This document shows positions 1-59,596 of a DNA stretch of 59,596 nucleotides, piece by piece (the first letter of the stretch is position 1; the number at the start of each line of letters is the position of its first letter). Below the pieces are notes generated by a model. The model was not told where the DNA came from, did not search any database, and was given only the letters and a program-made list of their open reading frames with translations. Origin of the DNA: Hysterium pulicare CBS 123377 (taxonomy: Eukaryota; Ascomycota; Dothideomycetes; Hysteriales; Hysteriaceae). The translations under genes and the position numbers were made by a program. Location: contig AJFK01000051.1 in the NCBI GenBank assembly GCA_000467715.1, positions 1-59,596 of the forward strand, written 5' to 3'.

Positions 1-804
1 AGCAAGCAGAGAGCTGATTGATGAGATTAGCGGAGTTCGGCTCGGCAATCTGGATAAGTGGCCGGGCACGTGACCAGACATCAAACTCAATGTTTGCTCG
101 TGTTGCACACTCATCACACCTTTTTTTCCATTGTCTCAAGGCTTTTTGAACCAGTGCATAGCTAATGGTTCTCTGAAAGATTTTCTCAAGGAGAATTTAC
201 TAATCATGCACCCATGTAGAGTGTAGTCACCGCAATTAGGTCAATAACCCTTATATATCCTCTGGAGTAGGAGTAGAGAAAAGCTAGAAGCACGAGATTT
301 GTGGATAGGTTCAAAGTACTGCTCCACATACTCATAGGGTGGTGAACTGGATTTGATGAGCGGTACAGAGGCCGAACTTATCGCGCATACGGCAAGGACC
401 TCCCTATATGCGCTTAAGTAGAGGTGCGGAGAAGTCAACCCAACCATTATCAACATTGGTTTGGACGTGCAACCTGTCCTGCATATTGAGTCTTGATAGG
501 AACTTGTAAGCTCAAGTCTAAGAGCCCAAAGATACGCTACTGATCTTAGATCCAACGAATAGTATCGGAAGAAGTAGAATTGTCGTGTTATGCTGAGTAG
601 AAACTCGGGTATGATTATGGGGTTTATATTGTGAGTTGAGATAGGATGAAGATGCTTTTAGAACTATCCGTACGATCTGGGGGTGAAGAAACCGCCAGCA
701 CACAAACCGAGAAATACGAACACCTTCGTATCCAAGCAAACGCTAGGCTAATAGTAGCTCGAGACTTCATTTTCATACCTTCCGGTCATTTTCTCTCTAT
801 TCCC
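1..804. other. 5' flank, no gene recognised
   Basis: Only short overlapping open frames occur here, none with a recognisable domain, splice pattern or codon bias. The segment probably holds the 3' flank of the small membrane-protein gene that ends at 805 and intergenic DNA. I see no tRNA, repeat array or mobile element in it. Confidence 0.5.
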
Positions 805-1239
805 TCAATCAACTCGCCCATTAAACTTCCCTAGGTACAACCCGGTAGCTGCTGCACCTACAAGATCAAAGACACCAAGCGTAACACACTCCCAATAACC
901 TTCCTCGCTAACGTCCCCTTTTCGACTCAGCACCAGTCTCCCCAAAAACATCGTGCCGAGGAACATTCGAATCGGCACGCTAGCATGTAGCCACTGATTC
1001 TTCTCGATGGGTACATAGGATGTCAAGAAATAGGCAAGGCCAATTGCCGTGGTAAGGGTACCGAGAGCAAAGGTCGTGTCGCCCAGACGGCGGGTCACGG
1101 GGTTTGTTGGAGGAGGTGAGGAGGTGTTCGAGGACCATGGTATCCGCTGGAAGATGGTAATGTAGAGGCCCAGGCCTGTCATAGTGGTGGCGATGCCGAG
1201 CACTGGAAGAGGGAGGTTGAAGTATCCTGTGTGTGACAT
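805..1239 (-). CDS. small multi-pass membrane protein, function unknown
   Basis: A single uninterrupted frame encodes 144 residues from an ATG at 1239. The protein has about four hydrophobic segments (around residues 8-30, 54-73, 89-104 and 117-136) separated by short polar loops, including a Ser/Pro-rich loop near residues 35-47. I see no cleavable signal peptide. The small size and evenly spaced hydrophobic helices suggest a membrane protein of a small fungal family, but I do not recognise the family and assign no function. It lies divergent from the NRPS-like gene that starts at 1984. That the frame is a gene rests on length, composition and clean membrane topology rather than on homology I can name. 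Confidence 0.65.
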   Translation of the reverse strand: MSHTGYFNLPLPVLGIATTMTGLGLYITIFQRIPWSSNTSSPPPTNPVTRRLGDTTFALGTLTTAIGLAYFLTSYVPIEKNQWLHASVPIRMFLGTMFLGRLVLSRKGDVSEEGYWECVTLGVFDLVGAAATGLYLGKFNGRVD

Positions 1240-1983
1240 TGTAGGTAGTCGATATTCTTGTCGCTGTATCTCAAGTAAGAGCTATCAACAGTGGCATCTG
1301 CGTCCATTATATACTTAACAAGGTTTTCGTATTTTTAGCATCCTTAGGTCGTGGCATCAATCACGAGGCTATTCTATTGTACCGGTTTCTACCGATTCTT
1401 TGGCTTTGAGGTCGGAGTGACGGTGGGCTGAAACGGAAGTCGAGATGCGATGTTCCGTTCTTCTTTAAAGCAGCCTGATTGGTTGGATACGGAGCCATGC
1501 AAGATTCTCTGCACAGGAAATACAACCCTCCAGCGAAAAGCAAAGTACGCCAACAATTTCAGGTATTTTGATTTCACGGCGTCCAGCTCCTGAACTGACC
1601 TCGGAGGACTGACTCTTCTTTACCACCTATATCCGTCACTATCAGCATAATCAACGCACGCTCACTACGCATCCAGAACGCACCAGGATCTGTTTACATA
1701 TCGCCTGCATATCATATCGCTCATACCCGAATCTTGACCTCTCCAAATATATTCCCATTTTCAGACCTAGGTAACATATCAGTTCTGCTACCCTAATGAC
1801 ATGCAACCCTGAGCTGTGGCTGTGCATGGCTATGCCCCACAAGCATGATCAGCACTAGAGTAAGCAGGCGTCTTCAAGAAATTGCTTACCGTGGTGCAAA
1901 CATTTCCTGCTTTGCTGTGACTGGTACTTCGTCTTCTTTGATTCTATACGGATTGGACTAGAAATTGAATCTTCGAAGTCGTT
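1240..1983. promoter_or_regulatory. divergent intergenic region between membrane protein and NRPS-like gene
   Basis: This 744-bp gap separates two divergent start codons and must contain both promoters. Short open frames here look like chance frames. I could not identify a specific transcription-factor site with confidence. Confidence 0.4.
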
Positions 1984-4900
1984 ATGGCGACTGAACAGGC
2001 TCGAATCTCCAAGTGGCGCAACGAGCTCGTTCCCAACATCGTCGATCACTTGGCCAGCGTGACACCCACAGCTCCATACGCCTTGTATCCAAATTCTCCT
2101 TGGAGCTACGATGAAGGCTATCGCACCGTGACATATAAGGACTTCGCAAATGCTATCAATGGCCTGGCTTGGTGGCTGCACGAGACGCTAGGCACCGGCA
2201 AGGATTTTGAGGTTCTAGCATACATCGGTCCAAATGATGTTCGATATACCGCTCTGGTGCTAGGAGCAGTCAAAGCTGGCTATCTGGTAATGCTCTGCGG
2301 AAGCTCTGGACGAGTTGTATATAGGATGCTCATAGAACTGCGTAGGCTTTCCTAACGTCTCCGCGCAACAGCATACCCGCGCATGTTGCCATGTTCAATC
2401 AGCTGAATTGCCGGACTTTGCTTTCCTCACATCCAACCCCTCCGGCAGCCGATTCAATCCTCAGCACCCATAGCATGAGGCATTTGCAAGTACCAAGCGT
2501 AATAGACCTTCTTGAGAAGAGCTATCCGCCATATCCCTACAATAAGACATTTGAAACGGCACGCTCAGAGCCTATCTGGGTAATGTACGATTTGACAGTG
2601 ATCTTGTGGGGCGGTCTGCGCTGATCAACCGTGACAGCCATTCCTCTGGGTCGACGGGCGTTCCTAAGCCTCTTATATGGACACACGAGACGGCAGCAAG
2701 CAATATGAATTTCTTGGCGAGGGATCCTCCGTCTGGTTTCCAGTCACTTGACAGGATGTGCCAAGGGAAGCGAGTCATAAATACCTTTCCTCCATTTCAC
2801 GTGAGTATCTCCCCTTTCGCATCTCAAAGTATCCTAAGGCGCCTGTCGTCCCCTTGGCCATATTGAGCTTTGGGAACCCCATCAAGTAGCTTTCACCGCC
2901 ATGTGCGTAGGCGGTTTAGGCTCTGGGATACGTCCAAAAGCCAGTTCATGGCTGTGTACGCATTCCGACTTGATATGAGCCTATTATCATTTTTTCCATG
3001 TCTTTTACACAGGATGAGAGATACCCTTTACAAACCTGTGCCAGATTTGTGGATTTGCGCTGACAAATTCTTTAGGGCGCCTGTCTTGTCAGTCACCTCT
3101 TCAATAGCGTTCCCTTCGGTACCGTGATGATCGCACCATTATCTGGAGCTGTCCCAACCGCAGAAGGCGCAGTCGAGGCTTTAAAGAAAGCTCCTGCAGA
3201 GATTGCTTTCCTAGTGCCATCAATAGTTTCAGAATTGAGCCAGAATCCCACCCTTCTCGAGTACTGCTCTAACCATCTCGAGATAATTCTTTATGCCGGT
3301 GGAGACCTCCCACAGGAGATAGGCGACAAAGTTGCATCCAAGGTACCGCTTAAATGTCAGTATGGTGCATCAGAAATTGGCCTCACTTCACAGCTGCTCC
3401 CCCTGAATATGAAGACATCAGATTGGCGATACATCCAATTCCACCCTTGTTTAGGATTCCAGTTTGAGGAGATCACTGATGGAGTTTATGAAATGATCAT
3501 CAAACGAGACTCGAATAAAGAAGAGACACAATCTACCTTTACTATAGGCCCATCTCTGCACAGTCTTCAAGAATACAGAAGCCGCGATCTCTTTCAACGT
3601 CACTCTTCAATCCCTGATCTTTGGTGCTGGCAAGCACGGGCAGACGACATCATAGTATTCCTCAATGGAGAGAAGACAAACCCAGTGCCAATGGAACAAC
3701 ACGTCGTGGCTCGCAGTGATGATGTAGCTGCTGCATTGGTCGTTGGTATGCAGCGATTTCAAGCAGCCTTTTTGATTGAGCCAGCAGGTCCGGTACTGGG
3801 GCAAAAGTCTGTTGACACTTTTGCAAACCATCAACCGCGAAAGTTGAGTACGAGCGAAGAGGCTGCGTTTATTGAGAAAATATGGCCTACTATCGAGGAA
3901 GCGAACCAAAATGCCCCAGCTCATGCCCAGATTGAGAAATCACTGATCTTGCTGACGAGTCCTGACAGACCAATGATTCGCGCCGGAAAAGGCACAATAC
4001 AAAGACAGGCGAGCATTGCTCAATACACGGAGGAGCTCGAGACTCTCTACAAGAACGCGGACATGAGTTTCGGAGAACTTTCAGGAGATCCTGTGAACAC
4101 TCATGATACTGACGAAGTGTCACGCTTTATAGAGAACGCGTTCTCTACTGTAAGCCCTGGGCTGAAGCATGAAGAGACCGACAACTTCTTCGCTCTCGGC
4201 ATGGACTCACTGCAAGCAATGAGACTCACTAGGACGTTGAGGCAAGGTCTCCATCAACGGGGCCTGGCCCTGTCCACCGTCTATAATAACCCCAGCATTA
4301 CACAGCTTACACAATACATCGTTGACCGCCATTTAGAGGACGGTGGCCAAGATGGCCTTAGAAAGAAGTCTGAGCAAGCTGTTTTCGAAAATTTGTTAGC
4401 GGAATACGAGCAACTAATCGACCAGATCCCCGTACAACCACGAACTACTTCTGCCGCAGGGATCAGTGAGGTTGTTATTCTGACTGGGTCCACTGGTTCT
4501 CTGGGCACTTACCTCCTTCGTATCTTGCTTGCGAATCCCGCTATTTCCCATGTTTACTGCCTGGATAGGAACAAGGACGCGCAGATAATTCAGCAGACGA
4601 AAGGAAGGGCTACTGGTTTCTCGCTTGAGAAGCATAGCAACCAGGTCACTTTCCTTCAGGCATTTCTAGACAAACCGAGCTTCGGCCTCGATGAAGCAAC
4701 TTACGAAAAACTGCGGTCTGAGGCAACCCTCATTATCCACAGTGCGTGGCCAGTCAACTTCAATCTTCCCCTTCCTGCCTTTCGCCCACAGTTGGATGGC
4801 CTTGTTAACCTCTTCCGCCTGTCAGCTCGGAGCTCCTGCCGGCCCAAAGTGCTGTTCATCTCCTCCATCAGCTCCGTTGCATCGCTCTATCGCGATTCGC

Positions 4901-5709
4901 AGCATGTTCCTGAAGTGTTGATTCGATCCTTGGACGCTCCATTTGATATCGGCTACGCGAAGAGTAAACTACTTGCCGAGATTCTCTGTGATAGTGCCGC
5001 CCGCCGTCTTCATATTCCCATCTCATTCGCCCGGGTGGGACAAATTGCGGGCCCTATACGGAGTCCTGGGTTATGGAACCCGACGGAGTGGCTTCCTAGC
5101 TTGATAATCAGCTCCATGTATCTTGGTGCCCTGCCGGATGACCTGGGGGCTGGGCTCAATAGAGTAGATTGGATGCCCGTTGATATTCTCGCCGAGGCGA
5201 TTGTACAACTTGTGTCTGGGAAGAATGAACGATCGACTGATTCTGCGACTATAGGGGGCAAGATATCGTCGGCGGAAGTTTTTAACATCCTCAACCCTCG
5301 GCCAACTACTTGGACACATGTGCTACCGAGTATTGTTTCGTGGATGAAGAAGTATTTGACCCAACCCATCGACATCGTCCCTTCATCAGAATGGCTAGCC
5401 AAAGTCCATCAAAGCGCAGAAGCCGCGAATCTAAAGAGAGTCACAACTCCTAGTAATGATCTCAACGCCCCTAACTCGGCCCTCAAGGATGATTCTATCG
5501 AAGCCATGGTGCTCACCAACCCCGCGGCAAAACTCCTGGACTTCTATGAAAAACGCATGGCTGATCGTGAGGGACCTGGCGGCTGGGAGATTGACTGCGC
5601 GATTGCGAGGAGTACGGCGTTGAGGAATATGCCGCGTGTAGGGAGCGAGTGGATTGAGAGATGGATTAAGGGGTGGATTGCTGAGAGGGCGGGGATAGGA
5701 AAGAGTTAG
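1984..5709 (+). CDS. NRPS-like A-T-R enzyme (adenylation-thiolation-thioester reductase)
   Basis: Four exons (1984-2286, 2346-2584, 2638-2800, 3076-5709) join in frame to about 1112 residues, normal for fungal NRPS-like carboxylate reductases. The adenylation domain has the AMP-binding loop HSSGSTGVPKP encoded just after intron 2, the YGASEIG motif, and the A10 lysine near residue 540 (RAGKG). The carrier domain has FALGMDSLQ with the phosphopantetheine serine near 613. The C-terminal reductase is an extended SDR fold with NADPH loop TGSTGSLG near 705-712 and catalytic YAKSK (Tyr about 862, Lys about 866). Family knowledge: such enzymes activate an aryl or alpha-keto acid, tether it and release it reductively as an aldehyde or alcohol. 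The substrate is unknown. There is no condensation domain. Introns 1 and 2 are 59 and 53 nt; intron 3 is unusually long (275 nt). A Zn2Cys6 gene follows on the same strand. Lys2-type aminoadipate reductase is unlikely because it is longer and differs at the N-terminus. Confidence 0.88.
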
Positions 5710-6457
5710 GTAAGGGAGGAACAATGCTTCCTGCTCTTTATATCTCTGCTCAAGGCTCTATAGGGAGGTTATGGGGGTGCGCGCGATTAGTTTAGCCTCT
5801 ATACCGTGCATGAAACCCAGTTCCCGGCCGTATGCGCGGCAGGTTTGGGCTCAGTACCACTTATCAAGTCCAGTTTAGTATATTGTGAGTATATGGAGGG
5901 GTGTGGTTTTCCTTACAGCTTGTATGGATGTGATAGAATAGAACTAAAATAAACTGACTATACATTGGGAATAGATATAGGGCTGAAGGGGCCAGAAGAC
6001 TATTGGATTGGGCGTGATGGTATGTGCCCAAATTCAGAAGGTTGATGCGGTGAAGTGGTTACAAGGGAAGGCGTGTTGTAGCGGCTATGCTGATGGGTAA
6101 CAGGGCGAAGCAAACAGGAACCGAAAGGTGAAGTCCTTGTTGCATTGGTAACAGGACGAGGAGGATTGCGGTGTGGCATAAGGCTGAAGGGGGCTGAATG
6201 AGAATTGCCTATTACGGAAGCAAGGTGCGAGAGATGGTGTTAGTCAGCAGATCGACCTCCAACTGCACAGCCTTTGATCGTCGTTGCTCGACCGACCTAA
6301 CGTTCACCTTGAACTGTGTTCGTATTTCTGCGAGACTGCTCGCTCTTCACGATGAACTCGCTTTTTGCTCCCTATGTGGCTATCTTCACCCCTGCTCCCC
6401 ATATTTCCACTCTTGTCCCCTTTTCCGACTCTTATTATTTGCATACATTAGTGAGTC
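5710..6457. promoter_or_regulatory. intergenic region, NRPS-like gene to transcription factor
   Basis: The 748-bp gap holds the terminator of the NRPS-like gene and the promoter of the Zn2Cys6 gene. An AATAAA-like stretch (aaaataaact) near 5946 could serve 3' processing. I see no further gene. Confidence 0.4.
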
Positions 6458-8310
6458 ATGGTTGGTGCTCCTTCAAGCAATCGCTGCGGTACTTGCAAGC
6501 AGCGCAAAGTCAAGGTACAGCTTCCTTCCCTATGCTAGCATCTCTACTATCAGACTTACACTTTTCCTAGTGCGATGAAAAATGGCCCGTTTGTGGACAG
6601 TGCAGTCGAGGAGGTCGGACATGCCCAGGGCCTCCACCTCGATTTCTATTCGTCAACAGCGACAAAACAGATCCAGGTCTGCTACTCGGGCAACTGGCCG
6701 AACCAGCTTTGTCTATGTATGAAGAAGGGTCCGTCAGTCCGATCCCTCCAAGGCAACGTCAAATGGTAGTATTCCGTTCCAGGCAGAGACACGGCGGAGC
6801 ATTTCACAAGCTTCGACTGGTTGATAGGCGCCATGCTGTCGGTTCAACGTCGAGGTCCTATAGCCTTGAAGATTCATCTTTGGTGCCGAGAACCCCCTGT
6901 TTTGCACCTAATGAAGTGCTTGCCAGAAAACTATTAGAAGCGCTCAATTTGGCAGATCCAGCACGCAGCCAGAAGATACACATGCATGACGGGTTTTTGA
7001 GTCTCTTGCCCACGAGGTTCGGAACTAGCGCTGCATTAGATGATGTAGTGTCATGTTTGATCTCTGCGCATGAGGCGGCTTGTCGAGGAGAAGAGCCTCC
7101 CAATTGGCTCAGTCCAACACACTACGGTAAAGCGCTGCGGAGTATGCAGAAGGCTATCGATGACCCGTCGGAACGATTCTCTACGGATACTTTAGCAGCT
7201 GTAGTCGTTATGTGGAGAACTGAAGTATGCAGTCCTAGAGTCTCTCTTCAAATACACTTTAGCTAAACAACGTTTTCTAGACTGTCTTCAATGTTTCCCA
7301 TAGGAACAGAATGGCTATCCACGCACGGGGCTTGGCCAATCTTCTCAGGGCTCGTGGCCCACCCAATCTTGACAACCCTCTGGAGTTCTTCCTTACGCAA
7401 GAATGCCAGATGGCCGCAGTTCAGGACGCTTGTGTTTCGTCTCCGCTTCCACAGCCTTGCTTCTTCGACTCCAGAGTGGGATCACGCTTTCGACGATCGT
7501 CACGGCCGTTCTGATGCATCGATGCTTTTCTGGGCAACCATTCAGGAGATAAAGAAATGGCCTGGTCTGGTCAAGAACATCTTACTTCTGCAACTGGATC
7601 CTGCCAATGCTCCGCAAACTTTAGACGAGGTTTTTTCCCGCACTCTCGGCTTAGCGAAAAGACTCGAAGTCCTCAGTCAATCCGTTGAAGCTTTGCTCAA
7701 CAACCCGCAAATCTGCGTGACTCGTCCTTCTGCCCGCAATGATCCTCTGGTTCCAATTGTCTACCACTTCAAAGACACAGAGGTTGCGCCGCTCGTTGGC
7801 TATCACGCACTTATTTGCATGATCATTTACCGTATCCTAGACTTTCTATCCACGCTCCATCCAAGCAATACTTGTCCACCGGATCTCAACTACGCCTCCG
7901 AGAACCCATTAGACTCGACTTTCACGTCCGGTTCCATCCCAACCACCTTCCCTATCTCGGTAATACATTCTACACCTACAACCCTATTTTCCTCTCCCGA
8001 GCCTCCCCAATTACCCTTGTCACCGGAACTTATACACGCGCTGCGCGTTCGCAACGTAGGTTACAGCCAACGGATATGGATGATGTATGAGCAAGTCCGA
8101 CTATGGAAACCCGTCGGCTCAATCTTCTACATGAACGGACTGAAGACATCATGGCGCTGGGCAGCTACACCCGAAATGCAAGCTTGGATCATCAAGGCGG
8201 GCATCGATGTCTTCGATCATCTTCCACAGCAGCAATGGACGGCGGAGAAAATGTCATTGTGGTGTAGATGTTTGGGTGGAGAGGCTGTGGAGTATTGGCA
8301 GAGCAGATGA
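6458..8310 (+). CDS. Zn(II)2Cys6 fungal transcription factor, with apparent frameshift
   Basis: Exon 1 (6458-6514) and exon 2 (6571-7224) join to give a zinc cluster with Cys at residues 10, 13, 20, 27, 30 and 37, that is CX2CX6CX6CX2CX6C, with the basic KQRKVK stretch. Introns are 6515-6570 and 7225-7280. Exon 3 starts at 7281 and reads through a typical middle-homology segment (IHARGLANLLRARGP, then FFLTQECQMAAVQDA). The reading frame then changes by one between about 7433 and 7470 and continues to the stop at 8308-8310 with family-like text (STPEWDHAFDD, KKWPGLVKN). Either one base is inserted or lost, or there is an unusual 43-nt intron (7434-7476) ending GAG. The product would be about 570-580 residues. 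Family role: DNA-binding regulator of metabolism, often of a neighbouring pathway. The NRPS-like gene just upstream is the obvious candidate target, by inference only. Confidence 0.8.
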
Positions 8311-8520
8311 TGGTGAATAGAGGAATGGACGGTATAGTACAGGTATAACTTTGCTCCCTTATTGGTTTAATCTCAGCCGGAACACCCTTAGAACAGAGTT
8401 TGGATAGCTCGTTATTAGACGTATTCCTTAGGTTTACTAGTAGAACTAAACTCTTTACTAGAATTCTAATTAGAGATAGAGTAGAAAAATTATTTATTAA
8501 TAACTTTTTAATTTTAACCT

Positions 8521-8630
8521 TCTCTAAACTAAGTTTATAGAAAAAGGCTTCTTAAAACTCTATTTCTATACTCTACATCCAAATACTTTACCTCACAGAC
8601 CTTATTCTGTTAATATCCCACCCATTAATT
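8521..8630. repeat. RIP-like degraded repeat copy A
   Basis: This segment resembles 9201-9315 in the same orientation. Both contain GAAAAAGGCTTC followed by about 60 bp that align with few gaps, sharing CTCTACATCC. Copy A carries T or A at many places where copy B has C or G, the direction expected from cytosine deamination during RIP. The alignment was made by eye. Confidence 0.5.
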
Positions 8631-9200
8631 CATCGTACATTACAAAGCTCTTAGTGCTGCAGACTAATACCTACTATATAGTGGTATCTACCTAATCAGC
8701 ACAATATAATAGCCTGGTACCTAGACTTTACTATCCCCTGGTGCCAAACAGTAAGGAGCGCATTACGGCCTATTCTCCATCAGAAGAGCCCAAGTGTCGG
8801 ATTTAGATCAGGCATCCAGTTCGACCACCTCATCAACAGCTGTATCCATCGACACCCTATCAGTCTCTTCTAATTCCCTCGCTCTGATCCCGACATGATT
8901 CCTTCCTCACTCACAGGTGCCTTTCACCCCTCATAACCTCACCCTTCCCCTTTCCCCCCTAACCTTCAACACGTCACCTACGTTAACCAAATCCTTACAT
9001 TTCCCTTAGTTTCCCTTAATTGCCCGCGCCTAGAGACCTTTAGCTTAAGGGCAAATATACTAGCTACCAGACTCAGGATCATGACCTATACGACACATAA
9101 CGTAGTTCCCTTAGTAAAATTAAGCTCTTCACTCTAAGTCTAATTCTCTATATACTAGAAAATAGTTAAAGTTAATATATATAATTTTTAATATTTATAT

Positions 9201-9315
9201 AAGGTTAATTTAAGTTAAAGGAAAAAGGCTTCCCTAAACTCCGTCCCCATCCTCTACATCCCAATAAGGCGCTTCCCAAGGCTCATTCCGCATAAGTCTC
9301 ACTTATCAATCAACC
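9201..9315. repeat. less degraded copy B of the same repeat
   Basis: This is the partner of the segment at 8521-8630, with higher GC content and the same order of anchor words (GAAAAAGGCTTC, CTCTACATCC, then a CTCATTCCG/CTTATTCTG match). It is not part of any recognised gene. Confidence 0.5.
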
Positions 9316-9432
9316 GCATACCACAATCATCCCAAGCTCAAAAGAACCAATAGTATCATGTCACTATCAAACATACACTACATTTCCCTTCGCTAAATCA
9401 AGCCTGGCTAATGCAACGCTTAATCGTAACGC

Positions 9433-12400
9433 TCATAATAAACTTTCATACCTATCCAACCCCGACTTCTGCTGACCCTGACCCTGACCTTGACTCTGCG
9501 CCTGCGCCTGCCCAGAAGGCCCTATACCCAGCTGCTGCTGTAACGCCGCCATGCCCATGCCCATCCCTCTTCCGGCGCCTCCCATACCGCCACCAGCCAT
9601 CCCTCCCCCACCCAACCCCGAGCCCGAACTCCCCATCCTCGCGCCCATAGAAGGCGGCGGCGCAATACTGAATGCGGAATACGAATTCTGCTGTTGTGAT
9701 TGTTGCTGCCGACCCTGCGAAGGAGGTGGAGCTATCGAGAACGCCGGAGAGGAATTCGAGAGAGTTTGATTCGAAGCACTACTGCTCGACCAGGGGTTTG
9801 ACGTTGCCGATAAGGCACCCATAGCTCCCGACCAATCAAGTCCTGTGTTCTGCGTTGTATGTGAAGGCGTTCTTGTAGATGGCGTGGAGGATGTGGTGGG
9901 GGAGAGGACGCCCATAGTGTTGAGGCTGTTCATGCTGTGCGTGCTCACGCCCATGCCTGGTCTTGTGGGCTGGAGAGGTTGTGAGAAGGTATTGAAACTA
10001 TGGTCTGGAGTTATTGTCCTAGAGGACGATGGGGGTGGTGCGAGATTCGCTGGTGGTGATGTAGGTGGGGGTGAGGACCAGGAGAATGTCGCGGCTGGGG
10101 AGGTTTGTTGAGATAGTGAACGAGGGTTTGTAGGTCGTGAAGGGAGGATAGTAGAAGATGATGCCGAAGCGGAGGCTGTGGCCCATGGATCGCTCATCGC
10201 ATCAGTACCAGAGGATGAAGCTTGGTTGCCCCGGACGAGGGCTTCGAAGTCGGTTTCGCCATTCATGGCGTCGGTGCCATTCATACCACCGACGGCGCCG
10301 AAACTCATAAAGTCGTTTGAGCGCGCAGCTACAGCAGCTGAGTTGCTCGAGCTCATCTCTTGAAGTTTGCGTGTCTGTTCTTGCTCGATTCGAGAAGATA
10401 GCGACTTGACCAATGCCATGTATGATTGGAATTGTTCAAGATTGAGAAGTGGTCCAAGGCTAAATTGCCATAATATGGGAAGCACATCCATAGCAAGGTA
10501 GTCTGAATCTGCAATCTTGCCAACCTCCCTAAAGACATTGAGCGCTGCCATCATAACAGCTGGTTCTTTGGTTTTGATCCCTTTTAGCAAGGGAACTACT
10601 TTCTCTTGAATGGTATATTTGTCTAGAATCGATGTGTTAGACACCTTAAGTTTAGAGGGCTCCATGACTCCCGAGAGGTCATCTCCTTGCGATATATCTT
10701 GCTCTGAGCCGCCACCGCAAAGTGTACGAAACGCCTCCAGGCCACGGATTTTAATCCCCATACTGTTGGTCTTGGCGAAGACATTGGCAATTACTGGGAA
10801 GAGCTCGTGTTTTATGGTAGAGAAATCAAGGACAGGTAATATCACGGGAAGAGTCTTCAATGAAGCATCTATGAGGGCGTGGGTCGGTGACTCGAGGGCG
10901 TAGTGAATGATGGGTAGTATATCTGGTCTGATTAGTAGTGCTACTCTAGGGGTAGGGCTCCGAAAAAGGGTACGAATGACAGACACAGAGAGTTTTTCAC
11001 ATTATTAGGGCAAATGATCTCGGAAACGACGTACCATCTTTGAACTCTTTCCCGCCCGAATTCTCAGCTACAACAGTCATGTTCTCCAGTACCACCATTA
11101 AACCAGCTTCCTTCAAGCTGTCCCGCTCCGGTGCTGCACTTTTGGTAACTGCACTAGGCAGGAATGTTTCTCGTAGCTTCGGAATAACCTTCTCTGTGAA
11201 TGCCCTTTTCCCCGATGGTAGGTTAGAGATGATCTTGAAGACATTTTGCAACACTAAAGCAAGAAGCTCTCTATCTTTAGTTTCTTCTAGCAGTGCTGGA
11301 AGGACTTTCTTTTCCATCACAGACTTCGGAAATTGACTTAAAATTCGCGGAAGCCCTCTCATGAACTGGGACTTTTCATTCGGAGTTTTGGCAGGTAATG
11401 AATCTAGGAAGCGGATTGTGGAGACCAGGATGTTGTCGAAATATTGAGCTTGTTGAAATTCCCGGGCACTCAGTCGCTGGGCTGGTCGTCTTGTAATCAG
11501 TCTTGGTAAAACACCAGATACTACGTCTTTCGGTAGAGGTTGTGAAGACATGAAGTTGTTACTTTGGGTTGGGATAGATGAGGTTGAGGAGAAAGCTCGT
11601 TTGTAAGACGATTGGCTCCCATTGAATTCCAGCGGGCTCCTGTGAGGTGAGTTGTAAAGCGATATAATGAGTAGACCCAGTGAGAACATATCCGCTGCTG
11701 ATGTGACATTGTTATCCAGAACGAAGTCCGGCGAGGCATAATCGAGATCCAGCTGAACCGATCGAGGCAATCGTGGGTCATAATTCAGGACCTCAGAAAG
11801 GGAGATTGGCACCACGGAGGTTGGTTTAGTCGATCCTTCTGGTGGACTCGAAAAGCCCAATCCTGATATTTTCCAATCGGACTGTCACAAGCATCAGCGA
11901 GGCAGTCTCGTAATAAAAGAGTTGATATTCCCTACTTTGGCGTTGACGAAGATAGCATCCGGTGTTAAATTGCCATGGACTAGGCCTGCACTTTCATGAA
12001 GAAATTCGAGCCCCTTTCCAATCTGCAACAACCCCTTCTGTATCTCCAGTTCGTCCATTTCTAGTTCTCTCCTTCGCTTTTGTCCGTCCGACTCTTCGAT
12101 GACATATCGGCTTCTTCGTCCACCGACGCCGCCAGCCTTTTCCTGGTCATCCTTCTCTCGTAGTAACCCTGCTAGCGATGCCGTAACAGGTTCTGTGGCA
12201 AACATGAGCCCTCCATTGCGTGTCTCTTCTACGGGTTCAGCCAATTCCAGTATACTTGGGTGCCGTAACCGTGCCAATGAGCTTGCTTCCTTCTTGAGTC
12301 TTTCCAGGACCTCCTCATGTGTACGCTTTAAAGATGCCGCATTAGAGCGTCCAGCTAAGCTTCCGCCACTGTGAGGCTCTAATGACTTCTTGTCAAAGAC

Positions 12401-12541
12401 GAACACCGATACGGTCTTGCCGGTCGACTTCTTCTTAGCATCGTAGATTTTCCAAGGACCCGATGTCGATGTTGGCTGCTCGCTGAGTTTATAGTTGGAA
12501 GTTATGTTCGAGGTGAAAGACTTCAGGGCGTTGGAAAACAT
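9433..12541 (-). CDS. SCY1-like pseudokinase, SCYL2/Ppk32 type
   Basis: Three exons on the minus strand (11936-12541, 11035-11881, 9433-10922; introns 54 and 112 nt) give about 980 residues. The N-terminus (MFSNALKSFTSNITSNYKLS) and kinase-like fold are typical of the SCYL2 branch. The catalytic loop reads HGNLTPDAIFVN instead of HRDLKPxN, and the DFG position reads SGLGF, so phosphotransfer is unlikely. Helical HEAT-like repeats follow (for example DILPIIHYALESPTHALIDA). The C-terminal third is Ser/Pro/Gln/Gly-rich and ends with SGLDRYESLL, a tail I associate with fungal members. Family knowledge: SCYL2 proteins bind clathrin and adaptors and act in endosome-Golgi traffic. The second acceptor was chosen so that EFKD joins to DILP in frame. 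The gene diverges from the aminotransferase across a 771-bp gap. Confidence 0.87.
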
Positions 12542-13312
12542 TGCGCGTAAAGGCCCGCATTCGCGGCTTCGTAACTAACGCTGAATCGGAGTTCATGGAC
12601 TGGTGTAGATATATGTGAACAAGGCAGTGGGTGGCGGGACTGAAGTTCGTCGTTTCTGTCTAGATCTAGATGGGTGTGAATCACTTTGTCACCTGGTTTA
12701 GAGATCAAAGTCAATCTGTCGACGCTTTAGCAATTGGCAGTGATTGGTCGCATCAATGGAGGACTCTCCAAATTGGAGACTCGTGAAGGCAGACAGCGAG
12801 GGCTTCGGCACCGGGCAGGATTCAAGGCAGTAAACGGTTATAACAAAGTATAGAATGGTCTCAGGCGACAGTCGCGATGCAGAAGAGACCCCCACATGAG
12901 CTGTGGTGGTAGATGTCAAATGTCAAGCTCGGAGGGATATTGTTCCCGGGCGAGCACATACCCAGGTGCCTGGTAAAGACTAAAGCTACCCTTCGTTCAG
13001 AGCACTATAGAGCTTTCTTTCCATTCGGAGCATTCAGAGTCTACTATACACATACTCTAAACTAGAGGAGGGAAAAGAATAAGATTAGCTCTGCTTTGGA
13101 GCGAGCCTATAAAGGAAAAGCCAAGCATATTATGACAGGATAGAGCACCCCCGTCAATTGGCAGCTCAGCGCGCCCTCCGCAACTCGGTCAGCGTCGGCT
13201 TCCTCCCCCAAATATTATTTTCAAAGAGGACTCACCCATCACCACCGCTATTCCACCTTCCCTTCCAATTCATTCGTCTTTCCGTGTTTTGGCCCGCACA
13301 ACAGTCTCCACG
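12542..13312. promoter_or_regulatory. divergent promoter region, SCYL2-like gene and BCAT
   Basis: The 771-bp gap between two divergent start codons must carry both promoters and 5' leaders. The stretch near 13160-13310 before the BCAT start is C/T-rich, typical of fungal leaders. No credible extra gene is present. Confidence 0.45.
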
Positions 13313-14726
13313 ATGCTCCAACGACGGCCTTCAATACTGGCTTCCTCTCTATCATCAACTTTCCGCCGTTTGCTTCCAATACAAACCAGCAGCTCTCTGC
13401 GATGTCGGAGAGCTTACAGCATTCATGCGGATGCTTCAGTTGGGACCAAAATACAAGGCATTGACCCTTCGAAGCTGAGCATCACGAAGACGACCACACC
13501 TAAGGATCTACTTCCTCCAAAGGAGCTAATCTTCGGGCGCAATTTTACTGGTAATTGAGCACGTGTGGGCGCATGAGCTTTGTAACTCACCATTGTCACT
13601 AGATCATATGCTTTCGCTCGAGTTCACATCTTCACAAGGATGGCTACCTGCGCGCATAACACCCTACCAAAATCTAAGCCTAGATCCCGCCACCTGCGTC
13701 TTCCACTATGGCTTTGAATGTTTCGAGGGAATGAAAGCGTACAAAGACAAGAAGGGAAAGATCAGATTGTTCCGACCAGACCTGAACATGGCGCGATTAA
13801 ACAGATCGTCGGCTCGAATTGCATTGCCTACGTTCGATCCTGATGCGATGATTGACTTAATTGGCCAATTCGTCAAATTGGATGAAAGATTCATTCCAGA
13901 GTGAGATTCCAGACCGCGCGTGCTTTATGACACACTTCTTATGAGTGATTTAGGGGCCGTGGATACTCGCTATACCTCCGGCCTACCATGATCGGTACGC
14001 AGCGCACCCTAGGAGTCGGTCCTCCTGCCTCAGCACTCCTCTTCGTCATCGCTTCTCCCGTCGGCCCATACTACCCCACTGGATTCAAAGCAGTGTCACT
14101 GGAAGCCACCGACTACGCCGTACGAGCCTGGCCAGGTGGTGTTGGAGACATGAAGCTAGGAGCCAATTACGCGCCGTGCATCGTTCCGCAAATGCAAGCT
14201 GCCAGCCGAGGCTTCCACCAGAACTTATGGTTATTTGGAGAAGAAGAATACGTGACTGAGGTTGGCACAATGAATCTATTTGCAGCTATCAAGAACAAGG
14301 AAACGGGGCAAAATGAGCTCATGACCGCTCCGCTTGACGGTACTATCTTAGAAGGTGTTACGAGAGACTCTGTTCTTGGACTTGCACGCGAGAGACTCGA
14401 GCCGCATGGATGGAAAGTATCGGAGCGCAAGTTCACCATGAAGGAGCTTGCCGATGCAGCAGACGAGGGACGCATGCTGGAAATATTCGGTTCAGGCACG
14501 GCCGCCGTCGTCAGTCCAGTGAGGAAAATCAGCTGGCGGGGACGGATGATTGAATGCGGGCTTGCGGATAACGTAGAGGCGGGACCAATTGCCCAGCAGA
14601 TGAAGGATTGGATAGAAGGTATCCAATATGGCGATGAGGAGGGCCATCATTGGAGGTGAGTTTTGTCCAAATGCGCCTTGTGCACATTCAATTGCTAACT
14701 ATCATTCCAGTCACACGGTGTTGTAA
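13313..14726 (+). CDS. BAT1: branched-chain amino acid aminotransferase, probably mitochondrial
   Basis: Four exons (13313-13550, 13603-13900, 13954-14655, 14711-14726) give about 417 residues; introns are 52, 53 and 55 nt. The last exon encodes only five residues and the stop. The enzyme is a class IV PLP aminotransferase that interconverts Leu, Ile and Val with their keto acids using 2-oxoglutarate/glutamate. Visible motifs are [28 protein letters not shown], the PLP-lysine segment [11 protein letters not shown] (Lys about 246) and GTAAVVSPV. The first 35 residues are rich in Arg and Ser with few acids ([13 protein letters not shown]), consistent with a mitochondrial presequence. The paralogue question (mitochondrial Bat1 versus cytosolic Bat2) is decided only by this leader, so the symbol is tentative. 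Confidence 0.92.
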
Positions 14727-15317
14727 ATATGGCGATTTGATCTTGAGCGTTCCTGTTTATGTATATCTAGCGGTTAGATCTGGTTGGTGACCCTGCACCT
14801 TATATATTCTCTCGTCCCAGTAAGAGTATTGAAACTAGAGATTTTTCTATTCCCTCTTACCCAGGCATGTTAATTCAGTTACCCTACCTAAGGGATGATT
14901 GGACCAAGCTTAGTCCAGGAACATCCCTTGCTCGACCCATCCAAAACCCCAAACTGTCCAGACGAGCCAATGCTAAAGGCTTCAACTTTATGGGGTGTAT
15001 GTCGCGTAAACCATTTAAATTAAATTCTCTATATAGAGTGTAGGTAAATAAAGTAAGGTAAGCCAATAAGGGCGAGATGTATAATAGATATTCAGGGGCG
15101 CACGGGCCAAGCATTGACGTCGGATGCGGTGCAAGTTGGAAACACGCGATTTGGGGACTAGCTTTGAAACAGCTTCCCAGCCCCTTCGAACCTCGCTCGA
15201 CGAACATTGACCACACACCACCAACCATCGCGTTGTCCGCTTTGATTCACCTGCTATCACGATCGCATAGCGTGCCTTGAGCTCTACATCGAATTTTCAG
15301 TCCCCAATACCGCCCCA
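14727..15317. other. intergenic region, BCAT to HMG-box gene
   Basis: The 591-bp gap between tandem genes holds the 3' flank of BCAT and the promoter of the HMG-box gene. No ORF with recognisable features lies here. Confidence 0.4.
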
Positions 15318-16556
15318 ATGCTGTATCCGCGCGGCGTGCTCTGCGCAGCCAAACAAACACGCGAGCTCCAAAAGCTTGCACAGCGAGCAATTCTCACTCG
15401 CAATGTCATCTCTCCCGCTTCCATCTGCTCTCTTTCTCGTGCACACAAGCTCGCACTCTCGTTATCCCACCGTTCCTATGCCACCGCTGCCGCTTCGAAA
15501 CCCACAAAAACAGTGAAGAGCGCTGTTAAGAGAGTAGCAGCCAAGAAAGCTCCGGCTACGAAGAAAGCAGCTGCTACGAGAAAGGCCTCTACAAAATCCT
15601 CTCCGAAACGGGCGACCGGGACGAAGAAGCGGACTAGGACAGTTAAGGCTAAGAAAGCAAAGAAGGCGGCACCGAAGAAGAAACCCAGAGCTAAGAAGAG
15701 TTTGTCAGTAGAAGAGAAGGACAAAGCGACAGTAAAGGCGCTCAAACAGAAAGCTCTTCGGGAACCAAAAGGACTCCCTTCGAGTTCCTGGACGGTACTT
15801 GCAGCCGAAGTTACCAAGGCGAATGTCAAACCAGGTTCGGATATTGGTGTTGGTGCTAAGGCAGCTTCAAGCAAGTATAAGAGCTTGACACCCGCAGAGC
15901 AAGAGGTACCCAAGTCTCTACTTTCCTCTGTCTGTTGTTAAATTGCTGTTGCTGACTAGTCGGGTGAATTGCAGCACTACAACCATGTAGCAAACCAGAA
16001 CAAAGCTGCTAACGAAGCTGCCTACAAAGCTTGGGTGCACTCACACACGCCCGATGAAATCCGCATTGCCAACCTTGCCCGCTTAAACTTGCGCCGGAGA
16101 CTTGTTAAGAAGACTGCCACCGGAAGGAACGCGTATCCGGCCCATACGCAGAAGATTGTCGACGACAGAGCTCCCAAGAGGAACGGAAATGCTTACAGCA
16201 TTTTCTTGACAGAACGTAGAACCAGTGGTGATCTGAAGAACATTTCGATCCCTGAGGGCTCGAGGCTTATTGCTAACGAGTGGAAGGCATTGACTGCGGG
16301 TGAGAAAAAGGTATGTCATCTTAGAGATAATTTATCCATCTTGTTCTCACCACAGACTTCAACCTGCTCTATATCATTCTCCTCCACTTCATTTCGTTCC
16401 TTGTTGCCCATTTTGGTTTGTATCTTATTACCTCTAGCTAACACTCTCCCCTAGAAATACCAAGACGCCAATGCCGTAGAACGCGAGAAATACCTCCGCG
16501 CCTACAAGAGCACTTTCGGTCACGATGTCAGGAAAGCACCCTCAGCAACCGCCTAA
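15318..16556 (+). CDS. mitochondrial HMG-box DNA-binding protein (Abf2/TFAM-like)
   Basis: Three exons (15318-15905, 15975-16310, 16455-16556; introns 69 and 144 nt) give about 341 residues. An N-terminal leader rich in Arg and hydroxyl residues ends near HRSYATAAA, typical of mitochondrial import. It is followed by an Ala/Lys-rich segment like a histone H1 tail (residues about 60-130, repeated AKK, ATKK, APKKK). A degenerate HMG-like domain follows (about 145-230), then a clearer HMG box (about 265-330) with APKRNGNAYSIFLTERR, EWKALTAGEKKKYQDAN and EKYLRAYKS. Family role: bending and packaging mitochondrial DNA. A nuclear role is possible, but the leader argues against it. The final 33 residues lie in exon 3 and complete the second box, supporting the 144-nt intron. 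Confidence 0.82.
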
Positions 16557-17883
16557 GTGAAGTTCTTGCGTTCAAGGGCTACATTAGCCATCCCTGGCCC
16601 TCTCTTTGCGTCACTCGCCACTGGATCATCTCAGCTGTAAGCATATAAGGACAGCTACGTTTGAGTTGGAGGCTCCGGTTCATTATGGCGCATGCATCTC
16701 TTAACCGTGTCGCTTCCATCTTGTACAAGTCGGCGCGAATGGCGTACTGAAGTCATTCCTCGTTTCCTAGCGCCGATTGGAGCTCCAATTTCTTTTGCAG
16801 GGAGGCTGTAACTGATACTTCTACTGGTTCTGGCTGGCAACTGGTTGCTTGTCGCTTTTTGCTCTGATGGGTTTGAGGTTTTGGTTTTGGCTGGTGGGGA
16901 TCTTGTCTGTAGAAAAAGATTAAACTATACCATTTCCATCACTGGATCCATTGTCTCATTATTTATCATAACTCCTTGTTACGGAATATTTGAAAATCTA
17001 ATCCATTTTCCTCCCCTGCAGAACCTAGATATCTTGCAAAGGTACCTATCCAACAAAGGATGCACGAGTGAACTAACATCCCAAGTATTCCCAAACCCTA
17101 AACTATCTTAATTCTATAAACTTATAATAATTAGTTAAAGATTATGTTTAAAATAAACTTTTAAATAATAAAGTATTTTTATTTAGCTTTCTACCTCTCT
17201 ACAATAAACCAGGCACTTGCAAAACTCACCATCAAACCAAGGTACGACTCCCCAACCTCCCCTTCCACCACATCCCCAATGCTCTAACCCAACTTGGTCG
17301 GCCTCAACCACGGAGCCAAACTACCACACACGTAGTCCGATAGTCCGCAAACCCATTTAGTCACCTTTGCACAACACGTAAAGCTCGCACCAAAAACCTT
17401 CGAAAGTATCATATATTTCCCCTCTCTCCCATAAAGCGAGTGTCCTCCTAACTACCAAACTTCATACTATATATCCACTCCTACTCTCCACCATGCGCCT
17501 TGCGCTATGCATTATTCAATATAAAGCTAGATTAAGAAAGTACAATGTAGGAAAATAGTAAGTTATTACAGTCTGTATCCTATGGGTACCCAAGAAACCA
17601 AAATTGATAAAGAGAAGAAGGGGGAAAATTGAGTAAGATGACAGTCTGTAAACCAAGAAAAAAAGAACAATCTGATGCGATCTTCGGGTATATCCAATCC
17701 ATCCGCGCGGAACATGCTTAAAGGAAATAAAAAGAACAGAGATAAGGGAGTGTAACGCTCGCTAAATGCGCAGAGCTGATAAGAAGACAAAGGAAAAGAT
17801 TTTTGTGTACAAAGGAAAATAGATCCGGTTTATGTGTTCATCCATCCATGATTCAATTCAACATCGAACCTCCAACATCAACA
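16557..17883. other. convergent intergenic region with AT-rich block
   Basis: This region separates the 3' ends of the HMG-box gene and the large coiled-coil gene. About 17100-17200 is very AT-rich (TTTAAATAATAAAGTATTTT and similar), then 17200-17540 returns to normal composition without a coding frame. It may be a degraded repeat, but I could not assign it to a family. Confidence 0.4.
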
Positions 17884-20800
17884 TCACCTCCTCAATTCCC
17901 TCCCAAACCCATACCCAACAGGCGTAACATCACCGTCTCCCTCTCCATCAACCGTGCTATCATCATCGTAAAACCCACTATCGCCATACCTCGCATCCTC
18001 CGCATCCTGATCATACGCCGCTTTCCTCAAAAGCGGAGGTGTACTCGGCGCCACACCTCTATTTGCTACCTGTTTACCCAGTCCTTTGAAACCAGCTTCA
18101 GATCCTCGGAAAGTACTCGAAGACGAGTTCGAGTTTGATCTTAAATTCGGAGGACGAAGGCTAGAGGATGGAGCTTGCGGCGTGCGGCGCATATTCGACG
18201 TTGGAGGTGTCATGAGACCCGAGAGGAAGGATTGAGCCGAGGGCGCAGGCGCGGTGCGGGATGGTGTCTGCGTTCTCGATGAACTGGCTGATCCATTACC
18301 GTTGCCAGAGAGCGAGCTGGGGCCATTATCGCGACCTTTACGCCAGTTGCCGAATGCAGCGGCAAGTTGAACAGCTTTTGGTGATGCGAAGTTGGATATG
18401 CTGGCAAGGGTTGGGAAATTTTGGACCCCATTCATCAAACGCTCTTTCTCTTGCTGCTCCATTTGCAAATTGGTGCGAATGCGGATTGCAGCGTCGCGGA
18501 CGGCCTCGCGGTCGAAGGAAGGCTGAGCGAGGGCGCCGATGAGATCGTTCAGATCATCGATGCGGACGCCGAGCAGTTCGCGCAGCCAGCCGATTTCGGT
18601 ATCTCGTTCTTTCACCTTCGCAGGGGCATCCGTGTCGATTTCGCCAAGTTTGTGCTCGAGGGATTCGATGCGTGATTCCCGTTCCTGGAGCTGCTCCTGA
18701 AGGACGGCGATGGATTCCCGTAGAGCTTGAGGAGAGATCTTTTCTGGGAGCCCAGAAGTACGAGCAGAAGCCTGAGCCGGGGTTTTAGCTGATTGAGCAG
18801 CTTGAGCAGCCGCATGAGCAGCTTGAGCAGCCGCATGAGCAGCATCCTTGGCGACTGATAACTTCTCTTCTAGGAGAGCGACCTTGTCCTGTAGATACTC
18901 CAATTTGGAATCTGCAAGAGCCAAACGGTCGCTGTGGTACGCTTCGGCGCGCTCCTTATCCTCATGAGCAATCTCCAAGGCTCTACGGTGTTCTTGAGAC
19001 AAAGCTTCAAGACGACGCTCAAATGCCTGCTGCTGTTCATGCAGGGCAAATTTTCTTCCTTCCATAGCGTCATCCAAAGCTTGCTTCTTGGCATCGGCTG
19101 CCTCTTCTAAAAGAAGTTCATGTTTGGCCTTCGCAGTATCGGCATCCATGCGAACATTGTCAACCTCAGCTCGCACTCTTGCAATTTCGCTTTCCATTTC
19201 AGCACGAACGATATTGACTTGGTTGTTGGCAGCATCAATATCTGCTTCCATAAGCGTACGAGTGCGCTTCACCTCGACTCGCGCTGCCTCCCTAGCCTCT
19301 TGATAGTCGCGTTCGTACTTCTCGGCGGCCTTTTGATGCTCTGAAGCTTCAAGTCTGAGAGCGTTGACAGTCTCTTCGAGTCTAGTGTTGGCCTTTTGAG
19401 TCTGTTCAAGCGCGAACTTCGACTTCATGCCTTCTCGTTCTTGAATCTCCAGCCTCTCGAGTTCTCGCTCAATACGTTCTCTTGTGCGACCCTCCGCTTC
19501 GATCCTGGCGCTGAGGACTTCGTATTTCTTCTTGTGCTCCTCATCATTCTTTTGCCAATGCGCACGTTCTGCAGCAACTTGGCCAGATGCGACCATCATG
19601 TCCTTTTGCAATTGTCCCAGTTTTGTGCGCATCGCCTCTCGAATTCGAGTCGCCTCTTCAGCTTGAAATCGTGATGCGTTGATGGTTTTCTTGAGGTTCT
19701 CCTTCTCCAAGTTGGTTTGCTGAATCTCATCCCTCCATTTAGAGCTGGAAAGACGATACTCCTCTAGGGTGGATTGCAATGCTTCATTCTCAGCATTTAC
19801 TGCAGACAGCTTGGAGCGAAGCTCTTCGTCAGCGCTCTGATATGCAGTAATCTGGGTGCGTGCATCTTGACATTCATCCTCCACAGCGCGTAGCTTGTTT
19901 TCATCGTCCCGTGCTTGCTCACGAAGCAGAGTTAGCTCCTCCTCTGTGACTGCGAGAAGACGTTGTGTATCGATTTCGCGAGCCTCGACAGCCTTGCGCG
20001 CTGTCGCCTCTTCATCAAAGCGCAGTGTAGCTTCCTTGATCATCGATTCCAAATCCGCAATACGCATATCCTTCTCTTCTGCGCTCTGGCTCCCTCGTCG
20101 TTGCACAATTTCTGTGCTCTGGCGGCTAAATGCTTCTTCAATCATCTCTCTGACGTCCTCAGGTTGAACGTGTGATGAAGCAGATTGGGCAATCGTGGCT
20201 TTCAAGTTACCGAGAGCCTGGAAGAATTCTGACATGTCTGCCTGTAGTGGAGTCGCTTCAGCAGGAGGAGCGAGCGATTTTTGGGATTCTAGAGTCTCTA
20301 TAATGACGGAGCGGATCATATCAGGCTGGATAGGCTCAGAAAGGGGCGCTGGAGGAAGTTGCGGTTGATAGCCAGCAAGAGCCTCCATAACAATTGATCG
20401 AACATCTTCATGCTTCAGTGGCTCATTAATAGGAGCTACAGCGGCCGAAGGTTGGTGGAATGCAAGCGCCTCCGTTAGGATAGATCGAACATCCTCAGAC
20501 TGCAAAGACTGAACAGCAGGTACCGTCGCAGCTTGGGGCGCATGAGATGCGAGGGCTTCCATGACAGCAGCTCGAATAACCTCAGGCTGCGCAGGTTCGT
20601 TAGCAGGAGCTGGAAACTGATGTGACGCAAGTGCCTCCACAACCATGTCCCGGATCTTCTCAGGCAGCATAGGATCGTGGGTAGGTACTGGAAGAGGGGC
20701 GATTTGAGGGGCGTGAGACTCAATAGCATCCTTGACAATGAATCTAATCTTTTCAAGCTTACGGTCCTTTCGAGGAGAGCGATTTCGGTAGTGGAAGTCT

Positions 20801-23800
20801 GTACCGATCTCGTCATCCTCATCATCGGCATCACTGTCCAGACGGTCATTCGACAAGTTGCGTCGGCCTCGGCCACCCAGTTGAGACATCGTCGAAATAG
20901 AATCCTGGATCATTTGCAGATTTTTCTCAAGTGGCACGAAGCGATTTTGTAGTAGACGACCGATTAGGTCATCGACGTGGCTGTCGAAGAATCGGCTGCG
21001 TGTTTGAATCTTGTCTTCACCTTCAGAAGAGAGACCTTCGTCCCAATCACTAACAGGAATCTCATCAGCGTTGTTCAGACGGTGCACGGGAGACTCGTAT
21101 GCAAGACCAGCACGCTCATCGCTGAATGGATCATGAGTGATCGAGGTGGAAGAAGCATGAAGTGCTCTAGGAGGAGCAGCGTATAACCGGCGTGGACTTG
21201 GACTTGGCGCATCGCTCCGTAGTTTCACATTCGGTGGCAAGTCATTACGTTCAAATTCATGAACTGATCGTCGAGGACTTGGCTGATCCCACGACGCATC
21301 ATCTCGCTCAACTCCAAAATCGGATCCTCCATTCAAATGCTTCATAACATCATCAATTTCCTTGAAAGACGGCTGTACGAATTGGTCGAAATCGACACTA
21401 CCACTTTCCGCATAGGGTGCATGTCTACGGGACTCTAGGGCAGTCATATACGAACCGTCATCGCTGGGACGGAACGTGGTCGCAGGACTTCGGCTAACAT
21501 GGCGAGGGGGACTGATATGAGCGTTGTCAAAGTCGTCACTCTGTGCCACGGATGGCTTCGTAACATGGATACCGAAATCGAAACCAGAGCCAACTTGAGG
21601 TCGGAACTCGAAAGGTTTTGCGGTAGCAGATAGAGAACTCCTATGTGAATGCTTCTTGGCAAATGTTTTAGACTCTTCCTCCACAGATGGGGTGATATTG
21701 TCGCTATCATGGAGGGTATAGTCCTCGGTCGGAGTTCTGTCTGAAAGAGAACCGGTTGATATTTCCGTATGAGGAGTTTCGACTTCTGGTGCAAGAGAAG
21801 AGTCCTCCTTCTCCAGACCAACAGTAGACAGGGGCTCCGGACTCTTTGACTTGGACGGGGCGCGCTCCACATTTGGTGAGAGGTTTTCCTTGTCTTCTGG
21901 TACTGCTTCACGTTCGATCTGTGGATCTTGTTTGGCTGCCTGGTACTGAGTAGTCTCCCCCAAGGGTTGTGAGGGCTCGGCAAATTGAGGTACTGAATCT
22001 CCATCAGCACGCTCATGTCGAGCTCGCTTCTCGCGTCCATCAGCTTGCATGGGACGTCCCGACTCATCCTCCCTTTCTTCGGGTTCTGGAGTCTTCTGCT
22101 GGACATTGTCAGGTCGCACAATGGGAATAGCCTTCGATCTCCGGGCGGGTTTAACAATATCATCAGCGTTGATTCTGATGTCCCCAAATATCCGCGAGGA
22201 AGTGCCTTGACTTGGGGCGACACCTGATGGATTGAAAGCAGGCGCATCTGGTTTGAATGCAGGCACCTTTGAAAGGAAGTCGAAGTTACTGGACGGGAAA
22301 GCAGAGCCATTCATCCCAATAGGCTTGAATGAAGGAGCATCAGGCTTGAATACCGGCGCTGTTACCTTAAGACCGCTTCCCAAACTATCGATGCTAGGCT
22401 TGGCGCTTCGAGTTGTCGAAGTAGCCCCCTCATTTGCGGGTTTGCTAGCAGAGGGCTGGAAATTGAACCCTGCCCCGAAAGAGGAACTTCCGGGACTGAA
22501 TGAGGCAGACGGATTGAATTTGAACTCCTTAGCCTGAACATTGAGTTTAGAAACCGAAGAGGTCGACGTGTGCTTGCTGTGGCCGAAAGATAATTGCGAG
22601 TCTCTCCAATTGTTGCTGGCTTGTGACGTTGTCTTTGAATGTTGCGTAGAGCTGTTTGCTGCATCACGAGCGTGTTCGTCTTCCATACTTGGATTCGTAA
22701 AGTCCGATCCATTAGTCTTGGCGCCATCACTTAGGTCGTCTTGCTGGCTCTCCATTTGCTGAGATCCATATCCGAACGACATTGGTCGTTGAGGCTTCGT
22801 TAAAGAATGAGCCCTGCTGTGGGGTTGCGGTTGATGCAAAACTTGTTGAATAGGACGTGGTCCGTCCCAACCAGAGCTGGTTGCAGGATTAGGAGACTTG
22901 ATTTGTTCTATTAGGTCAGGCTCGGTGCTGAATTCTCCGCCCTCGTCGAATTGCTTGTCGATCGATTGTTCGAGGTGATACTCCGCATCTCGAGCGTCCC
23001 GTTCAAGATTTGCACTAATATTGTGACGGTGACCACGGGGTGTTGGAACCGCTATCTCAGGCCCAGACTTCTTGGCATATTTCATCTCAGGCATCTCATC
23101 TTCTTCTGCCTCATCTTCAGGGACTTCTGCCAGCGTTGATGAAGGCCGTATGCTGAGTAATTGTTGTTGTTGTTGCTGATGCAAGAGTTGAGCCTGCAAT
23201 TGCTGCTGTTGTTGCATCTGCGCCAAGTGGTCATCCTTTTGTGCAGGGAACGGAAACTGTTGGTTCTGTCGGAAGCCAAAGGGAGATCCGGGTGATACAA
23301 CATCGGCCAGATCAGGTCTGCTGAGTGGTAGGGCAGGCGATCCGCCACGGGTGCCTTGGGTACCAAAATAATGCCCAGGTGACCATTTACCGCCACCAGG
23401 TGATGTGCCTTGCTGTTGCATTAAGGTAGCAGGCGATGCGAAGGTTGAGTGCCGATGCATGTGCATACTAGGTCGAGGATTGCCAAATGGAGAGATAGGA
23501 GAAGCAATTGATTGTCTGGACGCATGCCCAGGCACACCAGGAGATGGACCATGAGGAAAAGAGCCTGGAATGATACTTCCTTGTCGACCGAGGCGTTGAC
23601 TTCCTGCCGATGATGTGGGTAACGGAGGTGAGAATGGCAGCGCAGGATACTGAGACGAGGCTTGACGAGACATAGGTGTCTGTTCTTCCTCGCCCCCTAG
23701 ACTTACGCCGAGGGCTGCCAACTTTTGCTCAGTAAGATAATCGACATACGCATCCCAATCAGCCTTGTTTGGAACCCGGACTCGGAACGGTCCGCTATCG

Positions 23801-25092
23801 CGGTCCTCACGCCAGTCGGCGGCATCAGGGTGGATTGCTCTATTCTGGGAGAGAGGCTCGACTGGTACAGTTGCATCCATACTCCTCCAATGGCCAAACC
23901 CTCGAGTGTCATACCCAGCACGTTCGAACTGCTGCATCCGAGAAGTAACATCCGAAAGGCTTAAAGGTTTGGGTGGATATCCAGGGGTGCCTCTTGGGAT
24001 ATCTCTTGGGATTGAAATCCAACATGCTTTTCCCTTTACTTGCGCCTTCTTGCGCAGACGTGGCACAGGACTAGGCCTTTGCATCTCTGCAAGTTTGACG
24101 GATTCCTCTATAGGTCTGGGAGACTCTTCAACAGGGGCCTCTTTAGGTTGAGCAGGTAGGGGTTTGTCCGCGGACGCAGGGCTTCGTAAAGGTAGTGAAT
24201 GAAAGCTAGCTTCAGAACCCTGCCGCGAATGCGAAGGATCTGCGTACCTTGAGGCCATCATCTTGCCGAGGGTTTCTTTTTCTTTCTCGCTAAAGTGAGC
24301 CCAGAAGTCCTGCTGATTTAGAGTCAAGTTGTTGCTTCTCGACTTGTGCCCCTTCTTCTCCTTCAATCGGTTGTCACCAGTATCTTTTTGGCCGTCTGAT
24401 TTCTGAGCCGATGATTCGTTGTCTGTAGACTCTTCACTCCACCAATTCGCGGCTTCCTTATTCCAGTTCTCTGCTAAGAATTGCCGCACCCACTCGCCCG
24501 ATGAATCGTTGAAAAGTTCTGCGGGCGGTCTGCTAAAATCGATTGATCGAGGGGTGGCTTCAGGAACAGCTTCCGATGTAGCAAACTTGGACCTGGTCGG
24601 TGTTTGAGCTTGGTTGACAGGCAATCGAGAGGGGAGAAGATGCTCCAGTCCAAATCGATTTGGGGAGTCCTCTTCTGTCAATCGCGACGGGAGAAGATGC
24701 CCAAGTCCGAATTCGAGATTCGAAGAATCCTCGTCAAGATCGTCACTCCCAAAAGCCGACGAAGGAACCCGATGTCCACGACCTGCACTGAATGACGGCG
24801 GCGGACGCTGGTACGGAGAGCCCCAACTCGCAGTATAGTATGTACTGTCGCTCGCCTGGTGCCTCGCAACTGTCGATGGAGTACGTGGGAATCCCCCAGG
24901 TGCTGTCAGTGAAGGGAGCGGCGGTAATTCCGGACTCGAATGGCCGAGGGTCTGGGTCGGAGACAGAGTTCGTGCCGGAGAGGGCACACCACGCGCCTCT
25001 GTGAGAGGACTGCCTTCACCGTCCTGCAATAAAGCAGATGGAGGAGATGACGGCAAGGGAGGTGAAGACGTGGCGTTCCGTTGAGCTTGCAT
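17884..25092 (-). CDS. very large low-complexity and coiled-coil protein, uncharacterised
   Basis: One intronless frame of 2402 residues, from ATG 25092. The N-terminal 350 residues are Ser/Pro-rich with a duplicated segment containing FGLGHLLPSRL / FGLEHLLPSRL. A more ordered block around residues 350-465 contains KACWISIPRDIPRG, QFERAGYDTRGFGHW and DWDAYVDYLTEQKLAALGVSL, which I think is conserved across filamentous ascomycetes. A Gln-rich tract lies near 620-645. Residues about 850-960 contain repeated FKPDAPxF and FNPS motifs. Around 1445-1650 are six or seven degenerate units of about 34 residues with core IRxxVxEALASHxP. A long coiled coil occupies about 1665-2190, including an AHAAAQAAHAAAQAA tract. 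The C-terminus is Ser-rich, then acidic. Such proteins are often misnamed myosin heavy chain or Uso1; there is no motor domain. A scaffold role is plausible but unproven. Confidence 0.8.
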   Translation of the reverse strand: MQAQRNATSSPPLPSSPPSALLQDGEGSPLTEARGVPSPARTLSPTQTLGHSSPELPPLPSLTAPGGFPRTPSTVARHQASDSTYYTASWGSPYQRPPPSFSAGRGHRVPSSAFGSDDLDEDSSNLEFGLGHLLPSRLTEEDSPNRFGLEHLLPSRLPVNQAQTPTRSKFATSEAVPEATPRSIDFSRPPAELFNDSSGEWVRQFLAENWNKEAANWWSEESTDNESSAQKSDGQKDTGDNRLKEKKGHKSRSNNLTLNQQDFWAHFSEKEKETLGKMMASRYADPSHSRQGSEASFHSLPLRSPASADKPLPAQPKEAPVEESPRPIEESVKLAEMQRPSPVPRLRKKAQVKGKACWISIPRDIPRGTPGYPPKPLSLSDVTSRMQQFERAGYDTRGFGHWRSMDATVPVEPLSQNRAIHPDAADWREDRDSGPFRVRVPNKADWDAYVDYLTEQKLAALGVSLGGEEEQTPMSRQASSQYPALPFSPPLPTSSAGSQRLGRQGSIIPGSFPHGPSPGVPGHASRQSIASPISPFGNPRPSMHMHRHSTFASPATLMQQQGTSPGGGKWSPGHYFGTQGTRGGSPALPLSRPDLADVVSPGSPFGFRQNQQFPFPAQKDDHLAQMQQQQQLQAQLLHQQQQQQLLSIRPSSTLAEVPEDEAEEDEMPEMKYAKKSGPEIAVPTPRGHRHNISANLERDARDAEYHLEQSIDKQFDEGGEFSTEPDLIEQIKSPNPATSSGWDGPRPIQQVLHQPQPHSRAHSLTKPQRPMSFGYGSQQMESQQDDLSDGAKTNGSDFTNPSMEDEHARDAANSSTQHSKTTSQASNNWRDSQLSFGHSKHTSTSSVSKLNVQAKEFKFNPSASFSPGSSSFGAGFNFQPSASKPANEGATSTTRSAKPSIDSLGSGLKVTAPVFKPDAPSFKPIGMNGSAFPSSNFDFLSKVPAFKPDAPAFNPSGVAPSQGTSSRIFGDIRINADDIVKPARRSKAIPIVRPDNVQQKTPEPEEREDESGRPMQADGREKRARHERADGDSVPQFAEPSQPLGETTQYQAAKQDPQIEREAVPEDKENLSPNVERAPSKSKSPEPLSTVGLEKEDSSLAPEVETPHTEISTGSLSDRTPTEDYTLHDSDNITPSVEEESKTFAKKHSHRSSLSATAKPFEFRPQVGSGFDFGIHVTKPSVAQSDDFDNAHISPPRHVSRSPATTFRPSDDGSYMTALESRRHAPYAESGSVDFDQFVQPSFKEIDDVMKHLNGGSDFGVERDDASWDQPSPRRSVHEFERNDLPPNVKLRSDAPSPSPRRLYAAPPRALHASSTSITHDPFSDERAGLAYESPVHRLNNADEIPVSDWDEGLSSEGEDKIQTRSRFFDSHVDDLIGRLLQNRFVPLEKNLQMIQDSISTMSQLGGRGRRNLSNDRLDSDADDEDDEIGTDFHYRNRSPRKDRKLEKIRFIVKDAIESHAPQIAPLPVPTHDPMLPEKIRDMVVEALASHQFPAPANEPAQPEVIRAAVMEALASHAPQAATVPAVQSLQSEDVRSILTEALAFHQPSAAVAPINEPLKHEDVRSIVMEALAGYQPQLPPAPLSEPIQPDMIRSVIIETLESQKSLAPPAEATPLQADMSEFFQALGNLKATIAQSASSHVQPEDVREMIEEAFSRQSTEIVQRRGSQSAEEKDMRIADLESMIKEATLRFDEEATARKAVEAREIDTQRLLAVTEEELTLLREQARDDENKLRAVEDECQDARTQITAYQSADEELRSKLSAVNAENEALQSTLEEYRLSSSKWRDEIQQTNLEKENLKKTINASRFQAEEATRIREAMRTKLGQLQKDMMVASGQVAAERAHWQKNDEEHKKKYEVLSARIEAEGRTRERIERELERLEIQEREGMKSKFALEQTQKANTRLEETVNALRLEASEHQKAAEKYERDYQEAREAARVEVKRTRTLMEADIDAANNQVNIVRAEMESEIARVRAEVDNVRMDADTAKAKHELLLEEAADAKKQALDDAMEGRKFALHEQQQAFERRLEALSQEHRRALEIAHEDKERAEAYHSDRLALADSKLEYLQDKVALLEEKLSVAKDAAHAAAQAAHAAAQAAQSAKTPAQASARTSGLPEKISPQALRESIAVLQEQLQERESRIESLEHKLGEIDTDAPAKVKERDTEIGWLRELLGVRIDDLNDLIGALAQPSFDREAVRDAAIRIRTNLQMEQQEKERLMNGVQNFPTLASISNFASPKAVQLAAAFGNWRKGRDNGPSSLSGNGNGSASSSRTQTPSRTAPAPSAQSFLSGLMTPPTSNMRRTPQAPSSSLRPPNLRSNSNSSSSTFRGSEAGFKGLGKQVANRGVAPSTPPLLRKAAYDQDAEDARYGDSGFYDDDSTVDGEGDGDVTPVGYGFGRELRR
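20130..20760 (-). repeat. in-gene tandem repeat, units of about 34 codons
   Basis: Six or seven degenerate units within the large coiled-coil protein. Each has a helix core such as IRDMVVEALASH, IRAAVMEALASH, VRSILTEALAFH and VRSIVMEALAGY, followed by a Pro/Ala linker and a short acidic lead (QPEV, QSED, KHED, QPDM). Confidence 0.75.
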
Positions 25093-26067
25093 TCAACATT
25101 TAACGGCTCGTCGTAACAGGAAAACGCGCACCTCCCACGATGCCCGCTCGGCGAATTAAGCTGGAGTCGGCGGTCCTCAGAAACACGACGGTTCGAGTGC
25201 TTGGAATGCAAGAAACGCGTGCGGATGATGCTAGAGGGTCTTGATGCTTTAAGCCAAGCTGTGACGCGTTGAGGGAGACAAAAGAAAGAGGGCAATATTA
25301 GTCTAAAAGAGTGACATTAAGTTGGATAACAATGTACAGGACGCCTCGGAGATGTTGACACTTCGAAACACCATAGTGGATGAATGGTTTGGAGGATGGC
25401 GTTGCTCAAGAGTGTGGCAGGCTCTCCTTTCTGGCCAACATTTTCCAGCTCTCTCGCGAGACCTGACTAGCGGGTGATTGGCGGCATCCACAACCGTGAG
25501 CTGGCCGTCGGACCTGCAGGGGCAAGAGAACACGCTAGAGACCAGGATTGGGCGCCGCATGAACGTTGAATTTGCTTTGTTATTAGTCATTTTAACATTC
25601 ACTCCTCCTCTCATCCCCTAGAAAAGAAGTCAATGTCGTATGGAGAAGCAGAAGGACGTGTGTTCGGAGTATGTCCAGACCTACTAAGTCTATTACCACC
25701 CGTCTCCAGAGCCAATGTGGACTCAGGGAAGCGCGTCAAACTAACTTGCCCTCCCAATGCCTACCCAAAAAAGATACATAAAGTATATACTAACTCCTTG
25801 TAGTTGTACAATTAGGTATAGAGATACTTCTTGGGCCAGGTCCGTCCAGAGATGGAAGAGTGCTTTGCATCCCTTCGCACAGGGTCGCTCTCTTCTGCAG
25901 ACCTCAGCAACCTTAACCCGACGTGGCAGACATACCTCAAATGTGTCATAGATAGCACGGTGCATTGAGTGTTTACTTCACTTGGGAGTATATATAATAC
26001 ATCTGTCATAACTAAAAAGAGCTAGGTCAAACGCCTGATATGACAACACCTCCAATGCTATGCATTA
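25093..26067. promoter_or_regulatory. intergenic region upstream of coiled-coil gene
   Basis: The 975-bp gap holds the promoter and leader of the large coiled-coil gene and the 3' flank of the transporter gene on the same strand. A frame of 103 codons at 25303-25614 has no recognisable features, and I do not call it. Confidence 0.4.
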
Positions 26068-27574
26068 CTAAACTTTTGCCCATTTGAACATCCGTCTAAC
26101 AAAGCTCGATTTCGTGGGCATATCTTCCTCATGCACTGCTGCATTTTCGATTGGCTTTTCGCTGATGGGATCAATTCCTGCAGAGCTGGTATGCATGGCA
26201 GCAGCTTTCTCCTCCAGCTCCCCGATCTTCCAAGCTCTTACGAGCCAAAGACAGAAGGATGCGCCGATATACATGAATCCAGTGAAAATCTGCGCGCCCA
26301 AGTACCTTCCTCCATTGAAGGACACGATTTCGAGAGCAATCGGTTCGGAGACTGCAAAAGTCAGTCTTGAAAACAGCAAATCGTGATCTGAGAAGCATCT
26401 TACAAGTTGTCGGAAGGACCAAAACGAGCCAAGTAATTGAAAATGCAGCCGGCAAATCGACCAGGCCAACGACTTCTGCCCACACAGGCCCGACGGTAGC
26501 CCAGAATGTCCCTGCAACCATACCCACGATCAAGGCAAAGAATACAAGAACTCCGAAGCTCTTGGCAAAGACCCAGATGACGAGAGAGAACAGTCCCGCC
26601 AGAAAGGTCATTGAGCCTGCCATGTTGATCCTGCCGATAGCATCACTAAAGTATCCTATTGGGGGTCGTCCAAGGCCTTGTCCAAGATTAAGAACGGCGC
26701 CAATGATTGATCCTTGCTTTGCAGTCATCCCCACAGATTGTGCGTAGTTTGGCAGAGAGAATAGCAGTACGATATAACCGAGCATACTGAAGAATCCATA
26801 TCCAAGACTGCCTATAAATTCAGGTCTTTTGAACAATCGATAATCGAATGATAATTGTGAAGAGCCAATCTGCTTGTTGCGGTCCTTCATCAGAAGCGCA
26901 GCAACTAGATTGACTCCGCATGCCAGGATGCCTAAAACCCTGAAAGCCCATCCGAGGCTGATATTTTGAATCATTGCCTGGGCAGCTAGAGAGTAGATTA
27001 GCCCACCAACACCAGATCCAGCTGCGCATACTCCATTGGCTAGACTTCTGCTGGTGGTGAACCATTGAGGGGCGATGGCCACGCTGCCTACGAAGAGGAA
27101 TCCCATTCCCCATCCAAAGCAGACACCTTGACTTAAGAACAAGTGCCAGATTTTGGTTGCAAAAGAAGCCCCTATAAGAGACAGCGTCTCGAAGAAGACG
27201 CCAATGAGTAGCGTGGTACGAGTGCCGAAGTATCGAGTTGTAGCGGTAGCCACAGGAGAGACCATCAGAGCCTGCGAGATGGAGAGACCGCCCACAAAGG
27301 CAAAATCAAGTCTAGTTGCACCTGGAAAAGTATTCGTGCTCAAGTAGTGAGCTAAGAACACGCCGTAAGATGAGTTCATTCCCCAAGTATGACTATCGTC
27401 CAGCTTAGCATACAAATTTCAGCGCGCACATATCGCACTATAGAGAACTCACCCATTGATCATAAAGCAGCAAGCAACACAAACCCAGCCATATCCTCCA
27501 TTTGGGGGGACATCGTCCTGTTTTACCACGGGAGTACGTTGGACCTCTTCACTGCTCGTTTTCCGAGGGACCAT
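26068..27574 (-). CDS. MFS transporter, monocarboxylate-porter (MCT) type
   Basis: Three exons (27453-27574, 26404-27392, 26068-26351; introns 60 and 52 nt) give about 464 residues. Exon 1 supplies the family signature PPNGGYGWVCVACCFMING, which joins in frame to HTWGMNSSYGVFLAHYL. The 12-helix pattern follows, with an extended cytosolic loop after helix 6 (KDRNKQIGSSQLSFDYRLFKRPEF), the repeat motif GRPPIGYFSDAIGR, and a basic C-terminal tail (SSFVRRMFKWAKV). Family role: proton-coupled or facilitated transport of monocarboxylates or related small acids across the plasma membrane; the substrate cannot be read from sequence. No biosynthetic gene adjoins it, so I do not link it to a cluster. 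Confidence 0.88.
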
Positions 27575-28268
27575 TTGACTGGCTAACTGGAGATGTTCGA
27601 ACTCTTGCCTCTAGAGGATGGTGCGGCGACGTTTGTCGTGAGCTCGTCATAGAAATCGGTATGAGAAGTCGAATTCAATCACAACGTCTGGAGAGGCTGT
27701 TATGGGGCAAGAAGCAGCATTTATCCGAAGCTGCGGAAGAGGTTCCATTATGTACGGAACCCGAGAACTGGTCATGGTGAGTCTTTATTAAAGAAAGAAA
27801 AATCTCTTTACGCAAGATTAAGCTTAGCTTCATAACGGCTCCTCTAATGGAGTTGACACACCTGCGGTTGCATGCCGTCAGTGCCGTCAGCGCCGGGTAT
27901 AACTCCGCAAGCACGAGCCATCGCCGCCACCACCTTCCTATGTGGAGCACGAGCATCATACATCTACTTCACGCCCTTTTGTACCTACTAATTGCGAATG
28001 CTGCTTTTGAAACATCAATTTGCTCGAATTTATCTCCACAAAGCCGGACTTACTTGCTCGAAAGACGGCAATGGTAAGCTCTGTACTAATCCATAGTGGT
28101 TGCTAATATTCATTCTTAACCTAATTCAAAGTAGATGAATGAGAGACTTCGTGGGTTGGCAAAGATACAAACGAAAAACTTAGTGTAAAGCATTGGCTTG
28201 GGTCAACTGAGCTACAACCCGAATCATTGAATGAAGCAATTATCTCCCAACGCCTGCCGCCTACCTAC
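27575..28268. promoter_or_regulatory. upstream region of the MFS gene
   Basis: The 694-bp gap contains the transporter promoter and the 3' flank of the next minus-strand gene. A plus-strand frame near 27502-27780 overlaps exon 1 of the transporter on the opposite strand and is not called. Confidence 0.4.
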
Positions 28269-29672
28269 CTATCTCCGTGACGACTCACACTGTTCCATGA
28301 ACCGGTATATGCCTTCAATGCCCTGATACTCCAGAGGCGTATGTGAATCATGTAGATCTTGAAATGTCGCTGAATCCTCGAGCTCACTGGTATGCAAGCT
28401 CTCATACCCAGAAGGAGAGGATAGCCACGGGTTTTCGCCGAGGTCTTCGAACTCAAGTCCGTCTTCAGAGTGCGTCGAATACTCATCAGGCGTCAAAACG
28501 TGATGAGAAGTCATCATTGGGCGCCAGTCAATCTTCTCTTGTCGCGCAGTAACTGATTTTCCCATAAAAGAGCACTCTGACATAGTCTTGTTCGGAGCAA
28601 ACGGGAAGAGCAACGCTACCTCGGTCCCAACAAAAGCATCAAAGTCTTCGTCTTGATGTACCACTCCACGTTGTATGCCAAGCTCATTGCAGAGCCTCTC
28701 AACAGTCTCCGCATCGCAGCCTGGGAAATGTACCCGCAATACCGAGTGTTGATATGTGATTGGTAAATCACCAAGCTTGGATAGACGCTGTAAATCTTTC
28801 AAGACCGCTGCCAACTCTTTCACAGCTCTCGAGAAATCGACGGACAACATGTCCAGGAGGCCCTCGTTGGTGAGAGAGTCTTTCTCCTGCGCAAATTGAG
28901 AGTAGCCCGCAACCGCTTTCAATGGAGTGAGAGCGGTAACCGTAGGGTTGACGTTGAAATCAAGGAATGATCCCGGAGTAGCTTTCGAGACCTTGTTGAT
29001 CTTTCGATTGACCTGGTCCTGCAAAGCAGACACGGATTTATAACGCTTCTCCCCAGTACGAGGGTTGACACCATCGAATTGGGCTTTCTGGCCGGAGACG
29101 CAGAAAGCACGGATGGCCTGAGATACATTCTGGATAACTTGTGCAGGTGCTGCAGGAGAATGTGAGAAGTATCGTGCTGACCCAGCTCGTCCTGAGCCCA
29201 GAGCATAACCGCCGGCCGTCCTGCTGAGCGTTCCGCCGGTCAAGTTCGGCCGCAACGTAGAAGCAAAAGGAGCACGACCCGAGAGACTGTTGACAGCGGA
29301 ACCAATTCGTGATTTTGGAAAAGATGATCGATCGTACTTCGGGCCCGAGGATCGCGACGCAGAAGTGGTGAAGCGTCGGACGGTAGCATTGATGCTGCTA
29401 TGGGTGCTGTACCATCTGCCCTTGCTCTGTCTAAGTAATGCCGCCGGATGGATGGGCTGACGGGGAGCATTTCGTGCAAGAATAGGTTGTAGCTCGGCTT
29501 GGGAGGGTCGGAGAGAAGGTGGGAGTTGATTCTGTATCAGACGCGCAGTGTGCTTCCAGGCAGCCCTACGAATGTTAGAACACGTCTTATAAGCATCATG
29601 CGAATATACTTACTTGAACACTTTCGCGTTCTTGGCCACCAACTTATGGAGATGGGCCACTGTGGGCGCCAT
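28269..29672 (-). CDS. conserved fungal protein often labelled casein kinase II beta 2 subunit
   Basis: Two exons (29614-29672, 28269-29565; intron 48 nt) give about 451 residues. Exon 1 encodes MAPTVAHLHKLVAKNAKVFK and joins in frame to AAWKHTARLIQNQLPPSLRP. The following 130 residues (GRWYSTHSSINATVRRFTTSA, FASTLRPNLTGGTLSRTAGGY, GSARYFSHSPAAPAQVIQNVS) are Ser/Arg-rich and resemble mitochondrial targeting or a basic surface. The conserved core has TPGSFLDFNVNPTVTALTPL, and the C-terminal part is acidic and Ser-rich. I recall this family carrying the label casein kinase II beta 2 subunit in fungal annotations, but the four-Cys zinc motif of real CK2 beta is absent, so I would not transfer that function. 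Role unknown. Confidence 0.8.
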
Positions 29673-30577
29673 GATGGGGGTTCTACTACCAGGTCAGGTA
29701 GAAGAAGAGGATGATGATGAAGAGGTGGTGTCGAAATCGTGGGGAAGGGTCTCTTGGGTGGCTTTGCGGCGTGTGGCGAATTGGCTGCGTCACTTTTAGT
29801 GCTTGACAGCCCGACCTGCCCAGGTGTGGACCGTCGTGCCAAGCACACAACTCAGGCACGTGCCAGGACACATCTCTCCCTGCTCAACACTTTCGCTCAA
29901 ATTGTAGTTGCTCTGATAGCAATTTGAGTGTCGTATAGAATCTATGTGTTTGCTCTGATTTTCTTTAATTGTACATAGGATGGGGTAAGGCCATTACGCG
30001 AACATTCTTTTTATTTACGTGCCCACCGAGCTAAAGTGAACAAAGTGAAGAAGGGAGGCCCATGCAACATTGAAGGGAGAGACTTCTCTGGAAGAAGAAC
30101 ACAAACCGCTATGCAGGATAAGGAAATCCATCTTAGAGGGGAAGGGGAATTTGACCATGAAATTAAAAACAAGGCGCCACTTTGCCATCCCCCATCCCGC
30201 AAAACAATCCGCCCCGGGGTTTCCAAGGAGAGGCATGTCTCATTGAAAGGTCCATGGAATAAGAAACCAGGGTCCTGTCATCCAAAAAGGTCTAATTTTA
30301 TCAAGGAATAAGAAAGATGCACCCTCCAGATATGCCTCGTGGAAACGCCCAATCGAAAACTTTTGAAAAACATAATATATCCCTAATAAGTCTGCCGGAG
30401 AAACGTGAGGTGAGAGAAAACAAAATTAGAAACAGCAGGCAGGCCGGGCCAAGAGGTATTGAACGTAATGGAAAGCCGAGCATGTCAGCTGTGATAAGGT
30501 GGACAAGCGTCGAAGAGCCGTAAATGGGTACACACATCAGGCCGAGATCGTTCGAGAGATGTACTTTGAAAGCCACC
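29673..30577. other. intergenic region with long 3' flank of LARP1-like gene
   Basis: This 905-bp stretch lies between the start of the CK2-beta-like gene and the stop of the LARP1-like gene, both on the minus strand. It contains no recognised gene and probably carries a 3' UTR and a promoter. Confidence 0.4.
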
Positions 30578-33500
30578 TTATTGTTCTAGACTTGCTTTGA
30601 GATCAGCGTCGATGAACTCGCTGATACGTTTTCGATTTTTCAAATTCAGAGCCCCGTTTCTCCAAGCTGCCCTCAATTGTTTGAAGGCAGGTCTTTCTTG
30701 ATGTGGGTCTTCTGATCTGACGAGATCAGCATAGTGGCGAGCAACACGCTCTCGAACCGTGTTTTGACTTGATAGCGACTCTCCATAGTATTTAATCAGA
30801 TTTTTGATGCCGATGTCTGAAAACTTCTGCGTGGCATCCTCAAAAGCAAAGTGGCGGAATTCATCGTACATCCGAGTATTGAAATTACGGATGAGAAAGT
30901 GGGACCAAAATTGATAAAGAACATCCATGTCGTAGGGGCAGTTCGCGATGGGGGCATTTTGACGCTGTTCGAGCGCCTTCGATCGAAGGTGGGTATAAAA
31001 TTCGTATGTCGCATCTGTCGGCAGCGACTCAACAGGATTTTCCTTCCCCTTTACCCAAAAAAGGCGGACAGGATTCATGGAAGGGGTTTGATTTGACGGA
31101 AATGGGCTTATCGATCTCTTGGGTTCTTCTTGAATTTTGCCGTCATTACTACAAAACCAATGGCATCAGTGAGGATCCTGCCACTATGTACTCTTTTTTT
31201 CCCAGTGGCTTACCCCTGTGAAGGACCAGTGCCATTGACTTTGAAACTGGACGGTCGAAGGTCTTTTCTATCGCTATCGTCCGCCACGCCTGCTTTGCTG
31301 TCGATGGAACCATTGGAAAAGGTGCGGGTGGCAGAGGGTGGAACGATCGGCTGCTGGCGTTGATCCTGCTTTCGAACAATGACGCTCAAGGTCTCTACTT
31401 GCTCGTCGGAAAATGAGTCGGCCTCGTTGCTCGCGCCATTGTAAGGACCATTGATACGTTCCGCTCCGTTGACATTGCCGACATTCGCGTTCGTAGGGTT
31501 GCTAGAGTTCGCAGATGGGCCCGTGTGGATACCATTCAGTGACTGGTAGGAGGCGTCGGTTGCTATGCCTATTGGGCTAGTAGGCGATCCGCCAGGAATT
31601 TCGGGATAGCGATTCATATATTGAGACTCTAACCCTTGAGGATGGGGCACTGGTGGGTGATGTAGTTCCTCTGGACCATCATTCTGAGCGGCGGGATCCC
31701 GTTCAGACATGTTCATAATCCACTGCTCCCATCCTTCCCGGCGCCTGAGCCTATCTTTGCCATCTACTCCCACGCGAAATTCAACGGTCCTGGACTGATA
31801 ACAGACCAGCTTAATGAGCTCCAAATCGGTCGTCAACTGCTTGATACGATTGAAATCCGCAATAAAGTTGAGGAAGACAAAGCCCTTGGAATCCATATGC
31901 TTTCGCAAAAAGATGTCTTTGCAAAGATTTTCAACAGAGAAGTAGTATTCCCTATGACTGTTAGTGGCAAGCAGACATATCTGCGGGCATTACTTACAAT
32001 TGTGTGGAGACCATAGAAAACAAAGTATACTGGTCCACATAAGGGCTATACGGAACAGCACTCATCGGTTGCATCATCTGGTAATCGTACATTCCTCCCA
32101 TGTATGTCTGGATAGGTGCGATGGACTGGGGTCCTCCACTGTATCCATTAGGAAGACGACCGTACATGTTATCCGTAGTCATTGACTGTGGTCGAGGGCC
32201 ATTTCCTCTGTAGCCCCGGCCCTGGGCAGGCGGCGTTGGGAAATAGGCATTCTGGTCAGGATGGAAAGTCGGTGGGGATCGATTGAGAGGAAACGTAGAG
32301 GATGATTGTAGTGACGGAGCATGACCATTAGCATATTGATGATGGGGATTCTGAAATCCGTGACTGCCCCCACGACCTCCACGCACGGCTCCACGTCCCC
32401 GGTGGTCACGATCTCGCCCGGAAAAGGAGCCAAATGGCCCAGCACGGCGGTCGTTTGCGGTTTGCTTTTGTTGCGACGTTTGTCCTTCTTGTAGATTCGA
32501 CAATCGTCTATCTCCGTCGTCTGCAGGTGCATTGATCATTAGTGAAAAAATATCTACAGATAATGCCGGGAGGCACAGATAAGTCCTCTTGCTTACCTTC
32601 TGTCTGAGTCGCTACAGATGCTCGTCGATCGTACGTTGGGATGTTGTCCTTTGTTGGCGATACCAGATCGCCATCCCTTCTCTTGTCGCCTAGTGCATCA
32701 CCTTTTCTACCTTGTTTCGGCCGACTAGCAGGATACTGCCGGATATACCCATTACTATGTCCAGATCCCTGTTGTCCTGGCGTTGGCTCTCCCATAGCTG
32801 ACGCTCTTCTTGATGGCGTCTCCGGCTCTGCTGCTGGTTTCGCATCCTTCTCTCCAGCGGTGGCTGGTGACTTCGTATCCTTCCACGACGAGGAACCAAC
32901 GCTGGCTGTCCTGTCTCCTTTGTTTGGAGAACCTTCCCGTTGAACTGGACCATCTGATCTTCCGCGCCTCGTTTGGTCGCCCGGAGGCAACGTTGAAGGC
33001 GTTGGTGCATCTCTCTCACCAACACCATTCCCAGCAAACGTATTTCCGCGACCACCGGTCTGAGCAGCACCGCGACCTCCACCTCTTCCACCTCTCCTAG
33101 CAGGAGCAGTGTTGGGCAATGGCGTATTGAATATCACATTTGGAGTATACGGAACCGGTACCCATTCATTCTTGCCATGTGATCGAGACGGTACGCTTTG
33201 ATTACGTTCTTTCTCCGTTTTATCACCCTTCTCTTGAGCCTTCTTCCTACCTTCATCCACGGCGGTGTCGGGAGTTGGCCAAGATTCTTGATCTCGATTT
33301 GGAGGTAAAGGAAGCACGTTTGCCTGATTTTTACTGTCCTTCTCAAGCGGTCGCGGTTTTGGGCCTTTCTTACCACGATCGGCCTCGATCTCTGGCTTGG
33401 TATCCCGACGAGTTTGGGTCATTCTTTCATCATCACGAGTCCTTCCCTTTGGATCGCTGTTTAGAGTCCTATCTTTCCCTCCGGAAGATACGAGTTCATC

Positions 33501-34262
33501 ACCACCGACCGTAGCTTTGCCCTTCTTCTTCGAGTCTGGTCTGAATGTTCCGTTGGGTTTTTCGCCTACATGCGTGGATGCGTTCGACATGATTTGCGCT
33601 CCTGCTACTGCAGACGATGGCGTAGATGATTTGGTGATAGGAGGTTTTGAAGCCGCCTTGGCTTTTGCGGCTTCATCCGCTCGCTGCTTCCAGAAATTAA
33701 CAACAGGAACTGGTGCCTCTTGAAGAGGTTTGAAAGACGTCTTTTCCACATCCTTCGCTTTCGCTTTATCATCATCTTGATCAGCCCGATCCACCGTCTT
33801 CTCGGGAGAATTTGACGCCTGTGATTTATTTTCCCATGTTGATTCTGACGAGTTATTCTGCAACGACGAAACATCATCATCCTTGATCACAGTAGAAGAC
33901 GAGGATGTCGCTAAGTCTGGAGAAGATATACTAGGCGAGGTGTTCTGTTCAAGTGACGGAGACTGCTTTGGTGATGAAGATGCCCCATTCGGTTGCGCCT
34001 CGGAAACACTGGATGTTTTGTCTTCAAGCTTCCCAGCTGTTGATTCATTCGATTCGGCTTCATCTGCCCAGTTTATTCCGGAGGGGCCTGACATTGCTGC
34101 GGGCACAGGATTGGGTTCTTTGGACGGTGTTATGCTCCCAGAAGCGGGTTTACTAGCAGCTCCCGTAGAAGCCGCTGACATGCCTTTGGCTGCTTGTGCA
34201 TATGAGAAAGGGACATGAACGGCGGCGGCGTCACTACCCGACCTGTGAGGTGTAGTAGCCAT
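30578..34262 (-). CDS. LARP1-like RNA-binding protein (La motif plus DM15-like C-terminus)
   Basis: Four exons (32597-34262, 31998-32520, 31214-31951, 30578-31148; introns 76, 46 and 65 nt) give about 1165 residues. Residues 1-700 are Ser/Pro/Lys-rich with RG-rich patches (RRGGRGGGRGAAQTGGRG and RDHRGRGAVRGGRGG), typical of RNA-binding disorder. The La motif spans about 715-800, with STQLEYYFSVENLCKD, RKHMDSKGFVFLNFIADF and IKQLTTDLELIKLVC. The last 165 residues hold a helical segment, MDVLYQFWSHFLIRNFNTRM through YDEFRHFAFEDA and LIKYYGESL, which resembles the DM15 region of animal LARP1. Family role: binding mRNA 5' ends/poly(A) and regulating translation under TOR. The upstream TTG-started extension was rejected because the first ATG is at 34262. 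Confidence 0.88.
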
Positions 34263-35300
34263 GACTTTGCCAGCAATCTGTCTGCCTTCAAGTAATAATC
34301 TAGGGGACCCTGTGATTACCTGGGAATCGTCCAAGCGATCCCTGACGGGTGCTCTTCGTCGAGCCAGCCAACAGAACTGTTGGCACCGATTTGTCCGGAG
34401 AGGTGCAGGCTTGACCTCTCCGCACTCAACTTCTGATGGTCTGCCGAGATCCCTGAGTTACTTTCGACAATGTAGGTTTGGAAGGGATTGCCCTAGCTAG
34501 ATGGGAGTGGGCTTCAAGTTGGGGCGTATGTGAGGTCGTATTGTGAATTCGTTAGTTTGAAATGCCAAAATAGGTGCTGCGAGGTCGACGACGGGTAGAG
34601 ACCCTTCCGAGGTCAGAGTCGCAATTCGAGGCGTGTGTGAGGAGACAAAGCTAAGTGCGGTGATTTCTGAAGAGCGAAAATTAGTGAGTGGCCAATACAA
34701 GATATCAGATATTGTGAGACAAAATGGGAATTGCAAATTGCTGGGCCTGTTGTGCGGGACTCAAAGCGATGGGATGCTGTTGAGAGCCGCAGGTTGTCGC
34801 CTTGGGTACAAGACGAGGGGGTTTGCTATGAGGGAAGGACCAAGGACCCAAGCCAAGTGGTAGCTTTGCAAGAGAATGGCCAGTTGGCAAATCCAGGCAT
34901 GACTTTGCGGGCTGACCAACAATCTGGGACGGCGGTATTTTTTGGGAAGAGTAGACGAAGCAAGCAACAAGCTTGACGTCGCTGGCGCAACGTTTAAGAG
35001 CGAACTGACCTCTTGGAGAAGTTTGTCGAGAAGACTGGTGGGTGTGGAAGCTGAATTCGAAGGTAGAGGCTCTACGAGAGTCAAGTCGGCGCAGTATAGG
35101 TGTGAGATGGCGGTTCGTGGTGTGGAGAAGAAGAGGCTATGGGTACTCCAGGCACGACAGTTGAGGTCACAGCTCAAGCGTTTGAGTAGCGTCGACGGAC
35201 GAGGTGGCAGACTCGACGGCGGCTCGATAGGACCCTCGAGAGCTTTTCCAAAGCTCTTTGATGCCGGCCCACGCAGAGAAAAGAGCAGAATATGAGAGGG
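34263..35300. promoter_or_regulatory. promoter and leader region of LARP1-like gene
   Basis: About 1 kb upstream of the LARP1-like start codon. Frames on both strands are short and mutually overlapping. It presumably contains the transcription start and 5' UTR; no specific site is called. Confidence 0.4.
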
Positions 35301-38300
35301 AGTTGGAAGGTCAGAGGAGGGGAGTCCTGGAGCGCAGGCACAAGTCGCGCGAATTTTTTAACAAGAGTACTTAGCGCACATCACTCTCCCGTGCTCGGCT
35401 CCTACGTCTCCTTCACCAACTAAACTTCCAAGACCGAGGTTTTGTCGAGCATTTGAAAAGAAGCTCTTCAATCTGTTCGCGTTTAGGAAATAATTATTCG
35501 CGCCATCCGCGAGCTCATTACTTTTACGGCCTCGTCAGATGCAGCATGGCCTCAGCCTCAGCATCAGTGATTTCCTCACTCTGGCACAGGCCACTCTACA
35601 ACTCCTAATACTCCCGACGCGGCTTTCGACATACGTCAAGGAGCCTCTGAGCATAGCTAAACAGACCTGCATTGCGTTCAACCTGCCTCCTTCCCGAGAA
35701 TTCGTTCGAGGGTCGGCATTTTATTGTGATTTCTAACATCACTGGAATCCGCCTATCCAAACCCCTGAGCACTCACGGCTATCCGGAATGCCGTCCATTG
35801 ATTTGCCGTACTGGCCCGACTGTACAGTCATTAAATCCAAGAACTCATAGGAAGCATTCAAAGTGCTTATACAGCACAATTGATGCATACGGAGCTTGCT
35901 TCCGGACTGCTCCAAAGGTACGAGTTTATCTTTTTTTCCCCAGAGAAACGAGCACCCCCAACCACACGCCATATGACCTATGCATGCTATCACAAGCATT
36001 TTCCCTTGTGCCAGTTACTCAAACGTCTCTGGAATTGCCGTCGTTGGGTACGGACGGTATCCTACTACTCGCGCAACGCATTAGGGCACAGCCTTGTTGT
36101 CACCACTCACAAACACTAGTGATGCTCTCCAGCTTTGTACTGTCACAAGCAGCAGCAAACGAGCACTCAAATTGATTCGATACGCTTTTTCAGCAGTGAA
36201 GATTTGGTGACCTATCAACGCAGGCTGATGCTATCATATCATCAAAACTCCGGCGCCTCGGCCGGCATTCCTTACCTGTGTACTGTTAGCCAGCACTTCT
36301 CAGCAATGTTTTGCACACCCTCACCTAGGAAATGGACTTCGATGTCCATTGCCATCTCCCCGAGAACACTCGATAAGTCTTCAGAATCTATTTGCAGACC
36401 ACGCTGTGGCCCTAGACCGTCTGACTTAAGAAACTGTAATAATCTCCGCAGCCACAAACTCGAAGGGGAAGTTAGGTATCCAAAAAACCCGTTCCCAGAG
36501 TCCAGTGTTCCTTAATCTCGGAGCTTACAGCCAGTGTGGAACATACATAGTCAGCGTTCATCGCGATTCGCATCTAATTCCTTCGCTATGCGGCTCCCAG
36601 ATGTTTGGAGTTCGAACGAACCAGGAACACTCGCGGGAAGAACTCCAGTCGCGTCTTAGCCACACCCGTCGTGGTAAATGAATTCCGTCATGCCCCCGAA
36701 CCAATAACGGCAAGAATTGCCCTTCATTCTTGATCTCTCAGCACCGCCACAACCAAAAATAAGCTCCGACGACATGAGAACTCCCAGTCCCCGAACTCTG
36801 GCGTAATTCAAGCAAGAGAGTATCAACTGGAACCATGATGGCGGGCAACGCGACCGACCATCTCTTCGATCCCCTCAAATTACGGTCCTCGGCCCCATTT
36901 AGCCAAGATTGCAATATAATAAAGCGCCCCTACTATGAATTCTTCATCCAGACATGACAAATTTGCAGGAGCACATGCTTCCAAAAGTGTTCTGTACAGT
37001 GGTCAGGGACTTCTGGATCGGCCCGCTTCTTATCGCCTGTGCCTGTGTCAACATTCAACCAGATTTGATCCATGTGGATCTCATTCTATATCAATCGGTA
37101 CGCCCTCAGTCTGCATCTGCAAATGGCTTGATATAATTTCCATATGCACTGCTTCTCAGCATCGCAGACAAAAAGCTGCGACATTCTCTCGATCTTTCAA
37201 GCGTTTACATGAACGGACCTCGGTTTCTGCGCCAAATGGTCCGACATGGCACCAAACATACATCAACCGGTGGATCTGTGGTACTTTGGCTATCCTACAG
37301 GGGGGGTTGATCCCCGAATACTATCATGCACACCTTCGTAGGATGTCACACGTATACAGATGCCATGTGCAACCGTTGTGCGGGTCCCTTGCATGCCCGC
37401 AGATATTGTACAGCTCAATCGAGTCTCCCCGGATTTCCCCAAATAAGGAACTATGCAGGAACTATATATAGGCATTTATGTCTCGGCACTTAAAAACGCC
37501 AAGGCGCCACCAAATTATCGTAGGCAAGTCCTTGGCCACTTACTGTGTTACTTCCAATTTAGACGCGAGATCTTTCGAGTTGGTGTCAAGCTCTTCAATC
37601 TTCTTGGCGCTGTCCGTTGTGGAGGTCTCAGCTGCCATTGGGCGAACATCTGCAATCGACGCGTCGCCGAAATCATTCCTAGACCTCAGAAGGTATTACC
37701 CATCCCTTCAGCTTCGGCGCTACCAGTCTACATGGATAAACTCGCTTCATAAAAGGCTGCAAAGCCTGTTGTTCCCCCAAGCTATTTCAGAAAGTGAAGT
37801 TGACCCACCAACTGTCATGTGAGACAGATACGTAAATGACCAAGTGATGCCGGTGGCGTAGTGCAGTAGAAGCTTTGTCGATCCTCTTCGTAGACTATTT
37901 CGAATGTTCACAACAACTCTCGACCAGCATTTGGATTTCGTAACAAAGAGTTCTTGCCACGGATCGTAACACTTGCACACTCTACAACTATTTCTCATTC
38001 AGGAGCTTCTCCATATCAAGGCTCGAAACAGCGCATACTTCGTCCGCCTAATCAAACCAGTAGCAAATTCTGTCAACATGTCTGGGCCTGGACACATAAG
38101 ATGCTCCATCTTCCAGAGCTCCTCCAAGCACATCATCAACTGACCTCACACTGCTGTGATTATTGAAACATACGGATTCGAGGCCAAAAAGACCAAGTCA
38201 CAAATTCCCAAATGTACGCCCTGGTATCCGAACAGGAGAAATGTAAAGTTGAATGTGTACTATAGACATATCAACTGTCATGCCCTTTTGCAGTCCCTAA

Positions 38301-38572
38301 AATCCAGTATCGGGTCGCACAGCGCTCATACCAATCTGATTATTGGCATGAATTCGTGAATCCTAAAAGCCCATACCGTTTGCAAATTCCCTGAAGCCGT
38401 TGGAATAGTATCAAGTGATATCCACAACTAGTGTCTCCTTCGCTATCCAGCTGCAAAATTCTGCATCCCAAAATGTATACCCAAATACCAAAATCGTAAT
38501 GCTCGTCCTAGCCCTTGTGCCTGATCCCAACCTAGGCCGCATCCAATGTCCTCCGATATCAGCCTCATCACT
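35301..38572. other. long stretch without a recognisable gene
   Basis: About 3.3 kb with only short frames. The longest (plus strand, 36935-37471) has Cys/His/Ile-rich composition unlike a real fungal protein and no homology I know. I found no tRNA, rRNA or mobile-element motif. Base composition is near that of the genes, so it is not an obvious RIP block. Noncoding RNA or a lineage-specific gene with many introns remains possible. Confidence 0.4.
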
Positions 38573-40431
38573 TCAGGTCCAAAGCCATTTCCTGCACTTC
38601 CCAGCCCCACAAAGGCAAGGCACCGCACCCTCGCCTGGCTGTTCAACAACTACCTCTTTGCCCTCTTCTTCCTCCTCATCCTTATCAAGATAGTCAAACG
38701 TCAACTCCTCACCCCGAGGAATGAATCTGCAAGCAAAGAATGCAATATCATAGACCTTGCAGTCATGCTTGTTGTAGGAGACCGTGTACTGCCTGCAGTT
38801 GGGTTCGCAGGAGTGGTTCATGAATTTTGTCGGTCCCCCCATAAACTCGCCATCAACGACATATATGTCTTCGTCAGCAAGCTTCTCGGCTTCGGCGAAC
38901 TTGTCCAGGGAGTAGAGATACGAGGCCTTGGATTTGCCGGATCGGGATTCGCGGCGAGTGGCTTCGGCATCGGTGATGATTTCGCCGCGGTAGGTATCTA
39001 TGAATTCGCCCTCGTGAAGGTCTTTGGTACAGCGGAGACCTGTCTCATGGTTAGTTCTCGTTTTGTGGTGATACGTAAGGGAGAATTATGCAAGCTCACC
39101 CCATCCACGGCCGCCTTCCGTCTTGAATATTTCAACTTCCACACGACGACCAAATTGAACGTTTTTGTTCCGGCAGAGCCTCCCACAATTGCAATTATCG
39201 TTGCACTCGTAGATTGGATGTCTAGAATTGAGGTAGAATGGGACGAGGCAACCTTGCTTTTCTCTCTTCGTGCCCTCCGCAAAGTAGGGGAATTTCTTGG
39301 GTAGCCCGATGGTTGAACCGCCTTCTTCAAGAATCAATTTGTAGAGAATCTGTTGCTCATCGGACAGACGGCTCACATTAACCGCAGCATACTCAAGGCA
39401 GTCGCACTTCTTCGTGTACTCGCAGCCAATATCGCGACCCATGTGCGGACTACATTGTTGGCAACCCATCTGGGTCGCAGGATCGGCCTTGTAAACGCCT
39501 TCGCGTAGGACATATTCTTGAATGAACCGAAAGCGAAGGGATGGAGACGAAGAGTCGTGTGGGTTAAAGAATCTCACCTTCGGTCCGGGTAAGAGATCGA
39601 GTCGTCGCATAAACTCTCGTCGGATGAGATCTTCAGCGCGAAGTGTGGATGCATTGCGAGCGGCCTGAACCATTTCCGGCGACGGAACCCATGTGACGTT
39701 TATTCGTGGTATGGTGGGTGCGGTTGCCTTCTAGCTGGTCAGTCGTGCATAGGTGAAGAGGGCATGCAACTTACGCATTTAGCCACAATATATCCATTCT
39801 CACGGTCAAAATATCCATTGTAGATATCAATAGTCTCCGCCGGTGCAGTGATGGTAGCTGCCCTCCCATGACCATTGATAGACAGTGATGACGAGACTGA
39901 CGTGGACCTCTCAGTCGATGGTGTTCGACTATTAAGTTTTAAGTGACGCGTTGCTGGTGAAAGGTGACGATCCGGTTCGTCATCATGCTCTGGAGATTTA
40001 CGTTTCCTGGATGGGAGGGATATTCTAAGAGCGTTAGAACGTCTAGATTAGGTAAAGTTAGAAACCTGATACCTACTTTGCCCTATCTTCTAAGTAGTCC
40101 TGAACAAATTCTAGGCACCGTACTAGTGCGTTCGTATTGTGCCATGATAATGGCGGCCATTGGGTTTGTGACCTGGTCTTCCAGCGGACAAGGTATTGTT
40201 CTTCCTAAAGAGGCAATATCACGTTAGTTAAGGAACATGAGAATAAGTCGCTTAGACTTGACCTACGCCATTTTTAACACGGTTGCACAAGATCTTTTCT
40301 ACCTAATTAGAATTTAGCATTAGCTTATCAACGTGCAAAGCGTTAATCTATGATTGGTGCAGCCTTACCTGATCAACTTTGACACGATTCGCTTCACCCA
40401 ATACTGTCTCTATTACCACCATAGGTGGCAT
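38573..40431 (-). CDS. histone H3 lysine-9 methyltransferase, chromodomain-SET (KMT1/Clr4 type)
   Basis: Six exons (40369-40431, 40267-40302, 40077-40204, 39775-40024, 39100-39730, 38573-39039; introns 66, 62, 52, 44 and 60 nt) give about 524 residues. Exons 1-3 encode a chromodomain (VEKILCNRVKNG joined to EEQYLVRWK, then WHNTNALVRCLEFVQDYLED). Exon 5 encodes the pre-SET zinc cluster (GCQQCSPHMGRDIGCEY, KKCDC, YECNDNCNCGRLC). The SET domain has RGWGLRC, YRGEIITDAEA, the catalytic NHSCEPNC and ELTFDY; post-SET is CLCGAGKC. Role: H3K9 methylation that marks heterochromatin and, in Neurospora, RIP-mutated DNA for cytosine methylation. Neurospora DIM-5 lacks the chromodomain, so this gene has the Clr4 layout. 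The exon 2/3 join could alternatively use a downstream acceptor giving NGVEQYL. The first exons are tiny, and an extra upstream exon cannot be excluded. Confidence 0.9.
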
Positions 40432-41589
40432 GGATTCCTAGAAAACATTAGAACGTTATCCTGAACTTTCTAATAACCTTGTTATGTAGCTTCTAGCATA
40501 ATCTAATATTTTGCTTGCTATTTGGCGCGGTGTTTGTTGTTGGGTGTAGAGTACTGCTGTTGCGGGCTAGAAGCTTACTTATAGGGGTGCGCAACGCGCC
40601 AAACGGGCTCTGGAGACCTAAATCCATTAGCATAGCGCTCGCCTACGCACTATTAATATGAAACATACTTTTGCAGATAAGTTTTTAATAAATGTGCGGA
40701 GTATAAAGGTAGATGTAAAGGCTATAGCGCAAGCTAGAAGTTAGAAAGTAAAATTACACTATAAATTGCTTACTAATTAGCGCGCATATATTTTCTATAA
40801 TTAGTTTAGAAAATAAAAATATAAAAATAAAAGTTTATATAACTATATTTTAAAGTTAACTTTAAAAAAGTATTTTAACTTTACTTAGTAAAGTTTTATA
40901 TAAAGTAAGAGAAACTTGCCTTCAAAGCTACTTATTCAAAAGCGCACGGGACACACTTAGCGAACCTTGCTCTGTGGCACCTATTCGAAAGCGTGCGCAC
41001 ATTTAGCAAATCTCGTAAGTACAAGGAGTCTCAGATCTACGGGTAGACAATATACTTATATGAGTTACGTTACTATATTCTACTATTCTGAAAGTATTTT
41101 CTCTCATATATCTTTATTATAGCAGTATATTTTAGTAGTTTGTAATAGGTTTCTTAGTATTGTTTAGAGTTTTAATCTACTATAGTATATCGCCCATCTT
41201 ATATGCTTAGACTTCCTCCAGCAAAATCTATGATGGCTCTTTGCGCTCTTCAACTGAACGCAGAGAAGATATTACCTATGTAGCCAGGCCGAGTAAGCGC
41301 TTTCGGTGCCTTGGTAGGAGAGAGCCTTGGGGGATTTTAGTTGGATCTAATAATTGGACTTGTTTAGATACTCTCTAAGACCCCCACAGCGCCTCTTCAC
41401 GCTCACAATCCTAAAAATGTTCAATACCCCCAATCGCTCAAAACCTTTGGGATTGAGATACTTTGTTCTACAAAAGCGCAGTTTTACCGCCTTTGCCGCG
41501 CGGCAGGCAACGAACTTTTATCGATAACCTTAAATAAAACTTTAAATCTCATAAAAAGTTTCACAGCCCACTATATGATCTCAGCAGAC
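40432..41589. other. AT-rich intergenic block between KMT1-type gene and RRP1
   Basis: The segment from about 40660 to 41220 is strongly TA-rich with runs such as AAATAAAAATATAAAAATAA, typical of RIP-degraded DNA. It contains a diverged tandem pair near 40928-41015. The block separates two divergent start codons, so both promoters lie within or beside it. No gene is recognised. Confidence 0.55.
40928..41015. repeat. diverged tandem duplication inside AT-rich block
   Basis: Two adjacent segments of about 40 bp share ATTC(A/G)AAAGCG followed by ACAC/GCAC, (C/T)TTAGC(G/A)AA and CTTG/CTCG. Differences are mainly transitions. The alignment was made by eye. Confidence 0.45.
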
Positions 41590-42513
41590 ATGGCTTCTGA
41601 TGCGCAAAACAGTCCCTTTATTAAGAATCTGGCCTCGAGCGGTAATGCTCCTCTTATTATCGATCAAGTAGTTCGGTGACACTAACATTTTAAACCTTCA
41701 GACAAACGGACTCGCGACCGCGCCCTCGAAAGCCTCCGAACCTTCCTCAGCGGCCGCTCGCAAATAGAAGAGATTGAACTTCTGAAGCTATGGAAGGGAC
41801 TGTTCTACTGTAAATACGCTTGCGCTCCCATTTTGCTGGAATACGGTAGCTCATCCATCTATAATAGGCATGTGGATGCAAGATAAACCTCTAAACCAAC
41901 AACAACTCGCTCATGACCTCGCCGCTCTAGTAGGAGTTCTTCAACCAGATGTAGTCTTACCGTTTCTCGACGCTTTCTGGAAAACGATAGCGAGGGAGTG
42001 GGGTGGGATTGATGCGTTGAGGTGTGCACCCTCTCCTCGAGTTATCCTGAAAATATACATCGCTAATAATCTTATGATTTGCGCAGAATGGACAAATACC
42101 TCTACCTTGTTCGCATCTATCTGCGCGCCTCGTTTCAATACCTCTCTAAACGCAGCTGGTCCAATCAGTCTGCCATTTCATCCTACACGACCATTCTAGA
42201 ACAGACACCGTTGAACCCCACGGATATGAAAATTCCAAACGGTCTCAGATATCATGTGATGGACATATATGTAGATGAAATGGATAAAGTCGATACGAGT
42301 AGGGAGGGGTCTATACCTTTGGAGACCTTGCTGGAACCGGTGAAGAGGTTGGAGAGAGAAAGTCCGATCAGGGCAGTTAGGAAACATGCCGCTGAGACTT
42401 TAGATGATGAGAGATTGAGGAATTGGAATGGCGAAGGGGATGTAGAGGAACAGGAGAGGGGCGTACGAGAAGGTGAGGGAGAAGATGCTGAGTGGGGCGG
42501 GATTGAGGACTGA
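41590..42513 (+). CDS. RRP1: ribosomal RNA processing protein 1 (Nop52 family)
   Basis: Four exons (41590-41641, 41702-41809, 41868-42021, 42087-42513; introns 60, 58 and 65 nt) give about 246 residues. The joined N-terminus reads MASDAQNSPFIKNLASSDKR, then TRDRALESLRTFLSG, LLKLWKGLFYCMWMQDKPL and WKTIAREWGGIDALRMDKY, a characteristic Nop52 run. Exon 4 continues YLYLVRIYLRASFQYL and NGLRYHVMDIYVDEMDKV, followed by an acidic Glu/Gly tail. Role: nucleolar protein needed for late processing of pre-27S rRNA for the 60S subunit. Each intron restores the frame exactly (phases 1, 1, 2). The gene converges on TRM8 with only 223 bp between stop codons. Confidence 0.93.
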
Positions 42514-42736
42514 AGGTACGAGGACTGGGATCGAAGTCTGCATTATATTCAGCGAGGCGTTTGGGGCCTTCTCTTTGACTATGGAAAAATAATATGGCCA
42601 CTTTGGCACTTCAAGCCATGTTACATACTCATAATCTTCCATCTCGTGGGTCGTGGGTCTCGACCTCTATGAAACTAAAAGAGTAATTCCGATCACTGGC
42701 TCCTACTCTTCGAAGAAATCCAGCTTTGACGCCCCA

Positions 42737-43752
<1,016 letters not shown>

Positions 43753-44180
43753 GGCGGGAGACTTGGTTTGAAGGTAGTTGAGGTGATCAGAAAACGAAAG
43801 TCGTTCAAATAGTCGAATTGGGCATCCCGAAGCGAAGGGCAGTCAAGTCAAGCCTTGCCCATACTAGCCACAGCTTAAACGGCTTGTCTCAAACGGCGAC
43901 CATGGACCACATCAAGCACAGCAGATCTTAGTCTCAGAGTAGTGGCGTAACATCAACATGCAAATCATCCAAAGCCAAAATTTCTACACAGTATCGACAC
44001 AAAATGCATTAGCGGTCATCGCGCACTGCAAGACCGCCTCCAGAAGAACTGCCCCCGAATAAAACCAGTAATCGGTACGAAAAAACACACAAGAACCTTC
44101 CAAGCCGCTCGTGACCGTAATGCTGTGTCATTTACTTCAAATCCTCGTTATACATGCGCCTTTCCCATCATCAATCGTAA
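43753..44180. other. intergenic region, TRM8 upstream
   Basis: The 428-bp gap contains the TRM8 promoter and the 3' flank of GID4 on the same strand. No gene is seen. Confidence 0.4.
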
Positions 44181-45353
44181 TCATCGAAATTCAATTGCAC
44201 CCTGACACCCATTGTCTGGAACATGCTTCAAGTCAAGTTGTTGAAACCTATCAATCATTAGCACATTCGTCCATCAAGGTTAGAGACGAGAAAGACTTAC
44301 TTCTCGCTTTTTGCATGGAAGTAGATCCCGCTTATACAGCCGGAGACTTGATTGAAGCAAATGTAATAAAATCCTTCAAAACTAGCGCCACTGATTGTGC
44401 GCACGCGGTGGTCTGGCACTAAAAAGTATTCTTTCCATCGCATGAAAATGTTTTCTCTTTGCGCAAAATTTTTATAGCTGAAATCGTGACGTTTTGCTTG
44501 TTTCGCCAAAGGCCGCCATGCGGGGAAGCGGGCCCAATGTTGCATGTCAACCTTTTCGTTTGAGCCCCATTCTGGATGTCGCGTCAAGAACGTGTATTTC
44601 GTGCCGATAATCTCGCCTTCGAAATAGGTCGTAAGGCTTGGATGGTCTTCTGTTAGTCCTAATAGGATGGATGTATTAGCTATGCCTGACTGAGCGTGTT
44701 GAATTGTGATGTTATGTACCTTTGATACGAAGATAACCACAAAGGAATGAATCCCTCATGTCCACATATTTGATTTCTACTTGGACCTCATATACATGGC
44801 GATCTGATTGTTGACTGCCAACAAACTTGCTTCCGGGGCGCAAATATGACGATGTAGAATTTGGAAGGAACTGCGCGAGCAATTAGCAGAGAATTCGCGC
44901 ATGGAATCAATTTCGTAGCACAATGGGTTTACTAACCCTGTGACTTGGAAAGGGCGAAGCCAATATATTCGGCTGAGACCATGATGCGGGCGCGGGTGCT
45001 TGCGTCGATACGGGCGACATCTGCGATGTTCGATGATCGCATTCCGTCGTTTCTTCCGTAGCACTTATGGGACTGGGCGTATCTCTGATCGGGCCATCTT
45101 CCTCGGTTTCGGAATGATGATTTCGAGTTTCTTGGGTGGTCGGCGTGTCGTCTGGTTCGGCGGGTGGAGTGGGTTGCTGTGATGGTCTGGAATAGGGCAC
45201 GTCTGGGATCATGTCTGAGTGGATAGATTGCTCGTCGACATTTTCACGGGGAGAGGGCAATCGCGATTCTTCAGGTGGACATGTTCGGCCATGGGGGCTG
45301 CTCTCGTGCTCTGCTGGCGGCGAGAGCATAATGGCATCATCTGGGGTTGGCAT
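44181..45353 (-). CDS. GID4: Gid4/Vid24, substrate receptor of the GID (CTLH) ubiquitin ligase
   Basis: Four exons (44937-45353, 44720-44870, 44301-44658, 44181-44247; introns 66, 61 and 53 nt) give about 330 residues. The first 135 residues are Pro/Ser/Glu-rich and probably disordered. The conserved beta-barrel follows: SSYLRPGSKFVGSQQSDRHV, YEVQVEIKYVDMRDSFLCGY, LTEDHPSLTTYFEGEIIG, VDMQHWARFPAWRPLAKQAK, ENIFMRWKEYFLVPDHRV, ISGASFEGFYYICFNQ. The short last exon restores the C-terminal FQQLDLKHV...GAIEFR expected of the family. Role: recognises Pro/N-degrons on gluconeogenic enzymes such as Fbp1 and brings them to the GID ligase upon glucose addition. The barrel appears intact; only the N-terminal extension is lineage-specific. 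Confidence 0.94.
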
Positions 45354-46074
45354 CGTCCACTTCAGTAGACAGGGAAGGTCGAATGAGGTGAAAAAGGCGT
45401 CGACATAGGATTAATGGAGTCGCAGAGATAAGACAGGTGGAAGAGACTATTAGAACAGGCGCAGAGTGATGGCAATGCTGTGAGACGTGCAGGACGTACT
45501 GAATGTTGGGACTGCTGCGCGCACTATGCGGTAGCGGGGAAAGAGTTAGTCTGGGGGTTCACGTGCCGGAAACAAGGCGATAAAAGGCGACGGCAATTTG
45601 CTCTGCCATCCTTGAGCGCTTTCATCACTCTACATCCAAAACAAATTGCGCCACCGTGAACTGTGCCATCATTGGCGTATACAGCTACACCAGCTCTAGG
45701 ATTGAATTGATGACGGTTATCAGGTGATTCCGGAACCCCTACCTAGTTAATTACATTGCAGCAAGCTTTTGACGATCACCAAGCATCTGGTGCTAAGGCG
45801 AACACCACACTCAATCTTCTTTAGACTTCGATGTTGCGGCAGAAGAGAAAGTTTGGCTCTGACACTCATGACATTATCGAGAGACCCGCGGAAACATGCA
45901 TCACACATGCAGGTGGATTCCAGACTTCCAGGCGCCCAATGCAATTTTCCCCACAAAAGGGCACAGACCGACCAAAGTTCTCCGGCGTCGCTCATCGTTC
46001 GATCGACTAGTTGCGTACCGGAGGAAAGAAAAAGCAATACACCGAGAGGCCCTCTAGAAATGCAAACTACAAAT
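45354..46074. other. intergenic region, GID4 upstream
   Basis: The 721-bp gap contains the GID4 promoter and leader plus the 3' flank of the Mago gene on the same strand. Frames at 45747-46107 overlap both strands and are not credible. Confidence 0.4.
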
Positions 46075-46875
46075 TCAGATGGGCTTGATCTGCACATCAG
46101 AAATTAGTTGACCGTGAGGATCTTTAACGAAGAAAGGAATTCAAAGCCCACCTTGAAGTGAAGTGATATTAACGAAAACACCAATGCCTTGAGATCTTGT
46201 ACAAGATAGTAAAAGACGCGCAGACCCTCGGGATCCTGGGACTCCGTCACGTCGACCAGAGAGCCAATCTTCGCTGTCTAAAAATCGATTGAGTTTTGTG
46301 CAATGCTTGGGGGAAAGTTTGGGAGCTGCGACTGACCTCGAACGAAATGTGTTCGTTTCCCATCCGGATCTCTAGCTCTTGTCTTCCATCTTTGTTCTTC
46401 TGAGGCCATTTGGTATCGTCTTCCCTAGAGCCCGATTTTCAGTAAAGCTACATAGAGCGTCCAAAATGGAAAGGTCTTACTTCATGATCTCGCTGTCTTT
46501 GATGATTCGCTTGATCTCCGCGACCATGAGAGAGCTTACACACACTGCATAGAGTAAGTAAGAGGCAGAAGTTCAACTCGATCAAGAAGAATTCTCACTC
46601 TCTTTGCGGATTAAGGAGTCATTTCGGTAGTTGGAGTTGTTCGCATATCGGGCTGATGCGCTGCGTCCGTCTCCGAGCACTCGAAAATCAAATTCTATTA
46701 TTTAATTAGAGTTGATCATTCACAGATCGGTAGGCACCGACCCAAAAATTCATGTCCGAATCGCCCAGAGTGACCAGAGCTGTGACGGTGTCAGTTGTGG
46801 GATATATATATAAGTGCAGAAATAGACCGTTACTGACTAGTATCGCAAGTAGAAAGGCTCGCTGTCAGGCGCCAT
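46075..46875 (-). CDS. Mago nashi, exon-junction-complex core protein
   Basis: Seven small exons (46838-46875, 46742-46779, 46599-46694, 46481-46544, 46337-46424, 46152-46277, 46075-46089) join to 154 residues, the normal size. No exon exceeds 126 nt, so the gene is invisible to simple ORF scans. The product reads [136 protein letters not shown] and ISLHFKIKPI, near-identical to Mago throughout. Role: heterodimer with Y14, locking eIF4A3 on spliced mRNA. Six introns in 465 coding bases is dense for an ascomycete. The last exon encodes only IKPI and the stop. The gene diverges from SEC26 across 489 bp. Confidence 0.97.
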
Positions 46876-47364
46876 GGCGACTGCAACAAGCTGATGGCTT
46901 TTCGATGTCTTCGAAATCAGCTTGGCAGCTTGGGTTATACGAAAAGTTATTTATGCAGCCTGGGGGGAAGACATCACGAAGAATTCACCAGGGCAGCGGG
47001 AATCTCCTTGGCGGGCGGTGAGTACTTAAGCGAAGGCTGCCAAGAGCTCGAACTTAACACTTGGACTTGATGATGCTTCACACAAGGGGTGTATACATTG
47101 ACGCCGGAAGCTCCAATCTTCGCTCTGTTCTTAGGGTGATCTTGCTATACCTTTGGACGCTTTTTCTATTCTGCTGCGGAACCCTCCGTGAATTTTGTAT
47201 CAACCAGAAATTTACTCCGCCGTATTACACTCCACCGCACATCTGTGCTGGACTCCCTGGGAATTGACGGCTGACGAGCCGAGCTGCGAAGCCAACGACA
47301 TTGCATTGATACAACCAAAATTTCTCTCCTTGCGAGTCTCTTACACATTGATACTCCCGTCAAT
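46876..47364. promoter_or_regulatory. bidirectional promoter region, Mago and SEC26
   Basis: The 489-bp gap lies between divergent start codons of two housekeeping genes and must serve both. It contains no credible ORF. No individual control site is called. Confidence 0.5.
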
Positions 47365-50300
47365 ATGGCGACCTTCCTGGAAAATGCATACACTCTGGTA
47401 TGGGAATTTCTCCCCGCTAATATCTGCAGAGCTTGAATAACAATTCTGGACACAGGTTCACCAGGACAACGCGGCGGACGTACCCTCCCAAAATGAGCTC
47501 AAGCAAGCACTGGAGAAAGGCACAGACGAGTCAAAAATCGAGACAATGGTAAACGAACCTCCGAGCAACGACCCTGCGACGGCAAATAACAGCACATTCT
47601 AACGGCTGTATAGAAGAAAATACTTTCCATTATGTTGAACGGAGACCCCCAGACAGGCCTTCTTATGCACATAATACGATTCGTCATGCCCAGCAAGTCG
47701 AAGCCTCTCAAGAAATTGATGTACCTATTTCTTGAAGTCTGCCCAAAACACGATGCACAAGGAAAGCTGAGACAAGAGTGGATATTGGTCTGGTACGTGG
47801 ACACTCCTCAACATGGATTATGATTTCACAGCTCACGGTGAGAAGCAATGCCATTCGTTTTGATCTTCAGGCACCAAATGAATATGTGAGAGGCAACACA
47901 TTACGCTTCGTGTAAGGGTATTTTGCACAATCCGGTTACAGATTCGCTAAGTTTGTCTTCAGATCCAAATTACGAGATGCTGAGCTAGTAGAACCGTTAC
48001 TGCGTAAGTTCTCTCCAATAGTCTATTATTTCAATATGTTTTCTCACTAAAGCTGTCTCACAGAACCCGCACGACAATGCCTCACTCATCGACATGCGTA
48101 TGTTCGAAAAAACGCCACTTTTGCGATCGCCTCCATCTTCACGCATCTCCCTGAATTACTTCCGGATGCACCTGATTTATTGACAACATTCCTGGAGGAG
48201 GAAAACGACGCTACTTGCAAGCGAAATGCTTTTGCTGCCCTGGCTTCCATCAGTCATGACAAAGCTCTAGAATACTTGAGCACAGTTTTCGATTCTATTC
48301 CCAATCACGACGAGCTCGTTCTACTTGCGGAGCTGGAGTTCATCCGCAGAGATGCCGCTTTAAATCCTCAAAACAAAGCACGATATTTACGGTTGATTTT
48401 TGATCTTCTGGAATCCAGTGTATCCACGGTCATCTATGAAGCTGCCCATGCTCTAACCAACCTCACCAACAATCCTGTAGCAGTGAAGGCTGCAGCTGGA
48501 AAATTTATTGAGCTTGCGATCAAGGAGCCTGATAATAATGTGAAGCTTATTGTGCTTGAAAGGGTGGACCAATTGAGGCAAAAGAATGAAGGCGTTCTAG
48601 ATGATCTGACAATGGAAGCGTTGCGCGTCCTATCCAGCCCAGATTTGGACGTCCGGAGAAAGGCCTTGAAAATCGCACTTGAGATGGTGACTTCCAGGAA
48701 TGTTGAAGAGGTGGTCCTACTTCTCAGGAAAGAACTCATGAAAACCGTGGACGAACAATACGAAAAGAACTCGGAATACCGCTCTCTTCTAATCTCTTCT
48801 ATTCATCAATCCGCCATCAAGTTCCCCGAGGTAGCAGCGAGTGTCGTAGGATCGCTCATGGATTTCATTTCAGACGTTAGCAGCAACGCATCTGCCGTCG
48901 ATGTAATTTCCTTCGTCAAAGAGGTCGTCGAACGATTCCCGGATCTCAGAGCATCGATTGTGGAACGTCTCGTATCTACTTTAGGTGAAGTCCGTGCGGG
49001 CAAGGTTTATCGTGGCGTATTGTGGATCATCGGAGAATTTTCTCTCGAAGCAAAAGACATCAGAGACGCTTGGAAAGGTATCCGCTCCTCTCTTGGCGAA
49101 ATCCCGATTCTTGCTTCAGAGCAACGACTACTCGAGGAAGCATCTGAGGGCAAAGAGCCGACTGAGCAAGTGAATGGTCATGCCAAACCTGCTGCTCCTT
49201 CTGGCTCCCGAAAAGTGCTTGCCGATGGCACCTATGCGACCGAAAGTGCTCTCACCTCATCTGCAGCAGCCAAGGCCAAGTTGGAAGCAGTGAAGAACTC
49301 TCAGAAACCACCGTTACGTCAGTTGATATTAGACGGTGACTATTATCTATCCACCGTGCTTTCTAGCACCCTGACGAAACTGGTGATGCGCCATTCCGAG
49401 ATCTCCAAGGATTCAGCGCGTACGAATGCCCTACGAGCTGAAGCCATGCTCATTATGATCTCAATCATCCGTGTTGGCCAATCTCAATTTGTCAAAACCT
49501 TCATTGACGAAGACTCGATTGACAGAATCATGTCTTGTGTTCGCTCGCTGTCAGAATTCGCGCAAAGAAAGGAGCTTGAAACGGTCTTTTTGGAAGATAC
49601 TCGCAAGTCTTTCAGGACGATGGTCCAAACAGAAGAAAAGAAACGAGCAGCCAAAGAAGCTGTGGAGAGAGCCAAGTCTGCCGTCAATGTCGACGACTTG
49701 TTCTCGATTCGACAGCTAAAGAAGAAAGAGCTGGATGGAACTGATGAAGTGGAACAGGATCTGGAGCGGGCAACTGGCGGCGATACGGCAACAGAAGATC
49801 TCACATCGAAGCTCAGCCGTGTTGTTCAGCTCACTGGTTTCTCTGATCCTGTATATGGCGAGGCCTACGTTAAGGTAAATTGTCTCCTGTGTTCCATTTG
49901 GGACCAACAACTAACAGCTTCAAGGTACATCAATTCGACATTGTACTTGATGTTCTTCTTGTCAATCAAACCACCGAAACACTCCAGAATCTCACAGTGG
50001 AATTCGCTACACTGGGTGACTTGAAAGTCGTAGAGCGTCCCCCAACACAGAACGTTGGCCCCCATGATTTTATCAATCTCCAGGCTACTATCAAAGGTAT
50101 CTAAATAGAAATTCGAGTCCTCGATGTGCTGTTCACTAATATCTCAATAGTCTCTTCCACGGACACCGGCGTTATCTTCGGTAATGTCATCTATGAAGGG
50201 TACGCCTTAGCTCTTTGCCAATTGCTATTATTGTCAAGCTAACAATTGCAACAGGGAGAAAGGTGTTGATTCTAACGTTGTCATCTTAAACGATGTCCAC

Positions 50301-50740
50301 GTCGACATAATGGATTACATCAAGCCCGCTTACTGCACCGAAACTCAATTCCGAACGATGTGGACCGAGTTCGAATGGGAAAACAAGGTCAACATCAACT
50401 CGAAGGCCAAGTCATTACGAGAATTTTTGAAACAGTTGATGGCGAGTACCAACATGAGCTGTCTCACACCAGAGGCTTCGATGAAGGGAGATTGCCAATT
50501 CTTGTCCGCCAATCTATACGCACGAAGTGTGTTTGGTAAGGCATGTGATTTCAAACATACGAATTTTGACTAATATGTCCTACAGGTGAAGACGCTCTTG
50601 CCAATCTCAGCATTGAGAAAGAGGGGGAGAACGGGCCCGTGACTGGATTTGTGCGGATTCGAAGTCGCTCTCAGGGTTTGGCATTGAGCCTAGGGTCACT
50701 CAAAGGACTCAATAAAGTAGGAGGTTCTTCGTCTTCGTGA
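47365..50740 (+). CDS. SEC26: coatomer subunit beta (beta-COP)
   Basis: Ten exons (47365-47397, 47456-47548, 47614-47792, 47846-47911, 47963-48003, 48064-49874, 49925-50096, 50151-50199, 50255-50535, 50586-50740) give about 959 residues, the expected size. Visible segments include [11 protein letters not shown] joined to [71 protein letters not shown], the helical adaptin trunk, a charged linker near residue 480, then the appendage ([58 protein letters not shown]). Role: core of the COPI coat for retrograde Golgi-ER transport. All nine introns are 50-65 nt and keep frame. Introns crowd the first 700 bp and the appendage region. Confidence 0.96.
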
Positions 50741-51388
50741 TGATCATCAATTGCTGGCATAATGTTACTTTCAAAGGACCATGGAGCTTAGGGTGGATCG
50801 CAGAGTTTAGGAGGCCACGAGCCTATGGTGTCTATAGAGTGTGGTGATGATTCATGTTTACGCTTAGAACAAGGCATTGTAGAGCTCAGGAATGTCTGCC
50901 TCTACATAAGCGTCACAGCGTATGACGCGATAAAAAGCGATGAGATGGGGGCCTTGATCGGCGGAGTTGCAGTACAGCTATCTGAAGTAGTATTTTCACA
51001 ATTAAAGAAATGGACAATTCAAACGTCGAGTCTGCGAACAGGGCTTCCAAATACAGGTATGGAAACGAATATGGAGGATAACAAATAGTATAGTTTTGAA
51101 GCATATATGCAAAGTCGAAGGATCTCGTGTGCTTGAGACGTATCCGTTCAGCATTTGAATCCACCGGGCCATGCATGGTCAGCATCTCGCAAGCTCTACC
51201 TCACATGAGGTGCCTCGGTTGGTAGCCAGGTACGATCGTGCATCTGATTGTATTTTTAGCGGACTTGTTCCTCTCTTTGTAAGGCAACTCCGAACAATCC
51301 CGCTCTGAACCGTGCGTAGGAGTGCTTGCTGCTTATTCTCGTGCCAGCCTTCTCCAACAACAATGAAGACATCTCCATATACATTATT
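50741..51388. other. intergenic region, SEC26 to sphingoid base kinase
   Basis: The 648-bp gap between tandem genes has only short frames. It holds the SEC26 3' flank and the kinase promoter. Confidence 0.4.
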
Positions 51389-53033
51389 ATGACTATGGCA
51401 TCCGTTGCTGATGACGACCCCTTCAAAGACCCTTCACTAGCCGGCTCACGGACGCCGCAACCCCAGCACCCAGACCACGCCCCAGGTTCAACGCTCGCGG
51501 TGGGCAGAAATGCCTCCCTTACGTTGGGCACTGATTCTCTGATTATCCTAGGTCAATCTTAGTTTTCCTAGCCATCATGAGGGAGGCTGACCTTTTCTAA
51601 CAGACGAGGGATTGTTGAAGAGCAGAAGCGCGTCCAACTGCTGCGGTCTAGGTTTACGACGTGAGTTTCTTACATTCCCGAAATCGCACGACCCCTCATT
51701 TACACTTCAACCAGATAACAAAGCTACTCGTGCTATTCCATTCTTTAATATCCTATGGGCCGAGCTTGCGGAGCTAGAAATCACCGTACATTACGCCCAA
51801 AGCGTTGGAAAAGAGACCATTCGAGCTGCATGCATCAATTATACAATAGAAAAGACGGATCGCAGATTCGTCGAGATATGGGTGGAAAGGCTACTTGATC
51901 GTGCATATGGGGCAGCGCAACGGCAGAAGCGTATCAAAGTGCTGGTGAATCCGTTTGGTGGGAAAGGAAGTGCTCAGAAGTGGTACTTGAGAGACATCGA
52001 ACCCATTTTCGCAGCAGCGCGCTGTGAAATCGATGTTGAGCGGACACAATACCGTGGGCACGCTGTCGAGCTTGTAGCAGAGAAACTCGATACAGACGCA
52101 TACGATGTGGTTGCATGCTGTTCTGGTGACGGAGTCGTTCACGAAGTCTTCAATGGCCTAGCGAAGAAAAAAGATGCCGCTCGAGCACTCATGAAGATTG
52201 CTGTAACTCAAATGCCATGTGGCTCAGGAAACGCAATGAGTCTGAATCTCAACGGCACGAATAGTCCTAGTCTCGCTGCGCTTGCAGTGGTCAAGGGACT
52301 TCGCACCCCGCTTGACTTGGTCTCCATCACTCAGGGTGACAAACGTACTCTGTCATTCCTCTCCCAATCCGTTGGCATCGTGGCAGAATGTGACCTGGGT
52401 ACCGATAATCTTCGATGGATGGGAAGTGCGCGCTTCACATACGGCTTTATCGTCCGTCTCATGGGCAAGACTATCTATCCCGCCGACATTGCTCTTCAAC
52501 TTGAAATCGACACGAAGCCGTCAATTCGGGAAGCCTACAAAGCGGAAACCTCTAAACCCCCGCCAACTCGTGACACCCGATCCATACCTTCCCCAGACGT
52601 CGGACTTCCGGAGTTGAGATATGGGACTGCCCAGGACCCATTACCGGAGTCATGGACGCTTATCCCTCACGATAATCTTGGAAACTTCTACGCGGGCAAT
52701 ATGGCATATATGTCCCCAGACGCAAATTTCTTTCCTGCTTCCCTCCCCTCGGACGGATGTATGGATTTGGTCCGTATTGCGGGCGATATAAAGCGTACGA
52801 CTGCAGTAAAATCCTTGCTGGCGGTAGCCAAAGGCACATTCTTCGACCTTCCCGAAGTGCGATACTCGAAGGTTTCAGCTTACAGAATTATACCCAAGAA
52901 TCAGGCACATGGTTTTATCAGCATCGATGGCGAACGGGTGCCGTTTGAGCCCTTCCAGGCTGAGGTGCATCGAGGTCTGGGGACGGTGTTGAGTCGGAGT
53001 GGGCATTTGTACGAAGCGAAAGGTGTTGCTTGA
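51389..53033 (+). CDS. sphingoid long-chain base kinase (Lcb4/Lcb5, sphingosine kinase family)
   Basis: Three exons (51389-51551, 51604-51660, 51715-53033; introns 52 and 54 nt) give about 512 residues. The DAGK-type catalytic domain has NPFGGKGSA near residue 152, YDVVACCSGDGVVHEVFNGL with the SGDG loop near 210-213, and MPCGSGNAMSLNLNG. The C-terminal lobe has NMAYMSPDANFFPASLPSDG and the closing ISIDGERVPFEPFQAEVH. Role: phosphorylates sphingosine, dihydrosphingosine or phytosphingosine at C1 using ATP, controlling ceramide and base-phosphate balance. Intron 2 (51661-51714) has perfect GTGAGT and CCAG ends but is 54 nt with no stop, so an unspliced form would only add 18 residues. The start could also be the ATG at 51395. 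Confidence 0.92.
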
Positions 53034-53496
53034 ATTAGGCTAAGGTGGAGAGGATCGCGTTGCATGGTGGGCGAGGATTTCAAGATCACTCTGGTATGGT
53101 CTGGGTATCGCATTCCTTGAAGTTTCCGGCGTTTCTATTGCACTACTAGCATGAGTATTGTTGATTCAGGGGCTTGCACTTGGCTCTGAAAAGATAAGTC
53201 CTACTTGGTTCAGCATTGTCTTTCTTGTTAAATTAAAATACCCCAAAGCGGCTCATAAGATCTCATAATTCATCCTGACCACTCTCTCATTTTGATTATC
53301 TTGCATCATCGGTTACACAGCTGCTGTTCATACACCGCGCTTGCGTCTCACAAGCCGCACCTACCCCTAGAGAGTGCACCTTCCACTTCGAATGACTCAC
53401 CGCCTGCTTTCTATCTAAGATTTTCCTTCGCCGCTTGCTCTCCCGTTTTCACCTCCCCCGTATTTATAACAAATAAAATTTCACAAACTCAAAACA
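53034..53496. other. intergenic region upstream of tRNA gene
   Basis: The 463-bp gap contains the 3' flank of the kinase gene. The last 40 bp before the tRNA are AT-rich (TATTTATAACAAATAAAATT), typical of the upstream area of fungal Pol III genes. Confidence 0.45.
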
Positions 53497-53521
53497 AGCT
53501 GAGTGGCGCAGCGGAAGCGCG

Positions 53522-53579
53522 GTAAGTTGACACACTCTCTGACATATATAAACTTCCTCATACTGATTGATTACGTCAG
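53522..53579 (+). other. spliceosomal-type intron 1 in initiator tRNA, after position 26
   Basis: This 58-nt insertion begins GTAAGT, ends GTCAG, and has a branch-like CTGAT (in TACTGATTG) 14-18 nt before the 3' end. It lies between G26 and the anticodon stem (C27). Its length and signals equal those of mRNA introns elsewhere in this window. It is not at the canonical tRNA intron position. Confidence 0.8.
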
Positions 53580-53590
53580 CCGGGCTCATA

Positions 53591-53612
53591 GGGACGAAAA
53601 AAGACACTATAA
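53591..53612 (+). other. canonical tRNA intron at position 37/38
   Basis: This 22-nt insertion follows A37 directly 3' of the CAT anticodon and precedes A38 and the 3' anticodon strand CCCGG. This is the standard eukaryotic tRNA intron site processed by the SEN endonuclease. It has no GT-AG ends. Confidence 0.8.
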
Positions 53613-53621
53613 ACCCGGAGG

Positions 53622-53675
53622 GTGAGTTGAATCCATTAAAAACGGTCGAGTTCGAACCTTACTAATGACATTCAG
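53622..53675 (+). other. spliceosomal-type intron 3 in initiator tRNA variable loop
   Basis: This 54-nt insertion begins GTGAGT, carries a textbook branch site TACTAAT (53659-53665) and ends ATTCAG. It sits between positions 46 and 47 in the variable loop. Removing it restores the five-base variable region AGGAC and the T arm. Its first nine bases (GTGAGTTGA) nearly match those of intron 1 (GTAAGTTGA). Confidence 0.82.
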
Positions 53676-53712
53676 ACCTCGGATCGAAACCGAGCTCAGC
53701 TACAAATGAAAA

Positions 53713-53718
53713 TTTTTT
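53713..53718 (+). terminator. Pol III oligo-T terminator
   Basis: A run of six T residues begins 11 nt downstream of the tRNA discriminator base, the usual place for RNA polymerase III termination. No T run of this length occurs inside the tRNA gene or its introns. Confidence 0.8.
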
Positions 53719-54407
53719 GGCTTTTAAAGAGGGGTTCGAATAGTCGGAATGTATCTAAGGAATTTTCTTTTTGCACTTTTTGATAAACATCTCAAAGAAG
53801 AGTTTTCCTCGGGTAGGGAATACCGAGGAAAGGGGGAAGGGATGTGAGTCGTATATAGTTGATAAGACCGAATGTACGTCATCAATGGATCCCTATCGGT
53901 TCTGCAGAAGTAGCTCCGTTTAGATGAACTTATGCTAAATAGACTAAATTCCTTGTGTTGACTTGCTCGCTTCGGTCTGCTTGTCTGATTATATATTCCC
54001 ATGAAACTGCCAAGCATCATAAGCAAGATTCGAAGTCGACCGTTTTTAATGGATTCAACTTACCCTCCGGGTTTATAGTGTTACATTAGGTATCATAATC
54101 CGTCGGAGTCTGGGCTGCGCATCAAACTTGTGATGGCTTTCCTTGCTGTCCGCAAACATTGTTTGACCTTGGGAATGTGTTTCTAGAGGAGTATCTTGCC
54201 CTTAGCGGACATAAAAAATATCGTACATATAGCCTTCTGTTTTTGGGTGTGCAGGAAAAGGGTACTTGAAATCTAATTGTTTATCAGTCTCCTTGTGGAC
54301 GATCTTCTTCTGCCTCTCAATACTAGAATTACAACTTGAGGGTGGTTAATTCTAAGGTCTATGGGTTTAGCAAAGATGAATGACACTTTCCACTCTCCCA
54401 CCATCAA
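53719..54407. other. region downstream of tRNA, holding an inverted tRNA fragment
   Basis: No protein gene is recognised. The stretch contains the inverted partial copy at 54016-54081 and a TTCGAA-containing GGGGTTCGAATAG near 53731, neither of which forms a full tRNA. Its last part is the 3' flank of the tubulin cofactor E gene. Confidence 0.5.
54016..54081 (-). repeat. inverted partial copy of the tRNA gene (intron 2 end to intron 3)
   Basis: Read on the minus strand, 54081 to 54036 matches 53604-53649 at 45 of 46 positions without gaps. Homology continues more weakly to about 54016 (TTCGAA, CTT and ATGA shared). The copy spans the end of the 37/38 intron, the 3' anticodon strand, part of the variable loop and most of intron 3. 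The one clear difference turns GTGAGT into GTAAGT. The copy includes both exon and intron bases, so it was made from DNA or unspliced RNA. Confidence 0.9.
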
Positions 54408-56543
54408 TTATCTCACTTCAACCCTCACAACAGCCTCTTGTCCATCAACCCACGTCCCGACCAACCTCGTGCCTGGTACAATCTGCACCTCCCTCATGAC
54501 TTTCTCTTCCTTTTCATTGCCCTCTTCCTGCTTCCCATCTTCACTATCCGAGTCCCATGTCTCATCCTCCAACACTTCGTCTCTGACAACAGGCACCCAA
54601 TCGCCCGTCTCCCAAAACAATCTTAATTTCAACGGCGATAGGTCTAACCTCTTCCCTACAAGTCCCAAAAATGCGTAAGCTGTGAAGCTCATTGGGACCT
54701 CCTCCACCCATTTCTCACGCGTGATTTCTAGTCTCGTCTTGGCAGATTCTCCTAAATAGCATGAGAACTTAATCAAGCGTGACGCAAGCGAGTTGGGGTT
54801 TACAGAAGTTTCGGAGCGATTGATGACCGGTTCGCCGTACTCGGCGCATAGATAGGGGTACCGTGGATGTGTAGCGAGGATAGAAGCGGTGAGTGATGGG
54901 TTCGAGAGGGTTAGCTCGAGGGCGATGAGACTGAGATAGTATGATTCTGAGTTGAGGCGCTCTTTGGGTGCGATCTGTTAAGTGGAATTTGTCAGGCTAT
55001 ATGTTAAGGGTGGAGACTCGAATGACAGAGTGGTCAAAGTGTAGAGAATCAACTCACATGACTGTAATTGAGGGTCTTCAGCTGGCCCAACCGTGCAATT
55101 GTGAGCATGTATCCGTCTTCTGCACTCAACGCCTTCCCGTCAGGTGTCTGTAGCGATTTGTAGAGAGGGTTGTGAGATATTCGAAGGGAGGTGAGGCCGG
55201 GGAAGACTGATTCAAGATTGTCTATGAAAGCCCAAGTAGTGATTTCGTTATACGAAAGATCCACTTCGGTTAAAGTTGAGGAGAATACAGGATGGTTGGC
55301 ATTGAGATTTGTAACCTCCGATATCTTGCTATTTTTCAACGCCAGACGTTGAAGATTTGGTAGATGGGCTAAAGACTTCAGGTCTGAGAGTGAGGTGAAA
55401 TTGTTGTCTTCCAGGGTAAGATCGGTAATATTTGTTGGAAGGTGATGGTCAGAGAGCTGATTGAATTCGTTGCTCGAGGCCACGAATGAGGTTAAGTGCG
55501 GAAACAGGGACGTGAGATTGGTCATCTAAAAACATGTAAGCATTTTAATTGAAGACTTCACCAAGGGAGGCCATACGTCGTGCCATGGCAGGAGAGTATT
55601 TTCTAGTTTTAGCGTCTTAATGTTGGAGAACGCAGATATACATCGCTGCCTTTCTGCGTCTGTTACGTGGGTGTCTCTGAACCTATTGCCACTAAGAACA
55701 AATTAGTAGTCGCTCTGGGTTTAAAACTGGTAATAGCTCGTAGGAAGACGTGGCAGCATTTGAGGAACTCCTGTGTTGTGGGATTGATAATCGCAACGAA
55801 GGCATTTGTGACATACTCAACCCTCAGACTCCTCAATCGTTCAAGTTGCTCACAAATTGAAGCAACCTCACGCCATTCTTCGAACAAATTTCGACTTAGA
55901 TCGAGTTCGATGATCTTAGGGCAGGTGTCCCTAATATCCGTAAGACCTTTCGGCCAAGCATTTTCATTGAAGCCTGACTGCCTTTCTCTCAGAGTAGCAA
56001 TCGGTCTCGAGGTGCGTAGTCCATCAATAAGTACGATTCTCAGCTCGTGGAGGTCTGCAAGCTGCTTGCGGATCTTGTCGAACCCAACTTCTTCCACCTC
56101 TTTTCCACTAATTCTGATGGGCTTATTCTGCTGCGCGAGAGAAGCAGAGGCATGAGCTTTACTAATATAGACAACCTGTACATCGGGATCTTCGAAAGCG
56201 TCTGATGCATATTTTGTCTTTAATGCTTCCACGAAAGTACGCGGAGGGTCAGATCTTCGAGTTGGTCGCACGAAAGACCCTGCAGTTGGATTCTTGCTGA
56301 CACCTGAAACATCAGCCCACCTGCTAAATGGTATTTAAGGATAGGGTTATTTCCGAACAGAACACGATTACATTCAAAATATCGTATGCCTCCATTCTCA
56401 CCAGAATGCTTTCCTCGACTTGGATCATCCCATTCGACGCCTAACCATTCGCCTTTGGTGCCACCGACCTCTCCGTAGTATCGCACGGTGCAAAGCTGAC
56501 CATCAAAAGACAGCCGCTTCCCATTATAGAAATCAGGAGCCAT
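54408..56543 (-). CDS. tubulin-specific chaperone E (tubulin folding cofactor E)
   Basis: Five exons (56372-56543, 55817-56303, 55577-55691, 55058-55525, 54408-54974; introns 68, 125, 51 and 83 nt) give about 602 residues. An N-terminal CAP-Gly domain is seen in GTKGEWLGVEWDDPSRGKHS and GENGGIRYFEC. Leucine-rich repeats follow (CPKIIELDLSRNLFEEWREV, LRSLRVDGNRFRD, LPNLQRLALKNSKISEVTNL, TLTEVDLSYNEITTWAFIDN). A C-terminal ubiquitin-like domain ends at the stop (residues about 500-602), interrupted by an acidic loop (WDSDSEDGKQEEGNEKEE). Role: binds alpha-tubulin and with cofactors B, C and D assembles alpha/beta dimers; yeast Pac2 and fission yeast Alp21 are relatives. All joins keep frame. 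Exon 4 starts with an internal ATG that could mislead annotators into a shorter model. Confidence 0.93.
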
Positions 56544-56808
56544 ATTATGGTGTTGGACCTGGGAGCTGAAGAAAGTAAGACAACCTAACCGAGAATTGAT
56601 GCCAAGAACCTAGCGCCGTTCCTGACAGGACAAATAATTTGCTGAGGTCCGTCACAACCTCACCACAACTGCAACATTTCACCCCCTCCGTTTGCCGTCA
56701 AAGATACGAGCGCGCCGACGTCTTCCAAAGTATTGTTCAACACCATCAAAGCACGTCAACTGGTCATTTGCACATCTCACGCCCACGCGCTGATTCCGAC
56801 TGACAAAC

Positions 56809-57571
56809 ATGGATTATCAGGTAAGTACTGCATTCGATGCTATGTGTTCAGAGTCTCACAAGCCCACAGAACCGCGCTGGCTCCAAGTTTGGTGGAGGAG
56901 GCGTTGCCTCTCAGTCTGCCACCAATGCTGATCGTAGAGAACGTCTACGCAAGCTCGCTCTCGAAACCATCGACCTCGACAAGGACCCTTACTTCTTCAA
57001 AAATCACGTTGGCAGTTTCGAGTGCCGTCTATGCTTGACTGTTCACCAAAATGATGGATCATACTTGGCGCATACTCAGGGACGAAAGCATCAGACGAAT
57101 CTAGCACGCCGCGCGGCGCGCGAGCAAAAGGAGGGAAGAGATCGCGATGGAGCGCTTCCTGGCCTTCTCCAGGGCGTGCAGGTGAAGAAGAACATTGTCA
57201 AGATTGGTCGCCCGGGATACCAAGTCACTAAGACCCGCGATCCCTATTCACGCCAACAAGGTATTCTCTTCCACTTCGACTTTGCGGAGCTTGCGCCTGG
57301 CATCGTTCCTCGCATTCGATTTATGAGCGCGTACGAACAAAAAATTGAAGATCCTCCGGACAAAGCTTATCAGTATCTTGTCATAGCGGCGGAGCCTTAC
57401 GAAACGATTTGCTTCAAATTGCAGGCACGCGAAATTGACAGGAGCTCTGACAAGTTCTGGACCTGGTTCGACGAGGATAGCAAGGCATTCTGGATTCAAC
57501 TTCAATTCAAGACAGAGCGAGAGGAACGGTACAGTGGAGTCCCAGGTCTTGCTCCCTCAAGTCGGCGTTGA
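56809..57571 (+). CDS. PRP11: splicing factor 3a subunit 2 (SF3a66/Prp11)
   Basis: Two exons (56809-56820 encoding only MDYQ, and 56870-57571; intron 49 nt) give 237 residues. The N-terminus NRAGSKFGGGGVASQSATNA is diagnostic. The matrin-type zinc finger has Cys56, Cys59, His72 and His78 (FECRLC...YLAHTQGRKHQTNL). The core includes GRPGYQVTKTRD, FHFDFAELAPGIVPRIRFMS and YQYLVIAAEPYETICFKLQA, and ends WIQLQFKTEREER. Role: U2 snRNP SF3a component needed for prespliceosome assembly at the branch site. The protein lacks the Pro-rich C-terminal repeats of animal SF3A2, as in other fungi. The start of four codons before an intron is family-typical and confirmed by frame. Confidence 0.95.
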
Positions 57572-59596
57572 GGGCTTGGCTGGGTGTTTTTTCCCATTAC
57601 ATTTCCTTTTCTGCCGTGGCAAAGAATCGTCAGCAATTGCCACCGAGGTAAATACCACTACGACGGGTATTGTCACATTCTGATTTGAATTAGGCCAAAC
57701 CAGTCTTCCGCGCATCCCGGCGCTCAAACAATATTTCCAAAGCAGGCGTTGGAGTAACTGTGTATTTGACTCTTTAATAGCGTACGTTGAAATCGACGAG
57801 TGCAATAGCAATGAGAATGTATCAAATTGAACCGACAAGTGCTTACAGTCTTCGAACGAACCATTCGGCCTTCCTCTTCGGATTACTGGTACAATGGTCG
57901 AATTACTAATCTCTCAAATGAGTTAGGGGTTCTCCACCAGCGATGTCTCCGTCTCCGTACAACGATAGCTCGATTTCTGGCAGAGGTCGTTATCAGGAAG
58001 GGATAAGCCTGCCAAGAATGACTGCCTGATGATCGAGTCGGATTCTTCTCGGATTTGATTTGATCCTAACGTGCGACCCTATCCATTCAAGATTCCTAGG
58101 GTCATCTGACAGTTGTAGATGATAGTGATACGGTTATTTCGGGCAACAACTTCAGGATTCAAGTTCTCCCGCCTGATCTATTCCATTACGAGGGACGAAG
58201 TGAAATCGCGGCATACGATCTGCTTCTGGGCCTTAAGAGCCCGGTTAAGGCGCCTCGCCACGCATTCTTCCAGATTTGGCGGGAATAAACTACACTGCGA
58301 TACAACCGCTTTCTCATCTCAGAGGTCGAGCACGCTAGCAGATATTCTTGAATTCATGCCGCGTCAATGCCGGCGCGTCAAACGGATGCTAGTCACTCTC
58401 GCGACATGTTCGTGCATCTGAAACGATGTCGAGTGTGACTGATTGTGATTGGTTGTGACTGCTTCACGCAGACTGATCTGCAGTGCGATCAACAAAACGC
58501 AATTGTACGTCGGATTGCAAGCAATCTCTGAACATAGGTTGATGGGAAGACATGGGTCATTTGAACACACGAAGGACTGCGATTTGCGCTTGACGTACTC
58601 AGAAGAGCTCATTCCACGCCTCTTTAAAACTAACGTTACTACACGAAGCATGTGGAACCCTGGTAGAACAAACACTAGCAGCCAACAGCCTATTTCTCCG
58701 GCCTCCTGGATTGAAGAAGACGAAAGACTGACGACGAATCTGCAACTCCTGCATATCCAGAACATGCCACTTTTACTTTACTGGTTGCAACTTTCAATCG
58801 GAAGAAAGCGGGCAAAGTAACTATCTCACCGCCAAAGCTGTACAACCTGGCTTGCCGCACCATAGAGACCTGACGAGTCAAACACCATGGCCAACTAGTT
58901 GAAGAATGTTTTGGAGAGCCATCTAATTGTTTCCAGCTCTGCACTACCGGCCCGACTGTCATACATGTCGCCAAGCATCCACCCTGGCTTTCCGAAATCC
59001 TGAAACAGTCAAAAACCGCCTTTTACTTTCAGTTCTCTCTAATTTCGTAGTCAAGGTCTTCGGGAGTTGTCAATCCTATCTCGATGCCGTCACCTCCCAG
59101 TTCGCTTTCCAACGTTGTGGCTCAGCAAGTTAACCGTTTATTTTAGCGCTGCAGTCGGATGATCATGCATTTTGATAGTGTTCCAGGATTGTCCGGAATG
59201 CTTGATGGGATGCTACGCGACTCCGGCGCCCATGGTTGTCAATATCATTACTCCTGTATCCTTTTGGTTATTAGGCGAAGCTGTTCAAGGTTTGCATGAT
59301 GTCTCTTTGCCTTTACGTTCACAGTGCAGTGTGAGATCTACAAATTCCGCCGAATCCTAGTAAACATGGTAGCATTCGTAATCGCATACGACGGCCCCTT
59401 TAACAATCCAACACTCTCAAATCAAGGTTCACAGGTTAGCCACAGTGGCTATCCTTGCTAATCCCTGGCAAGGAGGGTCCAGTGCTACCTTATCGTACTA
59501 TTTCTTATCACGAGGCTTCGTTCTAGGGTATCGGTCCGTTTCCATCGTCTTGGAAAGGACTTGAAAAGTTGCGGTAAGCCTTTCTATTACCCCCGA
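57572..59596. other. right end of window, no gene recognised
   Basis: About 2 kb downstream of the SF3a2 gene has only short frames on both strands (longest about 130 codons at 58364-58765, minus), with no motif or splice pattern I recognise. Base composition is ordinary. It holds the SF3a2 3' flank and possibly part of a gene beyond the window. Confidence 0.4.

Follow-up and report, generated by a model that had tools for sequence, protein, structure and literature searches.

Candidate spliceosomal introns in initiator and other tRNA genes of the dothideomycete Hysterium pulicare

A stretch of 59,596 nucleotides from Hysterium pulicare CBS 123377 (hereafter the window) contains an initiator tRNA gene that is best read as carrying two spliceosomal-type introns together with one normal tRNA intron. 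The preliminary description of the window proposed this reading for that single gene, and the tests that we ran came out in favour of it and carried it further, as a second initiator locus and nine more tRNA genes also carry such inserts. The gene structure, the splice signals, their layout in two loci, the covariation of the exons and one pair of genes with and without an intron can be read directly in the sequence. Based on these features, we suggest that U2-type spliceosomal introns very probably reside in tRNA genes that Pol III transcribes in this Dothideomycete, with the outer introns removed by the spliceosome and the intron at position 37/38 by the SEN endonuclease. Making these 11 tRNAs would probably need the messenger-RNA splicing machine.

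The initiator gene (C41) lies on the forward strand at positions 53497-53702 of the window and is composed of four exons of 25, 11, 9 and 27 nt separated by inserts of 58, 22 and 54 nt. Exon 1 (53497-53521, tRNA positions 1-26) provides the 5' acceptor strand and the D arm and contains an intact A box (53504-53514). It is followed at site 26/27 by the 58-nt spliceosomal-type intron 1 (53522-53579; GTAAGT...CTGAT, 53563-53567,...CAG). Exon 2 (53580-53590, positions 27-37) reads CCGGG CUCAUA and is followed by an ordinary 22-nt tRNA intron (53591-53612) without GT-AG ends, which is the only one of the three inserts located at 37/38, the canonical site of eukaryotic SEN-type introns. Exon 3 (53613-53621, positions 38-46) is ACCCGGAGG, and the 54-nt spliceosomal-type intron 2 (53622-53675; GTGAGT...TACTAAT, 53660-53666,...CAG) separates it at site 46/47 from exon 4 (53676-53702, positions 47-73), which supplies the T arm and the 3' acceptor strand and contains an intact B box, GGATCGAAACC (53681-53691). 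Outside the gene, we recognized by eye a TATA-like element, TATTTATAA, 28-36 nt upstream (53461-53469, forward strand), which by comparison with fungal Pol III promoters might act as a promoter element, and a T6 run 11-16 nt downstream (53713-53718, forward strand) would be a likely Pol III terminator.

When 53522-53579, 53591-53612 and 53622-53675 are removed, a 72-nt initiator tRNA is left, exactly to the base as the preliminary description had it. All stems are paired in the spliced 72-mer. Its anticodon is CAU, the anticodon stem ends in three G-C pairs at its foot, and A1-U72 and A54 are present, to which we can add A60, the identity elements being judged by eye against the known rules. 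ARAGORN identifies the spliced 72-mer as tRNA-Met(CAT). The donors (GTAAGT and GTGAGT), the branch motifs (CTGAT and TACTAAT) and the CAG acceptors that had been described for the two outer inserts were likewise borne out.

A second initiator locus was found at C323:32812-33016, with inserts at the same three sites as in the window gene. The exons of the two loci are identical at 66 of 72 positions, and the six differences, given from the window gene to C323, make up three compensated pairs, 7:66 (G-C to A-U), 49:65 (C-G to A-U) and 50:64 (U-A to G-C), each of which is Watson-Crick in both loci. The pair 7:66 bridges exon 1 and exon 4, which are separated by all three introns, and since it covaries between these exons, selection appears to see the spliced RNA. 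The two loci share a conserved 37/38 intron (21 of 22 alignment columns identical), and their outer inserts are diverged, with 41 of 58 and 35 of 63 columns identical (0.49 for shuffled sequences). The outer introns of C323 keep their signals, GTAAGT...CTGAT...CAG and GTAGGT...TACTAAT...TAG. In both initiator genes the A box and the B box are intact, and a T6 or T7 run lies just downstream.

According to the preliminary description, an abundant intact initiator tRNA family elsewhere, with no transcript from this locus, would speak against its reading, and no intact initiator gene was found in the 37.2-Mb assembly. A pattern for an intron-free initiator gene, contiguous across 26/27 and allowing up to three mismatches, gave 0 matches in the 37.2 Mb and 0 with the control. 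The pattern for the initiator 5' exon gave 39 matches against 34 with the control, and the 30 of them that were checked for the initiator anticodon arm yielded only the window and C323 loci. With the 3' exon pattern, a third match (C506) was not tRNA-like, leaving two initiator loci only; the split 5' exon pattern gave 0 matches in viral contigs. An intact initiator gene could lie in a gap or have been missed, because the assembly consists of 596 contigs and may be incomplete.

Our searches across the genome turned up 17 inserts outside 37/38, spread over 11 tRNA genes and at eight or more sites (a lower bound) that include the D, anticodon and T arms. In addition to the two initiator genes, the genes are, with site numbers as assigned by us, Ile-TAT (C433) and Ala-AGC (C471, L068) with an insert at 58/59, Gly-CCC (C353) and Lys-TTT (C80) at 53/54, Ile-AAT (C478) at 21/22, Leu-AAG (C244) at 28/29, Leu-CAG (C33) in the D arm and at 58/59, Thr-TGT (C19) at 26/27 and 51/52, and Arg-CCT (C133, L076) at 15/16, about 21/22 and 58/59. 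Among the 34 tRNA genes resolved by ARAGORN and reading by eye, 11 have an ectopic insert and 23 have none, and the latter include a gene each for Ala-AGC, Ile-AAT and Gly-CCC (L005, L131 and L007). These counts describe a sample and not the whole tRNA set, as the search used the tRNA model at E<=10, A-box and B-box patterns and one B-box-plus-donor pattern. The pattern searches returned mostly noise: the B-box-plus-donor pattern gave 18 matches against 37 with the control (all 18 read), and the A-box and B-box patterns gave 55 against 73 (all 55 examined, 14 known and 41 fetched), 13 against 7 (9 fetched and 2 known examined) and 24 against 18 (10 fetched and 5 known examined). A further pattern gave 50 matches against 94, of which only the known Lys-TTT locus was read. 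The tRNA-like loci L060, L120 and L146 and several tRNA-derived repeats were left out of the gene count.

Such interrupted genes are missed by standard tRNA finders. ARAGORN found no tRNA in the window and Rfam at the gathering threshold gave no match there. Both initiator loci are absent from the genome-wide tRNA-model matches, 20 at E<=0.001 and 27 at E<=10, with 63 of 1229 candidates scored. When long introns were allowed, ARAGORN assigned the unspliced window gene to Val(GAC), with an intron of 124 nt, and of the 11 unspliced genes it missed six and gave five a wrong identity. When the 11 spliced products were submitted, all were called as tRNA, nine with the expected anticodon and two with a 4-nt anticodon owing to a one-base slip in the placement of the 37/38 intron.

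The insert ends follow the rules of messenger-RNA introns. With the register chosen so that the tRNA stays intact, 15 of the 17 inserts, including both in the window, are GT-AG and two, both in Arg-CCT, are GC-AG. The parsing favours readable GT-AG inserts; an AG was required before the downstream exon, and all equivalent registers were also listed. The pattern that revealed Leu-CAG and Arg-CCT included donor letters; in the nine genes found without such letters, 12 of 12 inserts are GT-AG. GT is present at +5/+6 in 15 of 17 inserts and a YAG end in 16 of 17. A CTRAY motif 8-30 nt before the insert end was present in 14 of 17, against a mean of 2.2 and a maximum of 8 in 2000 shuffles, the exceptions being inserts 2 and 3 of Arg-CCT and insert 1 of Thr-TGT, and YTRAY occurs in 16 of 17 (shuffle mean 5.0, maximum 13). 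The 37/38 introns of the interrupted genes are GT-AG in 0 of 6 cases. When 400000 random inserts were cut from the window in two registers, 0.71% were GT-AG and 7 combined GTNNGT, CTRAY and YAG. With GT-AG or GC-AG ends, a donor complementary to U1 together with CTRAY, and a length like that of mRNA introns, the inserts show the sequence features of the U2 type. The weakest is insert 2 of Arg-CCT, where the donor, GCGTGC, is poor and the same six letters occur on either side as a direct repeat.

We then compared the inserts with five mRNA introns of the window, placed by homology in two genes. The mRNA introns are 50-65 nt long and contain CTRAY in four of five cases, and 16 of the tRNA inserts are 47-58 nt long with one of 78 nt (range 47-78). 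The mRNA donors, GTCAAT, GTAAAT, GTAAGG, GTATGG and GTAAAC, are weaker than those of the tRNA inserts; the strict combination of GTNNGT, CTRAY and YAG is present in both outer inserts of the window gene and in 11 of 17 tRNA inserts overall, versus 0 of 5 mRNA introns. Because lengths and branch motifs are alike and the mRNA donors are weaker, the signals belong to the same class and are stronger in the tRNA genes, so that the earlier statement that both kinds of intron share the same signals holds for the class but not for the donors. Insert 2 of Leu-CAG skips a CAG six nt past the branch motif and needs an AAG acceptor, and the coatomer mRNA intron at 49875-49924 likewise skips CAG for AAG (ACTAACAGCTTCAAG). 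Two gaps in the coatomer gene, near 47790 and at 50100-50200, contain no clear mRNA intron.

The Ala-AGC genes form an intron-present and intron-absent pair. The exons of the interrupted gene (C471) are identical to the intron-free gene (C78, L005) at 72 of 72 positions, and its 50-nt insert, GTACGT...TACTAAC...TAG, follows TTCGA in the T loop. The flanks of the two genes are no more alike than shuffled sequences (0.53 versus 0.53 and 0.48 versus 0.49). This pair and the variety of insert sites make intron gain testable in a gene of fully known structure and promoter.

We also examined how the inserts lie relative to the Pol III signals. T runs of 5-9 occur within 15 nt downstream in 10 of the 11 interrupted genes, and Leu-AAG has none within 40 nt. 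Within the inserts, we counted 0 T5 runs in 925 nt versus 1.6 expected, which is not significant (P about 0.18). In four genes, Ile-TAT, Ala-AGC, Leu-CAG and Arg-CCT, the insert at 58/59 is inside the B box, and since it interrupts the box, Pol III promoter binding should weaken. At 53/54 the acceptor AG stands before TTCGANNCC. In the inserts at 58/59, GGTTCGA is continued by the donor GT in the place of the NT of the box. Splice-site letters may partly replace B-box letters in these genes, and the promoter could act as a filter on where introns survive.

If all the inserts were ectopic tRNA introns cut by SEN through a bulge-helix-bulge or a relaxed structural route, the GT-AG ends would be incidental. 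Removal of multiple ectopic tRNA introns by SEN-type enzymes is known in Cyanidioschyzon, nucleomorphs and Crenarchaeota (PMC4090602, PMC3978253). The preliminary description had named a clear bulge-helix-bulge as evidence against its own reading, and we searched the junctions for this motif, a central helix of 4 bp with a 3-nt bulge on either side. Each of the four initiator junctions, in the window and in C323, has only two of four central pairs in its best register. Among the 17 inserts, the full central helix was present in three (0.8 expected), with a mean of best registers of 2.53 versus 2.22 for shuffled sequences, and the remaining 14 are below four pairs, on which ground the archaeal motif was rejected as a general reading. 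The canonical 37/38 introns do not follow this archaeal rule either (0 of 6), and therefore the test disfavours only the archaeal-type route. Removal by SEN, however, gives no reason for GT-AG or GC-AG ends in 17 of 17 inserts and CTRAY in 14 of 17, and we consider it highly improbable.

It is also quite unlikely that the interrupted genes are pseudogenes or silent and that the cell relies on intact tRNA genes which the assembly lacks or the searches overlooked. Eukaryotic tRNA genes with an insertion in the D or T arm are commonly regarded as pseudogenes, apart from exceptions in nucleomorphs and red algae (PMC4090602); the assembly is fragmented, Ala-AGC, Ile-AAT and Gly-CCC have a gene of the uninterrupted type, and four genes have a cut B box. 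However, the compensated pairs between the initiator loci, the lack of any intact initiator gene among those found, the downstream T runs, and the Ala-AGC exons unchanged despite unrelated flanks all argue against decay. An origin as Pol II transcripts, or within longer Pol II transcripts that are spliced like mRNA before tRNA end processing, would explain why interrupted B boxes are tolerated. Its chance appears slim given the intact A and B boxes and T6 or T7 runs of both initiator genes, the TATA-like element at -36 to -28 and inserts free of T5 runs; for the genes with an interrupted B box it may still apply. Group I and group II self-splicing introns were rejected as well; their catalytic cores comprise hundreds of nucleotides, the outer inserts are 54-58 nt long, and the window has no Rfam match. 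In the minimum-energy fold of the full precursor, the acceptor, D and anticodon stems persist along with four T-stem pairs, but this carries little weight because the fold does not differ significantly from shuffled sequences (z is -1.04) and the centroid is without the D stem.

Our proposal for spliceosomal introns in these genes covers transcription, intron removal, the enzymes and the order of the steps. The window locus would be a functional initiator tRNA gene whose A and B boxes direct transcription by Pol III, and the primary transcript would contain two U2-type introns (26/27 and 46/47) and one ordinary intron (37/38). The spliceosome would remove the two outer introns as lariats, using the GUAAGU and GUGAGU donors, the CUGAU and UACUAAU branch sites and the CAG acceptors, and the SEN endonuclease and tRNA ligase would take out the one at 37/38, probably when the tRNA body is able to fold. 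The same route would apply to ten or more further tRNA genes, the other initiator gene found among them. How much initiator tRNA is available, and with it the initiation of translation, would then depend on the spliceosome. Judging from the gene sequences, it is likely that every initiator gene in the assembly is spliceosome-dependent, that spliceosomal introns have spread into tRNA genes as a class, that one precursor passes through two unrelated splicing machines, and that initiation is directly coupled to splicing capacity. If this is true, initiator tRNA supply is a read-out of spliceosome activity, and uncapped Pol III transcripts beyond U6 are spliceosome substrates. The splicing of tRNA and mRNA is taught as separate, and a tRNA precursor that needs both would break this divide.

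To our knowledge, the nearest kin of these introns are the spliceosomal introns of U6 and rRNA genes. In some fungi, among them Schizosaccharomyces pombe, the U6 snRNA gene has a spliceosomal intron in its Pol III precursor. They resemble the present case as U2-type introns inside a Pol III non-coding RNA gene; in contrast, their host belongs to the splicing machinery and is not a tRNA, and here 17 introns occupy 11 tRNA genes. Spliceosomal introns also occur in rRNA genes of lichens and deuteromycetes, and a 1993 paper cited in PMC11782384, by its title, reportedly dealt with spliceosomal introns in fungal rRNA genes. These too are mRNA-type introns in an ascomycete structural RNA, but the transcript is made by Pol I and has no tRNA-specific splicing step in the same molecule.

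A search of open-licence PMC papers did not bring up any nuclear tRNA gene with a spliceosomal intron, and tRNA splicing is classed as spliceosome-independent (PMC13149111). As in our genes, several introns outside 37/38, including the D and T arms, are present in nuclear-type tRNA genes of Cyanidioschyzon merolae, the Guillardia theta nucleomorph and Crenarchaeota (PMC4090602, PMC3978253). In contrast to the inserts described here, the nucleomorph introns are 3-24 nt long, those of Cyanidioschyzon and Crenarchaeota use the bulge-helix-bulge, and none is reported with GT-AG ends, a branch site and an acceptor (PMC4090602, PMC3978253). Introner-like elements represent spliceosomal intron gain in the same fungal class, the Dothideomycetes (PMC4457414), and a search of that paper for the term tRNA had no match. 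These elements are near-identical and multi-copy. For intron 2 of the window gene, the one insert searched, an 84-base query returned only itself and an inverted fragment in the genome. When all 17 inserts were compared with each other, the best score was 22 (shuffled mean 20.4, maximum 25), and the homologous initiator pair itself scored only 21 and was not singled out.

The inverted fragment is a 65-nt partial copy (54017-54081, reverse strand) that is 92% identical to 53604-53668, covering the last part of the 37/38 intron together with exon 3 and the greater part of intron 2, and it has the donor GTAAGT where the window gene has GTGAGT. In addition to the B box of exon 4, intron 2 contains a B-box-like GTTCGAACC (53650-53658) that is absent from the C323 intron. 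Two families of tRNA-like repeats with variable middles were also observed, one with L061, L063, L064, L067 and L122 (GTCGGTGTAGTCTAGTGG...) and one with L062 and L121 (GGTGRGATGGTGTAGTGG...), and they are probably tRNA-derived short repeats. The U6 snRNA gene (L080, G000:C383:19529) has no intron by eye, and a B-box-like GGTTCGA lies just after its T run, a placement that resembles the downstream B block of yeast U6. Seven dispersed, uninterrupted 5S rRNA genes (C188, C22, C94, C42, C355, C434 and C546) were seen, as all 7 matches run from 1 to 120 without an insert (47 of 1863 candidates scored). As for the protein-coding neighbours, the window encodes a coatomer beta protein that shares 95% identity with that of Lindgomyces ingoldianus across 93% of the query, and a kinase encoded just upstream of the tRNA gene is 75% identical to that of Zopfia rhizophila. 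These matches point to a Dothideomycete near Pleosporales. Splicing factor SF3a subunit 2 (Prp11) is encoded at 56825-57571 on the forward strand, at a distance of 3 kb from the tRNA gene, and this proximity is probably a coincidence.
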